Both the position numbers and the translations under genes were made by a program. A stretch of DNA of 64,000 nucleotides from Woeseiaceae bacterium (GTDB lineage: Bacteria; Pseudomonadota; Gammaproteobacteria; Steroidobacterales; Woeseiaceae). Below are positions 1 to 64,000 of this stretch, piece by piece. The number at the start of each line of letters is the position of its first letter. The first letter of the stretch is position 1. The stretch covers positions 248,001-312,000 of the forward strand of contig JAJFKS010000033.1 of NCBI GenBank assembly GCA_021773115.1, given 5' to 3'. Under the pieces are notes generated by a model. The model was not told the DNA's origin. It worked only from the letters and a program-made list of their open reading frames with translations, and made no database searches.

Positions 1-180
1 TGGAAAAAAAACACGCAATGGATCGGCCGATTTCTGATTGGACAGCGATTGACGGGTTTTGTCGCCACTGACTTCGGTTTGATCAATGAGGCTGATTATT
101 GTGCCGGTTACGAGCCAGACAATTAGCTGCGCTCCTATCAACAGGGTCAGCCATTTGTGTAGCTTGCGAATGAAGATCAT
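1..180 (-). CDS. PepSY-type membrane protein, N-terminal part (cut by window edge)
   Basis: This reading frame starts with ATG at 180 and runs off the left edge, so only the first 60 residues are visible. It begins MIFIRKLHKWLTLLIG, a short basic stretch followed by one hydrophobic segment, which resembles the start of the neighbouring PepSY protein. The start overlaps the stop of the upstream gene (ATGA), so the two are probably translationally coupled. PepSY-associated membrane proteins often sit beside TonB receptors and are thought to act as inner-membrane ferric reductases or assembly factors. That role is inferred from context only. The frame is missing from the ORF track because it has no stop inside the window. 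Confidence 0.7.
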   Translation of the reverse strand, partial: MIFIRKLHKWLTLLIGAQLIVWLVTGTIISLIDQTEVSGDKTRQSLSNQKSADPLRVFFP

Positions 181-884
181 TTGGCTGTCCCGACCTTGCG
201 CCGCCGATTGAAACTGTAAAACAGCAGCCAGACGCCACTTAGTCCAAAAAGCGTTCCGAACACAGAAAAGATTCGTAGTATGTTGTTATTGATATCGTCG
301 CGCGTGTCATAGTCCATCACATGTAGCATCCACAGGAAATCGAACACGCGCCACAACGAATGCCGTCTGGTCGTAAATTGGCCGGTATTCGGATTAATGT
401 AGAAGCTGCTATTCCAAACGTCGTCGAAATCGACTCGCCAAAGAGGCAAAGCCGTTGATTGGAGCTCAGTTGGCGGGTCCGTTTCCAAAAGCTGAATTCG
501 ACTGACGACCCCATCGCCCGCGTAGTGGTAAGTCGCAATCTGAGCAGCAATGTCCTTGCTGATCGGCGACATCAGAGCCCCGGTGTTTGCGTCAAGAAGT
601 CGCGTGGTTGGGCCATCGATTAGATATGCGGGGCGCTCAACAACTGCAGTAAGAGTGATGTTGCTGGAATCCGGATACTGATCGGCGACTTGCTCTAGCG
701 GTATGCCTACTTGCGAATATGAGCCCACATTTCGATCCATATTTTGGACCAGCATGTCGCCATGGATGATGTCGATATTGACCACGACCATATAGAAGCC
801 ACTGAGAGCCCAAAGGAACAGCTGGATGCCAAGAACCAATGCGAACCATTTGTGGACTTTGCGAGATAGCCTGATTGCTTTCAT
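177..884 (-). CDS. PepSY domain-containing inner-membrane protein
   Basis: The 235-residue protein has a basic N-terminus, a first membrane segment (about residues 15-37), a periplasmic PepSY-like region and a final membrane segment (about 205-228) followed by a basic tail FNRRRKVG. The layout fits the short PepSY-TM family found next to TonB-dependent receptors for iron or other metal chelates. It lies downstream of the TonB receptor on the same strand, but a strong terminator separates them, so it may have its own promoter or depend on read-through. It overlaps the next PepSY frame by 4 bases. Substrate and reaction are unknown; a role in reducing or releasing imported metal complexes is inferred from family context. 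Confidence 0.75.
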   Translation of the reverse strand: MKAIRLSRKVHKWFALVLGIQLFLWALSGFYMVVVNIDIIHGDMLVQNMDRNVGSYSQVGIPLEQVADQYPDSSNITLTAVVERPAYLIDGPTTRLLDANTGALMSPISKDIAAQIATYHYAGDGVVSRIQLLETDPPTELQSTALPLWRVDFDDVWNSSFYINPNTGQFTTRRHSLWRVFDFLWMLHVMDYDTRDDINNNILRIFSVFGTLFGLSGVWLLFYSFNRRRKVGTAK

Positions 885-956
885 GGGTACGTGACTCGGT
901 GACGGATCACAGGAGCTGACCCTCTGCAGGGGTCCGACGGTGGATGCAATGGCTGC

Positions 957-990
957 AAAATACTGACCAGCGGATGTCCGCTGGTCAGTA
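957..990 (-). terminator. Rho-independent terminator after the TonB receptor gene
   Basis: A perfect 14-bp inverted repeat (TACTGACCAGCGGA and its complement) with a 2-base loop lies 25 bases past the receptor stop codon. On the minus strand it is followed directly by TTTT. Strength and position fit an intrinsic terminator. Confidence 0.85.
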
Positions 991-1015
991 CCATTTGCGA
1001 CACTTCTAGACCAAT

Positions 1016-3679
1016 CTAGAATTCATAGCTGGCCCGCATGTACCAACGTTGACCTAACAGGTCGTAGGTAAATACATCGGTGTTGGCATCATTCCATGAA
1101 GTGATATAGGGAGCCTTTTTGTCGAATGCGTTATCGACGCCAAGTGACAGCTTCAGACTATCGCTCACAAAGTAGTTAAAGTTCAGATCGTGGTAGAAGA
1201 TATTGTCAACTGACCTGCCAATCGGACCACCACCATTCTCGTCGTCTGCCTCACCGATCATACGAACCGACCATCCTGCTGACCACTTCTCTGCACGTAC
1301 TTTCGCGCCCAGATTCATGCGCCATTTTGCGAAACTGCCTCTGTCAGCAGTGATCTTGCCGCGCAAAATTTCGACTTCCGCCGCCGGATTTGCCTGATTT
1401 TCATGCTTCAGAAGATTGGTCGCCCGCGCGCTGAACAATGCGTCCAAGCCCGCGATCTCTGTGTTGTAGGTGAAGGTGTAGTCAATTCCACTGACCTCTT
1501 CCTTGGCCGCGTTAACTGGACGTTTGCTAAGGAACGTGACTTGGTTGGTAATTGGGTCGCGCGTAAATGAATTACAGAATTCGGCATATACGGTTGGATC
1601 CGTGTAGCACAAACGTAGTTGATCACTACCGTCGACCGCGTTGATTGCATTGTCAATTTTGATATCGAAGTAGTCGATTGTTGCCGTAAATCCTTCAAGA
1701 AAAGCGGGCTCGAACACGATTCCGACAGTGACGGTATCCGCATCCTCAGGTTTCACGTTCGGATTTCCGCCAACACCGGTCAAGATTGTATTGCCGTTCT
1801 GGATGAAACCCGGTGGTACGCCATCGGCCTGGCAGTTGGTAGCTATCGCCCCAGTTGCCCCCTCGCAAGGATCAACTGTGATCAGGTTTTCCTGATTAGT
1901 GCTGCCCTCTTGTTCGTTGATGGTAGGCACGCGGAATGCAGTTGACGCTACAGTCCTGAACATCAGCTGATCATTGACTTGCCAAACTGCACCGAGCTTG
2001 TAGGTCGTATTGGAGCCGAAGGCGCTGTAGTCCGACCAGCGGGCCGCCATCGTCAGGCTCAGATTTTGAGCCAAAGGCGCATCAGCCAGCAAAGGTATGG
2101 ACAGCTCTCCGTAAAGTTCCGTCACGTCCGACCGACCACTGATCGCTGACTCGCCGCCGTTCTTCAGTACGGTCGAGTCGGGGTCGCGCCAGCCTTTTTC
2201 GCTTCGGTCCTCGACGCCCAGAGCGAACCCAACGTCGCCTGCCGGTAGCGTCATGGCGTTGCCGTAGAGGTTTGCCGAGAGAGAGACCATACGATTGCCT
2301 CCAGTTCCTTCGCGTCGATACTTAATAAACTCCAGCAGTTCCGGTGTCAGCTCGCCCACTCCGAAATAGTCACCACATGGAATTGCCGCACCTGGTGCGG
2401 TACTGCAGATGTTTTCGTCAAGCGTTTGCGACACTCGATCATTGTCGATGTCAAACGTCCAGCCGTCGCGGCCAGTATTGCGGCCATAATTGACGCTGGC
2501 GTCCCAGCTCCAATCATTTTTCAACGATCCTTCCAGACCCGTTACGACACGAATTGTATCTGTTTCTTGAAAGAAGTATGGCGCACCCATTTCGACCATG
2601 CGCCTGTTCTTGATGAAAAGGTCTTGGCCGGTTGGATTGTAAGGAAATGCCGCCGATACGGGAGTTGTTGCGATGCGACGCGGTGTTACGATTTGATCCC
2701 CTTGTCGATTGGCATACAGGATTTCCGCAAACACATTGACGGATTCAGACAATTCATACGTGCCGAATGTTGAAACGTTTATTCTTTGCATCGGACTAAC
2801 GGCATTGAGAAATGGGAAATAGTTGAAGCCGTGTAAGGCGCTGTTGTACGGCTCAAAGAAATTGCCATCGCCGCCTTCTATTTGATTGAACTGAATTTCA
2901 GTTCCATCAAGATAGTGCGCACGCCCGCCGATTGTCGTTGAGCTTCCGAAACACTCCAGTCCGTTCGGACCTTCGGTCAGGGGGCATGCGTGGCGATCCG
3001 ATTGCAGCACCAATCCCGTGTCGACGTAGCTTAGGTTAACGACGATGTTGCCTTTGTCGTAGTCCCCGCCGAACGTGAAATTGACTTCAGAGTTTTCACC
3101 GTCCGACTCGGTAGTAGCGCCATATTTGACATCCAGCTTCGCACCACTAAAGTTCGTTTTGGTGATGATATTGACGACACCGGCGACGGCATCAGCGCCG
3201 TAGATTGCGGACGCACCATCTTTGAGGACCTCAATACGCTCGATCAGGGCGGCAGGAATCATATTTAGATCCACCGATGAATTTGCGCCGGTACCGCCAT
3301 TCACGATTCTGCGGCCATTCAGTAGTACAAGCGTTCGGTTGATGCCCATGCCCCTCAGGTTAGTTTGGGCTGTGCCGTAGCCGTTACTGGTCCAATAGGC
3401 GTTGGTCGAGTTTCCGGCCGGTCCGGCCGAAGCAGTCAATTCCTGAAGAATATCTTCGACATTGGAAATGCCCGAGTCGTAGATAGCCTCGGCCCCTATG
3501 ATGGTTACCGGGCTGGCGCTGTCGATTTCTGAGTTCTTGATTCGGGAACCGGTGACAACGACCTCTTCTATGCTCGTCGTTTTATCTTCGCTGTCTCGAT
3601 TCTGTGCGACAACAGGAAACGCAGCGGCGAGTCCGAAGCTCACGACAGCAATATGCGATGCAAATTTTCTAATGTTCAT
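1016..3679 (-). CDS. TonB-dependent outer-membrane receptor
   Basis: The 887-residue protein has a signal peptide (cleavage near AFPVVAQ), a TonB-box region containing EEVVVTGSRI, a plug domain with the characteristic LRGMGINRTLVLLNGRR and VLKDGASAIYGADAVAGVVN stretches, and a long beta-barrel. It ends in an aromatic residue (RASYEF), as outer-membrane barrels do. The length and the GSRI plug style match the large receptor group common in marine gammaproteobacteria. The ligand cannot be told from sequence. The downstream PepSY genes suggest a metal chelate, but receptors of this style also import peptides or sugars. The start is supported by a GGGGGG stretch 9 bases upstream of the ATG. Confidence 0.93.
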   Translation of the reverse strand: MNIRKFASHIAVVSFGLAAAFPVVAQNRDSEDKTTSIEEVVVTGSRIKNSEIDSASPVTIIGAEAIYDSGISNVEDILQELTASAGPAGNSTNAYWTSNGYGTAQTNLRGMGINRTLVLLNGRRIVNGGTGANSSVDLNMIPAALIERIEVLKDGASAIYGADAVAGVVNIITKTNFSGAKLDVKYGATTESDGENSEVNFTFGGDYDKGNIVVNLSYVDTGLVLQSDRHACPLTEGPNGLECFGSSTTIGGRAHYLDGTEIQFNQIEGGDGNFFEPYNSALHGFNYFPFLNAVSPMQRINVSTFGTYELSESVNVFAEILYANRQGDQIVTPRRIATTPVSAAFPYNPTGQDLFIKNRRMVEMGAPYFFQETDTIRVVTGLEGSLKNDWSWDASVNYGRNTGRDGWTFDIDNDRVSQTLDENICSTAPGAAIPCGDYFGVGELTPELLEFIKYRREGTGGNRMVSLSANLYGNAMTLPAGDVGFALGVEDRSEKGWRDPDSTVLKNGGESAISGRSDVTELYGELSIPLLADAPLAQNLSLTMAARWSDYSAFGSNTTYKLGAVWQVNDQLMFRTVASTAFRVPTINEQEGSTNQENLITVDPCEGATGAIATNCQADGVPPGFIQNGNTILTGVGGNPNVKPEDADTVTVGIVFEPAFLEGFTATIDYFDIKIDNAINAVDGSDQLRLCYTDPTVYAEFCNSFTRDPITNQVTFLSKRPVNAAKEEVSGIDYTFTYNTEIAGLDALFSARATNLLKHENQANPAAEVEILRGKITADRGSFAKWRMNLGAKVRAEKWSAGWSVRMIGEADDENGGGPIGRSVDNIFYHDLNFNYFVSDSLKLSLGVDNAFDKKAPYITSWNDANTDVFTYDLLGQRWYMRASYEF

Positions 3680-3767
3680 GGTGTTTACCCCCCAATGGTA
3701 AATTCAATTGTATTGCCTGCAGTCGTGCGGACTTGCTTCATATGGAAATTGTGCAGCGTTGAAAACC

Positions 3768-3847
3768 ACTGGCAAAACCAGTAGCAGCAAGGGTTCTTCT
3801 TGTCTATCTACTTGCCCTTGAACGCTGTCTCGGCGTTAAAAACGCCG
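3768..3847 (-). other. Two hairpins in the TonB receptor leader
   Basis: The predicted 5' leader of the receptor mRNA contains two perfect inverted repeats: CGGCGTT-AAA-AACGCCG at 3831-3847 and ACTGG-CAAAA-CCAGT at 3768-3782. Neither is followed by a T-run, so they are not obvious terminators. They could be operators or structured leader elements; no known riboswitch class was recognised. Confidence 0.4.
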
Positions 3848-3879
3848 CGTTTCCCCCGAACACTTGTAGCACGAATCAG

Positions 3880-3908
3880 ACTATACCTGTCTAGACAACT
3901 TTTTGAAA
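3880..3908 (-). promoter_or_regulatory. Candidate promoter of the TonB receptor with a palindromic operator
   Basis: On the minus strand a TTTCAA box and a TATAGT box are separated by 17 bp. The spacer holds the perfect 10-bp palindrome TGTCTAGACA. Placement of a palindrome between the boxes fits repression by a dimeric regulator. It does not match a Fur box by eye. It implies a leader of about 195 bases. Confidence 0.5.
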
Positions 3909-3936
3909 ACTAATCTTTTCTTTTTTTCAGACAAGG

Positions 3937-4332
3937 CTAATCGAGGAGTCGGTCGAAACGACTGACGGGAGTTGCTCGTCGCAACACCGGCGGCGCATGC
4001 ACCGGGAAGGAATATATGGGGCTGCCGCCGAAAAGTATCTGGTCGGCGGGGACGAGAAGAGCGGTTATTGGCTCATCGAGGTCATTGCTGCGAGGAGCGG
4101 TCATGACCACCGAATCGGCGGCGGTGATGCTCGACAAAGTGGCGCAGTTGCCATTGCAATCAACATGCGGACAAGGCTGTGTGCTACTTGCCTCGACTTG
4201 ATTCGCGTGATGAGCATGGCTCACCGCATCGGGCGAGTCGACTGCCGCACTGGCCTCGCATAGACACGCGGTATTGCCTAGCACGAATGTGGCAATTAGC
4301 AGTGTTGATACGAGCTTTTGCAAAATGACCAT
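3937..4332 (-). CDS. Cys/His-rich exported protein, function unknown
   Basis: The 131-residue protein has a hydrophobic signal (LVSTLLIATFVLGNTACLCEA), a His-rich stretch (SHAHHANQ), a Cys cluster (CPHVDCNGNC) and a C-terminal segment with PIYSFPVHAPP. Two other proteins here (5948-6466 and 56091-56525) share this plan of export signal, Cys/His-rich middle and a Pro-Tyr motif near the end. Such proteins accompany copper or other heavy-metal efflux genes; a periplasmic metal-binding role is inferred. The nearest GAGGAG lies 16 bases before the ATG, which is far for a ribosome site, so the start is uncertain. It is probably the last gene of the MerR-methyltransferase cluster. Confidence 0.6.
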   Translation of the reverse strand: MVILQKLVSTLLIATFVLGNTACLCEASAAVDSPDAVSHAHHANQVEASSTQPCPHVDCNGNCATLSSITAADSVVMTAPRSNDLDEPITALLVPADQILFGGSPIYSFPVHAPPVLRRATPVSRFDRLLD

Positions 4333-4357
4333 AAGCTGCGAAAGTATACTCCTCTTG

Positions 4358-4516
4358 TTAATTGGTCAAGATCGATGTTGGGCGGTTGAGTGGCCGGGTC
4401 AACACGTCAACTTGATGGTTGTACTCCTCAATCTCGTGAGGCTCCCGTGGATAGATCACCAGATCCACGTGTACGTTGTAGCGCTTCAAGCCTCTGTAGA
4501 TTCGTAGCGTTGAATC
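4358..4516 (-). pseudogene. Remnant of the C-terminus of an S9-family prolyl oligopeptidase
   Basis: Conceptual translation of the minus strand gives a 52-codon stretch reading LRIYRGLKRYN and then LVIYPREPHEIEEYNHQ before a TAA. This matches the end of S9 peptidases, where the catalytic His follows the YPREPH consensus. An in-frame TGA immediately upstream and no preceding catalytic Ser or Asp region show that only the tail survives. It fills part of the otherwise empty interval between the methyltransferase and the exported protein and is absent from the ORF track. Confidence 0.65.
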
Positions 4517-4662
4517 AGCTGCTCAGGCGTCAACGGCTCTCTGCAACAGATCCATACGAGGCGACCCACACGAACGGCCGCCAAAAAGATCATCGAAGAA
4601 TTGCGCATATCCGGTCGCTTCACACGTCGCAGTTTGATGGCGCTCGAGTGTATTCGGCTTAT

Positions 4663-4676
4663 CTATACACGTATAG
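4663..4676. repeat. Inverted repeat CTATAC-AC-GTATAG
   Basis: A perfect 6-bp inverted repeat with a 2-base spacer lies about 60 bases past the methyltransferase stop. It resembles a dimeric regulator site, but no gene start is placed to use it. The rest of 4517-4737 shows no convincing gene. Confidence 0.35.
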
Positions 4677-4737
4677 CGCATTACGCGAGATAGCGACAGC
4701 AGGAAAGACATTTTACCGGAGCTGCCATTAAGTACTG

Positions 4738-5382
4738 TCAATTCCCGGCTTGAACAAGCCGCAATGTGCCAAATACCGTATTGAAGTGTGCGTGTTCACG
4801 CACTAGCACCGCTCCTGCATCTTTCATTAAGACAGGCAGCTGACCATCGACGCTGTCCTGTGTCGTCGCGAATCCATCAAGCAGCTGAACGAAGTAAAAC
4901 AACCAACGCATCAAAGTACTCGACGGCTTTCCCCAATCGGATACGTGTAGCTGTCCTCCAGGAGCAAGAATTCTAAGCGCCTCCGACAAGACATCCTTTT
5001 TCTGGGTAGGCAGCAAATGGTGAAAAAAGAGGCTTGAGACGATCCGCTGGACAGTGGCGTCCGAGAACGGAATAGCTGTGGCGTTAGCTTCGATGAACTC
5101 GATTTCCACACCCGCGTCGCTTGCTTTATTACGAGCAATCTCGAGCACTGCCGGATCCGCATCCAATCCAATGACGGACGCATCCGGGTATTTCTTCTTC
5201 ATCGCAATAGTCATCGTGCCGGTACCGCATCCCAAGTCCAGAACAGTGGAGTTTGGCGGTATATCGGCATAGGTAATCAAGGCCTCCTTGACGACACGTT
5301 CTCGAGTGCTCAAGCGCACGACCGGGTCATAAAACCGGGTCAATACGCTAAATCGCAAAGCTGGAATAAAATCACCGCTCAC
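4738..5382 (-). CDS. Class I SAM-dependent methyltransferase
   Basis: The 214-residue protein has the SAM-binding motif I (VLDLGCGTGTMTIAM, about residues 46-60), an acidic residue at the end of strand 2 (VIGLDADP) and a motif IV-like region (ATAIPFSDATVQRIVSS). This is the UbiE/type-11 fold. The start is GTG with GAGGAGG 6 bases upstream. It lies 26 bases after a MerR regulator in the same direction, so they form an operon. MerR-linked methyltransferases of this kind occur in metal and metalloid resistance clusters, but the substrate is not evident. It lacks the conserved Cys set expected of an ArsM arsenite methyltransferase. Confidence 0.8.
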   Translation of the reverse strand: MSGDFIPALRFSVLTRFYDPVVRLSTRERVVKEALITYADIPPNSTVLDLGCGTGTMTIAMKKKYPDASVIGLDADPAVLEIARNKASDAGVEIEFIEANATAIPFSDATVQRIVSSLFFHHLLPTQKKDVLSEALRILAPGGQLHVSDWGKPSSTLMRWLFYFVQLLDGFATTQDSVDGQLPVLMKDAGAVLVREHAHFNTVFGTLRLVQAGN

Positions 5383-5408
5383 TTTTGCCTCCTCGACAGG
5401 CTCTATCC

Positions 5409-5861
5409 TCAGCAGCTCCTCGGCGAAGATTGTTCAATCAATGGACACAGCAGCCCATCGAAAAGCTCGTTCGCTGGCATCGTCTGCCAGCTCTCCAAAA
5501 CCTGTTCAATCCGGCCTTCGATTGCCTGCAGCTGTGATACCTCTTCGCGGATAATGGCGCGCCGCTGCTCAACCAGATTACGCAATTGTTGACCCGGCAT
5601 TTCTCCCTGTTCAACGGTTTTGAGAATCTCTTTGATGTCGCCGATTCTTAGGCCCAGCGCTTGCGCTTGCCGAATGAACTCAATGCGCCGAAGGTCTTCC
5701 TTAGAAAACAGGCGATACCCGTTGTCAGGCTCGCGTTCGGGACTGAGCAGCCCAATGCGTGAATAGTATCGAACGGTGGCCGGTGTGACCCCCGCGCGCT
5801 TTGCGAGATCGGTGACGCGCAAGGCACCAAAAGCCCTCGCCGAAAAAAGTTGGGTGTGCAT
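5409..5861 (-). CDS. MerR-family transcriptional regulator
   Basis: The 150-residue protein has an N-terminal winged helix-turn-helix (RVTDLAKRAGVTPATVRYY, residues 15-33), the family signature IGLL...NGYR, and a long dimerisation helix. The C-terminus reads LLCPLIE with Cys139, plus a final Cys150. The Cys near residue 80 that metal sensors such as ZntR, PbrR and CueR use is absent (GEMPGQQL here), so its inducer may differ from that of the second MerR protein in this window. GAAGGAG lies upstream of the ATG. It is downstream of a Cys/His-rich exported protein and upstream of a methyltransferase, all on one strand. A MerR-like promoter at 6497-6526 could be its own target. Confidence 0.88.
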   Translation of the reverse strand: MHTQLFSARAFGALRVTDLAKRAGVTPATVRYYSRIGLLSPEREPDNGYRLFSKEDLRRIEFIRQAQALGLRIGDIKEILKTVEQGEMPGQQLRNLVEQRRAIIREEVSQLQAIEGRIEQVLESWQTMPANELFDGLLCPLIEQSSPRSC

Positions 5862-5896
5862 TATGAATCTCCTTCAAATTGCTGTGCAATAGATGC

Positions 5897-5929
5897 GGGC
5901 AGAATGCCCAGCGCCGCGTTCTGCGGCGC
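5897..5929 (-). other. Two hairpins between the exported protein and the MerR gene
   Basis: GCGCCGC-N5-GCGGCGC (5911-5929) and GGGCA-GAA-TGCCC (5897-5909) are perfect stems just after the stop of the upstream gene and before the MerR ribosome site. No T-run follows, so they may moderate mRNA stability or translation rather than terminate. Confidence 0.4.
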
Positions 5930-5947
5930 ACGCAAAATGAAGGTGGC

Positions 5948-6466
5948 CTAGATTCTGAAGCGTTGAGTGCTCAGATAGATTGGTGGGGAAGACCGATGCC
6001 CAGGAGGTCCGTCATATTCAGACACGATCCGAACTTGGTATTGTGGCTGGACGACATTCTGATCGACAGATACCAAGTATACCGCTGAAAAATGCTGCAA
6101 CTTCTCGACGACGGTGCCGGTGCCGCTAAGAGCGGTTGCGTCACAACAGCAACCGCTTTCCATCGGGCCAGCGGTATCATGACCACCGTGGCATTCATCG
6201 TTGGTTTGAACGAGCGTTTTCCCACTGTCGTGATCACTATGATTATCATGATGGTCGCGGGACGCACCTTGATTGGTGAACGATTCCGGGTGGTGTGCCT
6301 TGCCGACTTCACTTTCCGCGGAAACCGTTGGTACTGCCAAAATAGTTTGACTGCTGAACGCGACGGTGCACGGCACGATGAGCACGCCAAGCCAGGCAAG
6401 CACCGCTACACCTAAAATGCCCGGTGAGCGTCTTCGGAATATAGTGTTGGTTTGCCGCTTGCTCAT
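5948..6466 (-). CDS. Cys/His-rich exported protein, function unknown
   Basis: Starting at the ATG (MSKRQTNT) instead of the track's TTG four codons upstream, this is a 172-residue protein. It has one hydrophobic N-terminal segment (GILGVAVLAWLGVLIVPCTV), a His/Asp-rich stretch (RDHHDNHSDHDSG), a cluster ESGCCCDAT, and a C-terminus with SSPPIYLSTQRFRI. The overall plan matches the proteins at 3937-4332 and 56091-56525. A periplasmic or membrane-anchored metal-binding role is inferred. It is the first gene of the cluster that includes MerR and the methyltransferase. The ribosome site is weak for either start. Confidence 0.6.
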   Translation of the reverse strand: MSKRQTNTIFRRRSPGILGVAVLAWLGVLIVPCTVAFSSQTILAVPTVSAESEVGKAHHPESFTNQGASRDHHDNHSDHDSGKTLVQTNDECHGGHDTAGPMESGCCCDATALSGTGTVVEKLQHFSAVYLVSVDQNVVQPQYQVRIVSEYDGPPGHRSSPPIYLSTQRFRI

Positions 6467-6496
6467 TACTTGACCCAAATACAGAGGTAGAAGTGC

Positions 6497-6526
6497 TAAT
6501 TACCTAGTTACTATAGTAGGTCACAA
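6497..6526 (-). promoter_or_regulatory. Candidate MerR-type promoter for the exported protein-MerR operon
   Basis: TTGTGA and TAATTA lie 18 bp apart. The spacer contains CCTA...TAGG and the perfect 10-bp palindrome TACTATAGTA. A dyad inside a long spacer is typical of MerR targets, and the third gene-length downstream encodes a MerR regulator. The sequence differs from the eight sites of the larger regulon, so a different regulator is likely. Confidence 0.5.
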
Positions 6527-7009
6527 ATCGATGAAATATATACGTATTTACGCGCATCTCCATGTGCATGATGCCCTTGCTATCGGTGTAGGTTGTCATG
6601 AATAGCCGCTGAGCAATCAAAATTGAGCCGAAACCGACTACGGAAACGACAACAATCAGCGGGTCACTTCGAACTTATGGCAGCAGAAATGTCGTGAGAA
6701 TAATCACATTGAGCGAGATGGCGATCAGCGGAATGACACGGCTGGCGTTCAGCTCCCTCGGCAGGTAGCGAAATAACCCTCCAATGGACGGCAACGTCCA
6801 TAACCAGGTAGAAAATAGCACCGATCGAAGCGATGCGTGTCAGATCAAAGAGCACCGTCAGCACGGTCGCCAGTACAGCTGCCAGCACCAACGCCGGATT
6901 TGTAAAACCCCGATCAACGGCCAGTCCGACGCCCAGGCCTCGCGAGCCAACATATCGCCGATGCGGTACCGATCCGTCAACGTAAATTGCTGGTAATTCT
7001 GGCCCACCG
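6504..7009 (-). pseudogene. C-terminal remnant of an APC-family amino-acid permease
   Basis: Minus-strand translation after the CBS gene gives SGGPELPAIYVDGS, then FDLTRIASIGAIFYLVMD, a hallmark stretch of APC permeases. It then continues in a shifted frame (LFRYLPRELNASRVIPLIAI), meets an in-frame TAA after TTFLLP, and resumes with SDPLIVVVSVVGFGSILIAQ and RLFMTTYTDSKG. About 165 codons of the permease tail survive with at least one frameshift and one stop, and no N-terminal half. The ORF at 6664-6891 is one piece of it. Confidence 0.75.
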
Positions 7010-7420
7010 CTATGCCAGCTCGAGCACAGCCCGGATGACGTCCCGGCGACTAATTACGCCGACAACTCGCCCTTTATCCAGAACCGGAAAACGCCGGTAA
7101 GCACTTGTGATGAACATCTGCGCGACATCCAGCAAACTGGCTGTTGCGTCAACTGAGACAACGTCAACTGTCATGAACGCGCTTACTGCACCACCGTTGC
7201 CCTCACCATGGTAGCCTGCCGTGACGACCGACTTCAGGCAATCCCGCTCCGTCAACATACCGACCAGTTCGCCGTGCTCGTCGATCACCGGCGCGCCGGA
7301 AATTCGGTGCATTAAGAATAGGCGCATGGCATGCATGATGTCTGATTCCGGTGACAGGCTGACGACGCTGGCGGTCATAAAGTCCCGCGCCGTGACGGCT
7401 GGCGAGATTGGCACGGTCAA
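7010..7420 (-). CDS. Two-CBS-domain protein
   Basis: The 136-residue protein is essentially a tandem CBS pair: MTASVVSLSPESDIMHAM...GAPVIDEHGELVGMLTERD and MTVDVVSVDATASLLDVA...FPVLDKGRVVGVISRRDV. Stand-alone CBS pairs bind adenine nucleotides and act as energy sensors. The predicted start is TTG, overlapping the TGA stop of nqrM (TTGA), which implies translational coupling to the nqr operon. An internal ATG at codon 15 is an alternative start. A regulatory role for NQR is possible but unproven. Its stop abuts a decayed permease, marking the operon boundary. Confidence 0.85.
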   Translation of the reverse strand: MTVPISPAVTARDFMTASVVSLSPESDIMHAMRLFLMHRISGAPVIDEHGELVGMLTERDCLKSVVTAGYHGEGNGGAVSAFMTVDVVSVDATASLLDVAQMFITSAYRRFPVLDKGRVVGVISRRDVIRAVLELA

Positions 7421-7596
7421 GCGCCCCGCTTATCGGTCTGTTGCCGCTGGCAGCAGCAGTTTGACACATGTTCGCCTCCGGACTGGCCCATTTGGCCACA
7501 GCCGCGCCGAACGTTACGCTTTCCCGCGCGAAGCCCAAACGCCAGGCTCAAACCGGCTAAACCGATGATGATGAAACTCAATACGAATGTCGTCAT
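7417..7596 (-). CDS. nqrM: Na+-NQR maturation protein NqrM (small; not in ORF track)
   Basis: This 59-residue frame begins MTTFVLSFIIIGLAGLSLAF, a single membrane helix, followed by a basic segment and four cysteines (Cys33 in RRGCGQ and Cys47-49 in SNCCCQ). NqrM proteins (formerly DUF539) are short, have one helix and conserved Cys residues, supply iron for the NqrD/NqrE centre, and sit after nqrF. All of this fits. GGAGG lies 11 bases before the ATG. The three consecutive cysteines are less usual than the spaced pattern I recall for the family. Confidence 0.8.
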   Translation of the reverse strand: MTTFVLSFIIIGLAGLSLAFGLRAGKRNVRRGCGQMGQSGGEHVSNCCCQRQQTDKRGA

Positions 7597-7725
7597 GCGT
7601 CCTCACTCCTCCGAAAAAGACGAGCCGCGAATAGGGGCGCTCGCCATTCGTCGAACTCGCCACTTCGTGGCAAAAAAAACCTCACTATGCAGCCCTCCCC
7701 AGTCACCATGATGATGTCCGCGCGA

Positions 7726-8967
7726 TCAACTTTGCGGGCTCGCACTGCCGAAGTCATCGAGCGCAATTTGCCCCTCCTCGACACCGAGGTCTGACAGCAT
7801 CTTGATGACCGCGGCGTTCATTAGCGGCGGGCCACAAATATAGTACTCACACAACTCAGGCGTCGGATGGTCTTTCAGCAGTTGGTCGTGAACGAGTTGG
7901 TGAACAAATCCGGCAGGACCGTTCCACTCGTCTTCCGGCAGTGGATCCGATAGCGCGACATGCCATTCGAAATTGTCAAAGTCGGCGGCGAGGCGATCAA
8001 ATAAGTCCGCATAGAACAATTCCTTTAAACTGCGCGCGCCGTACCAGAACGACATCTTACGCCCGCTTTGTTGCCGCCGTAGTTGGTCGAGAATGTGCGA
8101 GCGCATCGGCGCCATGCCCGCGCCACCGCCGATGAAGACCATTTCACTATCGGTCGGTTTGGCGAGAAATTCACCGAAGGGACCCGTGAACGCGACCTGC
8201 TCACCCGGCTGTAGTGCGAATAGATACGAGGAGACCACGCCCGGTGGCGTGCCTTCCGGCGCGCCGGGTGGCGGCGTTGCGATACGGACATTGAGCATCA
8301 ACTCGTCGCCCTCACCCGGATAATTCGCCAATGAGTAAGCGCGTACCTCGGGGTCGGTCGCATGCGACTCGTAACGCCACAAGTTCAGGCGGTCCCAGTC
8401 CGATCGAAACCTATCGTCAATAACGAAATCTCTAAAGCGCGTCTGGTGGGCAGGACTTTCGATCTGGATGTAACTGCCGGCACGGAAATCGAATGTCGCC
8501 CCAGACGGCAATTCGAGCACCAACTCCTTAATAAAGGTGGCCACGTTACGGTTGGAGCGCACGGTGGCGAGGTGACGTTTGATTCCCAGTATTTGAGACG
8601 GCACCTCGATCTTCAGTGGTTCTTTGACGGCGAGCTGGCAGGCCAGGCGCTGATGCTCAGCGGCCTGTTTGGGCGTGATCAAGGCCCGCTCGGTTGGCAA
8701 CAGGGCGCCGCCGCCGTCGATGACCTTCACGCGACACTGTCCGCAGGTCCCTCGTCCACCGCAGGCCGACGGTAAAAACACACCGTGATCATTCAACGCT
8801 GCCAGAAGCTTCCGACCGACCGGGATGCGCAGTACTCGCGCCTCCTCGTTGATGTCCACCGCGACCTCTCCGCTCACCACCAATACCGATCGCGCAGCCA
8901 CAATGAAAACCGACAGCGCCATGATAATGCCGGTAAACAGCAGGATGGCGATGGCGAATTCAGACAT
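7726..8967 (-). CDS. nqrF: Na+-translocating NADH:quinone reductase subunit F
   Basis: NqrF takes electrons from NADH and passes them through FAD and a [2Fe-2S] centre to the membrane subunits. The start at MSEFAIAILL (8967) gives 413 residues, close to the family norm; the track's longer frame adds out-of-family sequence. It has one N-terminal membrane helix, a ferredoxin domain with Cys69, Cys75, Cys78 and Cys110, an FAD site (RAYSLANYPGE) and an NAD site (IGGGAGMAPMRSH). It ends DDFG plus a short tail. It lies 19 bases after nqrE, and 129 bases separate it from nqrM. Confidence 0.97.
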   Translation of the reverse strand: MSEFAIAILLFTGIIMALSVFIVAARSVLVVSGEVAVDINEEARVLRIPVGRKLLAALNDHGVFLPSACGGRGTCGQCRVKVIDGGGALLPTERALITPKQAAEHQRLACQLAVKEPLKIEVPSQILGIKRHLATVRSNRNVATFIKELVLELPSGATFDFRAGSYIQIESPAHQTRFRDFVIDDRFRSDWDRLNLWRYESHATDPEVRAYSLANYPGEGDELMLNVRIATPPPGAPEGTPPGVVSSYLFALQPGEQVAFTGPFGEFLAKPTDSEMVFIGGGAGMAPMRSHILDQLRRQQSGRKMSFWYGARSLKELFYADLFDRLAADFDNFEWHVALSDPLPEDEWNGPAGFVHQLVHDQLLKDHPTPELCEYYICGPPLMNAAVIKMLSDLGVEEGQIALDDFGSASPQS

Positions 8968-8986
8968 CAGCGCTTTGCTCCATCGT

Positions 8987-9595
8987 CTACAGCCGGATGC
9001 CCGAAAATGCCATGAAGCCCATGGCCATGAGACCGGCGCAAATAAAGGTGATACCCGAGCCCTGCAACCCGTCGGGTACGTCACTGTAGCGAAGCTTTTG
9101 GCGAAGCCCGGCCAGGACGATGATGGCCAGCGCCCAGCCAATGCCGCTGCCAAAGCCATAGACGACGCTCTCGCCCAAGGTGTAGCGCCGCTCAGCCATG
9201 AACAACGAAGCACCGAGGATGGCGCAGTTCACCGCGATAAGCGGCAGGAATACACCGAGCGCCTGGTGGAGTGCCGGAAAATACCGATCCAGCGCCATTT
9301 CCAGAACCTGCACTATTGCGGCGATCACACCAATGAAGCTGATCAGTGCGAGAAAACTGAGGTCCATCGCCGGCAAGCCGGCCCAGTCGAGCGCGCCGGG
9401 GCCCAGCAGGTAGGTGAGAATGAGACTGTTGACCGGCACGGTGAGCGTCATCACCAACACCACAGCGACGCCCAGGCCAACGGCAGTGTCGAAGCGGCGG
9501 GACAGCGCCAAAAAGGGGCAGATACCCAGGAACAGCGCCAGCACCAGGTTTTCGGTGAAGACCGACTGCAGAAACAAGTTCACGTACGTGCTCAC
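8987..9595 (-). CDS. nqrE: Na+-NQR subunit E
   Basis: This 202-residue integral membrane protein has six predicted helices, beginning [20 protein letters not shown], the classic NqrE N-terminus. It forms with NqrD the inverted pair that carries the intramembrane iron centre; conserved cysteines are visible in LGICPFLAL and NCAILGAS. The start is GTG overlapping the nqrD stop (GTGA), so translation is coupled. It is the fifth gene of the nqr operon. Confidence 0.97.
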
Positions 9596-10257
9596 GAGCT
9601 GACCTGCGTTCGGTGCACGTGTCGAATTCTGAATTCCGGCTGCTCAACTTGCTCAACCCGCCACGTCCGAATCGCCCAAATCATGAGGCCGATGATGAAA
9701 TATACGCCAGGCGGCAGGATCATCATGCCGTTGGGGTAGTACCACCCCCCCTCGCTGACGGTCGGCAATATCGTAAAACCGAACAGCGAACCCGCACCCA
9801 GAAGCTCACGAATCGCAGCAATGCTCATTAAGGCAAGGCTGTAGCCGAGTCCGTTGCCTAAGCCATCGAGAAAGCTCGGCACGACCTTGTTTTTCATGGC
9901 AAACGTCTCAACGCGTCCCAGCACGATACAGTTGGTGACGATCAGTCCGACGAACACTGACAACTGCTTGCTGGTCTCAAACGCGTAGGCTTTCAGGACC
10001 TGATCCACGACAATGACCAGCGAGGCGATAATCGTCATCTGCACGACAATGCGCACGTTGTCCGGGATGTAGTTTCGAATCGCGCTGATTACGGCACTGC
10101 CGAACGCGAGTACGGCGGTAACGGCAAGGCTCATTAAAAGCGCCGGCATCATCGAGGTGGTCACCGCGAGCGCCGAACAGAGGCCGAGAATCTGAAACGT
10201 GATCGGATTTTCGTTGATCAGGGGATCGAGGATTGCCGCTTTGGATTCGGGTTTCAT
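9592..10257 (-). CDS. nqrD: Na+-NQR subunit D
   Basis: The start [12 protein letters not shown] at 10257 overlaps the nqrC stop (ATGA) and gives 221 residues. The protein has six membrane segments and the family stretches [17 protein letters not shown] and [19 protein letters not shown], each with a Cys expected to ligand the shared NqrD/E iron centre. It pairs with NqrE in the sodium-pumping core. Confidence 0.97.
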
Positions 10258-11084
10258 TGTATCGTCTCGTCGTTGGCACGCAATTTTTGCAGGAAAGGGC
10301 CGAAGCCGTGCGCGCCCAACCAATAGCGCAACAGGTTTGTCACACCGTGCCCGGTGAGGGTGGCCCCGGTGATGCCATCGACCTGATAGGCGTCGCTGCC
10401 ATCGTTCGCTCTCGCTACGATTCCTTTGGCCACTTCAATCAAGGGTTCGGCGGACGTGCCGTAGATTTTCTTGCCGCGCCACAGTTTTTGCCACTTCGGA
10501 TTGTCAATCTCGCCGCCGAGTCCTGGCGTTTCGCCGTGTTGATAAAAGCGCAGTCCGACGATCGTATTCGCGTCCGCCTCTAAGGCGACATAGCCGTACA
10601 TGGTTGACCACAATCCGTAACCATAGACGGGCAGAATGATCAGCTTCAGGCGATCCGTTTCGTACAGCAGGTAGACGACAGCATAGCGGGAGCGCTCTTT
10701 TATGACCGCGGCATCGAGTTCCTTGGGCACGCTGACGCGCATTGATGGATCGCGACTGCGCTGCGCGCTCTCGAGCATCGCCAGATCGATATCGGTGGCA
10801 TAGTCGCCGGTACTCAGATCCACGACTCGTGCCTCAACCTGCCCGAACAGCACCTCGGTGCTTTTGCCGGATTCCAGTAAGTCTGCTGCCGCCAGAATAT
10901 TCTGTTGGCGGTTGTGCTCCTGGTTCAGTTGGTATTGGGGGCGCAACGAAATCGCAGCACCGGCCACCAGCACCGCGCTCAAAAGGCTGACGATCAAGGG
11001 TACCAATAGCGTTTTGGCCAAACTGTTCTTGGGCGCGGCTAACAAACGTGAAATCCAACCGGCGTTGTTCGGTGATTCAGACAT
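10254..11084 (-). CDS. nqrC: Na+-NQR subunit C (FMN-binding)
   Basis: The start [10 protein letters not shown] at 11084 gives 276 residues; it overlaps the end of nqrB by 8 bases. One N-terminal membrane helix (about 25-48) anchors a periplasmic domain. The motif [12 protein letters not shown] places the covalently bound FMN on Thr242. [10 protein letters not shown] is the second conserved family stretch. The FMN is attached by ApbE, whose gene is not in this window. Confidence 0.97.
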
Positions 11085-12285
11085 GTCGCCTTTGTCTCCG
11101 ACGCAGGTGCAAGCGGATAACAATCTGATCGATTACTGGCGCGAACAGGTTGGCGAACAATATCGCCATCATGATGGCTTCCGGGAAGGCCGGGTTGGTG
11201 ACGCGGACAATCACCGTGAGCGCACCGATCAACAGGCCGAACACCCAGCGGCCTGGGTCCGTTTGCGCCGCAGTAACGGGGTCGGTCGCCATGAATACCA
11301 TCCCAAACGCGAATCCGCCTAGCACCAGGTGCCAGTACCAGGGCATGGTGCCCAGCGGGTAACTGCCGCCGACAGCGTTGAAGAGTATGGCGGTGATCAC
11401 CATACCGATGAAAACGCCCAATATGATGCGCCATGACGCCACGCCGCTGAGGATCAGCAGCGCCCCGCCGACCAGGGCCGCTAATGTCGATGTTTCTCCC
11501 AGGGATCCCGGAGTCGTTCCGAGGAACGCGCTCATCCATGTGGCGCCGGTATTGGTGAGCCCGGCAATGCCGCTCTCGGCAGCGACGGCAAGCGCCGTGG
11601 CACCGGTATAGCCGTCAACAGCGACCCAGGCCGCATCGCCGGAAATCTCCGCGGGATAGGCAAAATAGAGAAACGCACGACCCAGCAGCGCGGGGTTCAG
11701 AATATTCTTGCCGGTACCACCGAAAACTTCCTTGCCAATTACAACGCCGAACGAGATTCCCACAGCAACCTGCCACCAGGGAAGATCGGGTGGCAAGATC
11801 AGCGCATAAAGCAAGGACGTCACCAGAAACCCTTCATTCACTTCGTGGTTTCGCTGCAACGCGAACAAGACTTCCCAGGCGCCGCCGACCAGCAGCGTTA
11901 TTAGGTAGATCGGCAAAAAATAGAGCAGCCCGTGAATCGCGCTGGCCATAACGCTATCAGGGTCGTAGCCGATCGCGAACAGGTCGAGCACGCTACCGCG
12001 CCAGCCACCGGCCGAATCAAGGCCCATTCCCGCCATGGCCAGATTTGCCTGATAGCCGGTATTCCATAGCGCCATCAGGACGCAGGGTGTCGCTGCGATT
12101 ACCACCAGGATCATCACACGCTTGAGATCGACCGCATCCCGTACGTGCGGCGCGCCCGCTGTGATGTCTTTGGGCGAGTACAGCAACGTATCGACCATTT
12201 CGAACAGGGCGCCGAATTTTTCGTAGCGCCCGCCTTTAGCGAAGTGGCGCTCGAGTCGATCCAGCTGATTTCGCAGGCGAGACAT
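11077..12285 (-). CDS. nqrB: Na+-NQR subunit B
   Basis: This 402-residue membrane subunit carries ten or so helices, the covalent FMN motif DGYTGATAL (Thr230) and conserved stretches such as KEVFGGTGKNILNPALLGRA. NqrB also holds riboflavin and is central to sodium translocation. Its ATG overlaps the nqrA stop by one base. Confidence 0.97.
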   Translation of the reverse strand: MSRLRNQLDRLERHFAKGGRYEKFGALFEMVDTLLYSPKDITAGAPHVRDAVDLKRVMILVVIAATPCVLMALWNTGYQANLAMAGMGLDSAGGWRGSVLDLFAIGYDPDSVMASAIHGLLYFLPIYLITLLVGGAWEVLFALQRNHEVNEGFLVTSLLYALILPPDLPWWQVAVGISFGVVIGKEVFGGTGKNILNPALLGRAFLYFAYPAEISGDAAWVAVDGYTGATALAVAAESGIAGLTNTGATWMSAFLGTTPGSLGETSTLAALVGGALLILSGVASWRIILGVFIGMVITAILFNAVGGSYPLGTMPWYWHLVLGGFAFGMVFMATDPVTAAQTDPGRWVFGLLIGALTVIVRVTNPAFPEAIMMAILFANLFAPVIDQIVIRLHLRRRQRRHV

Positions 12286-13631
12286 CAGCCGGATTTCTCA
12301 AGGCTGGCAAGGGTGTCGCGGAGCGCCTCACCGTAATTGTATTTGCTGCAACAAACGAAAGAACACAAAGCCAGATCCTCTTCATCAAGCTCCAGACAGC
12401 CCAGCAGCTTCGCAGTTTCGGTGTCATTGACGAGCAGTGCCTTCAGGAGTGGCGTGATCAGGATATTCAGCGGCATCACCTTTTCGAAGCTGCCGATCGG
12501 TACCAAGGCCCGTGGGCTGCCGTTTTGCGTGGTTGTAAGATCGAACAGGCGCTTTGGCAACATGCTCGACAGGAACATGCCGCTGGCGGAGAACTTGTTT
12601 TTGCCCGGTGCCAGCCAGCCAAGAAATTCACGTCGCGATTGCTCGCCGAGCACGTTGACCTGAAGATGATAGCGTCCGAGATAGGCCTCGGGGCCAGCCG
12701 CCCGGCGACCGGACAGTACGGATCCCGAGACACTACGGCTTGGTCCGTCGCGCAGCTCGCCGACGATGAGCTCATCGATGTGCGCGCCGAGCGGAACCTG
12801 GATTAATCGTGGCTTGAGTACATGCGGACCCGCCAACGATATGATCCGGTTAACGTCGAGTCGACCGGTCGTAAACAGGCGGCCGATGGCGATGACATCC
12901 TGATAGTTAAGGTGCCACACGGTCTTGTCGTGCGTGACGGGTGCCAGGTGATGAACGTGGGTTCCGACCAGGCCGGCCGGATGGGGACCGGAGAACGCGA
13001 CGGTTTCGACACGTTCCATCGAGACATTGAGATCCGGGCTATTTGCTGCAGTGCAGACAAAGACTTTGCCCTCCGTCAGCGCGCGGATCACGCGTACGCC
13101 ATCCAGAAACGCGTCCGCCGCGGTCGCGATGACGACGTCGGGATCGGCCGCCAACGGATTCGTATCAATGGCAGTGACAAAAATCGCGGCCGGGATTGAC
13201 TCCGGATGCGATACGCGGCCGAACGGCCTGGCGCGAAAAGCCGTCCATAACCCGGAGGCCAGCAGATTCTCGCGAACCGAGTGGCGATCGAGTTGGCCCA
13301 ATTTGGAGCCAGACCAGGAATCGAAAGCCCGCTCTTTATTGCCGTCGCGCTGGATAACGACGGACTGCAATCGTCTCCGCGCACCCCGATGAATGGCGGT
13401 GACAACGCCAGATGCCGGCGCGGTGAATTTCACGTCTGGCATTCCGCGATCTCCGAATAGCGGTTGGCCCAGGAGCACTCGCTCACCTTCGGCGACGAGC
13501 AGATTCGGCCGTAGGCCAGGGTAGTCAGCGCCAAGCACGGCAACGCGGTCAGTGGCGACGGTTTCGGCCACCGACTGAGCCGGAGCACCGGAGATTGGCA
13601 GGTTAAGTCCCCGTTTGATCTGAATTGTCAT
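12285..13631 (-). CDS. nqrA: Na+-NQR subunit A
   Basis: The start MTIQIKRGLNLPISG at 13631 gives 448 residues and matches the usual NqrA N-terminus; the track's start lies 11 codons upstream. The protein is soluble and binds quinone near NqrB. It contains VGTHVHHLAPV and the C-terminal LCSFVCCSKYNYGEALR. In most NqrA proteins this last stretch reads CTFVCPGKYEYG, so the Pro-Gly pair is replaced by Cys-Ser here. It is the first gene of the operon and lies behind a MerR-like promoter at 13723-13754. Confidence 0.97.
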   Translation of the reverse strand: MTIQIKRGLNLPISGAPAQSVAETVATDRVAVLGADYPGLRPNLLVAEGERVLLGQPLFGDRGMPDVKFTAPASGVVTAIHRGARRRLQSVVIQRDGNKERAFDSWSGSKLGQLDRHSVRENLLASGLWTAFRARPFGRVSHPESIPAAIFVTAIDTNPLAADPDVVIATAADAFLDGVRVIRALTEGKVFVCTAANSPDLNVSMERVETVAFSGPHPAGLVGTHVHHLAPVTHDKTVWHLNYQDVIAIGRLFTTGRLDVNRIISLAGPHVLKPRLIQVPLGAHIDELIVGELRDGPSRSVSGSVLSGRRAAGPEAYLGRYHLQVNVLGEQSRREFLGWLAPGKNKFSASGMFLSSMLPKRLFDLTTTQNGSPRALVPIGSFEKVMPLNILITPLLKALLVNDTETAKLLGCLELDEEDLALCSFVCCSKYNYGEALRDTLASLEKSG

Positions 13632-13722
13632 TGTTGCGACCGCCGGTAGAGTCGGCGAACACATCAGTCACACGTAGCGCGTGCGCTTGATGCCAACTGT
13701 GCCTCACCACAAACATCAGCCG

Positions 13723-13754
13723 ATGGTATATCCTGTATCCAGCACACAGGTCAA
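13723..13754 (-). promoter_or_regulatory. Regulon promoter 1 (nqr operon)
   Basis: -35 TTGACC and -10 TACCAT are 20 bp apart; an alternative -10 TATACC lies at 18 bp. The spacer holds the dyad CCTGT-N9-ACAGG. The same architecture appears before seven other operons in the window. The implied leader of nqrA is about 85 bases. Confidence 0.65.
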
Positions 13755-13885
13755 ACGATGGTATTTGGCCAAGACTCGAAGAGCAATCGTTGCCCGGGCT
13801 TGGCTGCTGCCGGAGCGTGGCAGAAAACACACGAGGGAATATTTACAACGCTAGTTCGGGAATTGCCGGACCCTTCCACTCTCAT
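13751..13885 (-). CDS. Possible 44-residue CxxCH protein coupled to the FTR1 gene
   Basis: An ATG overlapping the FTR1 stop (ATGA) opens a 44-codon frame containing IPSCVFCHAPAAAKPGQ, a c-type haem-binding motif. It has no signal peptide, so export, needed for haem attachment, is unexplained. It might be a decayed cytochrome end or a chance frame. Coupling and the motif make it worth listing at low confidence. Confidence 0.3.
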   Translation of the reverse strand: MRVEGSGNSRTSVVNIPSCVFCHAPAAAKPGQRLLFESWPNTIV

Positions 13886-15810
13886 GATTGTGATCCGGCG
13901 GTCTGTCGGCGCGACAAAAGAGTCCACGAGATCGCACCGATGCATACGATTACCAACTGGGCACCGATGCTTTGCGCGGTAGGATAAATCCCCAGCCAGT
14001 CGATTCTAGGTGCACCGATGAAGGTCACGCCGATCTTGCCCGCCTCCTGGAGCGCGGCGATGCCTTTTCCCGCGAATATCACCGCCAGGACAAACATCAG
14101 CGCGCCATTCGCCTTGAAAAAGAGCCGTAGTGGCAGTCGAGCGCCAATGCGAAACACCGCCCAGCCTGCGACGCCCAGCGCGATTGCAGCAAGCGCGGCC
14201 CCCATGATGAGCGGCGATGCGGCACGCGATTGCAGCCAGAGCGCTTCATAAAACAATACTGTTTCGAGAATTTCGCGATAAACAGCGATGAAAGCCAGAG
14301 CCGCGACACCCCACAACGTACCGCCCGACAGGCTCTTTCCGAGCCGCTCATTTAGAAACGCCCGCCAATGTGCTGCATGGCTGTGACGATGCAGCCAAAT
14401 GCCGACATACAAAAGTACAATTGCCGCCAACAGTGCAGCCGCACCCTCGATCAGCTCTCTTTGAGCACCGCTGATACTGATCACTGTTTTGATACCGATC
14501 CAGGTCAACGCACCGGCGGTCAAAGCGCTGAGCCAACCAAAGTGCAAGTATCGCATTGCCGTCGTATGTTCGGTTCGCTTCAGATACAAAGTCATCGCGG
14601 CAAGCAGCACGATAGCTTCGAGACCCTCGCGCAACAGGATCAAAAAAGCGCTTGTAAATAATGTCGCCGTGGACGAACCGCGGGACGACAGTAGTGCTGA
14701 GGCGTCCTCCAGGCGCAGTTCGAGATTCGCCACGGTCGACGCGAGTACGTCGTCAGCCACGCCTTCTCGGATCATGTTCCGCAACACCTGCATATCCCGC
14801 TCGATACCGACCGCGAGCTCGCCATCCAGTACTCGAAGCGACGCTTCGACCAACTCGTATCCTTCTAAATATGCGGATAGCGCCAATTGCGCAGCAGTAT
14901 CCGCCTGGCCGTCGGCGTACACCGCCACAACCTCTTGTAGCTCGGCAATCGTGCGTTGGATGGGATCACCGGACGAGTCCACCAGTGCCTCCGGATAATG
15001 GCGAAGGTACGCGAGGACGGGACTGGCAATCTCCGTGCTCCCACCCAACGCAGCGGGCGCTTCGGACGTAAAACTGGCGAGTGTTGGCAACGTCTCGTTT
15101 AATGCGCCGTCATTCCAGAGTCGCTCTCCTTGTGCAATAACTGCCGGGGTATCACGAAGGCCCGCAACATAAAATGCGAGTGACCAGCGCTGATTCTCTG
15201 TCAGCGATGAAAATGCGGGCATGCCGGTCCCCGTAACACCCAGCGTGATGGTTGAATACAGGCTGTACAAGCTGCGCTGTCGCGCCCGCCCAACATCAAG
15301 GAAATTTGTTGGCGAGGGGTCGAGCGCTTTTCCCATGAGACCGTCACCACGGCCTGAATCGCCGTGGCAACCGGAACACTGATCGAAATATAGAGAGCTA
15401 ACGCTGAGTGGAACCGGCGCGACCCGCGGGGCGGTTTCGATATCATAGACCGCAATCAAGCCAGCGATGAGATTGCGCGAATCTGATGCCACCTGAATGC
15501 TCGGCGCACGCGTATCGACCAGAGACGCCAAGGCCCGTGCTTGCGAAAGCAGACCTTGCTGCTCTGCTTTGGGCGGCAGCGTCAAAAGGAGTTCGTTTAC
15601 TAATGCCAAAAACTCGCGTTGCTCAGCATACTCCACAGCGTGGACGACATGCCCGGTCTGTACTGCTTCGGGATAGTCTACGGCTACGTAATCCAACAAG
15701 GCGACGATTGACTGCGCGCTGGTCTGCCATTCCGGGTGTGTGGGTGGTTGTGCCTCGGCAACAGCGACAGTGCTGAAAGCAAGCAGAATGGTAATGAGAA
15801 TTATTCGCAT
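13882..15810 (-). CDS. Cytochrome c - FTR1 iron permease fusion
   Basis: The 642-residue protein has a signal peptide, a periplasmic region with a single haem motif CSGCH (residues 145-149), a helical linker, and a C-terminal FTR1-type permease with REGLEAIVLLAAM, the REGLE iron-binding motif, and a second EILETVLFYEA. FTR1 permeases import iron after oxidation by a partner; the fused cytochrome c could accept the electrons. It is followed by a possible 44-residue CxxCH frame and preceded by a cytochrome c and a Met/His-rich protein. No strong ribosome site precedes the ATG, and the predicted start of transcription is very close to it, so the mRNA may be leaderless. Confidence 0.9.
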   Translation of the reverse strand: MRIILITILLAFSTVAVAEAQPPTHPEWQTSAQSIVALLDYVAVDYPEAVQTGHVVHAVEYAEQREFLALVNELLLTLPPKAEQQGLLSQARALASLVDTRAPSIQVASDSRNLIAGLIAVYDIETAPRVAPVPLSVSSLYFDQCSGCHGDSGRGDGLMGKALDPSPTNFLDVGRARQRSLYSLYSTITLGVTGTGMPAFSSLTENQRWSLAFYVAGLRDTPAVIAQGERLWNDGALNETLPTLASFTSEAPAALGGSTEIASPVLAYLRHYPEALVDSSGDPIQRTIAELQEVVAVYADGQADTAAQLALSAYLEGYELVEASLRVLDGELAVGIERDMQVLRNMIREGVADDVLASTVANLELRLEDASALLSSRGSSTATLFTSAFLILLREGLEAIVLLAAMTLYLKRTEHTTAMRYLHFGWLSALTAGALTWIGIKTVISISGAQRELIEGAAALLAAIVLLYVGIWLHRHSHAAHWRAFLNERLGKSLSGGTLWGVAALAFIAVYREILETVLFYEALWLQSRAASPLIMGAALAAIALGVAGWAVFRIGARLPLRLFFKANGALMFVLAVIFAGKGIAALQEAGKIGVTFIGAPRIDWLGIYPTAQSIGAQLVIVCIGAISWTLLSRRQTAGSQS

Positions 15811-15816
15811 TACTGG

Positions 15817-15845
15817 ATGCTAGTCTGGAGCACTAGGTTTCGCAA
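15817..15845 (-). promoter_or_regulatory. Candidate promoter of the cytochrome c-FTR1 gene
   Basis: TTGCGA and TAGCAT are separated by 17 bp. The spacer and -10 edge contain the inverted repeat CTAGT-N7-ACTAG, which suggests regulation. Transcription would begin almost at the start codon. Confidence 0.45.
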
Positions 15846-15922
15846 GCGTTCGGGGCCGTATCAGGCAGGTGGTCAGGGTCCCTTAAAATCAATTCGACCT
15901 TAGATGCTGACAGCTTATTCGT

Positions 15923-16486
15923 TCAATGGTGACCATCACCAGTCTCCGCTCGTGCGGAAAGTATTTGATATTGCTCGGGGGAAAGTGCCGGTAACTTCTC
16001 AAGGAAGGCCACCATATTCCATATCCGATCGTCATCATGTCCTGACCCCCACGCAGGCATCCCGGACCCTTTGATACCGTGTTTGATAATCCAGAAGCGC
16101 CTTTGCGCTTGTTGCGTTGGTTCATCGCCATGCTCGCCCGGCGCCGCTGCCAAATTGGGTGGCGCGGGATAAAGCCCCAGGGATAAGTCGCTGTCTTTCT
16201 GGCCCGGACTCAGGTGACATCCGGCACACATGTCGTTGTAGTCGGCACCGCCTGCAAGCAATCGATCAGAAGAGTCGATATCGGCCGGCACTTGAATGTT
16301 GCCTGAGGCACGATCAATAGAGCGCTCACGCAAGGTTTCCAATACCCAGTAGGTAAAATCGTTGTGCGGCACATCTGCGTGCATTGGATAGAGTCCGGAA
16401 TAGACGAAGCCGATTCCGCCGAGCCCTATTACGATTGCAGCGACGCTAAGGCACCTGATACAGCCGAAGGGTTTGGATAATGTCAT
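15923..16486 (-). CDS. Membrane-anchored c-type cytochrome
   Basis: The start at MTLSKPFG is supported by AAGGAAAA upstream and gives 187 residues. One N-terminal membrane helix is followed by a cytochrome c domain with CAGCH in YNDMCAGCHLSPGQ and a likely axial Met in KGSGMPAWGSGH. The tail is His-rich (GDGHH). It probably works in electron transfer with the neighbouring FTR1-cytochrome fusion or the Met/His-rich protein. A 112-base gap separates it from the FTR1 fusion. Confidence 0.87.
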   Translation of the reverse strand: MTLSKPFGCIRCLSVAAIVIGLGGIGFVYSGLYPMHADVPHNDFTYWVLETLRERSIDRASGNIQVPADIDSSDRLLAGGADYNDMCAGCHLSPGQKDSDLSLGLYPAPPNLAAAPGEHGDEPTQQAQRRFWIIKHGIKGSGMPAWGSGHDDDRIWNMVAFLEKLPALSPEQYQILSARAETGDGHH

Positions 16487-16566
16487 TTGTTTTCCTTGAG
16501 ATTGCTCACCCTTCCACGCACCGGAAATCGACCGGCGCAATGGACTCCGGACGTGAAATATCGAAA

Positions 16567-16932
16567 CTAGTGGCTATGTTCGGCGCCTGGCGTTTCTTCT
16601 GACGCTTCCGGTTTCTCATGATGATTGTCGTCAGGCGCCGCTGATGTTTCGTCATCATTCGGCGGCGCATCGTGCTTCATATGCTCATCGTGATCACCGG
16701 GGGACGCCTCGGATGCCTCATCGTCACCGTGCATTGATGCCATGCATTGCTTCATCATGGCCTGCATGACAGGGTCGTTCATGTCCATCTTGCTGTGGTC
16801 CATGTCCTTCATTGCCGCACAGTTGGGCTTCTCAGCATCTTTCATGTGTTCCTTGGGATCATGCGCCTGCGCTGTCGACGCCAGGGCCATGATCGAGAAC
16901 AAAGTCAAAATAGTGATGATTAGATTTTTCAT
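16567..16932 (-). CDS. Met/His-rich periplasmic protein, probable metal binder
   Basis: From MKNLIITIL (GGAGT ribosome site 8 bases upstream) the protein has 121 residues: a signal peptide ending TAQAHD, a Met-rich helix (MKDMDHSKMDMNDPVMQAMM) and a C-terminal stretch rich in His, Asp, Glu and Pro ending GAEHSH. Met and His clusters of this kind bind Cu(I)/Cu(II) in the periplasm. A copB remnant lies immediately upstream, which strengthens a copper link. The exact function is unknown. Confidence 0.72.
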   Translation of the reverse strand: MKNLIITILTLFSIMALASTAQAHDPKEHMKDAEKPNCAAMKDMDHSKMDMNDPVMQAMMKQCMASMHGDDEASEASPGDHDEHMKHDAPPNDDETSAAPDDNHHEKPEASEETPGAEHSH

Positions 16933-16980
16933 GGTGTTACTCCTGATGATCAATAAAAACAGCAGCTACCGGAAGCCCAA

Positions 16981-17147
16981 TCAGAACCAAAACCGCAGCC
17001 CAGCTACATAGCTGGTCACGCTCGTTGGCTCATTCAGCGCTTCGGCAAAGTCAGCTGTTCGGCCAAACTTGCCGGTTCTTTCAATGCCAATGTAGGGTGC
17101 GAATTGGCGGCTAAATTCACGGTTCGCCAACAGCGATGCGCGACCGA
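16981..17147 (-). pseudogene. copB: C-terminal remnant of copper-resistance protein CopB
   Basis: Directly after the hflC stop, minus-strand translation reads NREFSRQFAPYIGIERTGKF and GRTADFAEALNEPTSV, ending VAGLRFWF and a stop. This matches the last strands of the CopB outer-membrane barrel, including the aromatic C-terminus. Only about 55 codons remain and no start is available. A deletion or recombination joined hflC to the copB tail. It is not in the ORF track. Confidence 0.75.
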
Positions 17148-18110
17148 TCACTTAGTCGGCTGCATCGTTTTGATTAGCCCCATCAAATCACTATCAGTCG
17201 ACAGTATGAGGGTGGTGTTCGAATCAATCACCGATTGATAAGTCTCCAGGGTTTTTACAAACGTGTACAAGTCAGCAGCGGCCGCGGACTGATTGTAGCT
17301 GCGCGCATAGATATCGGTGGCTTTGGCATCCGCCTTGCCCTGAATCGTCTGAATCTGTTGATAGGCCTCAGAGGTGATTTGCTGTAGATCACGTTCCTTG
17401 TTGCCGTTGATCCGGGCAGCTTCACCTGCGCCTTCAGAGCGAAACCGCTCTGCGATTTGATTGCGTTCGCTGATCATGCGTGCGTAGATCTTCTGGCGCA
17501 CACTTTCATTGTAGTTGATACGCTTGAACCGAATATCCAGCAACTCAATGCCGAATTCTGCCAACTTTCCTGAAGCCGCATCGAATATGTCCGCCTCAAT
17601 GCGCTTCCTGCCCTTGCTGATCGGCAGCAGCGTACTGATGTCGACATCCGCCAGCATCGGATCCACTTCCGGGGTTCGGTCCTTGCTGGTACGAACAATC
17701 TCGATAAGCTCGTGTTTCGCGACCGCATTGCGGGTTTCGCTGCCGAGAATATCCTCCAGACGCGATTGCGCGCTGCGCTCGTCCCGCAGCCGCAGAAAGT
17801 ACTGCAGCGGGTCTTTGATGCGCCACCGTCCGAAGGTATCCACCGTGATGTAGAGCTTGTCTTTGGTGGGCATATCATTGGCAGAGCCGTCCCAAACAAG
17901 AATACGTTTTTCGATACGATTCACCGTCTGGATGAAAGGCACCTTAAGCTTCAGGCCGGCCTCATCGATAACCTCACCAATCGGCTTGCCGAACTGCGTA
18001 ATGATGACGCGCTCGGTTTCGTCCACCGAATAAAGCGCCTGTGTTGCCACAATTCCGCCAAGCAACAGCACTACCAGAATCACCGAACTCACCCTGTTGA
18101 AACTTCTCAT
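17148..18110 (-). CDS. hflC: Protease modulator HflC
   Basis: The 320-residue protein has an N-terminal membrane helix (about 8-27), an SPFH/band-7 domain beginning YSVDETERVIITQFGKP, and a long coiled-coil helix (ISERNQIAERFRSEGAGEAA). It forms with HflK a large periplasmic cage around FtsH and controls turnover of membrane proteins. Its start overlaps the hflK stop (ATGA). The usual neighbours hfq, hflX and miaA are absent, so this is a second or relocated copy. Confidence 0.95.
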   Translation of the reverse strand: MRSFNRVSSVILVVLLLGGIVATQALYSVDETERVIITQFGKPIGEVIDEAGLKLKVPFIQTVNRIEKRILVWDGSANDMPTKDKLYITVDTFGRWRIKDPLQYFLRLRDERSAQSRLEDILGSETRNAVAKHELIEIVRTSKDRTPEVDPMLADVDISTLLPISKGRKRIEADIFDAASGKLAEFGIELLDIRFKRINYNESVRQKIYARMISERNQIAERFRSEGAGEAARINGNKERDLQQITSEAYQQIQTIQGKADAKATDIYARSYNQSAAAADLYTFVKTLETYQSVIDSNTTLILSTDSDLMGLIKTMQPTK

Positions 18111-19093
18111 TGCTTCGTCCTCGCATTTGCTGTGTCTAGCTGTAACAAGGGCAGTACAGACGACGCCGACTCATCAACAATAAGCTTGGTTTCCACGCGC
18201 GGCAGTACTTCATTCAAGGTTTCCAGGTACAAGCGTCGCTTGGTGATATCGGGGGCTTTGAGATACTCCGCCAACAGCGCATCAAATCGATTCACGTCGC
18301 CTTCGGCTTCGTTCACTCTCTGAATGGCGTAGCCTTCGGCCGCCTGAATGCCTTGATCAGCTTCTCCGCGTGCCCGTGGCACCGCCTTGTTGTACTCGCC
18401 GCGTGCAACATTGATCATCTGCTCCCGTTCTTGCTGCGCTTCGTTCACCCGGTCGAAAGACGTCTGAACGGGCTTGGGTGGATTGACGTTCTTTAGCTGA
18501 ATTTGGTCGATTCGAATCCCCATTTCGTACTTGTTCACAACGTCCTGGAGCTTCACCTGAGCGGTGGACTCAATTTCCTGGCGCCCAATGGTGAGCACCT
18601 CGTCAACCGTTCTGTCGCCGATGACTTCGCGCATCACCGACTCGGAAACATCGCGAAGTGTGTCACCAGGGTCGCGAACGTTGAATAGAAAATCGAAGGG
18701 CGCTTCGATGCGAAATTGAATAATCCATTCAACCAACGCGGTGTTGAGGTCCCCGGTGACCATAGTGGTCTCGAGTACCCACTCACTCGGTGCTGATACC
18801 TGATCAAGAAATGTAGCCCCTGGCGTGCTGAAGCCGAACTCCTCTTTTAGCTGCCGCTTCACGGGAACCTGGGTCACCCGATCAATGCCGAACGGCCACT
18901 TAAAATGCAAGCCTGGATCGACCTCGCCGTGGTAGTGCCCAAAGCGCTGCATCACACCGACGGACTCGGCCGGCACCGTGAACACGGCTGACATCAGTAA
19001 CCAGATGACCAGGGCAGCGGCGATTGCCAGCGGGACAAGCCAGCCCGGCTGGGGTGTCTGACTCAGATTGGGCGCTCCGCGCTGTATGGCCAT
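18107..19093 (-). CDS. hflK: FtsH protease activity modulator HflK
   Basis: The start MAIQRGAPNL (19093, with GAGAA upstream) gives 328 residues and fits the promoter position better than the track start at 19153. The protein has a membrane helix (WLVPLAIAAALVIWLLMSAV), the family FTVPAESVGVMQRFG stretch and an SPFH domain. It is the partner of HflC. The predicted transcript starts about 64 bases upstream from a regulon promoter, linking this membrane quality-control pair to the metal genes. Confidence 0.94.
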   Translation of the reverse strand: MAIQRGAPNLSQTPQPGWLVPLAIAAALVIWLLMSAVFTVPAESVGVMQRFGHYHGEVDPGLHFKWPFGIDRVTQVPVKRQLKEEFGFSTPGATFLDQVSAPSEWVLETTMVTGDLNTALVEWIIQFRIEAPFDFLFNVRDPGDTLRDVSESVMREVIGDRTVDEVLTIGRQEIESTAQVKLQDVVNKYEMGIRIDQIQLKNVNPPKPVQTSFDRVNEAQQEREQMINVARGEYNKAVPRARGEADQGIQAAEGYAIQRVNEAEGDVNRFDALLAEYLKAPDITKRRLYLETLNEVLPRVETKLIVDESASSVLPLLQLDTANARTKQ

Positions 19094-19163
19094 GTCGTTG
19101 TTCTCTGCATTAGTGGTAGGTATTTTGCTCGAGCCGATATGCCCGAGCGCCAACTGTCTGCGC

Positions 19164-19195
19164 AGTGTGCAACCTGTACCCTACTGCCATGTCAA
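19164..19195 (-). promoter_or_regulatory. Regulon promoter 2 (hflKC)
   Basis: -35 TTGACA and -10 CACACT are 20 bp apart. The spacer includes GGGTACAGGTTG, identical to the half of the esterase promoter at 31454-31485. It sits just upstream of the hflK start at 19093. Confidence 0.6.
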
Positions 19196-19269
19196 GGCCG
19201 ATCGGTGCGCCGCGTGGCACCGCCGGCGAGGGGTTGTGGTGTGCCCGGTTTCAGGAACGCAGCCGGACC

Positions 19270-20946
19270 TTAATCTGCGGTGAGCGGCGGCCGGGCACGG
19301 TCTATTATCGCCGCGCACGGTATGCCCCGCGGCAACGTGCCGAACAGTCCGGAGACGCCAGAAGACAAGCGCGCCCGGCAGAAGGCGTCGGCGATCAGCG
19401 CGTTGTCACTGCAGAGCAGCAAGCTTGCCTGCAAGCCCAGCGCGAGTGACTCGGTTAGCCGTCGCCCCTCGTAAGTCGATACGCCCGCATCGTTGCCTCG
19501 CGCGGCGTTTGCCAGCGCCTTGTCCAGGTTTCGACAATGACGATCATAGTCATCGTTCAGACCCGCGGCGCCCTTTAACTCTGCCGCCACAACGTCCAAC
19601 GCATCCGGCTGTCGTTGAATGGCGCGGAACAGGTCCAGACACTGAATATTGCCACTACCCTCCCAAATCGCGTTGATCGGCGCTTCACGGTACAGCCGTG
19701 GCATTATCGACGTTTCAATGGCACCGCTGCCGCCGAGACACTCCATGGCTTCGTAGGCATGCGCTGGCGCTCGTTTACATATCCAGTATTTGCCGATCGG
19801 GGTCAATAGCCGAAACAGCGCCGCTTCGCTGTCGTCGGCGAGATGATCCAATGCGCGCGCGGCTCGCATGCTTAACGCCAGCGCCGCCTCCGACTCAAGG
19901 GCCAGGTCCGCCAGGACATTTTGCATCAGCGGGTGTCGATCCAGCCGTTTGCCAAAGGTCTGTCGATAGGCTGCATGGTGAGTGGCCTGTGCCGCCGCCT
20001 GGCGCATGCCGGCCGCGGAGGCCACCATGCAGTCGAAACGGGTCAGGGCGACCATCTCCAGGATATTCGCCACACCCCGACCTTCGTCACCGACTAACCA
20101 GGCGTGGGCGTCATCCAGTTTCACCTCGGCCGACGCGTTGGAGACATTTCCCATCTTGCGTTTGAGCTGTTGCAACTCGATACCGTTTTTGGTGCCATCG
20201 TCTCGCCAGCGCGGCAACAAGAAACAGGACAGACCGCCCGGAGCCTGAGCCAGCATCAAAAATGCATCACTCATGGGCGCGGATACAAAGTACTTGTGCC
20301 CGTTGACCACGTAGCACTCGCCCGCGCCCGACGATTTGAGCCGTATTGCCCGCGTCGTGTTCGCGCGCACGTCCGACCCGCCCTGCCTTTCTGTCATCGC
20401 CATGCCCATCGAGACACCCGATTTTTCCGTCGCGGGCACGTTACGCGGATCGTACTCACGCGCCGTCACCAATGGCTCCCATATCGCCGCTAAATCCGAT
20501 TGTTTTCTAAGCGTCGGGATCGCCGCAAACGTCATTGTCAGCGGACAGCCGTGGCCCGCCTCTACCTGTGCCTGTAGGTAGTTGAACGCGGCACGCGCAA
20601 CGTGCGAACCGGCCCGTTTATCCGTCCAGGGCCGTGCGTGCAGACCGTGACGAATCGCGCCGCCAAGAAGCTCGTGGTAGGCGGGGTGGTATTCAACAAG
20701 ATCAACGCGACGCCCTTTGGCGTCATGTGTGCTCAAGCGCGGTGGATGTTCGTTCGCTTGAAATCCCAGGCGAATGAACTCGCTTCGACCCGTCAGTGCA
20801 CCATAGGCCGCCAGCTCATCGGCGGCCCAGGCGGCTCCCTCACGGCTCAACGCTGCTAGGAGCGCAGCATCGCTCAAGAAAGTGTTGTAGTTCTCGAGAA
20901 CCGGTGATTGATTGAATTCCATACACGAAGCTTGAATTGCTGTCAT
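19270..20946 (-). CDS. AidB-like acyl-CoA dehydrogenase
   Basis: From MTAIQASCMEFNQSP (GGAGG 5 bases before the ATG) the protein has 558 residues. It contains the flavin-binding MTERQGGSDVRANTT stretch, typical of AidB and related enzymes, and the C-terminal ECLGGSGAIETSIMPRLYRE and NAIWEGSGNIQCLDLFR. AidB in E. coli is an isovaleryl-CoA dehydrogenase-like flavoprotein of the adaptive response to alkylation. It is the last gene after cfa, 156 bases away. In this lipid context an acyl-CoA role is as likely as DNA protection. Confidence 0.9.
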   Translation of the reverse strand: MTAIQASCMEFNQSPVLENYNTFLSDAALLAALSREGAAWAADELAAYGALTGRSEFIRLGFQANEHPPRLSTHDAKGRRVDLVEYHPAYHELLGGAIRHGLHARPWTDKRAGSHVARAAFNYLQAQVEAGHGCPLTMTFAAIPTLRKQSDLAAIWEPLVTAREYDPRNVPATEKSGVSMGMAMTERQGGSDVRANTTRAIRLKSSGAGECYVVNGHKYFVSAPMSDAFLMLAQAPGGLSCFLLPRWRDDGTKNGIELQQLKRKMGNVSNASAEVKLDDAHAWLVGDEGRGVANILEMVALTRFDCMVASAAGMRQAAAQATHHAAYRQTFGKRLDRHPLMQNVLADLALESEAALALSMRAARALDHLADDSEAALFRLLTPIGKYWICKRAPAHAYEAMECLGGSGAIETSIMPRLYREAPINAIWEGSGNIQCLDLFRAIQRQPDALDVVAAELKGAAGLNDDYDRHCRNLDKALANAARGNDAGVSTYEGRRLTESLALGLQASLLLCSDNALIADAFCRARLSSGVSGLFGTLPRGIPCAAIIDRARPPLTAD

Positions 20947-21102
20947 CACGCCTCCTGGGCCGTGCAAGGTTCGCGACTGCTCCAAAGACAATCGCGTCAA
21001 TCCTGTGCCTCAGCTCACGAAATGTCCAATGCCTTATGGGACAACCGATCCTGTGAGCATCCGAATTCTGCCGGGCGACACGCAGCCGCTCAATCAGCAG
21101 CT

Positions 21103-22287
21103 TCACTGAACTTCTGCGTTGGCGGTCGAGTTCGACATGGTGGGCCGCCGATAGGTCCGCGCCTGGGCGTCGTTGCCGAGCACGATTTGCCACAGCTGCA
21201 CGTGTCGCGCCCGGAAAGCGCCGGCGCACGACAGCAGATAGAAATTCCACATTCGCCGAAAGCGTTCGTCATAACGCTCACCGAGCCGATGCCAGGCCTT
21301 GGTGATGCGCTGATGCCATGCCATCAGGGTCCGATCGTAGTCGGCGCCGAAACTATGCCAGTCTTCCATCAGGAAGTATGGCTCGATCGCTTTACCTATC
21401 TGGGCAATTGAGGGCAGCATCCCGTTCGGAAAGATGTACCGATGCAGCCACGGGTCCGTTGCATGGACTGAGGTATTACCGCCGATTGTGTGCAACAGCA
21501 TGAGCCCATCGGCACGCAAGACACTGCGGCACTTCCGAAAAAAGACGTCGTAGTTTTTGTAGCCAACGTGCTCGAACATGCCAACAGAAACGACGCGGTC
21601 AAATTGCCCTGACACGTCGCGATAGTCCTGGCGGCGAATCTCAACCGGCAGTTCGTGCCGTTGCGTTGCGGCCCATACCTGCTGCTCCCTGGAAATCGTC
21701 ACGCCGACCACGCTAACGCCGTGGTGCTCGGCGGCATAACGCGCCAGTCCGCCCCAACCGCAACCGATATCGAGGAGTCTCATGCCAGGCTCCAGCTCAA
21801 GCTTTCGGCAAATCAACTCCATCTTGTCGCGTTGCGCCTGCTCCAGCGACTCGGCTCGCTCCCAGTACGCGCAGGAATAGTTCATGTGCGAGTCCAACAT
21901 TGACTCGAACAAGGCATTGCCGACATCGTAATGCCGCTCGCCGACTATTCGCGCACGGGCCCGCGTTTGCAAATTTTGCAGCCGTGATAACCACGTCAAC
22001 CAGCGATAAGCGCGGGTATTCGAAAATCGCCGATTCAGGGCTCCGCGAAGCAGGCGTTCAACCAATTGATCAATGCGCTCGCATTCCCACTGTCCATCCA
22101 TGTACGACTCGCCAAGCCCCAGTGATCCGTGCCGTAGCATGCGATCCATCGCTTGCGGCTCATGTACTTGTATATCAAACGGGCGGCTACCGTTGAGGGT
22201 CACCCCACATTCGGCCAGTAGCGCTTGTAGCCTTCCCCGTCGTGGCTTAACCAGGGCTTGCGTTATATGTGCTGTCGATCTGCTCAT
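21103..22287 (-). CDS. cfa: Cyclopropane-fatty-acyl-phospholipid synthase
   Basis: The start MSRSTAHITQ (22287) follows AGGAGGAG and gives 394 residues; the track adds 21 unlikely residues. The enzyme methylenates double bonds of membrane phospholipids using SAM. The SAM site LLDIGCGWGGLARYAAEHHG, the GERHYDVGNALFESML motif and the MFEHVGYKNYD bicarbonate-site stretch are clear. It lies between an isoprenylcysteine methyltransferase-like gene and an acyl-CoA dehydrogenase, downstream of glgP. Cyclopropane lipids are a stress and stationary-phase membrane adaptation. Confidence 0.95.
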   Translation of the reverse strand: MSRSTAHITQALVKPRRGRLQALLAECGVTLNGSRPFDIQVHEPQAMDRMLRHGSLGLGESYMDGQWECERIDQLVERLLRGALNRRFSNTRAYRWLTWLSRLQNLQTRARARIVGERHYDVGNALFESMLDSHMNYSCAYWERAESLEQAQRDKMELICRKLELEPGMRLLDIGCGWGGLARYAAEHHGVSVVGVTISREQQVWAATQRHELPVEIRRQDYRDVSGQFDRVVSVGMFEHVGYKNYDVFFRKCRSVLRADGLMLLHTIGGNTSVHATDPWLHRYIFPNGMLPSIAQIGKAIEPYFLMEDWHSFGADYDRTLMAWHQRITKAWHRLGERYDERFRRMWNFYLLSCAGAFRARHVQLWQIVLGNDAQARTYRRPTMSNSTANAEVQ

Positions 22288-22354
22288 GATGCTCCTCCTT
22301 TCACAACCAGCCCATGCGGGCTTGAGGACAAGTTCGATCCGTCCCGCCAATCAA

Positions 22355-23029
22355 TCAGGGCCGTTGCTGGGTTTTGACATCGGCAATGTTCGAACGTTCT
22401 AGCAGCTGCTTCCATTGGCCCGGCCGTGGGAAAAACATCGGCACTTGCTGCTGATAGTTACGATATTCGTCACCGAATTCCTCAAGCACCCGTTTTTCTT
22501 CGCGCCGCGCCAGTAACACATACGCAAGCACGATCAGCGGCAAAACAGTAATTGAGAACACCGTCGGCCAATGCACGAAACCCTCTCCAAACAGACCGAG
22601 AAAAAGGCCGGAATACTGCGGGTGTCTCACCACGGCGTACAGGCCGTCCGTAACGAGGCGGTTTTCCTGGCGCGCACGGTAAAGTTCGCGCCAGCCTTGT
22701 ATGAAAAGACCAATGCCGATAAACAAAAAGCCGTAGCCGAGGATCATTGCGATCATCATGCCGGTCTCACCCATTCCCAGCAGCGTCGACCACAAGTTTG
22801 CATTCAGATTGGCCTGATCCAGGCCGAAGAAGCGCACCAGCAGGTAGATTGTTAGCGGAAAACCGTACATTTCCGCGTACAAGGCAATGATAAATGCCTG
22901 CACCAGGCCTGCACTGGCCCACTCGCGCCAACTCTTGGGTGCCAGAAAGCGATAAAAAAACCAGGATGCAACGACGATCATGAAAATGGCGAGGATCCAT
23001 GTTCCCGAGTGTGCGATGTTGTTTATCAT
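22355..23029 (-). CDS. Isoprenylcysteine carboxyl methyltransferase family membrane protein
   Basis: The start MINNIAHSGTW (GGGAGG upstream) gives 224 residues with about five membrane helices. The C-terminal half contains LVTDGLYAVVRHPQYSGLFL and the later REEKRVLEEFGDEYRNY, the SAM-binding signature of the ICMT/PEMT-like family (compare RHPxY and EExxL..F...Y). Bacterial members methylate small lipids or thiols and are mostly uncharacterised. It lies between glgP (96-base gap) and cfa (67-base gap). Confidence 0.85.
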   Translation of the reverse strand: MINNIAHSGTWILAIFMIVVASWFFYRFLAPKSWREWASAGLVQAFIIALYAEMYGFPLTIYLLVRFFGLDQANLNANLWSTLLGMGETGMMIAMILGYGFLFIGIGLFIQGWRELYRARQENRLVTDGLYAVVRHPQYSGLFLGLFGEGFVHWPTVFSITVLPLIVLAYVLLARREEKRVLEEFGDEYRNYQQQVPMFFPRPGQWKQLLERSNIADVKTQQRP

Positions 23030-23125
23030 TGTAATTAGCCTCCCGCTAAGCATTCCGGTCGCACTGCTGTTTGACCGTTTGCAATGCGCCGATTGATGAA
23101 AAGTAGCAGTGACCCCGGAACGGCA

Positions 23126-25648
23126 TCATCGCTGCCACAAAATGTGCGCCGCTTCCAACGGCACCGATACGCCGACGCGGTTCGGTAGCAACCGCGCCGC
23201 GTAATGCTCTGCCGGTCGATTCGCCGGCACTGACGCCGCGAACACGACCCGACCGTCTGCGCCGCTGTTGGAGTGCATCGGTTCTCGCACCGGATCGCCG
23301 TTGCCCGAACCCTCGGCGTACAGCTCAGCCACAATATCGTCCGGCGCAAGTTCCCCAAGGTAAACGTCGACCTGAAAGAAATGCTGTCCGTCACGCGTAT
23401 TGATGCTGACATCGCCGATGCGCAACACGTGCCACTGCTGCTCAATTGCAGCGCCCCAGTTGGCGATGTCCGCACCCAACGCTCCACTGTCGGCCACGCG
23501 TGCGCGATATGACGACGCCGCGGGCAGGTAAAACCTTTCGGTATATTCGCGAACCGCGCGATTGGTGGAAAATTGCGCTGTCAGTTGCGACATGCTTTTG
23601 CGCATACGCTTGATCCAGGCACGGGGAATGCCTTGCTCATCCCGATCATAGAATTCAGGCACCACTTCACGCTCCAATAACTCGTAGAGCGCTTCCGCCT
23701 CGGCGGCATCCCAGGTCGGATCATCACCGTGTTCCTTGCCGTCGCCAAGGGCCCAGCCGACCTCGGGCGTGTATGCCTCGGCCCACCAACCGTCGAGTTC
23801 GGAAATATTAATTCCGCCATTCACCAGCACTTTCATGCCACTGGTACCGCTGGCCTCCCACGGTCGTCGCGGTGTATTGAGCCAGACGTCGACTCCCTGG
23901 ACCAGGTGCTCAGCCAGGTGCATGTCGTAATCGCTGAGAAACACCACGCGGTCACGAACTTCCGGATTTCGGGTAAATTCGATCCAGCGCCGAATCAGCT
24001 CCTGTCCGGCTGTATCTGCCGGATGTGCCTTGCCTGCGATTAGCAGCTGAATTGGATGCTCCGGGTGATTCAACAGGCGCAATAAGCGCGCTGGATCGTA
24101 CAGCAACAGGTCCGGTCGCTTGTAAGTTGCAAAGCGCCGGGCGAAACCGATCGTGAGGATGTTCGAGTCCATGGGCCGCGCCTCAAGGTGGCTACCCGCA
24201 GCCGCCTGGTCTCTTGCAAGTCGTTCCTGCACGTAGGTAATTAGATCGCTGCTGGAGGCAATGCGAAATGCCCACAGGTCCGCGTCGGACACACCGGCAA
24301 TATCGCGGCCCGGCGAATCCATTGTTCCCAGCCAGCGATTCTGTCCGCACGCCTGTGTCCACAAAGCATCCGCTGATGCGGAGTCCCACGTTGGCGTATG
24401 CACACCATTGGTAATATGCCCGATCGGCACCTCATCGACCGGCCAACGTGGAAACAACGGTGCGAACAGCTGCCGGCTGACACTGCCATGCAAACGGCTC
24501 ACCCCGTTGACCGCACCGCTACCCCGGATGGCCAGGTATGCCATATTGAATTTTTCCGAGGCATCGTTCGGATTTTTTCGACCCAGACCCAATAGCGCGT
24601 TTCGTGAAATGCGCAGCTCGGATTCTGCATAGCTCCCCAAACAATGCGCCACCTGGGCGGGTTCGAATCGATCGAATCCCGCGGGCACCGCCGTGTGCGT
24701 TGTGAAGAGGTTGCCGGCACGCGTAATGGAGAGTGCCTCATCAAAGGACCTGCCCGTTTCGGCCATGCAATGGCGAGCGCGCTCCAATACCAGGAATGCG
24801 GCATGACCTTCATTCAGATGACAGACTTCAGGCTCAACACCGAGAGCCGCCAGCAAGCGCCAACCGCCAATGCCAAGCACCATCTCCTGCATTAAGCGCA
24901 GATCCGATCCACCGCCATAAAGCTCACTGGTGATGCCACGATACGGCGCATGGTTCGCGGCGTCGTTGGTGTCCAGTAAGTAGAGCTTTAAGCGTCCAAC
25001 ACGGGCTTGCCAAGCACGTACCCAGATCGAGTGACCGGGAAGCTCAAGTTTCAGGCGCAGCCATTCACCGTTCGACTGGCGCAGCGGAGTAATGGGCAAC
25101 TGGCCGGGGTCGTTGTACGGATAGGCGGCTTGTTGCCGTCCCTCGGCATCGATCAATTGCCGGAAGTAACCCTGTTGGTAGAGGAGGCCGACACCCGTGA
25201 CCGGAACACCCAGATCATTTGCCGCTTTGAGTTGATCGCCCGCCACATTGCCGAGTCCACCCGAATAGATGGGCAGTGCTTCACTGAGCATGAACTCCAT
25301 ACTGAAGTAGGCGACACTTTTCAACGAAGATGGCTCGTGTGTTTTTTGAAACCACGCGGGCGCCTGCGCCAGCTCACGCCTCGCCCGGACCTGTTCTTCA
25401 ACGTTGCCGCGAAAGCTGTCATCGGCGAGAAGGCGCTCAAGCGTATCCCGTGAGGCCGTTTGCAATACCACCCACGGATTTTGCGTCGCCTGCCACAGAT
25501 CGGGCTCGAGCTGCTCCCAGACGTTATCGGCGCCATGGTGCCACGACGAGCGTAAATCCAGCGCCAGTTCGACCAACAGATCCACGCCCGTGATATCCGT
25601 GTGTATCAGGCCGTAGTTCAATGCATCGGCCAAAATTTTGTTGCTCAT
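23126..25648 (-). CDS. glgP: Alpha-glucan (glycogen) phosphorylase
   Basis: The 840-residue enzyme belongs to the GT35 family in its alpha-glucan phosphorylase (TIGR02094-like) branch. It releases glucose 1-phosphate from glycogen. The active-site stretch RRPWEASGTSGMKVLVNGG puts the pyridoxal-phosphate lysine at Lys606. An N-terminal DUF3417-like region (DLRSSWHHGADNVWEQL) and CHLNEGHAAFLVLE are also typical. It is the first gene of an operon with lipid-modifying genes. A MerR-like promoter lies about 115 bases upstream. Pgm and GlgC encoded nearby could use or regenerate its product. Confidence 0.95.
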   Translation of the reverse strand: MSNKILADALNYGLIHTDITGVDLLVELALDLRSSWHHGADNVWEQLEPDLWQATQNPWVVLQTASRDTLERLLADDSFRGNVEEQVRARRELAQAPAWFQKTHEPSSLKSVAYFSMEFMLSEALPIYSGGLGNVAGDQLKAANDLGVPVTGVGLLYQQGYFRQLIDAEGRQQAAYPYNDPGQLPITPLRQSNGEWLRLKLELPGHSIWVRAWQARVGRLKLYLLDTNDAANHAPYRGITSELYGGGSDLRLMQEMVLGIGGWRLLAALGVEPEVCHLNEGHAAFLVLERARHCMAETGRSFDEALSITRAGNLFTTHTAVPAGFDRFEPAQVAHCLGSYAESELRISRNALLGLGRKNPNDASEKFNMAYLAIRGSGAVNGVSRLHGSVSRQLFAPLFPRWPVDEVPIGHITNGVHTPTWDSASADALWTQACGQNRWLGTMDSPGRDIAGVSDADLWAFRIASSSDLITYVQERLARDQAAAGSHLEARPMDSNILTIGFARRFATYKRPDLLLYDPARLLRLLNHPEHPIQLLIAGKAHPADTAGQELIRRWIEFTRNPEVRDRVVFLSDYDMHLAEHLVQGVDVWLNTPRRPWEASGTSGMKVLVNGGINISELDGWWAEAYTPEVGWALGDGKEHGDDPTWDAAEAEALYELLEREVVPEFYDRDEQGIPRAWIKRMRKSMSQLTAQFSTNRAVREYTERFYLPAASSYRARVADSGALGADIANWGAAIEQQWHVLRIGDVSINTRDGQHFFQVDVYLGELAPDDIVAELYAEGSGNGDPVREPMHSNSGADGRVVFAASVPANRPAEHYAARLLPNRVGVSVPLEAAHILWQR

Positions 25649-25953
25649 TGATCCTCCACGATCGGAGTCCTCAGTACATCCGCGCAGTTACCACGCGGCC
25701 AGCGTAAGTCCGGCGCTACGCAACTCCGATCACAGTGCGGTGTCGGCGCCAGATTCCAGTATTTTGCGAGATGTACGTTACATACATGTCAAGCGATGAA
25801 ATCAGAATTCGAATCCTGATACGCTTATCACGAACTGTGTTGCTGCACTTCGAGGACGCGACTGATGCCAGCATTCTCTCCGCCTTGTCACACGGCGCAG
25901 TCGGACGTTTACCCGCACGCCTCTGGGCATACCATTACGGATCAAACGACTTA
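25649..25953. other. Intergenic interval between glgP and the hydrolase
   Basis: This 305-base divergent interval holds the glgP promoter at 25761-25792. The plus-strand frame that precedes the hydrolase here shows no recognisable protein and no ribosome site at its own start, so it is treated as non-coding. Confidence 0.5.
25761..25792 (-). promoter_or_regulatory. Regulon promoter 3 (glgP operon)
   Basis: -35 TTGACA and -10 CAAAAT are 20 bp apart. The spacer holds the perfect dyad ATGTA-N7-TACAT. This is the weakest match at the -10 of the eight regulon sites. Confidence 0.5.
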
Positions 25954-26874
25954 ATGATCACCATGCTAAAACGCGTGCTTTACGTCGCCCTCGCTACAAT
26001 CTTGCTCGCTTTTGCAGGAGTCGGATTACAGAGTTATTTGGATGGTGTTCTTGAGCCTCCTTATGATCAAGACGCGATGACGCTTAACTATGAACGCATT
26101 GGAAATGGCCCTGACAAGATCGTTCCTTTGCATGGATTGACGGGATCCTTGAAATACTGGAAAAAGGGACTGGGCGCGGTACCTGATTCCCATTCACTGT
26201 TGCTCATCGATCTGCTGGGTTTCGGTGACTCACCCAAGCCAAATGACGCCTACACACTCGAGCAGCATTTGGGGGCAATTGAAAAAGTACTGCGAATAGA
26301 GGGCTTTGATTCCGGTGGATCCTTTGCCGTGGGGCACTCGATGGGCGCAATCCTGGCAATCGGACTCGTTGCAAAGCACCCGGACTGGTTTGACGGACTG
26401 GCCGTCATCGGCCTTCCCGATTATGCCAACGAGGACTCGATCAGAAACGGATTTGCCAAACTGTCGCTGTGGGACGGACTGTCGGTGGATTCCAGATTTG
26501 AATTCATTTGCTTCTTCCATCCTCTTTACATGAAGGAGTGGTTTCGGCCGAAAAATCTTCCACAGGACATTTTCGAAGATGCACGAAAACATACATGGGT
26601 CAGTTACTATAATTCTCTTGACGAAATTGTTGTCAAAACAGATTTGCGGCAGTTGAGTTTGGCGCTTGGGGGAAAAAGGATCCTGCTCATTCACGGCGAG
26701 AACGACATATCTGCGCCGATAGAAAACGTAGCGGCATTACTACCTTCTTTCAGTAACGCACAGCTTGAACGGCTCGCGGGAGCAGATCACCAGGTTTATC
26801 TTGCGGCGCCCGCAAAAATCTGGTCGTTGATTGATGAGTTCAGAGGCAACGGCGTTACGAGTGCAGGGCCTTGA
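25954..26874 (+). CDS. Alpha/beta hydrolase, membrane-anchored
   Basis: The start at MITMLKRVLYVAL (or the ATG 9 bases later) gives about 306 residues; the track's upstream 73 codons look non-coding. An N-terminal hydrophobic helix precedes an alpha/beta hydrolase domain with the nucleophile elbow VGHSMGAIL, LIHGENDISAP (acid region) and GADHQVYL (catalytic His). It shares LLGFG-SPKP, KHTW and other stretches with the hydrolase at 34981-35817, so the two are paralogs. The substrate is unknown. The gene is convergent with pgm. Confidence 0.8.
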   Translation: MITMLKRVLYVALATILLAFAGVGLQSYLDGVLEPPYDQDAMTLNYERIGNGPDKIVPLHGLTGSLKYWKKGLGAVPDSHSLLLIDLLGFGDSPKPNDAYTLEQHLGAIEKVLRIEGFDSGGSFAVGHSMGAILAIGLVAKHPDWFDGLAVIGLPDYANEDSIRNGFAKLSLWDGLSVDSRFEFICFFHPLYMKEWFRPKNLPQDIFEDARKHTWVSYYNSLDEIVVKTDLRQLSLALGGKRILLIHGENDISAPIENVAALLPSFSNAQLERLAGADHQVYLAAPAKIWSLIDEFRGNGVTSAGP

Positions 26875-26916
26875 GCGACTGGCTTAACAAGTCACGCGTT
26901 GGCTGTTTGAAAGTCA

Positions 26917-28569
26917 CTATTGCGTACCAAGTCGCAGCGCGTCGTCGACGATGTCCTGCGCCTCGGAAAGCAGACCGTGCAGATGCTCCTTGCCACTAAA
27001 ACTCTCGGCGTAAATCTTGTAGATGTCCTCAGTGCCGGACGGCCGCGCGGCGAACCAGCCGCTAGCGGTGACAACCTTGATGCCGCCGATTGGCGCATCG
27101 TTGCCCGGTGCGCGATCGAGCACCTGCTCGATTTTCTCGCCGCCGAGTTGTGTGATCCGCACCTGTTGCGGTGAGAGTTTCGACAGCGCCTTTTTCTGTG
27201 CCGGTGTCGCGGGCGCTTCCACCCGATCGTAAACAGGCTCGCCGAACTCACGCGTTAAATCGCAATACAGCTCGCCCGGATCGCGGCCTTCACGCGCAGT
27301 GATTTCTGCGGCTAGCAAGGCCGGAACGATACCGTCTTTGTCGGTCGTCCAGACACTGCTGTCACGCCGCAGAAACGTCGCGCCCGCGCTCTCTTCACCG
27401 CCGAATCCGAGCGACCCGTCAAGCAAACCATCGGCGAACCACTTGAAGCCGACCGGCACCTCATGGAGCTTGCGTCCGAGCTTCGCCGCGACACGATCGA
27501 TCATCTGGCTGCTCACGACGGTTTTTCCGACGGCCACTTGCGCGTGCCATTCCGATCGATGCTGAAACAGGTAGTAAATTGCGACGGCGAGATAATGATT
27601 CGGCGGCAGCAGACCCGAACCCCGCGTAACGATACCGTGTCGATCGTGATCGGTATCGCAGGCGAAGGCGATGTCGAATTGATTTTTCAGGCCGATCAAA
27701 CCCTGCATCGCATAGGACGATGACGGGTCCATGCGAATCCGACCGTCCCAGTCGACGGTCATGAACCGAAAAGTGGGATCGACATCCTTATTCACCACCG
27801 TGAGCTTCAAATCATAGCGCTCCGCAATCGCCGCCCAATAGTGAACGCCGGCACCACCTAGCGGATCCACGCCCATGCTGATATTCGCACCACCAATCGC
27901 GTCAAGGTCAAGCACGCTATCGAGATCGTTAACGTAGGCGCTCAGGTAATCGTGCCGGTGCGTCGTGGCCGCACGCAAGGCCTGTTTGAACGGCATTCTC
28001 TTCACGCCCTGCAGGGCGTCTTTCAATAAAGTGTTCGCCCTTTTCTCGATCCAGCCAGTAATGCCGGTATCGGCCGGCCCGCCAGTGGGAGGATTGTATT
28101 TATAGCCGCCGCTGTCGGGCGGATTGTGTGACGGCGTGATCACGATGCCGTCGGCCAGTCCGCTGTCGCGGCCCCGATTGTGAACAAGAATGGCGTGCGA
28201 AACAGCGGGGGTGGGCGTGTATTCATCGTGCTCAGCCAGCATGACGTCCACGCCGTTGGCCGCAAACACTTCGAGCGCACTGGCAAAAGCAGGCTCGGAC
28301 AGCGCGTGCGTGTCAATGCCGAGAAACAGCGGGCCATCAATACCGGCTTGCTTGCGGTACTGACAAATCGCCTGGCTGATCGCAAGCACATGCGCTTCGT
28401 TAAAGCTGTTGTCGAGTGCGGATCCGCGATGTCCCGACGTACCGAACGCGACGCGTTGTGTAGGCTCCGCAAAGTCAGGCACGCCAGTGTAATAGGCCGT
28501 CATCAATCTTGGGATGTTAACCAGCATCTCCGGTGGTGCAGGCTTGCCGGCAAGCGGGTTTGGTTCCAT
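26917..28569 (-). CDS. pgm: Phosphoglucomutase (alpha-D-glucose phosphate-specific)
   Basis: The 550-residue enzyme interconverts glucose 1-phosphate and glucose 6-phosphate. It has the phosphorylated serine in [13 protein letters not shown] (Ser147), the metal-binding loop [10 protein letters not shown], the sugar-binding [13 protein letters not shown], and the phosphate-binding [12 protein letters not shown]. Length and start fit the E. coli Pgm type. Its ATG overlaps the stop of the copper ATPase gene by one base (TAATG), so a carbon-metabolism enzyme is translated as part of a copper operon. Confidence 0.96.
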
Positions 28570-30938
28570 TACGATGTCGCCGAAACGGCGGCGGGCTGGG
28601 GTTGCGGGGCGTTGATGCCGTCAAGACGGGTGCGCTTAAGCAGCAAGGCATTAACCGCCACCAGCGCCGAACTGCCCGACATGGCGAGAGCGGCCACCTC
28701 GGGACTCACGACCAGTGGATAGAAAATCCCCGCCGCCACTGGAAAAGCAATGACGTTATACGCGACGGCCCAGAACAGATTTTGGTGCATCTTGCGCAAG
28801 GTTGCGCGTGACAGCTCAATCGCGCCGAGCACGTCATAGGGATCGCTTTTCATCAGCACCACGTCGGCGCTGTCCATGGCGACGTCGGTGCCGGCACCTA
28901 TGGCAAAACCTACATCCGCCTGCGTCAGGGCCGGGGCGTCGTTGACGCCGTCGCCGACCATCCCGACCTTCTTGCCCTGGGACTGAAGCTCCTTGATCTT
29001 GTCGGCTTTTTGACCGGGCAGCACATCGGCAATTACCGTCTGGATGCCAAGCTCTTTGGCAATCCTCTCAGCGGTAGCCTGGTTGTCGCCGGTGAGCATG
29101 GCGACCTCCACACCCCGCTCGCGCATCTTTTTCACCATCGCCGCCGCCGTCGGTCGTGGTGCATCGGCGATGGAAATCAGTCCCACCAGTTTGCCGCCTT
29201 GAGCAACGTGGACGACCGTTTGTCCACTACCCTGAAGCCGGGCCGCCTCTTCGGCGAGTCCCGCCATGTCGACACGCTCCTCGTCCATCAAGCGGCGGTT
29301 TCCCAGCAGCACGGTCTGGCCCGCCACCTCGGCACGTGCGCCTTTGCCTTCGATGTTCAGAAATTCAGTCAGCGGTGCGGTAGCAAGCCCAGTCGCGCGA
29401 CGCAAAATCGCTTGTGCGAGAGGGTGATCGGAGCCTTGCTCCACCGTGGCCGCCAGACTCAGCACCGCATTCTGGTCGCCCTCGGCTGCGGCCACCTCCA
29501 CCACCTGGGGTTCGCCCATGGTCAGCGTACCGGTCTTGTCACAGACAACAATGTCGAGCCGGGTGGCCTCCTCAAGCGCCGAGGCATTCTTGAACAATAT
29601 TCCGTTCCTGGCGCCGAGACCAGTGCCCACCATCACGGCCATCGGTGTTGCGAGCCCGAGTGCGTCCGGACAAGCGATGACGAACACGGTAATCGTGAGC
29701 GTCACGGCGAACAGCAGACTGGCATTTAGCGCCCAGTACCAAACCCCGAATGTCAGCAGGCCGATGACGATGGCAATGACGACCAGCCACTGTGACGCTT
29801 TGTCGGCCAGCAGTTGCGCCGGCGCTTTGGAATTCTGCGCCTCCTGCACCAATTTAACGATCTGCGCCAGCGCGGTATCGGCGCCGACCTTGGTCGCACG
29901 GTATTTGAAGCTGCCGCTCTTGTTGATTGTGGCGCCGATCACTGTGTCGCCGGGCTTTTTGGCCACCGGCATGGATTCGCCGGTGAGCATCGATTCGTCC
30001 ACCTGCGACTCGCCGTCGAGGACCTCGCCGTCCACCGGAACCTTGTTACCCGGACGGATCACGACGATGTCATCCTTGATCACCTCAGCCGTCGGGATCT
30101 CCAATTCCTGACCGTCACGTATCACGGTGGCCTTCGGCGGTGCGAGATCCATCAGCGAACGAATAGCGTCGGACGCTCCTGCGCGGGCGCGCATCTCCAA
30201 CCAGTGCCCGAGTAGAATGAACACCAGCAGTACGGCCACCGCCGCGAAGAACTGTACGCCGTCGAAAAAGAACGTCGCACCGAGACTGAACAGATAGCCC
30301 GTGCCCACCGACAGCACCACCAGCACCGCCATATTGAGAACGCCATTGCGGAGCGCCCGCCACGCGGCAACGAAAAACGGCCAGCTGGGCCAGATGACGG
30401 CAACACTGGCCAACAGAAACAGCCACAGATTGAGCTTCAGGCCGAACGGCGGCGCCGGCGGTGTGAAAATCTCACCCATCGGCGAGTAAATGAAGATCGG
30501 CACAGTGAACAACAGGCAAATCCAGAAGCGCTTGCGCATATCGCGCACCATGGCCTGCATATCCATACTGCCGCCATGGCCCATCTCGTGCGCCATGGCC
30601 GTCGCATCGTCACCGCCAGCGTCGGTCCCGGTGTGCGCGGCATGGTGGTGATGTTCGTCGACGCCCGGGCCCGCCGTCCGTGTTCCATCGGGGGAATCGC
30701 CGGGTGTGCAAACATGTTTCGGCGTCAGTTCACCGCGGCAGTGAAAACCGCATTCGTGTATTTTTGCCTGGATCGCTTTGAGATCGGTGACATTGTCGTC
30801 GTAGCTGACGGTCGCGCTGCCGGCGACATAGTTAACGTCGGCTTTGTGCACGCCGGGTAGACGCATCAGTTGCTTTTCGACACCCGCCGCGCTCAGAGCG
30901 GAAATCAGTCCCGCGACTTCTACTATCGATTTAGTCAT
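28569..30938 (-). CDS. Copper-transporting P1B-type ATPase with CPD motif
   Basis: The 789-residue pump has an N-terminal ferredoxin-like metal-binding fold that has lost its CxxC ([14 protein letters not shown]), a His/Met-rich linker ([21 protein letters not shown]), and eight membrane helices. The transmembrane metal motif is CPD ([12 protein letters not shown], residues 423-425) instead of CPC or CPH. The phosphorylated Asp is in [12 protein letters not shown] (467-471), and [10 protein letters not shown] is the hinge. These features place it among copper pumps of the CopB-like or silver-type branches; the exact ion is uncertain. It is followed by pgm with a 1-base overlap. Confidence 0.93.
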
Positions 30939-30956
30939 GTTTATTCCATTCGCCGG

Positions 30957-31142
30957 TCAATGCCGGTGTTTTTGCTGTTGGTCGTTACGCTCCGCAGCTT
31001 CGGAATCATGCTGCGACTCGCTATCGTTGCTGTGACCGCCATGGCTGCCGTGACCGCCGTGACCGCCGTGACCGAATAAATGCATCGCGACAAATGCGAT
31101 GCCGACCACGACCCAAAACCCGTTTTCTATCAGCCAATCCAT
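30957..31142 (-). CDS. Small His/Gly-rich membrane protein (DUF2933-like)
   Basis: This 61-residue protein starts MDWLIENGFWVVVGIAFVAM, one membrane helix, followed by HLFGHGGHGGHGSHGGH and a charged, His-ending tail. GGAG and AGAGG lie upstream of the ATG. It strongly resembles the 51-residue protein at 43085-43240, which also sits beside copper genes. The repeated HGG units could bind copper or nickel at the membrane surface. It is the first gene of the ATPase-pgm operon. Confidence 0.75.
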   Translation of the reverse strand: MDWLIENGFWVVVGIAFVAMHLFGHGGHGGHGSHGGHSNDSESQHDSEAAERNDQQQKHRH

Positions 31143-31222
31143 AATAAGCCTCTACTCCGACCGTTTTCGCCGGTAATCAGGACGATACCCGCTTCTTTTT
31201 TCATGTCGCAACCCTTGTTGCG
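31130..31222 (-). other. Upstream 24-codon frame and hairpin in the ATPase operon leader
   Basis: A frame encoding MKKEAGIVLITGENG... (31130-31204) overlaps the start of the DUF2933-like gene in another frame, so its translation would influence that gene. The hairpin CGCAAC-AAGG-GTTGCG (31207-31222) lies just before its ATG. It may be a leader peptide or coincidence. Confidence 0.35.
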
Positions 31223-31305
31223 TGGCGACCAGAACGTCATCGGCAGGACAGTCTGGATGCAGACGATTCTCGGGAATGGCCGTGCTAACCCGGGTACCGT
31301 ACTGA

Positions 31306-31337
31306 AGGCTACAACCTGCACCCAACTGTCAGGTCAA
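31306..31337 (-). promoter_or_regulatory. Regulon promoter 4 (copper ATPase-pgm operon)
   Basis: -35 TTGACC and -10 TAGCCT are 20 bp apart. The spacer TGACAGTTGGGTGCAGGTTG differs by one base from that of the divergent promoter at 31454. The 487-base interval 31143-31629 contains this promoter pair and leaders, and no other gene. Confidence 0.65.
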
Positions 31338-31453
31338 GGAAGAACGATTGCCTGATGCTCCCGGTCTCACCTGTAAACCGAAACGACAGATGCCGCACCG
31401 CGATTGGATGACGGCCCGAGTGCACTCGTGTCTCCCGACCTGCGCGCGAGCCG

Positions 31454-31485
31454 TTGACCTGACAGTTGGGTACAGGTTGTATGCT
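31454..31485 (+). promoter_or_regulatory. Regulon promoter 5 (esterase gene)
   Basis: -35 TTGACC and -10 TATGCT are 20 bp apart with spacer TGACAGTTGGGTACAGGTTG. It is divergent from promoter 4, with 116 bases between the two -35 boxes, and nearly identical to it. Confidence 0.65.
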
Positions 31486-31559
31486 ATGCCTCAACAACGG
31501 GATATGACGCTGGTGGGTGTGGCTGATGCTGCCTGGCTTGGCCCCGCTCGACGCTCCGC

Positions 31560-31580
31560 GCGCGGCATCGGATGCCGCGC
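31560..31580 (+). other. Strong hairpin in the esterase leader
   Basis: GCGCGGCAT-CGG-ATGCCGCGC is a perfect 9-bp stem about 50 bases before the start codon. No T-run follows. It may protect or control the leader. Confidence 0.4.
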
Positions 31581-31629
31581 AAGAGCAAACAAAAGGCAAC
31601 ACTGACATGCAAACCGACCGGCGACAGCG

Positions 31630-32652
31630 ATGACACCGACCACACCGGTACAGCACTCGGAGATCGAGCTACAGGTTTACTATCCAGTGAGCGACGGCCG
31701 TATCGTGTTGCATTGCGATTCGGATTGGGACGCTGATATCGAAGCCGACGAAATCCGCGACCAAGGTCAATGCTCGACGTTCAGACTGCGGTTCGACACG
31801 CCGTTTCGCTACTTGAAGCCCGTATGGGTGCGTGATAATTCGCGACATTGGGCGCGGGGCGAAAATTATCTGGTTCTGGCGCATGGCGAGCGCACGCGCC
31901 GCATTTATCCCTACTTTCTCAGGGACGACGGCTGCACCGTCTGCGACATCGAGCGAATGACATCAGCCGAGTCCTCCGCCCACTATGCTTTTCGGGTGTT
32001 TACGCCGCCGGGCTACCATGAGAACACCCTGAAGCGTTATCCCGTCCTGTATTTGCAGGATGGTCAAAACGTCTTCTTTCCCAGCGAGTCCTTTAGTGGT
32101 GCGGACTGGCGAATCCCGGAAACGCTGTCTTTGCTGAACGACATCAATTTGATCGATAAAGTCATTGCGGTCGGCATCTACCCGAATGACAGGGAACAAG
32201 ATTACACGCAGCCCGGCTATGAGGCCTACGGACGCTTCCTGGCCGGCCAACTAAAGCCGCGGATAGACAGCGTCTTTCGCACATTGTCCGACGCTCGCAA
32301 CACCGCGATCATGGGTTCATCGCTCGGCGGCGTCGCGTCGCTTTTTGTGGCGTGGCAGTGGCCGAAACTGTTTGGCAAGGTGGCCTGCCTGTCGAGCACC
32401 TTCGGCTGGCGAGATGACTTGCACACCCGCATCGCCGCCGACCAGCCGCGAGACATTCGCATATACCTCGACAGCGGCTGGCCGCAGGATAACTACGAGG
32501 TCACTCGTGACATGCAGGCGTTGCTCTTGAGCCGTGGCTATTCGTTTGGCCAGGATCTGCAGTACTTTGTGTTTCCTGGCTCCGCACACAACGAAAAAGC
32601 CTGGGCGCTGCGCAGCCATATTCCCTGCCAGTTCCTGTTCGCTGATCGGTGA
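31630..32652 (+). CDS. Putative alpha/beta-fold esterase (enterochelin esterase-like)
   Basis: The 340-residue protein has an N-terminal beta-rich region (possibly a degenerate carbohydrate-binding fold) and a C-terminal PF00756-type esterase domain. This contains VFTPPGYHE..YPVLYLQDGQNVF, the nucleophile elbow AIMGSSLGGVAS, and a catalytic His in FPGSAHNEKAW. There is no signal peptide, so it acts in the cytoplasm. The substrate may be a siderophore ester, a carbohydrate ester or another small ester. It is transcribed divergently from the copper ATPase operon from a matching promoter. The ribosome site is poor. Confidence 0.8.
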   Translation: MTPTTPVQHSEIELQVYYPVSDGRIVLHCDSDWDADIEADEIRDQGQCSTFRLRFDTPFRYLKPVWVRDNSRHWARGENYLVLAHGERTRRIYPYFLRDDGCTVCDIERMTSAESSAHYAFRVFTPPGYHENTLKRYPVLYLQDGQNVFFPSESFSGADWRIPETLSLLNDINLIDKVIAVGIYPNDREQDYTQPGYEAYGRFLAGQLKPRIDSVFRTLSDARNTAIMGSSLGGVASLFVAWQWPKLFGKVACLSSTFGWRDDLHTRIAADQPRDIRIYLDSGWPQDNYEVTRDMQALLLSRGYSFGQDLQYFVFPGSAHNEKAWALRSHIPCQFLFADR

Positions 32653-32670
32653 TCGGTGATCGGTGATCGT
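32644..32670 (+). repeat. Tandem heptamer GATCGGT, 3.7 copies
   Basis: Three full copies and a partial copy of GATCGGT run across the esterase stop codon, which lies within the second copy boundary. Slippage here could change the protein's last residues. Confidence 0.8.
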
Positions 32671-32713
32671 CCATCGACATTGACGCTACACGAGCTTCGC
32701 ACAGCCGCCCGAG

Positions 32714-32911
32714 TTACCCCTGTCTCAAACCATGTTGCCGATGCGTTCGGATGTATTGCTCCGGATTGCCTTCGAAGGTTTGTCGGCACGCCGGGGCACA
32801 AAAATAGTAGGCCTTACCGCGGTACACGAATTCCTCGAGTGCCGTCTTACGGCTAATCTCCATACCGCACACCGGATCTTTGTAAGCTCTTTGATCTTCT
32901 GGGTGTTTCAC
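32714..32911 (-). CDS. YHS-domain protein
   Basis: A GTG start (VKHPEDQRAYK) preceded by AAAGGAG gives 65 residues; the track's upstream ATG lacks a ribosome site. The protein is a bare YHS domain with DPVCGMEISRKTA and AYYFCAPACRQTFEGNPEQY, giving the expected Cys pattern. YHS domains bind copper or other heavy metals and are often fused to CopA. It is the last gene of the glgC-CBM48-YHS operon. Confidence 0.88.
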   Translation of the reverse strand: MKHPEDQRAYKDPVCGMEISRKTALEEFVYRGKAYYFCAPACRQTFEGNPEQYIRTHRQHGLRQG

Positions 32912-32983
32912 CGCTGGTCTCCTTTGCAGAGATTCAAGCACGACCGGACAGCGCGTCAATGACTTCAGGCTGGCAGGCACGAT

Positions 32984-33295
32984 TCATTGGGCTGGCACTT
33001 CGACGACAGAGTTGTCGCTGCCAAAAGGCGATGACACGTAACCGTCTGCCTCAGCGTCGTTCTCCCAGATCGAACCATCAATGACATAACGAAACTGATA
33101 GGAATCGCCGCACGGCAGCTTGACCGCTGTCGCAAAACCGCCCTTTTTGCGGCGCTTCATCGGATTGGCCTCGTCATTCCAGCCATTGAATTCACCGACC
33201 AACGAAACGCTTTCTGCCGCCTCCGCGGCACCGTGGTCAATCGAGAAACTAACTTTGCACGTCTTGTTGTCCGCCAAATACTGTTTCTTGAACAT
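32984..33295 (-). CDS. CBM48 (isoamylase N-terminal domain) glycogen-binding protein
   Basis: The 103-residue protein is a single early-set/CBM48 domain: VSLVGEFNGWNDEANPMKRR and SYQFRYVIDGSIWENDAEAD. Such free-standing domains resemble the glycogen-binding part of AMPK beta and may tether enzymes to glycogen. GAGGAG precedes the ATG. It lies between glgC and the YHS gene, supporting a glycogen role. Confidence 0.9.
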   Translation of the reverse strand: MFKKQYLADNKTCKVSFSIDHGAAEAAESVSLVGEFNGWNDEANPMKRRKKGGFATAVKLPCGDSYQFRYVIDGSIWENDAEADGYVSSPFGSDNSVVEVPAQ

Positions 33296-33401
33296 GATTG
33301 TCTCCTCTATCCATTTTCAGAACGCTGTTCCTCAAGGCAGTCAAGCGGCCACCCAGACACACAGCTCTGTTTGCATGGTATGGCCGCCTCTTTTACTGCG
33401 G

Positions 33402-34709
33402 TCAGGTGGCTGTCTGTCGCAACTCCTGGTGTATCGCTGGCCGGGTTCTCGGATCACGCAGTCGCGTGCTGCGCGGTGCATAAGTGGCAAAGTTTGTGTC
33501 TGCGGTAACCAGTATTGGCACGTCACCACCGGCGCCTCGGTTGCTCGCCTCAATCACGGTACCGGCCGGTACGCGGACCCCTGCATCAACAATGACGCCG
33601 CTCAACCGACAGTCACGACCGATTACAACATTCGGCAGAATCACCGCGTTCGAGACCGTCGCATTGGGCGCGACCGTCGCCTGGCTAAACAGGACCGAGC
33701 GACTCACCGTCGCCTGCTCGAACTGGCAGTCACCGGCAAGCAACGCATTGACAACCCGTCCGGGCCAGTCCATCTGCGTTGCATACCCAGGTGGGCGATG
33801 ACGATATCCGCGGCGCGGCCACACCGGCCAGTCGGCGTCATCGAGGTGGAACCCCGAAATGCCGTCCAGCAGTTCCATATGCGTTCGCCAATAGGCGGAC
33901 ACGGTTCCGACGTCACGCCAGTAGCCGCCACCGACGGCCGCGTCACGAGTAAACGGATACGCACAGATCTTAAGCGCGCCGATTAGCTGCGGAATGATGT
34001 CGCGGCCGAAATCGTGGCTTGAGCTCGCAATGTTTGCGTCCTCTGCCAGCAATTGCCCCAGGCAATCGCGGTTGAACACATAGATGCCCATCGATCCCAG
34101 TGCGCGATCTGGCTGCCCGGGCAAGGCTTCGGGATTGCTCGGCTTCTCCGTAAATCGAACGATGCGGTTCGTGCTGTCAACGGACATCACGCCGAACTGG
34201 CTCGCTTCGGCAATCGGGATCTCTACACACCCAATCGTGACATCGGCTCCGGAACGTACGTGTTGTTCGAGCATCGTCCGGTAGTCCATCTTGTACACGT
34301 GATCGCCCGCGAGGATCAGCACCCGCTCAGGGTTCATGGCTTCGACTTTCTCCCAGTTCTGGAACACCGCGTCGGCGGTGCCGCGATAACCAGCACCGTT
34401 GGGCACCGAATCGGCACGCCACGGCTCGATAAAACCCTGCGCGTCTGTAACGGTGTGACACCACACTTGCCGCAGGTGGTTGACGAGCGACGTATCCCGG
34501 TATTGCGTTGCAATGCCGACGCGGTCAATACCGGAGTTGACGCAATTCGATAACGAGAAGTCGATGGTCCGATACGCTCCACCGAATGGCAGCGCGGGTT
34601 TACACTCACGCCGGGTCAGGGCGCCGAGGCGTGTTCCCTTGCCGCCAGCCAACACCACCGCAGCCGTCTCTTTGGACAGTTGTGACGACCCAATGGCACC
34701 GCGGTTCAT
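33402..34709 (-). CDS. glgC: Glucose-1-phosphate adenylyltransferase
   Basis: The enzyme makes ADP-glucose, the committed step of glycogen synthesis. The ATG at 34709 (MNRGAIGSSQ) gives 435 residues; the track uses TTG 8 codons upstream. It has the nucleotide loop VLAGGKGTRLGALT, the RRECKPALPFGG activator and substrate stretch, AGDHVYKMDY, FTEKPSNP with the glucose-1-phosphate lysine, and a C-terminal left-handed beta-helix. A 39-codon frame with a good ribosome site overlaps its start. Confidence 0.96.
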   Translation of the reverse strand: MNRGAIGSSQLSKETAAVVLAGGKGTRLGALTRRECKPALPFGGAYRTIDFSLSNCVNSGIDRVGIATQYRDTSLVNHLRQVWCHTVTDAQGFIEPWRADSVPNGAGYRGTADAVFQNWEKVEAMNPERVLILAGDHVYKMDYRTMLEQHVRSGADVTIGCVEIPIAEASQFGVMSVDSTNRIVRFTEKPSNPEALPGQPDRALGSMGIYVFNRDCLGQLLAEDANIASSSHDFGRDIIPQLIGALKICAYPFTRDAAVGGGYWRDVGTVSAYWRTHMELLDGISGFHLDDADWPVWPRRGYRHRPPGYATQMDWPGRVVNALLAGDCQFEQATVSRSVLFSQATVAPNATVSNAVILPNVVIGRDCRLSGVIVDAGVRVPAGTVIEASNRGAGGDVPILVTADTNFATYAPRSTRLRDPRTRPAIHQELRQTAT

Positions 34710-34825
34710 CGAGCAGCCTTGGTCCGGACACAATCCATGATCGCTGTACAGAACCGCCGATTATTGCGGCGACCGAACGCGACGCGGGTATCCGGACGCG
34801 TAGTCCACCAAAGTTTGTTGCACAC
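34706..34825 (-). CDS. Possible leader peptide overlapping the glgC start
   Basis: A GTG preceded at 7 bases by AAGGAG opens a 39-residue frame (VCNKLWWTTRPDTRVAFGRR...) whose TGA overlaps the glgC ATG (ATGA). glgC itself has a weak ribosome site, so translation of the leader could drive it. The peptide is basic and matches nothing I recognise. It may not be a functional protein. Confidence 0.4.
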   Translation of the reverse strand: MCNKLWWTTRPDTRVAFGRRNNRRFCTAIMDCVRTKAAR

Positions 34826-34952
34826 AGGCTTTCTCCTTCATGACCGAACGCGCAAACTAAAACAACTTCGGACCTGGCTCGCGACGCACTCTCATGGAAC
34901 TGTTGGACCGCCGCGACTGATCGTTTTGGCATCCGGTGGTTAACGTTCGGCA

Positions 34953-34984
34953 AGTGTAGGGGGTGTATCCTGCACACAAGTCAA
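34953..34984 (-). promoter_or_regulatory. Regulon promoter 6 (glgC operon)
   Basis: -35 TTGACT and -10 TACACT are 20 bp apart, with TGTGTGC and GGATACA in the spacer as in the nqr promoter. The -35 includes the stop codon of the upstream hydrolase. The leader before glgC would be about 240 bases. Confidence 0.6.
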
Positions 34985-35817
34985 TGGCCATCGACCGTTC
35001 GGGAAACGATGTCATCGATCAGTCTCAAACAGGCCTGTGGCTTGCGCAGGAACGGATGGTGATCCACGCCCGGCATTACCACCACATGCACGCGCGTATT
35101 CTCGGCCGCCAGTCGCTTGACGGCGTCCACCGGCGCCATCAGATCCTGATCACCGTGAATAAACAGCACTCGAATCCGGTGCGGCAGACGCTCCAAGTCT
35201 GCGGCGATGTCATATCGATACACGACCTCCCACAGCGAGGACGTCGATGAACGCCAGGTATGCTTGACCAGATCCTCGGCGACCTCTCGCGGCACGTGAC
35301 GAAGTACATACGGCAACAACCAGCCCAGGACGCGCCGCGTGATGACGCAGGCCATCATCGTCAGGAAAATGTTGGTGTAGAAAACACCGCCTTTAACCGG
35401 ACCCGTACGAAAGTATTCGTAGGCACGCGCTTGCGAGCCGAAGTACGGCATCCCCACAACGATAATGTTCTCGACCTGATCCGAATATCGGGCGGTATAG
35501 GCGACCGTCAGCAAAGCACCTAGCGAGTGACCAATGATCGACACTTTGTCGAACGGCGCCAACACCTTTCGCAGCTCGCTGACATGACGATCGACACTGT
35601 ATTGCGTCCAGGGTTTCGGCGATTCGCCAAAGCCCAACAAGTCCACTAACACGATCCGATAGTGCGCTTGCAACGGCTGTGTTCTCGCCCGCCAGTAACG
35701 TGTGGTGCCGCCGAGCCCCGCGACAAACACCAGGGTCGTCGCACCCTCGCCGTACACTTCCGTGTGCAGCGGCCGACTGCCGTCGTCGCGGTTAAAAAAG
35801 GAAAGCACCCGGGTCAC
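34981..35817 (-). CDS. Alpha/beta hydrolase
   Basis: The GTG start gives 278 residues. The protein has the oxyanion region FVAGLGGTTRYW, the nucleophile elbow IIGHSLGALL, the acid FIHGDQDLMAP and the catalytic His in PGVDHHPF. It is a clear paralog of the hydrolase at 25954-26874 but lacks its N-terminal membrane anchor. It is the last gene of the long operon, 12 bases after the phospholipase D gene. The substrate is unknown; a lipid or lactone is plausible given the neighbours. Confidence 0.85.
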   Translation of the reverse strand: MTRVLSFFNRDDGSRPLHTEVYGEGATTLVFVAGLGGTTRYWRARTQPLQAHYRIVLVDLLGFGESPKPWTQYSVDRHVSELRKVLAPFDKVSIIGHSLGALLTVAYTARYSDQVENIIVVGMPYFGSQARAYEYFRTGPVKGGVFYTNIFLTMMACVITRRVLGWLLPYVLRHVPREVAEDLVKHTWRSSTSSLWEVVYRYDIAADLERLPHRIRVLFIHGDQDLMAPVDAVKRLAAENTRVHVVVMPGVDHHPFLRKPQACLRLIDDIVSRTVDGH

Positions 35818-35829
35818 AGCTATCTCTGC

Positions 35830-36942
35830 TCATAGCCAACGTCGCAATCGATGCCCGAGTGCTTCAGCAAGTGCGCGCAGGAGATCTCCTGGACGCCGCG
35901 CCAGCTCGAGGCGACCGGCTTGTGAAAAATCCTCCCGAAGCAGGGCGTCCAACTGCCGACACACCTCCGGCGCATGGCTCACGAGATTGAGCTCCTGATT
36001 CGTGAAAAAACTTCGGTAGTCTACGTTCGCAGAGCCCACCATCGCCCAACGCGCGTCAATCAGCGTCACTTTGGCGTGCAGCATGCGCGGCAGGAATTCA
36101 AAGAACTGCACACCGCGTCTCGCCAGCGGCCGCGCCAGCGCGTGGCCGGCCCACTGAACGAAGCGTCGGTCGCTCTGCGCGGGCAGTAGAACGCGGACCT
36201 CGACGCCGCGTCGAACGGCTGCGACGAGGGCGGCTCGAAAGCGTCGATTCGGCACAAAATACGGAGTGACAATGCTTATGCAGCTCTCGGCAGTACCCAG
36301 GGCATCCAGATACTCGCAATACAGGACTCGGCGGCATCTCCGGGAGGCATTTGGCACCAAACGGTACGATCCATCCCAGGGCGGTGGCGTCGGCGCCGGC
36401 CGCCCATCCCAAAGCTCGTCAAACAACGCGCTCGCCGGTGCGGCCAGGCGCCCGGCGAGGCGCACGTGTACATCGCGCCAGCGTCGGTTGCCGACCTGCA
36501 TCCTCGAGCTCGCACGGTGCAGGTTGAAGCCGCCGAGGTATACCGAACGATCGTCCACGACGAGCAGCTTACGGTGGTTGCGTCGGTTGTAGTACCAGGG
36601 ATCGCGCCAGCGCCAGCGGTTGAACCATCGGGCATCGACGCCGGCTTTGCGCAAGTGCCGATAGAGTTTGTCAGTACCCTCGAACAGCGCGCCGGCCGCG
36701 TCCACGTGGACGCGCACGTGCACGCCGACTTTAGCTCGTTCCACCAACGCGTGCGCGAACCGCCAGCCAATTTCATCACCGGCAAAGATGTAGCTCTCCA
36801 GTCGGATCGCGTCCCTGGCTTGACTTATATCCTCCAGCATCGCCGCATACAGGTCATCGCCCTCGCCATAGACGACACAGGATTGCGGCACGGCAAGGCT
36901 ATCCACCAACGGCGTATCCTTGGCGCTGGTCGGGGGATTCAT
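35830..36942 (-). CDS. Cardiolipin synthase / phospholipase D-like protein (ClsB type)
   Basis: The 370-residue protein has two HKD motifs: NHRKLLVVDDRSVYLGGFN and LHAKVTLIDARWAMVGSANV, the latter followed by DYRSF. It lacks the N-terminal membrane helices of ClsA, matching the ClsB group that makes cardiolipin from phosphatidylglycerol or with phosphatidylethanolamine. It lies 4 bases after the EamA transporter. A second, ClsA-type enzyme is encoded at 59881-61290. Confidence 0.9.
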   Translation of the reverse strand: MNPPTSAKDTPLVDSLAVPQSCVVYGEGDDLYAAMLEDISQARDAIRLESYIFAGDEIGWRFAHALVERAKVGVHVRVHVDAAGALFEGTDKLYRHLRKAGVDARWFNRWRWRDPWYYNRRNHRKLLVVDDRSVYLGGFNLHRASSRMQVGNRRWRDVHVRLAGRLAAPASALFDELWDGRPAPTPPPWDGSYRLVPNASRRCRRVLYCEYLDALGTAESCISIVTPYFVPNRRFRAALVAAVRRGVEVRVLLPAQSDRRFVQWAGHALARPLARRGVQFFEFLPRMLHAKVTLIDARWAMVGSANVDYRSFFTNQELNLVSHAPEVCRQLDALLREDFSQAGRLELARRPGDLLRALAEALGHRLRRWL

Positions 36943-36946
36943 CGTG

Positions 36947-37885
36947 TTACTCGCCCCGCGTCTGCGCGCCGGCAGCCATCCTGGGCGGCCGACTCACCGC
37001 GCAAATGCCGAGCAGACTGAGGCCAATACCAGCCAGTTCCAACGCATGCAACTGTTCGGCAAAAAAAACGACGCCCATGATCAGCCCGAAAATGGGCGTC
37101 AGGAAGGTAAAGACATTTAGCTGGCTCAAGCGCGAGCGGCGCAGCAAGGCAAACCAGAGCACAAAGGCCGCCGAGGTCCCAAGCACGCTCAATACCGCCA
37201 AAACGACGACGAAACGCCCCGACCAGTTGATGCTGCCTATGTCCTCGATGGTCGCCGCCAACACCGCCAGCGGCACGGCACCGATCAGCAGCTGCCAACC
37301 CATGCCACGCAGAATGTCCACGCGCCCGGCCAGGCGTTTGAGCGCAACATTGCTCACGGCGATGCCGAGCGCCGCGATCAGGATGAAGACGATACCCAGC
37401 AGCTGTGAATCTGTGCCGGAGAGTCCCGGCGCGCCAATCAGCACGATGCCGCCGAAGCCGCCCGCAAGCCCCCAGCGCTGCAGTGCCGAAAGGTGCTCGT
37501 TCAGAAACCCCCAGGCGAGTACCGCCGCGATCAGCGGCTGGGTGTTGGCAATAACCGTCGCCAGGCCGGGCGACACGCGCGCACCGCCATAGAACATGCC
37601 GAAAAACCCGAGGCTGGTCGCCGTCAGACCGACGAGGACCAGACTGCCCCACTGCGAACGGTCCGCGATCGCGGGACGACCCAGCCACTCGGCCGCAGCG
37701 ATAAGGACGCCACCCGACAGGGCAGCACGCAAAGCGGCGAAGGCCATCGGCGGCGAATCCGCCAGGCCCACGCTGATCAGCGGAAAGCACACCGCCCACA
37801 AGAACATCACCACTATCGCTCCCAACGCGACACTTATAGGGACGCGGTCAGTGCCCGGTGCGTCGGTGTCGACAGGCTCACTCAC
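36947..37885 (-). CDS. EamA/DMT-family transporter
   Basis: A GTG start at 37885 (VSEPVDTDAPG), overlapping the end of the FAD gene by 8 bases, gives 312 residues; the track's longer frame reads backward into that gene. Ten membrane helices form two EamA repeats, with FLWAVCFPLISVGLA at the start and GTSAAFVLWFALLRRS in the second repeat. The substrate of this drug/metabolite family member is unknown. Confidence 0.87.
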   Translation of the reverse strand: MSEPVDTDAPGTDRVPISVALGAIVVMFLWAVCFPLISVGLADSPPMAFAALRAALSGGVLIAAAEWLGRPAIADRSQWGSLVLVGLTATSLGFFGMFYGGARVSPGLATVIANTQPLIAAVLAWGFLNEHLSALQRWGLAGGFGGIVLIGAPGLSGTDSQLLGIVFILIAALGIAVSNVALKRLAGRVDILRGMGWQLLIGAVPLAVLAATIEDIGSINWSGRFVVVLAVLSVLGTSAAFVLWFALLRRSRLSQLNVFTFLTPIFGLIMGVVFFAEQLHALELAGIGLSLLGICAVSRPPRMAAGAQTRGE

Positions 37886-39017
37886 GCGCTGCTCCCGACG
37901 CGGCTCGAGTGTCGCGCTGGCAGCGACACCAGGTGCAATCGCAATCCGCTCGGGTATGTTCGGTGCGTAGCAGGGGTGTGGACGGCAAGCACCGGGCAAG
38001 CGCGGATTTCCATCGCGTCGGCGCATACAGGCGTTGCAGCACGCGCCGCGGATCGCGTCCGGGAACCGCACGTTCGAGCAACATTCGGCGACTCCTGTCA
38101 CCGAGTCGTGCATACAACCAGCGATTGAAAACACTCGCAGCATTCAGCCCCGACAGACGCGCTGACCATGCCTTTTCGTAATTCCCGTTGTCAGCGAGGC
38201 TGCGCCCGGCAAGGTGGCCCGAGCCGAATGCATAGCGCAGCCCGAAGCCGAACAGCGCGTCTTGAAAACCGGCCGATTCGCCGACGTAATAATGATCGCC
38301 GCTGCGGACGCTTGCCACGCGTTGATAATTGCCGCTACCGCCGAATCGGCGTGCACTATGCCAACGCAGCCCGACTTCGCGTCGGAAAAACTCCACGGTC
38401 GCGTCCAGGTATTGTCGCTCGTCATGGAAATGCTTAAAAAGGCACGTTGCTACCGTGCCACGACCCTGGTCGACCAACAGATAACTGTAGCCCGCCGGAG
38501 CCAGCCGATCCGACACCGTCGCATAACAGCCATTCGCCATGTCCGTCTCGAACACGTATCCGGCTGCGATTACATCGGCGCGATGCGGACCCTCGGCGAC
38601 CACGCCGCCGCCGGATAAATGTCGACGACGGTCGCCGAAACGGATCGTAACCCCGGCCGCGAGCGCCTGTGTTTTCAACGCCTGGTCGAGCGTCCCTGCG
38701 TCCCTGCCGCGACGCAGCAAGTAGAAAATCGGTTCGGTAGCCCGCAGCGTGTGGGCCGCGCCGTCGCTGGACAAAAACACGATCTCGTCGATCGGCGTGT
38801 GCGAAAAATTTGCCTGAATGCCCCAGTGTTCGAGTTCTGCGAGCACGTCGGTCGTCGATGTCCAGTTTTCGAGCCCCTGAAAGTCGCCGTGAAACCGGGC
38901 GCCGACATCGGGGCGCTTCTCATAGACGGTCACATCTGCGCCGCACGCACGAGCCGCGAGTGCTGCGCTTAGTCCTGACGGACCGGCACCGACAATCTCC
39001 AGCATACGAGCGGTCAT
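37878..39017 (-). CDS. FAD-dependent oxidoreductase, geranylgeranyl-reductase-like
   Basis: The start MTARMLEIVGAGPSG (GAGGG upstream) gives 379 residues. The N-terminal Rossmann motif VGAGPSGLSAALAARACGADVTVYEK binds FAD; only part of this is quoted as motif, GAGPSG. A later GESAGFQDALFGFGLRYAF stretch is the GD-like FAD ribityl site with Glu replacing Asp. A Cys-rich tail (DCDCTWCRCQ) is odd and may bind metal. The family hydroxylates or saturates lipid-like substrates. It follows the transaldolase stub. Confidence 0.82.
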   Translation of the reverse strand: MTARMLEIVGAGPSGLSAALAARACGADVTVYEKRPDVGARFHGDFQGLENWTSTTDVLAELEHWGIQANFSHTPIDEIVFLSSDGAAHTLRATEPIFYLLRRGRDAGTLDQALKTQALAAGVTIRFGDRRRHLSGGGVVAEGPHRADVIAAGYVFETDMANGCYATVSDRLAPAGYSYLLVDQGRGTVATCLFKHFHDERQYLDATVEFFRREVGLRWHSARRFGGSGNYQRVASVRSGDHYYVGESAGFQDALFGFGLRYAFGSGHLAGRSLADNGNYEKAWSARLSGLNAASVFNRWLYARLGDRSRRMLLERAVPGRDPRRVLQRLYAPTRWKSALARCLPSTPLLRTEHTRADCDCTWCRCQRDTRAASGAARE

Positions 39018-39067
39018 TGACCCTCGCTCGTCATCACGCCTCACTTGCCGAACGGTTGGCGTGCGCG

Positions 39068-39199
39068 TTACTCCACGGCATGCTCGAGGCTCCGTGAGCA
39101 CGCGGCCTCGAAGCTACCATCGTCGAGAAAATCCCGTCGCAGGTCCTCGAGCCAGACGCTTTGACCGATTTCCTTCAGGCGTCGATGTGAACTCATCAT
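39068..39199 (-). pseudogene. tal: Truncated transaldolase N-terminus
   Basis: A frame starting at the ATGATG that overlaps the phosphoketolase stop encodes LKEIGQSVWLEDLRRDFLDD, the conserved start of transaldolase, and stops after about 43 codons. The catalytic lysine and the barrel are gone. Downstream sequence leads straight to the FAD gene. It probably records a deletion of a tal gene that was once co-translated with xfp. It is absent from the ORF track. Confidence 0.75.
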
Positions 39200-41613
39200 T
39201 CGACAGCCTCCGCGCTATTCGGTGGCGTCGAACTATCCGGCCAACGCCAGTCACGAATCGCTACCGGGTCCTCCCCGTGCTCGGTGATGTACTGACGATG
39301 TTCAATAAGTTTGTCGCGAATAAATTGTTTAGCGTAGGCGGCCGTGTAGCCGAGCGAAGGCACCCGATCAATGACATCGCCAACCAGGTGAAAACGATCG
39401 ATGTCGTTGCGCACTGCCATATCGAAGGGCGTCGTGGTCGTACCCTCCTCTTTGTAGCCGCGCACATGCAGATTACCGTGGTTGGTACGCCGGTAGGTCA
39501 ATCGATGGATCAATGTCGGGTAGCCATGGTAGGCGAAGATGATCGGCTTGTCCGTGGTGAACAGCGTGTCGAAGTCACGATCTGACAAGCCATGCGGATG
39601 CTCCTCCTTGGGTTGCAGTGTCATCAGATCGACGACGTTGACTACGCGTATTCGAAGTTCCGGTAACTGCTCACGCAAAATTGAGACAGCAGCCAGAGTC
39701 TCGAGCGTTGGCACGTCGCCCGCACAGGCCATCACCACATCGGGCTCGGCATCCTGATCGTTGCTGGCCCAGGACCAGATGCCCACGCCGGCGCTGCAGT
39801 GCTTGATCGCGGCATCCATATCCAGCCATTGCGACTGCGGCTGTTTGCCGGCGACGATAACGTTGACGAAATCGCGTGAGCGCAGACATTGATCGGCTAC
39901 GCACAGCAAGGTGTTGGCATCCGGCGGTAGATAGACACGGATAACGTCGGCCTTCTTGTTCACGACGTGATCGATAAAGCCCGGGTCCTGATGCGAAAAG
40001 CCGTTGTGATCCTGACGCCAGACGTGCGAGGTGAGCAGGTAGTTCAGTGAGGCAATCGGCCGACGCCACGGAATATCCTGGCTGGTCACCTTGAGCCACT
40101 TCGCGTGCTGGTTGAACATCGAATCGATGATGTGAATGAAGGCTTCGTAGCAGGAGAAAAAACCGTGCCGGCCGGTCAGCAGATACCCTTCCAGCCAACC
40201 CTGGCAGGTGTGCTCGCTCAAGATTTCCATGACCCGCCCGTCCGCAGCGAGGTGATCGTCCTCGTCGCTGCGCTCGGCCATCCAGGCACGGTCAGTCACC
40301 TCAAACAAGGCCGAGAGGCGATTGGACGCGGTCTCGTCCGGACCAAACACGCGAAAATTGCGGTTGCGCTCGTTACGTTGCATGACGTCACGCAGCAACT
40401 GGCCGAGCACACGGGTCGCCTCCCCCTGCACGCCGCCCGGCACGGGTACCTCGACTGCATAGTCGCGATAGTCTGGCATGCGAAGATTCTTTAGTAACAC
40501 GCCGCCATTGGCGTGCGGATTCGCACCCATGCGTTGGCAGCCGCTGGGCGCCAGCGCCGTCACATTAGCGACCGGTGCGCCCTGTGCATCGAACAATTCT
40601 TCCGGTCGATAACTCTTCAGCCACGCCTCAAGTTGCGCCACGTGTTCAGGATTGCCAGCGAGGCCTGAGAGTGGCACTTGGTGCGAGCGCCAGGAGCCTT
40701 CAGTACGTTTGCCGTCCACCTCAGCCGGGCCCGTCCAGCCTTTGGGTGTGCGCATTATGATCATCGGCCAGCGCGGTCGCTCGGTGTTAGTGCCATCGCG
40801 TGCTGTTTGCTGGATCGTCTGAATGTCCGTCAATGCACGATCGAGCGTCGTCGCCATCGCCTCGTGCATACGATCGGGATCGTCGCCTTCGACAAAATAC
40901 GGTCGATAGCCGTAACCAACGAACAGGCTCTCCAGCTCCTCGTGACTTATGCGTGCGAGTAACGTTGGTGCCGCAATTTTGTAGCCATTCAGGTGCAGGA
41001 TCGGGAGCACCGCACCGTCGTTAGCGGGATTTAGAAACTTGTTCGAGTGCCAGGCGGCTGCGAGCGGCCCGGTCTCCGCCTCGCCATCGCCAACCACACA
41101 CGTAGCGATCAACGATGGATTGTCAAATACGGCACCGTAGGCATGCGACAGCGCGTAACCGAGTTCGCCGCCTTCGTGAATTGAACCCGGGGTCTCGGGA
41201 GCAACATGGCTCGGGATACCACCCGGAAATGAGAATTGTTTGAACAGGCGGCGCATGCCGTCAGTGTCCTGGGACACATTCGGGTACACCTCGCTGTAAC
41301 TGCCCTCAAGCCAGGTGTTGGCGACCAGTGCCGGGCCGCCGTGGCCGGGGCCGGCAATATAGATCATGTTCAGGTCCCGAGCCTTGATCGTACGATTTAG
41401 ATGCGCGTAAATGAAGTTAAGGCCCGGACTTGTGCCCCAGTGCCCGAGCAGGCGCGGCTTGATGTGTTCAAGCGTCAGCGGCTCGGCCAACAAGGGGTTG
41501 TCGAGCAAATAGATCTGGCCGACGGACAGATAGTTGGCGGCGCGCCAATAGGCATTGAGTTGCGTGAGTTGGTCGGCGCTCAACGTTACCTGTGTGTCAG
41601 GTGCAGTGTTCAT
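39196..41613 (-). CDS. xfp: Phosphoketolase (xylulose-5-P/fructose-6-P)
   Basis: The 805-residue thiamine-diphosphate enzyme cleaves xylulose 5-phosphate or fructose 6-phosphate with phosphate to give acetyl phosphate. It shows [33 protein letters not shown] (ThDP-Mg site), GWTGP and [19 protein letters not shown]. Its ATG overlaps the acetate kinase stop, so acetyl phosphate formed here can be used by AckA to make ATP. Confidence 0.97.
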
Positions 41614-42779
41614 TCGGATAGCTCCAGTATTGAAGTTGTTTCTGATGGGTGGTCAATGTTCAGCAAAATTCGGGCGGCGTCAGCCATGACACGCGCCTCA
41701 TCGGTGGGTACGACCCAGATTTCCACCGCGCTGTCCTCAGCATGAATCAGCCCGCCAGCCTCCGCGGACACTGTTGTATTGTGCTTCGCATCAAGCCGAA
41801 TGCCCGCCCAGGCAAGACGTTCCAGGATTCGGGCCCGCACGAGACTGGCATGCTCGCCGATACCGCCGCCAAACAGGATTGCGTCGGCGCCGCCGAGCAC
41901 AGCGAGATAGGCACCCAGGTACTTGCGAATACGGTGACAGAACATCGCGACCGCGAGCGCAGCGTCGCTGCTATCACTCCCCAAGAGCTCCTGCATGTCG
42001 CCGGTTTGCCCGGAAACGGCCCGCAGGCCAGATGACTCGTTCAAAATCCAGCCGAGTTCGGCCGGGCTGAATCCAGCTTCGTCAATCAGGTGCAAGACCG
42101 CCGCCGGGTCGAGGTCACCGCAGCGGGTGGCCATCATCAGCCCCTCAAGTGGCGAAAAGCCCATGGAGGTTTCCAGCGGTGAACCGTGGTCGCTGGCTGT
42201 CATCGAACACCCGGCTCCCAGCTGCAGCGAGATCACACGAGTACCGCCTGGACTCTGACTACGCTCGCGCCACTGGTCCAGCATCGACTGATGCGCTATG
42301 CCGTGAAACCCGTATCGGCGCAGTTGGTACTTGTCGGCCCACTCCCGGGGTACCGCGTAGTGAGCGGCCGCCCGCGGCAACTCCGCGTAGAACCCGGTAT
42401 CGAAACAGGCCGCCTGTCGAACCTCAGAACCAAACGCCTCGCGGCTGGCACGAATCCAATCGAGCGCGACGCCGTTATGCAGTGGCGCCAGCGTTCTGAG
42501 CCTGTCAATCTCGTCCTCGACACCGGCGTCAATCCAGCACGGTGCGCGCAAGCGCTGGCCACCGTGAACGACGCGGTGCATGACAAGCTTCGGAGCACCC
42601 AGGGCATGGCGGCGCACGAAATCCACGAGTACATCGGGATCCCGTGCCGGCGACGGCGACAGGTGCATATCGGCAACGCGGCTCAGCTCACCGTCGAGCA
42701 CATAGTCCGCCAGTCGCAACGACGAACTGCCGGCGTTAACGGTGAGAATGTGGTGGCCTTTGTCGGGTGCCGCAGTCAT
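41610..42779 (-). CDS. ackA: Acetate kinase
   Basis: From [20 protein letters not shown] (AGAGGCGG upstream) the protein has 389 residues. It shows [28 protein letters not shown], the ATP-binding [15 protein letters not shown] and [11 protein letters not shown]. It converts acetyl phosphate and ADP to acetate and ATP. The translational overlap with xfp makes a two-step ATP-yielding module. No phosphotransacetylase gene is present here. Confidence 0.96.
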
Positions 42780-42816
42780 TGGCCGCCTCTTGTTTACTCT
42801 GCGCCGGCCGGCACCA

Positions 42817-43074
42817 TTAAGCGCCCCACCGCCGACTGAAAAAGTTGTAGAGCGGGACGTAGACGATGGCGGCATAGAAGCCGAACAGGAAACTCTCAAT
42901 GAGCCCCAGCAAAAAACCCCACCAGGACAGCCATTCGAATGCTGGCAGGATCTGCTCAAGAAAAGCATGCATGTGCAGAGATTCCGGTGTCACCAGCCCC
43001 CAAAGCACGCACACGACAAACGACACCGCCGCCCAACTGCCGAGCGACCATCCCACGATTTTCCAGTTCAACAT
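42817..43074 (-). CDS. Small membrane protein, DUF5676-like
   Basis: From MLNWKIVGWSLGSWAAVSFV (GAGGAGAA upstream) the 85-residue protein has two to three membrane helices and the family stretch CVLWGLVTPESLHMHAFLEQ. The His-Met-His pair and the SLFGFYAAIVYVPLYNFF-like ending are typical of small membrane proteins near copper pumps. The function is unknown. Confidence 0.82.
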   Translation of the reverse strand: MLNWKIVGWSLGSWAAVSFVVCVLWGLVTPESLHMHAFLEQILPAFEWLSWWGFLLGLIESFLFGFYAAIVYVPLYNFFSRRWGA

Positions 43075-43084
43075 CAGGTTCTCC

Positions 43085-43240
43085 TCAATGGTGTTTGTCC
43101 GGCTTTTGCCCGTCATCGCCAGGGTCTTCTTCACTGTTCGCGCCATGATCGCCGTGGCCGCCGTGTCCGTGAAACAGGTGCATGCCAACGCACAACAATA
43201 AAATGATCAAAAAAAACGAATTTGCATTCAGCCAACCCAT
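43085..43240 (-). CDS. Small His/Gly-rich membrane protein (DUF2933-like; not in ORF track)
   Basis: The minus-strand ATG at 43240 opens a 51-residue frame: MGWLNANSFFLIILLLCVGM, one helix, then HLFHGHGGHGDHGANSEEDP and a tail ending DKHH. It closely parallels the 61-residue protein at 30957-31142 (same M-x-W-L start, same MHLF-GHGGHG join). It sits 10 bases before the DUF5676-like gene and 10 bases after the PII-like gene. Metal binding by the HGG repeat is inferred. Confidence 0.8.
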   Translation of the reverse strand: MGWLNANSFFLIILLLCVGMHLFHGHGGHGDHGANSEEDPGDDGQKPDKHH

Positions 43241-43250
43241 ATTGGTCACC

Positions 43251-43583
43251 CTACTCGGTTAACGAGGCGCCCAACACCTCGGCGCCATTGGTCAGATTGA
43301 CCAGCCGGTCGATGCTTTCAACAGTCAACATGCCAGCCTGAGCACCGCAATCTTGCGCGCACTGTCCAATCGCACCAATTATGGAATCAAGCTTTTCGTC
43401 GCCGACATACAATATCAATCGGGCGTTGTCGTTCATCAGGTCGCGGCGAAAGAAATTGGGATGTTCACCGTAACCTTGCACGTGCTCAACTGTCACGCCG
43501 GGTACACCGCAAGCACGCAAGCTCTTTTCCATGGTCGGCAGAATGTCGATCGGTACGATCGCCGTGATACGTTTGATCTTCAT
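43251..43583 (-). CDS. PII-like signalling protein
   Basis: The start MKIKRITAIVPIDILPTMEK (AGGAGACC upstream) gives 110 residues with a ferredoxin-like fold. The region corresponding to the T-loop reads VEHVQGYGEHPNFFRR, followed by ARLILYVGDEKLDSII. It lacks the uridylylated Tyr and GlnB signatures. PII-like proteins of this kind accompany metal efflux systems and may bind metal or nucleotide; cysteines in CAQDCGAQAG could contribute. Confidence 0.82.
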   Translation of the reverse strand: MKIKRITAIVPIDILPTMEKSLRACGVPGVTVEHVQGYGEHPNFFRRDLMNDNARLILYVGDEKLDSIIGAIGQCAQDCGAQAGMLTVESIDRLVNLTNGAEVLGASLTE

Positions 43584-43647
43584 GTTAGGGTCTCCTGAAT
43601 TGCATTGCCGTGGCCGCGGGTCGCCAGCAGGTGCTGTACATAACCAG

Positions 43648-44025
43648 CTATTCCACAATCAACTTGCCGCGGAACATGCCCATCTGGCAGGCGAACTCAT
43701 ACTCCCCAGGCTCCGTCGGAACGAATTCCACGGCCACCGTTTCACCGGTCGGCAATTGCACGCTTTTATCAAAGTCCGGCAGCATCACCATTTCCGAACA
43801 ACTCGCCGTTTCCTCGCGGCGAAAGTTCAAGCGCACCGGCTTACCGCGCTCAACCAGCACAAGGTCGGGCGTGTAGCCGCCCTTGACCAAAATCATTGCC
43901 TCCTGCTGTCCTGAGCTTGTCAGCGTCGCTCGCGTCCCCTTTGATTTCTTCAACCAGAAAAACCACACGATGAACACGATCAGCGTAAATCCAAGCACCG
44001 TTACGAATAGACGATCGGGTGTCAT
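43648..44025 (-). CDS. Cupredoxin-domain protein, membrane-anchored
   Basis: The 125-residue protein has an N-terminal membrane helix ([20 protein letters not shown]) and a cupredoxin domain with [16 protein letters not shown] and [15 protein letters not shown]. The Cys and Met positions match the cupredoxin family with a CxMGM copper loop found beside CopA pumps. It may pass copper to or from the pump. Its ATG overlaps the copA stop by 4 bases. Confidence 0.88.
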
Positions 44026-46490
44026 GTCACAGCTCCTTTAGGTTGGAAATAGCGAAGGCGATTGGCGTTGGTAACCACCGTGACCGAGCTGAACGCCATG
44101 GCGCCTGCGGCAATCAGCGGCGAGAGCAACAAGCCCGTGAACGGATACAACAGTCCCATCGCAACAGGAACGCCCAAAATGTTGTATATGAATGCGCCAA
44201 AGAGGTTCTGCTTAACATTTCGCATCGTCGCGCGGGAGATTTCCATGGCTGTCACAACGCCCGTCAAACTCCCCTTAATCAAGGTTATGTCGCTCGCCTC
44301 AATCGCTACGTCGGTTCCGGTGCCGATCGCCATGCCGACGTCGGCTTGTGCAAGCGCCGGTGCATCGTTAATGCCATCGCCGACCATTGCGACGACCTTG
44401 CCTTCGAGTTGCAGCTTCTGAATTTCGTGGGCCTTGTCCTGCGGCAGGACATCAGCCAGAACCCGGTCAACGCCGACCTGTTCCGCAATCGCCTCGGCAG
44501 TGCGCGCGTTGTCGCCGGTGATCATGACGACCTCAAGACCCAGGCTGTGCAAGGCCTTGATCGCCATCGGCGAGTCGTCCTTGATCGTGTCAGCAACCGC
44601 AACCAGGCCCGCGGCTTCGCCGTCGATTGCGACGTACATGGGTGTTTTGCCATCGGCGGCGAGGCGATCCCAGTCAGCGCTCAAGGCATCGGCATCGATG
44701 TTTCTATCGCGCAATAATTTGACGTTGCCGAGCAACAGCTCGTGCTCGCCCACTCGGCCACTGACGCCGTGTCCGGGGATAGCGGCAAAATCGATACTCG
44801 CCTGAAGCGTGAGCCCGCGCGACTCCGCGCCGCGCACGATCGCCTCGCCCAAAGGGTGCTCAGAGCCTTTTTCCAGTGCCGCCGTCCACGCCAGAAGATC
44901 GTCCTCGACAAACCCGCCAATCGTGACTACGTCGGTCAAGGCAGGTTCACCCTTGGTGATGGTGCCGGTCTTATCAAGGACAATGGCATCGATGCGTTTG
45001 GCCGTTTGCAAGGCATCGCCCGAGCGAATCAGAATGCCGTTCTCGGCGCCTTTACCAATACCCACTGTCAGCGACGTTGGCGTTGCCAGTCCTAAAGCGC
45101 AGGGGCACGCAATGATGAGCGTGGTGACCAGAACAATGATGGCGTAGACAATACGTGGCTCGGGACCGACGTTGTACCAGACCATGAAGGCGAGAATGCC
45201 GAGGATCATGACGGTCGGAACGAAGTAGGCGGCAACCTGATCCACCACACGCTGAATCGGCGCTTTGGATCCCTGCGCGTCCTGCACCATGCGAATGATG
45301 TTCGCCAGTGCGGTGTCCTTGCCGACTCGGGTGGCCTTGAATGTAAAGCTGCCGGTTTTGTTAAGCGTCGCACCGATCACCTCATCGCCGACGCCTTTTT
45401 CCACCGGCATCGACTCACCGGTGATCATGGATTCATCGATGCTGCTCGAGCCTTCTGTCAGCGTGCCATCGACCGGGATCTTTTCGCCCGGGCGTACCAC
45501 GACCAGGTCACCGCCCACGACTTCCTCGACGGGAATGTCCACCTCTCTACCTTCACGTACGACGCGGGCTGTCTTGGCCTGCAGGCCAACCAGCTTCTTA
45601 ATCGCCTCCGAGGTCTTGCCTTTGGCTTTGACTTCCAGCGCCATCCCTAAGACAACCAACGCCACGACCACTGTCGAGACATCCCAAAACGCTTCGGCCA
45701 GCGCCTGGGTTGGAAACCACTGCGGAAACAGCACGGCGACGGCCGAATACAAAAACGCCGCGGTGATACCGGATGCAATCAGCGTGTGCATGTTGGCCGT
45801 ACGATGTTTGAGTGCCGCCCACATGCCGGTGTAGAACTGCGAGCCGGACCACACGAGAACCGGTAGCGTCAACAGGCCAAGCAGGCCCCATACGATGCGA
45901 CGATTGTCACTGCCCATTGGCATCCAGTCGCGGAGCCCAGGAACAAAGTCCGGATAGCTAAAGAACATCACCGGCAGAGAAATTACGCCCGCGAACCAGA
46001 ACTTTCGCATCAGGCTCTTGTATTCAGCGTTTTGTTGTTCAGCATGTCGATCAACACTCCCTCCCGTCGAATCCAGTGCCGGCGCCAACCGATAGCCACT
46101 TTCCTCGACAGCTCGCCTCAAACCCTCGACATCAATCAATGCCGGTCGGTATTCGATATTCACTTCAGCGGTGGCCGAGTTCACCGAGGCGGAAATAACA
46201 CCTGAAGTCCGCAGCAACGCACCCTCGACCTGCGAAACGCAGGAAGCGCAGCGCAAGCCCTCCACGGCCATACGCGCCTTGGCCCCTCCGACGGTAAAGC
46301 CTTCTTCGCGTACGGCGTCAGCCAATGTACGCACTTCAACCTGTTCCTCGTTGTATTCAACCTGAGCACTTTTGTCCGCCAAGCTGACGCGTGCATCTGA
46401 CACGCCAGGGATGCGACGTAGGGCGACCTGCACACGCTTTGAGCAATGTATGCAAGTCATGTCCTCTACGGTGAACTTAAGTTGTTGCAT
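44022..46490 (-). CDS. copA: Cu(I)-exporting P1B-1 ATPase
   Basis: From [20 protein letters not shown] (GGAGTC upstream) the pump has 822 residues. Two metal-binding domains carry CIHC (13-16) and CASC (81-84). The membrane motif is [13 protein letters not shown], the phosphorylation site [12 protein letters not shown], and the hinge [10 protein letters not shown]. This is the classic CopA type exporting Cu(I) from the cytoplasm. It overlaps the Rieske gene by 14 bases. Confidence 0.97.
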
Positions 46491-47124
46491 GATCGACTCC
46501 AATTTCAAGAATGCTGTCATCAATGAATCGATAAGGCGGCACGACGAGGTTGGTTGGTGCAGGCACATTCTTGGTCACACGCCCGGCTAAATCGAACTTG
46601 GAGCCGTGGCACGGACAAAAATAGCCACCCATCCAATCCTCCCCGAGCCCTTCTCCAGCCACGTCCGGGCGAAATAGCGGCACACAACCCAGGTGTGTGC
46701 ACAGAGCCACTGCCACAAAAATTTCAGGGCGTAGTGAACGCAGCGGATTTTGCGCGTACGGCGGCTGCTGCGTCTGCACAGCTGAGTCGGGATCACGCAG
46801 CTCGTTAATCCAGTGCCCGTGCGCCATGCGCTCAAGCATCGCCGGTGTGCGACGCAAGATCCAGATGGGCTTGCCGCGCCAGATAACCGTGATTTGTGCG
46901 CCCGGCTCGATTTGGCCAACGTTTACGGACACCGCACCGCCGACCGCCTGCGCTTTCGCGCTCGGTCTTAGCGATGCAATAAACGGCCATGCCGCCAGGC
47001 CCGCGCCGACCACCCCGGTGGTGGTGGCCGCGGCGACCAGAAAATGTCGGCGTTGCCGCTCGGGATCACTCACCAACTTACTGGTGGATCCCGTATCCGC
47101 AGCGGCGTCTGGTTTGGATTTCAT
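46477..47124 (-). CDS. Rieske [2Fe-2S] protein (PetA-like), orphan
   Basis: The 215-residue protein has a Tat-type signal-anchor ([20 protein letters not shown]) and a Rieske domain with CTHLGC (Cys142, His144) and CPCHGS (Cys170, His173). It resembles the iron-sulfur subunit of cytochrome bc1, but no cytochrome b or c1 gene is here. Its neighbours are a MerR regulator (ATGA overlap) and copA. It could replace PetA under metal stress or feed the nearby cytochromes. Confidence 0.92.
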
Positions 47125-47555
47125 AGTTCGACCTTACCTATGTCGCCGCCCATTTCTGCCACGGCATCAATCAGGTGGCACAAACTTTCGTGGCTGGGTA
47201 GTTGATCCGGCATGGACTCCCACACGTCGACCGCAGACTCAATACGGCTTTGCAGTGCGTTGAGTTCCTGGAGTCGCTTCCGATTTTCGTTTGCGCGCCG
47301 CGTGATTATTTGACGAACCTCCCGGCACGGCGATTGACCCGCGTCCGCGTCGGCCAATATTCTTTGTATGTCGCTGAGCTTAAAACCCAGTAATTTTGCG
47401 CGCCGAATGAAGCGAACACGATAAATGTCCGTCGTCGAGAACTGACGATAACCGTTGTCGGAGTCACGCGATGGCGTAAGCAAACCAATCTGCGTGTAAT
47501 AGCGCACCACGTAGGACCGCACACCGGCTTTGTTGGCTAGTCCTTTTACGTGCAT
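47121..47555 (-). CDS. MerR-family metal-responsive regulator
   Basis: The 144-residue protein has a winged HTH (VKGLANKAGVRSYVVRYYTQ), NGYRQFS, and a long helix. Cys77 (SPCREVR) matches the sensor Cys of ZntR, PbrR and MerR, and Cys126 (SLCHLID) matches the C-terminal Cys of that group; the central Cys-His pair is missing. This supports soft-metal sensing, ion unknown. It lies within the operon driven by promoter 7, consistent with autoregulation, and is the best candidate to control the eight similar promoters. Confidence 0.9.
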   Translation of the reverse strand: MHVKGLANKAGVRSYVVRYYTQIGLLTPSRDSDNGYRQFSTTDIYRVRFIRRAKLLGFKLSDIQRILADADAGQSPCREVRQIITRRANENRKRLQELNALQSRIESAVDVWESMPDQLPSHESLCHLIDAVAEMGGDIGKVEL

Positions 47556-47587
47556 CGCGCTTCTCCCGTACTCAGCGACAAAGTCTG

Positions 47588-47941
47588 CTAGTTTTTCGCA
47601 GCAGCCGTTCCAAAGGCTTTTCGAAGATAAGCAAGCACCGCCTGAATATCAGCCTCTGTAAGGCTCGGGTTGCCGCCCTTGACGGGCATCGCCAATGGCG
47701 AGCCTGGGCTTTGAAATCCGTTGGTAATATTGGTGATGAGTTCCTCATCACTCTTGCTCAGCGGCCCGTCGGCGGCGTTAAAATCCTTGACGCCCGGAAT
47801 GGTTCCTTTGCCATTCGCACCATGGCAGGCGATACAGGTCTGGGAAAACACCTTCTCTCCGGCCTCTACTTTCGCCCCTGTCGTATCAGCAAACGCCGAA
47901 ACATTCGCGCCGAACAGCAAAACCAATAGCGCCCATCGCAT
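47588..47941 (-). CDS. Soluble c-type cytochrome
   Basis: The 117-residue protein has a signal peptide ending near VSAFADT and a class I cytochrome c fold with CIACHGANGKG and a likely axial Met in SPLAMPVKGG. It lies one base after the next cytochrome gene and 32 bases before the MerR gene. It may shuttle electrons between the Rieske protein and a terminal oxidase. Confidence 0.92.
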   Translation of the reverse strand: MRWALLVLLFGANVSAFADTTGAKVEAGEKVFSQTCIACHGANGKGTIPGVKDFNAADGPLSKSDEELITNITNGFQSPGSPLAMPVKGGNPSLTEADIQAVLAYLRKAFGTAAAKN

Positions 47942-47942
47942 G

Positions 47943-48251
47943 TCAGTTGCTCCCTTGCAGGAATATCAGAATATCTTCCGTCTCCGCGGCGGTAAGCCCG
48001 GCACGAACTCGCATATGCATCATCGCCGCACGCCACTGGTCATCTCGAAGCTCCTTCGGATCGCGCATGTTGTGGCACCGCGTACAATTGTTCGCCCAAG
48101 CCTTGGCACCACGAGCAAACTGCATTGGATCGAACTGATTTGTCGTCGGCGATTCGGCGGCAACTGCGGAGCTCTGTGAAAGCGCAAGTCCTGTGCCCGA
48201 GGCAACTGAAACGAGAGCGAATGCGATAATGGGTAGTAGTTGCTTTTTCAT
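47943..48251 (-). CDS. Small c-type cytochrome
   Basis: The 102-residue protein has a signal peptide (TGLALSQSSAVAAE) and one haem motif CTRCHNMRDP. The rest is helical with two Met residues (AAMMHMRV) that could serve as the axial ligand. It pairs with the cytochrome at 47588-47941. It is probably periplasmic. Confidence 0.88.
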   Translation of the reverse strand: MKKQLLPIIAFALVSVASGTGLALSQSSAVAAESPTTNQFDPMQFARGAKAWANNCTRCHNMRDPKELRDDQWRAAMMHMRVRAGLTAAETEDILIFLQGSN

Positions 48252-48266
48252 GATTCGAATTCCTCT

Positions 48267-49535
48267 TTAGTAGCCGTAGGCGATTTGGACCAGCCAACGA
48301 TCATCGTCTGTGGATTCACCGACCAGACCGGTGTTGGATTCGTAGGCAAATTTCAGCATCGCGCTGGGTGCCAACAGATAATTCACGCCTAGCGCCCACT
48401 GCTCCTGTGATTTGTCGGCATGTGGCGACGTGTAGTCTGTGTAGCGCGCTACACCCTCCCATTTTGCGTCGGCAAACTTGTAGGCACCCTGCACGTACCA
48501 GGTTTCCCAAATACCACCCTCGGGAGCAATACTGGTTTGCTCGTCGGCAATATCTTGACGAATAAATTCACTTCGGAGATCCAGGTTGTTCCATTGGTAA
48601 CTGGCGTCGACGCCAAATACTTTGTAGTCGCGGGTTGGGTCACCTTCGAAATCAACTCCATCGTTCTCAACGACTGCAGCATCACCAAATGCGCCAGACA
48701 CAGCGAACTCAAACTTTGGAAACGGCAGCAAACTAACCCGCCCACCAAACACCTTTTCATCATCCGGGTCGCCTGTGAATCCATCGGTATCGATGCCGTG
48801 AATCTCGCCGTCTTCGCCTTCGAGCTTGGGGCCATTGCCGATAAAGCCGGCATAAGTCATTTTGCTTTGCTCGCCAACCCTGATGCCGCCGCGCAATTGA
48901 ACGCCCACCTCGGCCAGCGGTGCTGCGCCATCGTGGCCAAATCCTGGTGGCGCCGAAGGTAGCTTGTTGATCCAGGACGGGTGCATGTTCTGACGGAAAT
49001 TGCCGATGGGGCTCAAGAACTTGCCGGCTAGCAATACCATGTTGTTGTTGAGAAACAGATCAATACTGCTGTACTCGAGGGCCATGTTGGTATCGCCATT
49101 TTCCTCGATTTGTACTTCTATCTCCGCTTCCCACAAAATACGGTCTTTGAATTGGAAGTGAAACATTGGATTGAAGTTCGCGACAAAAGCAGCATTGCCG
49201 TTCTCGGGACTAACGTAGTCGGCGGATGCGTAGCCAGCCAGGTGCGTAACCGAGTTGCTGTTCTTCCATTCATTGGCAGCGATCTCCGCATTTTGCGCCG
49301 CTTGCCTGGCCGCAACGCTTTCTGCTCGAATTGATTGCATATCCTCGCTGTCGGGTGCCTGTCGCTCCTTTTCCAACTCAGCGCGGAGTACTGCCAGCTC
49401 CTCGGCCATCGCCAGTGTTTTCGCTTCAAGCTCGTCGATCCGGTCGGCGTGACTCTGCGCAAATACCGGCGAAGCGCTCACCAGGATTAGCAAGCAGAGT
49501 GTGCTGGACAACTTGGATTGTGGCGCTGTTTTCAT
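48267..49535 (-). CDS. Outer-membrane porin-like protein with N-terminal coiled coil
   Basis: The 422-residue protein has a signal peptide (ASPVFAQS), a coiled-coil stretch (DELEAKTLAMAEELAVLR), and a beta-barrel ending in the aromatic pattern VQIAYGY. The barrel is rich in aromatic and acidic residues, similar to phosphate-selective or trimeric coiled-coil porins. It is the first gene of the long operon and could admit or release ions or small solutes. Confidence 0.85.
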   Translation of the reverse strand: MKTAPQSKLSSTLCLLILVSASPVFAQSHADRIDELEAKTLAMAEELAVLRAELEKERQAPDSEDMQSIRAESVAARQAAQNAEIAANEWKNSNSVTHLAGYASADYVSPENGNAAFVANFNPMFHFQFKDRILWEAEIEVQIEENGDTNMALEYSSIDLFLNNNMVLLAGKFLSPIGNFRQNMHPSWINKLPSAPPGFGHDGAAPLAEVGVQLRGGIRVGEQSKMTYAGFIGNGPKLEGEDGEIHGIDTDGFTGDPDDEKVFGGRVSLLPFPKFEFAVSGAFGDAAVVENDGVDFEGDPTRDYKVFGVDASYQWNNLDLRSEFIRQDIADEQTSIAPEGGIWETWYVQGAYKFADAKWEGVARYTDYTSPHADKSQEQWALGVNYLLAPSAMLKFAYESNTGLVGESTDDDRWLVQIAYGY

Positions 49536-49611
49536 CAGTGTCTCCCTCGTCTCGTAGTGACCGTGTTGACGTTATCTAAAAAATTGAAAGCAATACGCTG
49601 CTCCAACCTGA

Positions 49612-49643
49612 ATGCTACGACCTATACGTTGCACACAGCTCAA
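49612..49643 (-). promoter_or_regulatory. Regulon promoter 7 (porin-MerR-copA-ackA-xfp operon)
   Basis: -35 TTGAGC and -10 TAGCAT are 20 bp apart. The spacer starts TGTGTGC as in the nqr and glgC promoters and includes GTATAGGT. The predicted leader is about 70 bases. Confidence 0.6.
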
Positions 49644-49701
49644 GTAGGTATTACCCACAGTGCACCCCGTGTTTTCCTGCGGCGCTGATGAATTCGCTTC
49701 G

Positions 49702-50217
49702 CTAGTCAGTCAACTCTTTGCCTTGGACGCTCGCGTAAACGCTGGTGCTACCGTCAGTGTGATACGCGATGACGTCGTACCTGACCGGGTTTGGACCTTC
49801 CATACCGGGTGAACCCATTGGCATGCCTGGTACCGCAATACCCTGTATGTCAACCGGCCGCTCCGTCATCAGGCGGTCTACTAAATCCGCGGGCACATGA
49901 CCTTCGACCCAGTAGTCGCCCACCACCGCGGTGTGGCAGGAACCCAGCCGATTGGGTACGCCTGCCTGTTCGCGTGCAGGCGCGGTACTTGCTACGTTAA
50001 CCGCGGCGACGTCAAGTCCACTTTTCTGTAAATGTTCAACCCATTTGCTGCAACAGCCACAGGTCGCGGTCTTGTAGACGACAATGTCTACGCCTTCAGT
50101 GTTCGGCCTCTCGGCCAGCTCACGCATGCTCGAAGTCGCCGAATAAACCAGCGCCATTCCAATGACACCAACCGCAGTAATTACCGTTATCATTTTTACG
50201 TTGTTCGATATCTTCAT
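49702..50217 (-). CDS. DUF411 metal-binding protein
   Basis: The 171-residue protein has an N-terminal membrane helix or signal and a DUF411 domain: VVYKTATCGCCSKWVEHLQ, then RLGSCHTAVVGDYWVEGHVP and AVPGMPMGSPGMEG. The CxCC and Met-rich stretches bind copper or silver. DUF411 genes are common next to cus systems. It lies 59 bases after cusA. Confidence 0.93.
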   Translation of the reverse strand: MKISNNVKMITVITAVGVIGMALVYSATSSMRELAERPNTEGVDIVVYKTATCGCCSKWVEHLQKSGLDVAAVNVASTAPAREQAGVPNRLGSCHTAVVGDYWVEGHVPADLVDRLMTERPVDIQGIAVPGMPMGSPGMEGPNPVRYDVIAYHTDGSTSVYASVQGKELTD

Positions 50218-50276
50218 TTTCTTGCTCCCAGTTACAATCGGCGAAAGACACTTGCGCTACTGTTTCACCGAATGTT

Positions 50277-53200
50277 CTAAATACGGATTCCCGAACGTAA
50301 ACCGTGCCCACGCCATAGCAGGAACAGCGCGGGAATGACGATGAGAGTGAGTATCGTGGCGCTCACCATGCCGCCGACCATCGGTGCGGCAATTCGGCGC
50401 ATCACCTCAGATCCAGTACCACTGCCCAACATGATTGGCAGCAAGCCGGCGATAATCGCCGCAACAGTCATCATGATGGGTCGTACTCGCAGTACTGCCC
50501 CATCTATGACGGCTTGTTGCACGTCTTCAGTTGACAACGCACGCCCTTCTGATTCCGCCGTCGAGATGTGTTGGCGGATGGCCTGATTCAGATACACCAG
50601 CATCACCACGCCGATTTCGACGGCAACGCCTGCAAGCGCAATAAAGCCAACGCCGACAGCGACCGACAGGTCGTATTCAAGCAAGTACAGCAGCCAAAGG
50701 CCGCCAATGAATGCCATGGGTAGCGTACCGATGATGATGGCGACCTCCGCGAATCGGCGAAAGTTCAGGTACAGCAGTAGTACGATAATGGCTAGAGTTA
50801 CGGGTCCGACGAGAGAAAGCCGCTCTTTTGCGCGAACCATGTATTCGTACTGTCCTGACCATGCGAGTGAGTAACCTGCGGGCAGCTCCACAAGATCTGC
50901 GACCACTTTTTGTGCCTCGGCCACGTAGGAGCCGAGGTCGCGCTCAGTGATGTCGACGTAGGTCCAGCCGTTCAATCGGGCGTTTTCGCTCTTGATAGCG
51001 GGAGGTCCGTCAATTACGTTGACGTCTGCCACGTCAGCGAGCGCTATGCGTGCTCCCTGGGGTGTGACGATCGGTAACAAGCGGAGCTGTTGCACAGAAT
51101 CGCGGAAACGCTGTGGGTATCGAACATTGACCGGGTAACGTTCCAGACCCTCGACGGTTTGCGTGACATTCATGCCACCCACGGCCGACTGCACCACGTC
51201 TTGAATATCCGCGATATTCAGGCCAAATCGTGATGCGCGTTTACGGTCGATTTGAACGTCGACGTAGCGACCACCAGCAACCCGCTCCGAATACACAGAC
51301 GCCGTTCCGTCAACATTTTCAAGTACGCGCTCGAGATCCTGACCGATGCGTTCGATCACCTTGAGGTCCGGTCCAGCAACCTTGATGCCGACCGGTGTCT
51401 TGATGCCCGTTGCCAACATATCGATACGTGTCTTGATCGGCATCACCCAGGCATTGGTTAGCCCGGTGTATTTCACAACCCGATCAAGCTCGGCGCGCAA
51501 TTTGTCCGGCGTCATGCCTTCACGCCATTCCTCACGAGGCTTCAACTGAACGACGGTCTCAATCATTGTTAGCGGAGCCGGATCGGTTGCCGTTTCAGCT
51601 CTACCGATCTTGCCAAACACTCGCTTGACCTCCGGCACCTTTTTGATCATTCGATCGGTGTGTTGCAGGATTTCTCGAGCTTTGTCGATCGACACACCGG
51701 GATACGTGGTCGGCATGTACATGATGTCGCCCTCGTCGAGCGGCGGCATGAACTCTGAACCAAGCTGAGTTGCCGGCCATAGCCCGATGATCAATACCGC
51801 AGCTGCCGCAATCAACGTTCCCCTCGGAAAACGAATCACGGCATGAATAATCGGCTGGTACAACGCAATGAGTACACGGTTGATCGGGTTTTTGTGCTCT
51901 GGGGTGATCTTGCCCCGTATGAAGTAGCCCATCAGAACCGGCACGAGCGTAATTGACAGGCCTGCGGATGCTGCCATCGCGTATGTCTTTGTGAACGCCA
52001 GTGGCGCAAACATACGACCCTCTTGCGCTTCCAGCGTGAACACCGGCAAGAAGCTCAGCGTGATAATCATCAACGAAAAGAACAGTGGTGGACCCACTTC
52101 GGCAGCCGCATCGCCCATGATGCGCCATCGATTTTCGTCAGTGAGCGGCTCCTTTTCAATGTGTTTGTGCACGTTTTCGATCATCACAATGGCCGCGTCG
52201 ACCATGGCTCCAATAGCAATCGCGATGCCGCCGAGCGACATGATGTTCGCGTTGAGGCCCTGCATTTTCATAACGATAAATGCACTGAGGATGCCGATCG
52301 GCAGGCTCAGGATGACGACCGCAGACGACCGCAGATGGAACAGGAAAACCGCACACACCAACGCCACCACTAGAAACTCCTCCAGAAGTTTTTCCTGCAG
52401 AGTCTCAACAGCGCGTTCGATAAGATCGGATCGGTCGTATGTCGTTACAATTTCCACGCCATCAGGAAGGCTGCGTTGTAATTCGCCGAGGCGCTCTTTG
52501 ACGGCATCGATCGTCTTCAGCGCATTCCCGCCCCAGCGCATTACGATAACTCCGCCGACCACTTCGCCTTCACCGTCAAGCTCAGCAATACCGCGGCGCA
52601 TCTGCGGCCCGATGCGAATTTCCGCTACATCCGACAACACGATGGGTGTTCCTTCACTGTTGACGCCCAATGGTACGTCGCTAATATCGTCGATGCTTTG
52701 CAGGTACCCACTGGCTCGGACCATGTATTCAGCCTCGCCCATCTCGATCACCGAACCGCCGGTCTCCTGATTGCCGCGCTGAATCGCCGTTTTGAGTTTC
52801 GATAGAGGAATCCCAAACGCACGCAGTTTGTCGGGGTCGACAACGACCTGATACTGACGCACCATGCCGCCAATCGTTGCCACTTCAGCTACGCCGGGTA
52901 CAGTCTGCAGTTCGAACTTGAGGAACCAGTCCTGCAAGCTTCTCAACTGTGAGAGATCGTTCTGGCCGGTGCGATCAACCAGCGCATATTCATAGACCCA
53001 GCCAACACCCGTCGCGTCCGGCCCGAGCGCGGGTTTCGCATTGTCCGGTAGCTGCCCAGCGACCTGGCTCAGGTATTCCAATACTCTTGAGCGGGCCCAA
53101 TAGAGATCAGTACCGTCCTCAAAAATGATGTAGACGTAAGAATCTCCAAAGAAAGAATAACCACGTACGGTGACGGCTTTCGGTACAGCCAACATCGCCG

Positions 53201-53411
53201 TTGTCAGTGGGTAAGTCACCTGATCTTCTACAACCTGGGGCGCCTGGCCCGGGAACGATGTCTTGATAATGACCTGTACGTCTGAAAGATCCGGCAGGGC
53301 ATCAACCGGTGTCTGAGCCACCGAGTACAAACCCCAGGCGGTAACAAATAGCGTTAAGATCAATACCAGAAATCTGTTCCCGATCGACCAACGAATAATT
53401 CCAGCGATCAT
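50277..53411 (-). CDS. cusA: Heavy-metal RND efflux pump, CusA type
   Basis: The 1,044-residue pump has the RND fold with twelve membrane helices and two large periplasmic loops. The proton-relay helix reads [20 protein letters not shown], typical of the monovalent copper/silver (HME4) group. [15 protein letters not shown] carries a Met of the likely metal path. It exports periplasmic Cu(I) or Ag(I) with CusB and CusC. Its start overlaps the cusB stop. Confidence 0.96.
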
Positions 53412-54718
53412 TGTTTTGGCTCCATGTCATGCTGGCTATGGTCTATTACCGGCTCGGCATCTTCGGCCTTGGCGTCTTCCGTCGGCATTTCGTGCTGACT
53501 GTGATCCACCGCGTCGCCAGCATTCATGCGCGCCAACGCCGCCCCTATATTGGATTCGGAGTCGATCAGGAATTGTCCGGAAACGACTACTTCGTCGCCT
53601 GATGAGAGTCCCTTTCTAATTTCAATTCGGTTTCCGGATTCGATACCAATGGATACCGGCTGAGATTTGAAGCGACCGTCGCCTAGCGCGACGACGACTC
53701 GGTTGAGTGTGCCACCGCGGATGACGGCTTCACGCGGGACATGGACGACATCGCCGAACGCGTCCCCTTCAATGGCAACGCGCGCGAACATGTTCGGACG
53801 GAGTACCGTCGATGCATTGTCAAATCGCAAGCGCACTTTCAATGTGCGTGTTTTGGGGTCTAGCTCCGGATAAACGTAGTCGACAACACCTCGCCAGGTC
53901 TTGCCCGGTTGGTAGTCGAGTTCGACGGTCGCGCTTTGCCCGGCCTTCACCCAGGCCGATTGGCGCTCAAATACCTCGGCAATCACCCAAATCTTTTTGA
54001 GTTCAGCAATCGACATGATCTCTGTCGCGGGCGTTACGAATATCCCTTCGCGCACACCCAGGTATGCGATGACTCCGTCAGCCTCAGCAATGACGCGGAC
54101 GCGCTGATGTACGGTTCGTTCTTTGTCGAGACGAGCGATATCACTCGCATTTACGCCGAGCGCACGAAGTCGATCTTTTGACGCTCCTAACAGTAGCTTG
54201 TTGTTGCTCCGCAGCGCTGTCAGATATTCCTCTTGCGCATTGACCAGCGTCGGCGAGTAGAGCTCGAACAGTAACTGCCCCTTGGTTACCGGATCGCCGC
54301 TGGCCTTGGTCGCCAGTTTTTCGATCCAGCCATCAACGCGCGTGTGTACATGTTGCACTGTGTCTTCGTCATAACCGACATAGCCGACGGTGTCGATTAG
54401 CCGCGACAATGGGCCACGTTGTGCCTTGGCAGTCCGTACGCCAAGGTTATTCACGATTGTTGAGTCGATAGCGACAACGCCCGGCTGCCCATCCACTTCA
54501 TCCGCGTAGACGGCGACCATGTCCATGCCCATTGGCGACTTCCCTGGCTCATCGCGCCGGTAGCTGGGATCCATCGGCGCCACCCAGTAAAGCACCTTGC
54601 GATCTCCGCTGGATGCACTGTCGCCGGTGTTAGTCGTACCGCTCATCGAGCGGCCGATGAAAGCGCCGACGACGATGGCGGTAATTACGGCAAGTACCGT
54701 GTAGGTATTTCTGTTCAT
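53408..54718 (-). CDS. cusB: CusB-type periplasmic adaptor with Met/His tail
   Basis: The 436-residue adaptor has a membrane anchor, the heavy-metal-binding segment [20 protein letters not shown], a coiled-coil hairpin and barrel domains. The C-terminus carries a duplicated motif, DHSQHEM and DHSQHDM, separated by acidic residues. This looks like a built-in copper-loading tail in the absence of a separate CusF gene here. ATGA overlaps link it to cusC and cusA. Confidence 0.94.
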
Positions 54719-56037
54719 TGTGATATCCCTCCGAGGTTGGCGAGCACCGCGTAGCTTTGTGCGCGCTCCACCTGCAGGCGAATGTGGTCAATACGAGTAT
54801 TCAGGTCATCGATATAGGCGCGCATAACATCTGCGAAGTCGCCTCTATCGCTTTGGTAGGCCAGCAGCGATGCTTGTGCGTTGTCGTTGGCCTGACCGAG
54901 AATTCGGGTGTCGTACAGGCCGAGACGGCGTGTTATGTCGGTCCATCGTGCGTACTCTGCTGCCAGCTGGCTTTGCAATTGCCGAAGCGCTTGTTCGCGA
55001 CTGGATTTCGCTGCACTTCGCTCCTGAAGTGCCGCGGACAATGTGCTATCGACTGATCGTTTGCGAAAGAATGGCAAGTCGACGGTGACACCAACTGTAA
55101 TAAAGTCGGAGCGTGGCTGACCCGACGGCAAGGACCCGTCTCGATAGCTGTACCCAACGTCGAGCGCCCAGCCCGGCTTTGCCCGTTGCTCGGCAATACC
55201 GACTCCGGCAATGCGTGCATCGATTTGGGCATTGGCGGCCTGCATCAGCGGGTGTTGGAGCAGGGTGGACTGTAGTGATTCGTAGGGCGGCACATTCGAC
55301 CATGCAGGCAACTTCAGCGCGACTGGACGGCTGGCTTCGCCTCCAATCCACTCGCTAAGCGCTGCTCGAGATCGCGACCGTTGTCGTTCGATCTCAATCA
55401 AGCGATCGTCAAGTCGACTCAACTCTAATTCTGCACGCAAAACGTCCTGTTGCGTCTTGCGTCCAACGCCATATAGAGAGCGCGTGATCGTTGCAAGATC
55501 GTCAAAGAACGGTCGTGACTCCAAAACAAGCGTATGCGCACGCTCCCAGTAGTAAAGGTCAAGCCACGATTGACGCACTGCAGTCAATACGTTGCGGTGC
55601 CGAGTGGCCGCATTTTGATTCATCTCATTGGCGAGAAAATCGAAGCGGCGCGTATTTAGTTCGCGAGTCTTGCCGGCCGGAAACGCCTGTCGATAACTGA
55701 CCGCAGCATTTGTCATGCCCTCAGTGGTGAAACCGCCAGACTCGAGGGGGAAATTATTCAGGCCAATCCGCAGCATCGGATCCGGCAGTTCACCAGCAAC
55801 TACACCTTGCTCCTGAAGCGCCAGGGCCCTGGCATGCATTGCTTGCTGGCCCGGTTCCGCCAACAGCGCCTTATCCTCGGCTTCGGCCAGGGTAAGCGGG
55901 ACGGAATGCTGCGAGAAGGCGCTTGCGGACAGAAGAAGGCCTACCACCGCAATCAGACTGCGTAGTAGCGTCGCCGTGTCGTTTCGGACGCGGTGCGCGG
56001 GACTTAAATCGGGCGCCTGCCCGAATGATGAATACAT
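54715..56037 (-). CDS. cusC: TolC-family outer-membrane channel, CusC type
   Basis: The 440-residue protein has a signal peptide (VVGLLLSASAFSQ) and two OEP repeats with long amphipathic helices. AGGAG precedes the ATG. There is no lipobox Cys, unlike E. coli CusC. It forms the exit duct for the CusAB pump. Its stop overlaps the cusB start. Confidence 0.92.
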   Translation of the reverse strand: MYSSFGQAPDLSPAHRVRNDTATLLRSLIAVVGLLLSASAFSQHSVPLTLAEAEDKALLAEPGQQAMHARALALQEQGVVAGELPDPMLRIGLNNFPLESGGFTTEGMTNAAVSYRQAFPAGKTRELNTRRFDFLANEMNQNAATRHRNVLTAVRQSWLDLYYWERAHTLVLESRPFFDDLATITRSLYGVGRKTQQDVLRAELELSRLDDRLIEIERQRSRSRAALSEWIGGEASRPVALKLPAWSNVPPYESLQSTLLQHPLMQAANAQIDARIAGVGIAEQRAKPGWALDVGYSYRDGSLPSGQPRSDFITVGVTVDLPFFRKRSVDSTLSAALQERSAAKSSREQALRQLQSQLAAEYARWTDITRRLGLYDTRILGQANDNAQASLLAYQSDRGDFADVMRAYIDDLNTRIDHIRLQVERAQSYAVLANLGGISQ

Positions 56038-56090
56038 CAGAAAAACTCCTACGTTGAAAACCTGAGAAAGGACTTGCAGCGTGGAGTTAG

Positions 56091-56525
56091 TTAATTCCGA
56101 TAGACACAGTTCAGAATGTAGAGAGGAACAGATGATTGGCGTCGATCCGGCGGATCAACGACCGGGATTCTTTGAACTATCCACAACGGCGACGATGGAC
56201 CAGCATTGGGCGGCGGCGCCGCGACATCACCAAAGTCTTTGAGGTCGAAAGTGTTGTACCGAGTATCAATCGCGCCGTCGTCGGCGTCGCAACACTCGAT
56301 CGATGCAGTTGCATCAAGCGTCGGTTCAGCATGGTCACCGCAATGCTCGTTCTCCGGCGCAATTGAATGCGTCTCAGCTGGCGGGCAATGTGGGCAATCC
56401 GCATCACTAACCGCGGCAACAGCACAAGGCTGTATTCCGAGGCTAACCCACAACGCGACCAACGCATACAGCATACGGCTGCTCGCCATACCGGAATTCT
56501 TGCGTTTTTTGGCGGTGAATATCAT
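56091..56525 (-). CDS. Cys/His-rich exported protein preceding cusC
   Basis: I choose the ATG at 56525 (MIFTAKKRKNSG), because the basic residues before the hydrophobic helix form a normal signal; the track starts at a GTG 15 codons upstream. The 144-residue protein has DADCPHCPPAETHS, EHCGDHAEP and IECCDADD, and ends SVPLYILNCVYRN. The tail form PLYxLNC is common in small proteins in front of cus/czc channels. It is likely a periplasmic copper binder. Confidence 0.68.
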   Translation of the reverse strand: MIFTAKKRKNSGMASSRMLYALVALWVSLGIQPCAVAAVSDADCPHCPPAETHSIAPENEHCGDHAEPTLDATASIECCDADDGAIDTRYNTFDLKDFGDVAAPPPNAGPSSPLWIVQRIPVVDPPDRRQSSVPLYILNCVYRN

Positions 56526-56570
56526 TAGTTTGGACTCGAATTGCTCGTTACATATGCTCATGCCTGGCAC

Positions 56571-56889
56571 GCGAATACCAAGAAATTGCCGCCACCTTAC
56601 AAGGTTTATGCAACATACAGGTCAAGCGCTATCGTGCCCCTTTTCACGTTAATCGAGGCTGGCGTTAGCCGGCGGCAGCGTTCAGCACTTCTTGCTTATG
56701 TTCTATGATCAGATCCTCCGGCAGACTACGCTCACCAACGACGTTGTGACAGTATCGGATGTGGATGACGCACACTCCTCGTGGCACGGTCATCGGCGGA
56801 TCACTGAAGTTTCGCGGTGCAGCTGCCGCGCCGATTTGTCCGATCGCACTGCCACTGAACAAATAGATCTCAGCTAAGGAATTAAACAA
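56571..56889. other. Intergenic interval between the cus operon and the VOC gene
   Basis: This 319-base stretch contains regulon promoter 8 at its left end. The overlapping frames at 56665-56931 (minus) and 56692-56877 (plus) have no family match I recognise and no good ribosome site, so neither is annotated. Confidence 0.5.
56594..56625 (-). promoter_or_regulatory. Regulon promoter 8 (cus operon)
   Basis: -35 TTGACC and -10 TAAGGT are 20 bp apart, with spacer TGTATGTTGCATAAACCTTG. The first half matches the glgP site (TGTATGT). Confidence 0.6.
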
Positions 56890-57288
56890 ATGACTCAAGC
56901 GAATCCCATCAACATTACCCGTATTGATCACGTCGTTCTGCGGGTAGACAATCTGGAAAACATGATCGCTTTTTATCGCGATGTTTTGGGTTGCAAGCTG
57001 GAACGAGGCCCCGGCGACAGGGGTCTGGCGCAGCTTCGTGCCGGGCTGTCACTCATTGATCTTGTGGTCGCCACCGCAAATCATTCCGCGCCCAATATGG
57101 ATCATGTCTGTTTTCAGATCGACCCATGGGATGCGAATGCGGTTCAGGAACAGCTGCGACGGCATGACGCTTCATTTGGCGAAGTTGCGGATCGCTATGG
57201 CGCATCGGGGGTAGGGCCTTCGATCTATCTACAGGACCCGGAAGGTAATACCATCGAACTGAAAGGAAGCACCAACAAGGCTTGCTGA
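56890..57288 (+). CDS. VOC-family (glyoxalase/dioxygenase-like) protein
   Basis: The 132-residue protein has the first metal-ligand His in ITRIDHVVLRVDNLENMIAF, a second in MDHVCFQI, and YLQDPEGNTIELKG with the last Glu ligand. This is the vicinal oxygen chelate fold of the virulence-associated or glyoxalase-like group. AAGGAATT precedes the ATG. The reaction is unknown. It may be co-transcribed with trkH, which starts 77 bases downstream. Confidence 0.9.
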   Translation: MTQANPINITRIDHVVLRVDNLENMIAFYRDVLGCKLERGPGDRGLAQLRAGLSLIDLVVATANHSAPNMDHVCFQIDPWDANAVQEQLRRHDASFGEVADRYGASGVGPSIYLQDPEGNTIELKGSTNKAC

Positions 57289-57364
57289 TGAATACTCGAA
57301 AACGTCGCGCGCATTCCGCCTCGAAGCACCGCGTCGCTGATCGCCTGACGCGCATGGAACCTAA

Positions 57365-58813
57365 TTGATTTCTTTTTCGTCCACTCGGTTTCTACTTGGC
57401 CCCATTCTGGCCGGCCTGGCGCTGCTAATGCTGGCCCCTTGTGTGGTGGCCTTTTACTACGACTCGCCGGATCTTGAGGCCTTTCTCATTAGCGAGGCGG
57501 CGACCGCTGGCGCGGCACTTTTGCTCGTTATCTCTGGTCGGCGCCAGTCTGTGCATTTGCGGCTCCGCGACATGTTTCTTCTGACCAGTATGTCTTGGCT
57601 GATGATTTGTGTATTTGGTGCGTTGCCGTTCATTCTGTCCCATACGGTCAGCAGCTTTACGGACGCCATTTTCGAAAGCGTTTCGGCCGTCACGACAACC
57701 GGCTCGACAGTTTTGACGGGGCTAGACACTATGCCGCGCGACATATTGCTTTGGCGTTCGATGATGCAATGGCTCGGTGGACTCGGCATTATCGCACTTG
57801 GTGCTGCGGTGCTGCCGTTTTTGAGTATTGGCGGCATGCGACTCTTCAACACGGAATCCTCTGACCTCTCGGAGAAAGCGCTACCGCACACTCGTCGTAT
57901 TCTCAACCGATTGTTGCAGGTATACGTTTTCATCTCGATCCTGTGCGCGATCTGTTACAACCTTGCCGGCATGACCGTTTTCGACGCGATCAATCACGCG
58001 ATGACGACGGTATCTACAGGCGGTTTCTCTACGCACGATAGCTCGATCGCATATTTCGATTCCCGCCTCATCGAATTGGTCGCCGTCGTCTTCATGTTGC
58101 TCGCAGCTGTACCTTTCATGTTGTACTTGCCGGTCATGCTCGGACGTCGAAGTGGCCTGTTCAGCGACAGCCAGGTTCAAAGCATGGTTGCGATCTACCT
58201 GACAGTATCCACGGTCTTGGCAATATGGCTAATACTCACAGGCCAGTTAAATATGTTTTCGGCTTTTCGTGAGTCGAGCTTCAACGTGATATCGATCGCG
58301 ACTACGACGGGATTTGCCAGCACTGACTACGTCAACTGGGGTAGTTTTGCCGCTATGACCTTTTTTTTCCTGACTTTTGTCGGCGGCTGCTCCGGGTCTA
58401 CTAGCGGCGGTATTAAGATATTTCGATTCAAAATTGCCGCGATTATGCTCCGAGAAACATTGCAACGCCTTTTGCATCCGAACGCCGTATTCTCTCGGTC
58501 GATGCAAGGTCGGCCACTAACGGACGAAATCGTCGCCTCGGTAATGGCGTTTTCCCTTGTTTTCGCGACGATAGTGGGCATTGCGGCGATGTTGCTGACG
58601 GCTGCAGGCAACGACGTTCTCACCAGTTTTAGTGCCGCGGCAACCACGATGTCGAATGTTGGGCCAGGTATCGGTGACGTAATTGGACCGACCGGCAACT
58701 TCGCATCTCTGACAGCCGAGTCCAAGTGGGTATTGTGCGTCACGATGCTGCTTGGTCGCTTGGAGATTTTCACAATGCTGCTATTATTGACGCCCGCGTT
58801 CTGGCGCGCTTGA
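57365..58813 (+). CDS. trkH: TrkH-type potassium uptake protein
   Basis: The 482-residue membrane protein contains four pore loops: VTTTGSTVLTGLD, TTVSTGGFSTHD, IATTTGFASTDY and TTMSNVGPGIGD, each with the selectivity-filter Gly. The predicted start is TTG; a 26-codon frame (57288-57368) ends over it as TTGA, which may couple translation. TrkH imports K+ with the NAD/ATP-binding TrkA, which is not encoded here. Confidence 0.93.
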   Translation: MISFSSTRFLLGPILAGLALLMLAPCVVAFYYDSPDLEAFLISEAATAGAALLLVISGRRQSVHLRLRDMFLLTSMSWLMICVFGALPFILSHTVSSFTDAIFESVSAVTTTGSTVLTGLDTMPRDILLWRSMMQWLGGLGIIALGAAVLPFLSIGGMRLFNTESSDLSEKALPHTRRILNRLLQVYVFISILCAICYNLAGMTVFDAINHAMTTVSTGGFSTHDSSIAYFDSRLIELVAVVFMLLAAVPFMLYLPVMLGRRSGLFSDSQVQSMVAIYLTVSTVLAIWLILTGQLNMFSAFRESSFNVISIATTTGFASTDYVNWGSFAAMTFFFLTFVGGCSGSTSGGIKIFRFKIAAIMLRETLQRLLHPNAVFSRSMQGRPLTDEIVASVMAFSLVFATIVGIAAMLLTAAGNDVLTSFSAAATTMSNVGPGIGDVIGPTGNFASLTAESKWVLCVTMLLGRLEIFTMLLLLTPAFWRA

Positions 58814-58825
58814 GCTGAGGGTCCG

Positions 58826-59884
58826 ATGGCGAACGATAAGAAGAGCGATGGCCATCCTCCCATGGCGACTATTGGAAACGTGACTTTTCCGGAAGGCAAA
58901 GCGCCCCCCCAGCGAATCAAGCTGATTACTGTCCTTGGCATAATCGTTGTCGCGGTACTTCTGATTCTCGTCGTAAAACCAAAGGAGCTTGACGTCTACA
59001 AATCATTTGACGAGTTGCAATTCGCAGATGCTGCGCTGGCACGTTGTGTTTGGGATTCGGCCATCGTCAATGACTGGAGTAATGTTGGCCAGGCTCTGAA
59101 ACTGCGCTGCAACAATCCGTCCGGCGCCGGCATCAAGAGCCTCGAAGGTATTGAGCATCTGGTCGACCTGTCAGACATCAATCTCGCATTTAACCGCATT
59201 AGCGACGTGACGCCACTCTCTAATCTGACGCATCTCGAGGTTGTTGACTTGAGCCACAACAGTATCTCGGACTTACCCGTATTCCATTCCGCACCAAACC
59301 TCAGGCGTATTGAGCTCAACTTCAATCGAATTGAATCGCTCTCCTGGCTGACAACGGAGCACTTTCTGGCACTGCAGAGCTTATCCGTCGCCCACAATCA
59401 CATAAGTGATGTTGCCGAGATTCCCGCCCTGAATAAGCTCAGCGAATTGAGTATCCGCGACAACAACATTACGGATTTGACGCCAATATGGCAGTTACGG
59501 GAGCTGGTAATGCTCGATGTGGGCAAGAACCGACTGACGAACATCTCAGGAATCGGGGCCGTCAATGAACTCAGGCGGCTATTCCTCGACAGGAACGAGT
59601 TTACGAATGTCGATGGAATAGATGCGCTAGCCAACCTCGAGGAACTTGATCTTTCCTACAATCGTCTGCAATCGATTGCCCCTATTGCAGGTTTGGAACG
59701 ATTGCAGCGCCTGAACCTGGCTTTCACTGGGATATCGCAACTGCACGATAATCTCTCGCTTGGCGACCTCGACCTGCTGAGGATTTCTGGCAATCCTGAC
59801 CTTCCGTGCGCGGATATCGCCGCAGCGATTAAGAAATATGGGACGACGGCGGTTCGAACGGACAAGCAGTGCCCGGGCAACTAG
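58826..59884 (+). CDS. Membrane-anchored leucine-rich-repeat protein
   Basis: The 352-residue protein has a short cytoplasmic region, one membrane helix (KLITVLGIIVVAVLLILVV, about 32-50), and eight to nine SDS22-like repeats of about 22 residues such as LSDINLAFNRISDVTPLSN. The repeats form a curved solenoid that probably binds a protein partner in the periplasm. Its stop codon is shared in a CTAG palindrome with the opposing cls gene. The partner is unknown. It follows trkH by 12 bases. Confidence 0.88.
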   Translation: MANDKKSDGHPPMATIGNVTFPEGKAPPQRIKLITVLGIIVVAVLLILVVKPKELDVYKSFDELQFADAALARCVWDSAIVNDWSNVGQALKLRCNNPSGAGIKSLEGIEHLVDLSDINLAFNRISDVTPLSNLTHLEVVDLSHNSISDLPVFHSAPNLRRIELNFNRIESLSWLTTEHFLALQSLSVAHNHISDVAEIPALNKLSELSIRDNNITDLTPIWQLRELVMLDVGKNRLTNISGIGAVNELRRLFLDRNEFTNVDGIDALANLEELDLSYNRLQSIAPIAGLERLQRLNLAFTGISQLHDNLSLGDLDLLRISGNPDLPCADIAAAIKKYGTTAVRTDKQCPGN

Positions 59885-61290
59885 AGATAGGGCGAAAATA
59901 GCGCAAATGCAGAGTCCCGCAGTCTTGTTGGCACCGATCGATTCACGAGCTGCTCGTACTGGATCGGCGTACTCGCTTTCACGACGGACTCAAAATGTGA
60001 ACGAAGCTCTGCACAAAACGTCAAGGAAAACACTTCAATCCCCAGCTCGTAGTTCAGTCGTAAGCTTCGTGGATCAAGGTTTGCTGAACCAATCAGGCAA
60101 TACTCGCGATCAACGCAAAGCAATTTCGAATGACAAAAAGGAGCAGGCTGGTAATAGGCCTCAACCCCCCATTTCAGCAACTCCATCAGCGTGTTGCGGT
60201 TGGCCCAATGGACGTAGAGTAAATTGTTCTTTGCTGGCAGAACAATTTGAACCCTGACGCCGCGCAGGGCTGCCGCCTGTAAGACAGAGATTAACTCCCT
60301 GCTCGGCAAGAAGTACGGTGTCATGATTTCAACACTCTCTTTTGCGCCACTAACAACGGACTGAATAGTCAATGCGAGTGCGTCCATCTCCCCGTCTGGC
60401 CCGTCAGGAATTGCTCGGCAATCGGCGTCGCCGCTCGCAGCCGGTTGAACCGGGGAATCATTTCTAAACGCCTCTCCGGTCGTAAAGTGCCAGTCGCGAT
60501 AAAAGATTTCCGCGAGGGAATTAGCAATCGGCCCACGCAACTCAAAATGCACATCCGATACCTTGCGCGGCTTTTCCTCCGAAGCGACGTGATCGTCGCT
60601 AATATTCATACCGCCGGCAAAAGCCGTATCGTGGTCGACGATCAGCAATTTGCGATGATTCCGAAGGTTGAGATAAATACTCGGAGGCAGCAATCGTGGA
60701 GGAAGAAAACGAGCAGCATTGATGCCGCGCTTCCTGAGCACTTTTGATGCCCTCTGCCAGGAATACATTTCGCCAATACCGTCGACCAGGACCAGGACCT
60801 GCACCCCTCGCTCAACCGCTGACACCAGCGCATCAGCGAAATTTGTCCCGACGCGATCAGTATTTAGTATATAGGTGGCCAGGAGCACCCGATTCTCAGC
60901 ACGATTGATCGAGTCAATCATTGCCGAGTAGGCGCTCTCACCGTTGTGAAGCGGCGTAACGCTATTGTGAGCTAAGGTTGACCGCCCAGTGATTCGTGCG
61001 CCTGCGGCTCTAATCCCGCTACCCGCTTTTTCCGGGCTCTGCGTTTGTTCACCACCTGCCTCGTATTCGATTGACAGAAACGACCGCTTGATATTCCTCG
61101 CCCTCGACCTGACGCGATTGATACCGAACAGGAAATAGGCGACGGGTCCGGCAAAGGGAATGAACAGGCAGACAATTATCCACCCCATTGCCGCGCGGGA
61201 ATCGCGTTTATATAGCAAGACATGATAAACGCCCCAGGTTGCGGGAGCCATGTGAAGAAGCGTAAGAAAATAGACTTCAAAAGCCGGCAC
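59881..61290 (-). CDS. cls: Cardiolipin synthase (ClsA type)
   Basis: The GTG start (GGAAAAA upstream) gives 469 residues. Two N-terminal membrane helices are followed by two PLD domains with NHRKLLIVDHDTAFAGGMN and CHSKLLCVDREYCLIGSANL followed by DPRSL. It condenses phosphatidylglycerol into cardiolipin. Convergent with the LRR gene, the two stops overlapping by three bases. Together with ClsB-like, Cfa and MprF-like genes it makes the window rich in membrane-lipid functions. Confidence 0.95.
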   Translation of the reverse strand: MPAFEVYFLTLLHMAPATWGVYHVLLYKRDSRAAMGWIIVCLFIPFAGPVAYFLFGINRVRSRARNIKRSFLSIEYEAGGEQTQSPEKAGSGIRAAGARITGRSTLAHNSVTPLHNGESAYSAMIDSINRAENRVLLATYILNTDRVGTNFADALVSAVERGVQVLVLVDGIGEMYSWQRASKVLRKRGINAARFLPPRLLPPSIYLNLRNHRKLLIVDHDTAFAGGMNISDDHVASEEKPRKVSDVHFELRGPIANSLAEIFYRDWHFTTGEAFRNDSPVQPAASGDADCRAIPDGPDGEMDALALTIQSVVSGAKESVEIMTPYFLPSRELISVLQAAALRGVRVQIVLPAKNNLLYVHWANRNTLMELLKWGVEAYYQPAPFCHSKLLCVDREYCLIGSANLDPRSLRLNYELGIEVFSLTFCAELRSHFESVVKASTPIQYEQLVNRSVPTRLRDSAFALFSPYL

Positions 61291-61437
61291 TACATTTTTT
61301 CCGGTTAGATATACGGGATGCTGAATAGTAACATTCCGCTGTTACGAGGCCCGATAGGTGAACGGAATACTGGATTACACCAATAATCTTTCACTACCGA
61401 TCAAGCTTGGCCTGTTTGTCGGGCTTGCCATTATTCG

Positions 61438-64000
61438 CTACTTCTTCAATATATTAGTGAACCCGCCTGAGACAAGCCGCGATACGTCGATTAGCGCCCG
61501 CGGAAGATTCAACACTCCACCCGGGCATGCCATATACCGCGGGTGCCACTCCGGACTAAATTTTTCCTTGTAATTTCGCAGTCCTTCGAAATTATAAAAG
61601 CTCTCTCCGTGCGTAAATATGAGGTGACCCAGTTTGTGCCACAACGGTGCCAGTGATCGTTGCTCCATACCCGACAACGGCGCCATACCCAGACTAAACC
61701 ACCGATAGTCGTTCGCCGTGCCCCACAGCATCAGTTGCGCGAACAGGTAGTCCATGACGCCTTTCGGTGCTTGCTGCGTGTAACGCATCAGATCGATGGA
61801 CAACTCACCACCTGCGGGCGCGGTCCAAAGATTGGCAAATGCGACAATTGCACCATCGACGCGTACGACGGCGCAATCGAAATTGGCGACGTAGGCTTCG
61901 GAGAATGAGCCAAGCGAAAATCCTTTCTCGGCAGTCGACTTGTCATTGAGCCAACTGTCTGAAACCCTGTGAAGCTCAACCAGGATAGATTCAACATTCG
62001 AGCGCGGTACCACCTCGAATGAGGCGCCGTCTCTGGTAGCGCGGCTCACTGCCTGCCGCAGGTCAGCGCGATGACTGCCCTGTAACGAAAATCCAGTCAA
62101 TGGAACACGACCGTCCTCACCGAGTTTCGCCAGCGTTAGCCCGAGATCCACATAAAGCGCGAGCGATTCTTCGGAAACCTGGTAAAACACGGGCCGACCG
62201 TCATGGCGATCGACCATCTCCCGAAATGCCCAAGCCAACTCCTCATGACACTCCGCCGGTCCAACCGGGCCTCCCATCGCAATCCAACTCGATCCGCAAA
62301 CCTGGTACATGATGAATGCGCGTTCGTCGGCGGACCACAAAAAGTGCTTGTCACCAAGAAGCGCGACATTCGCAGCCGCGTCTGTCGTGTTGGCAAGAAC
62401 CTTGAGGATCTTGTCGCGCTCACCTGGCGCCGGCTCAAGTACGATCGGGCGAGGACCGCTGCGTAGCACTTTCCACAACGCGAACGCCACGGCCACGATG
62501 GCTGCAAGCAAACTCGCACGCAACATCCTGGGCGCTTCAGCCTGAAACGCGAATTGCCACCACAGCTGATCGCTGTACTCAACATGACGGTAGCTCAACA
62601 ATCCAATCCACACAGACAAACCGATGACGATGACAATCGCAGCAATCCATTGCGCTGAAAATGACTGCCGCGCCAGGGAGCCCGTGCGATAGAATTCTTT
62701 GCGAGAGGCGTACAACACCGCCGCTATTGCGCACAGGATAACGGCTTCTTCGTAGTCGATACCCTTTGTCATTGAAACGAGTGCACCAACGAACAGTGCG
62801 CCGAGAGCAGTGACGTAAGCACCGTGCAAGCGTCGCATAAGCCCCCGTGCGAGAATCAGGAGCCCGACGCCGATGATACTTCCCACCATGTGGGACAGCT
62901 CCAGCATAGGTAACGGAATGCCTCCCGCAATCAAGTGCAATCTAGCTTCGATTGCAGGGCTGGCACCGGAAACCAGTAGCACCACACCGGCGAGGAAGAC
63001 ACCTATACCGGCGACATGCGGCGCAACACCGGAAAGCCAGTTGCCGGCGGCTTCAGCGGGCCGTCGGAGCATCTGACCGTGTTGACGAAGTTCGTGCGCC
63101 ACCAACAGCGCCAGTGCGATCATCAAAGGACCAACATAGTAGATCAGTCGATAGACAATAATGGTTGCAAGTAAGGCGGCCGAACTCACCTGGGGAAGCA
63201 GTGCTACTAGAACTGCTTCAAAAACTCCGACCCCTCCTGGCACGCTACTGACAATGCCGGCGCCGATCGCGAGAAGGTAAATACCCAGAAAGGGCAAGAA
63301 GCCGATGTGTAATTCCGGCTCTAAGAGAATGTACAGCGTTGCCGCGGCAAACGTCATATCCAAAATCGATATGACAATTTGTGTCAACGCGATAGAAGGT
63401 TTTGGCACCGCGACTTGCCAGCTACGAAACGTAATCGGTTCGCGACGGCGGAATGCGAGAATCAAATAGGCGATGGGCACCGCCAACAATAGCGTGCCCG
63501 CGACATTCAGCAAATCCGGCGAAGCTTTCAAAACAGCCGTATGCGTAGCGGGCATCAACAACAGCGCCATGCCCAGCAATCCAGATGCGCCCAGCACGAA
63601 CGTTACCGTCACAAACACGATGACTCGAGCGACGTCCGTCGCCGATAGTCCCGCCAGGGTATACATGCGATAGCGAATGGATCCGCCGGAAAGCGCCACA
63701 AGACCAACGTTGTGTCCAACGGCGTACGCCATGAATGCGGTCTGCGCAGACTGACGGTATGAGATCTGGCGATTGAGATAGCGAAATGCGGTTGCATCGT
63801 AAGCCGTCAATACCGCGTAACTGCACGCCGCGAAAAAGGCAGATAACAGCAGCACAGTCAGAGGAATACCGCGAACATGCTGCACCAGCGCATCGCGGGA
63901 GAGTCCCGCCAGTTCACGATGCAAGAACCAAAGCGCGACACTTAGAACGGCGACACTTAGCGTGGCACCGATAATTGTCTTAAGGTATTTGCGCCCTACC
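61438..64000 (-). CDS. mprF: MprF-like flippase/aminoacyl-phosphatidylglycerol synthase (5' end beyond window)
   Basis: The frame continues past the right edge: codons upstream of the track's TTG start read VGRKYLKTIIGATLSVAVLS, a further membrane helix. At least 853 residues are visible. The N-terminal half is a flippase with many helices (GHNVGLVALSGGSIRYRMYT); the C-terminal half is a DUF2156/GNAT-like domain (FSLGMAPLSGMEQRSLAPLW). MprF adds Lys or Ala to phosphatidylglycerol and lowers the negative charge of the membrane. Amino-acid specificity is not evident. Confidence 0.93.
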   Translation of the reverse strand, partial: VGRKYLKTIIGATLSVAVLSVALWFLHRELAGLSRDALVQHVRGIPLTVLLLSAFFAACSYAVLTAYDATAFRYLNRQISYRQSAQTAFMAYAVGHNVGLVALSGGSIRYRMYTLAGLSATDVARVIVFVTVTFVLGASGLLGMALLLMPATHTAVLKASPDLLNVAGTLLLAVPIAYLILAFRRREPITFRSWQVAVPKPSIALTQIVISILDMTFAAATLYILLEPELHIGFLPFLGIYLLAIGAGIVSSVPGGVGVFEAVLVALLPQVSSAALLATIIVYRLIYYVGPLMIALALLVAHELRQHGQMLRRPAEAAGNWLSGVAPHVAGIGVFLAGVVLLVSGASPAIEARLHLIAGGIPLPMLELSHMVGSIIGVGLLILARGLMRRLHGAYVTALGALFVGALVSMTKGIDYEEAVILCAIAAVLYASRKEFYRTGSLARQSFSAQWIAAIVIVIGLSVWIGLLSYRHVEYSDQLWWQFAFQAEAPRMLRASLLAAIVAVAFALWKVLRSGPRPIVLEPAPGERDKILKVLANTTDAAANVALLGDKHFLWSADERAFIMYQVCGSSWIAMGGPVGPAECHEELAWAFREMVDRHDGRPVFYQVSEESLALYVDLGLTLAKLGEDGRVPLTGFSLQGSHRADLRQAVSRATRDGASFEVVPRSNVESILVELHRVSDSWLNDKSTAEKGFSLGSFSEAYVANFDCAVVRVDGAIVAFANLWTAPAGGELSIDLMRYTQQAPKGVMDYLFAQLMLWGTANDYRWFSLGMAPLSGMEQRSLAPLWHKLGHLIFTHGESFYNFEGLRNYKEKFSPEWHPRYMACPGGVLNLPRALIDVSRLVSGGFTNILKK

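Follow-up and report, generated by a model that had tools for sequence, protein, structure and literature searches.

Do two frames of only 51 and 61 codons, each placed beside the gene of a P-type ATPase in a Woeseiaceae bacterium, encode proteins, and do these proteins take part in the handling of metal by the pumps? P1B pumps are mostly viewed as single-chain machines that are supplied by soluble chaperones. An earlier note on the 64,000-nucleotide stretch of DNA analysed here (the window) had proposed that the two frames, here called P0001 and P0002, encode small copper-binding partners of the two pumps.

Both frames were confirmed, and both lie on the minus strand (Table 1). P0001 is translated as MGWLNANSFFLIILLLCVGMHLFHGHGGHGDHGANSEEDPGDDGQKPDKHH and P0002 as MDWLIENGFWVVVGIAFVAMHLFGHGGHGGHGSHGGHSNDSESQHDSEAAERNDQQQKHRH. 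The likeness that had been noticed between them is real in all its parts: the M-x-W-L start, the single helix, the MHLF join and the HGGHG repeats are present in both proteins. A scan of public genome contigs yielded 80 loci of this short family, 65 of which could be read as full proteins; their hosts include Gammaproteobacteria, other Pseudomonadota, Ignavibacteria, Nitrospirae, Gemmatimonadaceae, Bacteroidetes and others. In order to avoid circularity, a hidden Markov model (HMM) was built from 58 distinct outside members, and among all the frames of the window P0001 and P0002 were its sole significant matches, the next best having an E value of 2.6; for this reason their likeness is not attributed to chance. 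The outside members were gathered with a pattern that included P0002, so that P0001 is the more independent test of the model. A third, weak match in the same genome (about 52131-52235, plus strand), antisense to CusA, was dismissed as chance.

Table 1. Position of the small genes, their neighbours and the putative operators in the window
Feature	Position	Strand	Evidence and remarks
P0001, short DUF2933 protein, 51 aa	43085..43240	-	One TM helix, MHLF-HGHGGHG tail; PF11666, 38.1 bits (gathering cut-off 21); outside-only HMM, E 5e-14
P0002, paralogue, 61 aa, MHLFGHGGHGGHG tail	30957..31142	-	First gene of operon B; PF11666, 20.1 bits (gathering cut-off 21); outside-only HMM, E 3.8e-25
MerR-family regulator	47121..47555	-	Heads operon A; reading of the sequence; phmmer matches in related islands
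Rieske-like protein	46477..47124	-	Between merR and copA, same operon; frame and gene overlaps; named from CTHLGC/CPCHGS motifs
CopA-type P1B-1 ATPase	44022..46490 (start approximate; frame open from 46568)	-	Two HMA domains, CPC motif
Cupredoxin-domain protein	43648..44025	-	Overlaps the end of copA; PF13473
P-II-like protein	43251..43583	-	Ends 10 nt before P0001; PF00543, 38.5 bits
DUF5676 protein, 2-TM membrane protein	42817..43077	-	Starts 7 nt after P0001; PF18926, 52.8 bits; conserved partner
Acetate kinase	about 41610..42779	-	37 nt after DUF5676; reading of the sequence
Phosphoketolase	39196..41613	-	Overlaps the acetate kinase gene; recurs in related islands
P1B ATPase with CPD motif (P1B-3a-like)	28569..30938	-	Starts 18 nt after P0002
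MerR-type promoter/operator, TTGACCTGACAGTTGGGTGCAGGTT	31313..31337	-	Upstream of P0002; TTGACCT-N13-AGGT; 0 expected in shuffles
Second operator copy	31454..31478	+	Faces the divergent gene at 31630

That the frames might be spurious and untranslated is suggested by the shortness and low complexity of the proteins, and would be contradicted by conservation at the codon level. In the family the N-terminal half follows the pattern M-x-W-L-x-x-N-W...F..M-H-L-F-G-H-G-G-H-G; M1, W3, N7, H21, G24 and H25 are kept by all 58 distinct members, M20 and W8 by 95%, and G26 by 97%, and the Gly/His-rich tail is variable, with a mean of 6.2 His and an H-x-H-like motif at the end of 38 members. Over 30 codons the median pS was 0.78 and the median pN 0.17, with omega about 0.15 in the less saturated pairs; pN was lower than pS in each of 1326 pairs, the variability fell on third positions, and the contrast disappeared in shifted frames. 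The frames of the short family are under strong purifying selection as proteins, as translated genes are, which removes the objection that they might not be translated. In addition, AGAGG, which resembles a ribosome-binding site, precedes P0002, and a search of plasmids with a typed consensus-like member gave one match, in a Methylophaga plasmid where the frame carries a CDS annotation (the same search with P0001 gave none). Spurious frames are, in consequence, hardly credible, and P0001 and P0002 are real genes, homologous to each other. Since a search of 59 relatives, of which 35 are listed in the same genus, did not find the small protein, the region of the window that carries these genes looks acquired.

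The description of P0001 as an unlisted protein does not stand, given that it belongs to the Pfam family DUF2933 (PF11666), well above the gathering cut-off; P0002 scores just below it. The matches of P0001 and P0002 span positions 25-51 and 29-51 of the 52 of the model, that is, its second half. With hhalign, the short family and the long DUF2933 proteins align in the last helix and in the tail (97.8%, E 8e-13), and 30 of 32 short members match DUF2933 at E <= 1. Both forms are thus homologous in that helix and in the HGGHG tail, and the motif C-x-x-M-H-x-F followed by a His/Gly tail is recognizable; the Cys that stands in the CPLMH of long members is kept in P0001 and absent from P0002. In contrast, the first helix and the EHRAH loop of the full domain are lacking in both proteins, which show instead the M-x-W-L-x-x-N start. 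Because only the second half of the model is matched, and AlphaFold gives one long helix, P0001 and P0002 are classified as a short one-helix variant of DUF2933 that lacks the first TM segment of typical members.

The nearest known context is the published copA-cupredoxin-DUF2933 cluster of Alteromonas; clusters with the order merR-copA-cupredoxin-DUF2933-ICMT and a long DUF2933 have been described in Alteromonas and Vibrio (PMC8478169), and DUF2933 is also annotated at bsl7992 of Bradyrhizobium (PMC9104804). P0001 shares an operon with CopA and a cupredoxin, whereas P0002 is accompanied by the pump only. The short form usually precedes a DUF5676 gene rather than that of ICMT (isoprenylcysteine carboxylmethyltransferase), and beside P0001 DUF5676 takes the place of ICMT; an ICMT-like membrane protein is encoded far off, at 22355-23053 (minus strand), and a similar protein occurs near the short gene in 25 of the 80 loci. 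In the open-access papers searched, neither the short form nor its association with DUF5676 was described; DUF5676 is not mentioned in them, and DUF2933 in only five. No solved relatives of either protein were found. CopG/SilG (ORF105, DUF411) is another small, poorly characterised protein of copper operons; in contrast to short DUF2933 it is a periplasmic CxxC protein of unrelated sequence (PMC4356207), and SilG/ORF105, being CopG-like, was rejected as a relative. The window itself contains a DUF411-like gene at 49702-50217, from reading of the sequence.

P0001 is the sixth gene of operon A, whose order is MerR-Rieske-copA-cupredoxin-PII-P0001-DUF5676-ackA-xfp, with consecutive genes overlapping by a few bases or separated by 7-64 nt. 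The last two of these genes, for acetate kinase and phosphoketolase, belong to carbon metabolism, and 18 of the 80 related loci also have a phosphoketolase gene no more than 10 kb away from the short one. A P-II-like gene similar to that of operon A precedes DUF5676 in another locus, L170. In operon B, P0002 is followed by the CPD-motif P1B ATPase and by a phosphoglucomutase-like gene. The idea that each small gene lies in an operon with a copper ATPase is therefore sustained as regards the tight arrangement on the same strand with a P1B ATPase, but the pump beside P0002, with a CPD motif instead of CPC or CPH, is only putatively a copper ATPase. This pump carries CPD, YN and MSGSS as does subtype VIc of the P1B-3a Cu-ATPases described for Rhizobiales by Cubillas et al. 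2017; we found no small partner described there, and the conserved motif (M)AHEMGHGG that precedes the first helix in the CPD pumps analysed here is a further difference from the enzymes presented there (PMC5552934). The possibility that the small protein stands in for a missing His-rich N-terminus of the CPD pumps was weakened by the finding that the CPD pumps of these loci still have 4-16 His in the stretch of 90 residues that leads up to the first helix.

The operators upstream of P0002 show the architecture ACCT-N13-AGGT, which is that of CueR operators. The MerR-type operator is not specific to the small gene: among the 80 related loci it turned up on only 7 occasions, and in three of these (L065, L067 and L075) a merR gene follows it at about 80 nt or the operator occupies the corresponding position. 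Weaker matches to MerR-type promoters occur at 19171-19195, 13731-13754 and 49620-49643, all on the minus strand. Two of them precede HflK/HflC-like genes and an NQR-like operon, which suggests that the regulator of the island may control more than metal genes.

Co-occurrence with P1B pumps, on which the proposal of a pump partner depends, was found both locally and across genomes. A P1B pump lies within 10 kb of the short gene in 47 of the 80 loci and in 23 of the 31 with full flanks; many of the 33 loci that show no P1B pump in the available stretch are cut by contig ends. P1B ATPases are densest close to the short gene, at 0.12 per kb in the first 1 kb as compared with 0.025 per kb at a distance of 4-10 kb; the genome under study has 4 P-type ATPases in 4412 kb. 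Among 276 genomes of the class, clear short members (E < 1e-14) are present in 8, and pumps of the rare CPD subtype also in 8, with 6 common to both. Leaving out the genome under study, 5 of 275 have both, 2 have only one, 2 only the other, and 266 neither (Fisher p = 3.4e-8).

The most constant neighbour is nonetheless DUF5676 and not the pump, so that the notion of a small partner of pumps holds in part. A DUF5676 gene lies on the same strand within 500 nt of the short gene, which it adjoins more closely and constantly than any other, in 56 of the 80 loci and in 26 of the 31 with full flanks, and in the class sample the DUF5676 subfamily near that of the window (at least 120 bits) adjoins a short gene in all six cases, our own included; where DUF5676 scores no more than 69 bits, a clear short member is lacking, with weak matches of 17-24 bits in two of these loci. 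Both proteins are highly conserved, DUF5676 having an invariant Cys, Pro and Trp as well as a conserved HMH and a Glu in the second helix; a fold search with it against the PDB gave nothing significant. The linkage and the conservation would be expected if short DUF2933 and DUF5676 made up a separate complex in the membrane, such as a small carrier, channel or receptor for metal, and the pump were just another member of the island. Against it, P0002 has no adjoining DUF5676 and is coupled directly to the pump, as are the short genes of L091 and L113, and the DUF5676 of L170 (102 bits) occurs without a short gene; such a self-sufficient complex competes closely with the reading favoured below, but is held with considerable doubt. 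A related proposal, which we put forward just as tentatively, is that short DUF2933 and the matching DUF5676 subfamily could be an undescribed two-gene membrane unit for metal handling that metal islands have carried from one phylum to another. The His-tailed helix would capture an ion, and the two-helix partner would hand it over to a CPD-type P1B pump or pass it on without such a pump.

A regulatory subunit comparable to KdpF of KdpABC or to the regulins of SERCA, with a helix that lies against the ATPase and modulates it and a His tail that senses metal, would agree with the size, the single helix and the place in the operon beside a P-type ATPase, and KdpF sets a precedent for single-helix partners of P-type pumps (PMC3618439). 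What is shared with KdpF and with other small subunits of P-type ATPases is the form of a one-helix protein encoded beside the pump. On the other hand, the putative metal-ligand segment is strongly conserved, and the linkage to DUF5676 would be left unexplained; KdpF is not known to have a His-rich tail or a linkage to DUF5676. We consider such a subunit unlikely. CutF exemplifies, in a copper operon, a leader peptide that is exported and whose translation arrest serves to sense copper and to control the gene that follows (PMC9973294); such a role would suit P0002, the first gene of operon B and placed directly before the pump. Nevertheless, the position varies among loci, P0001 being far down its operon, and what is conserved over many phyla is the helix and the ligand segment, not a C-terminal stalling motif, the tail being variable; a CutF-type peptide would be expected to combine a place just before the regulated gene with a conserved C-terminal arrest motif, a combination that the family does not show, and this explanation is very improbable.

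Regarding the topology, AlphaFold predicts a short N-terminal helix, then a single confident helix spanning residues 8-25, and finally a tail without order. The N-tail has on average 0.09 K+R and 1.4 D+E per protein, and the C-tail 4.4 K+R and 4.3 D+E. Because the N-tail is nearly devoid of positive charge, the C-tail has it, and the long form carries a basic segment before its first helix, the His tail is predicted to be cytoplasmic and the N-terminus to be outside, according to the positive-inside rule, which is weak for a charge-balanced tail. P1B pumps load at the cytoplasmic face, and the Met/His/Gly tail would be placed at that surface of the membrane.

The reading that we favour overall, with a probability of roughly 0.45, is that P0001 and P0002 are expressed as small inner-membrane proteins that act as a metal buffer or acceptor for export. 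Judging from its ligand-rich composition, the most likely role of the conserved M-H...GHGGHG segment is the weak and exchangeable binding of metal ions that are soft or borderline, with copper as the first candidate. Tethered to the membrane, the small protein would hold the ion there for export, and it may act together with DUF5676, when this is present, and with the neighbouring P1B pump. Thus, P0001 and P0002 are probably small metal-handling helpers of the export systems in metal-resistance clusters. If this is true, bacterial metal export would gain a further component, a conserved His-tailed partner anchored in the membrane and linked to a specific DUF5676 and to the poorly understood CPD pumps, and there would be a first way to approach the function of two uncharacterised families.
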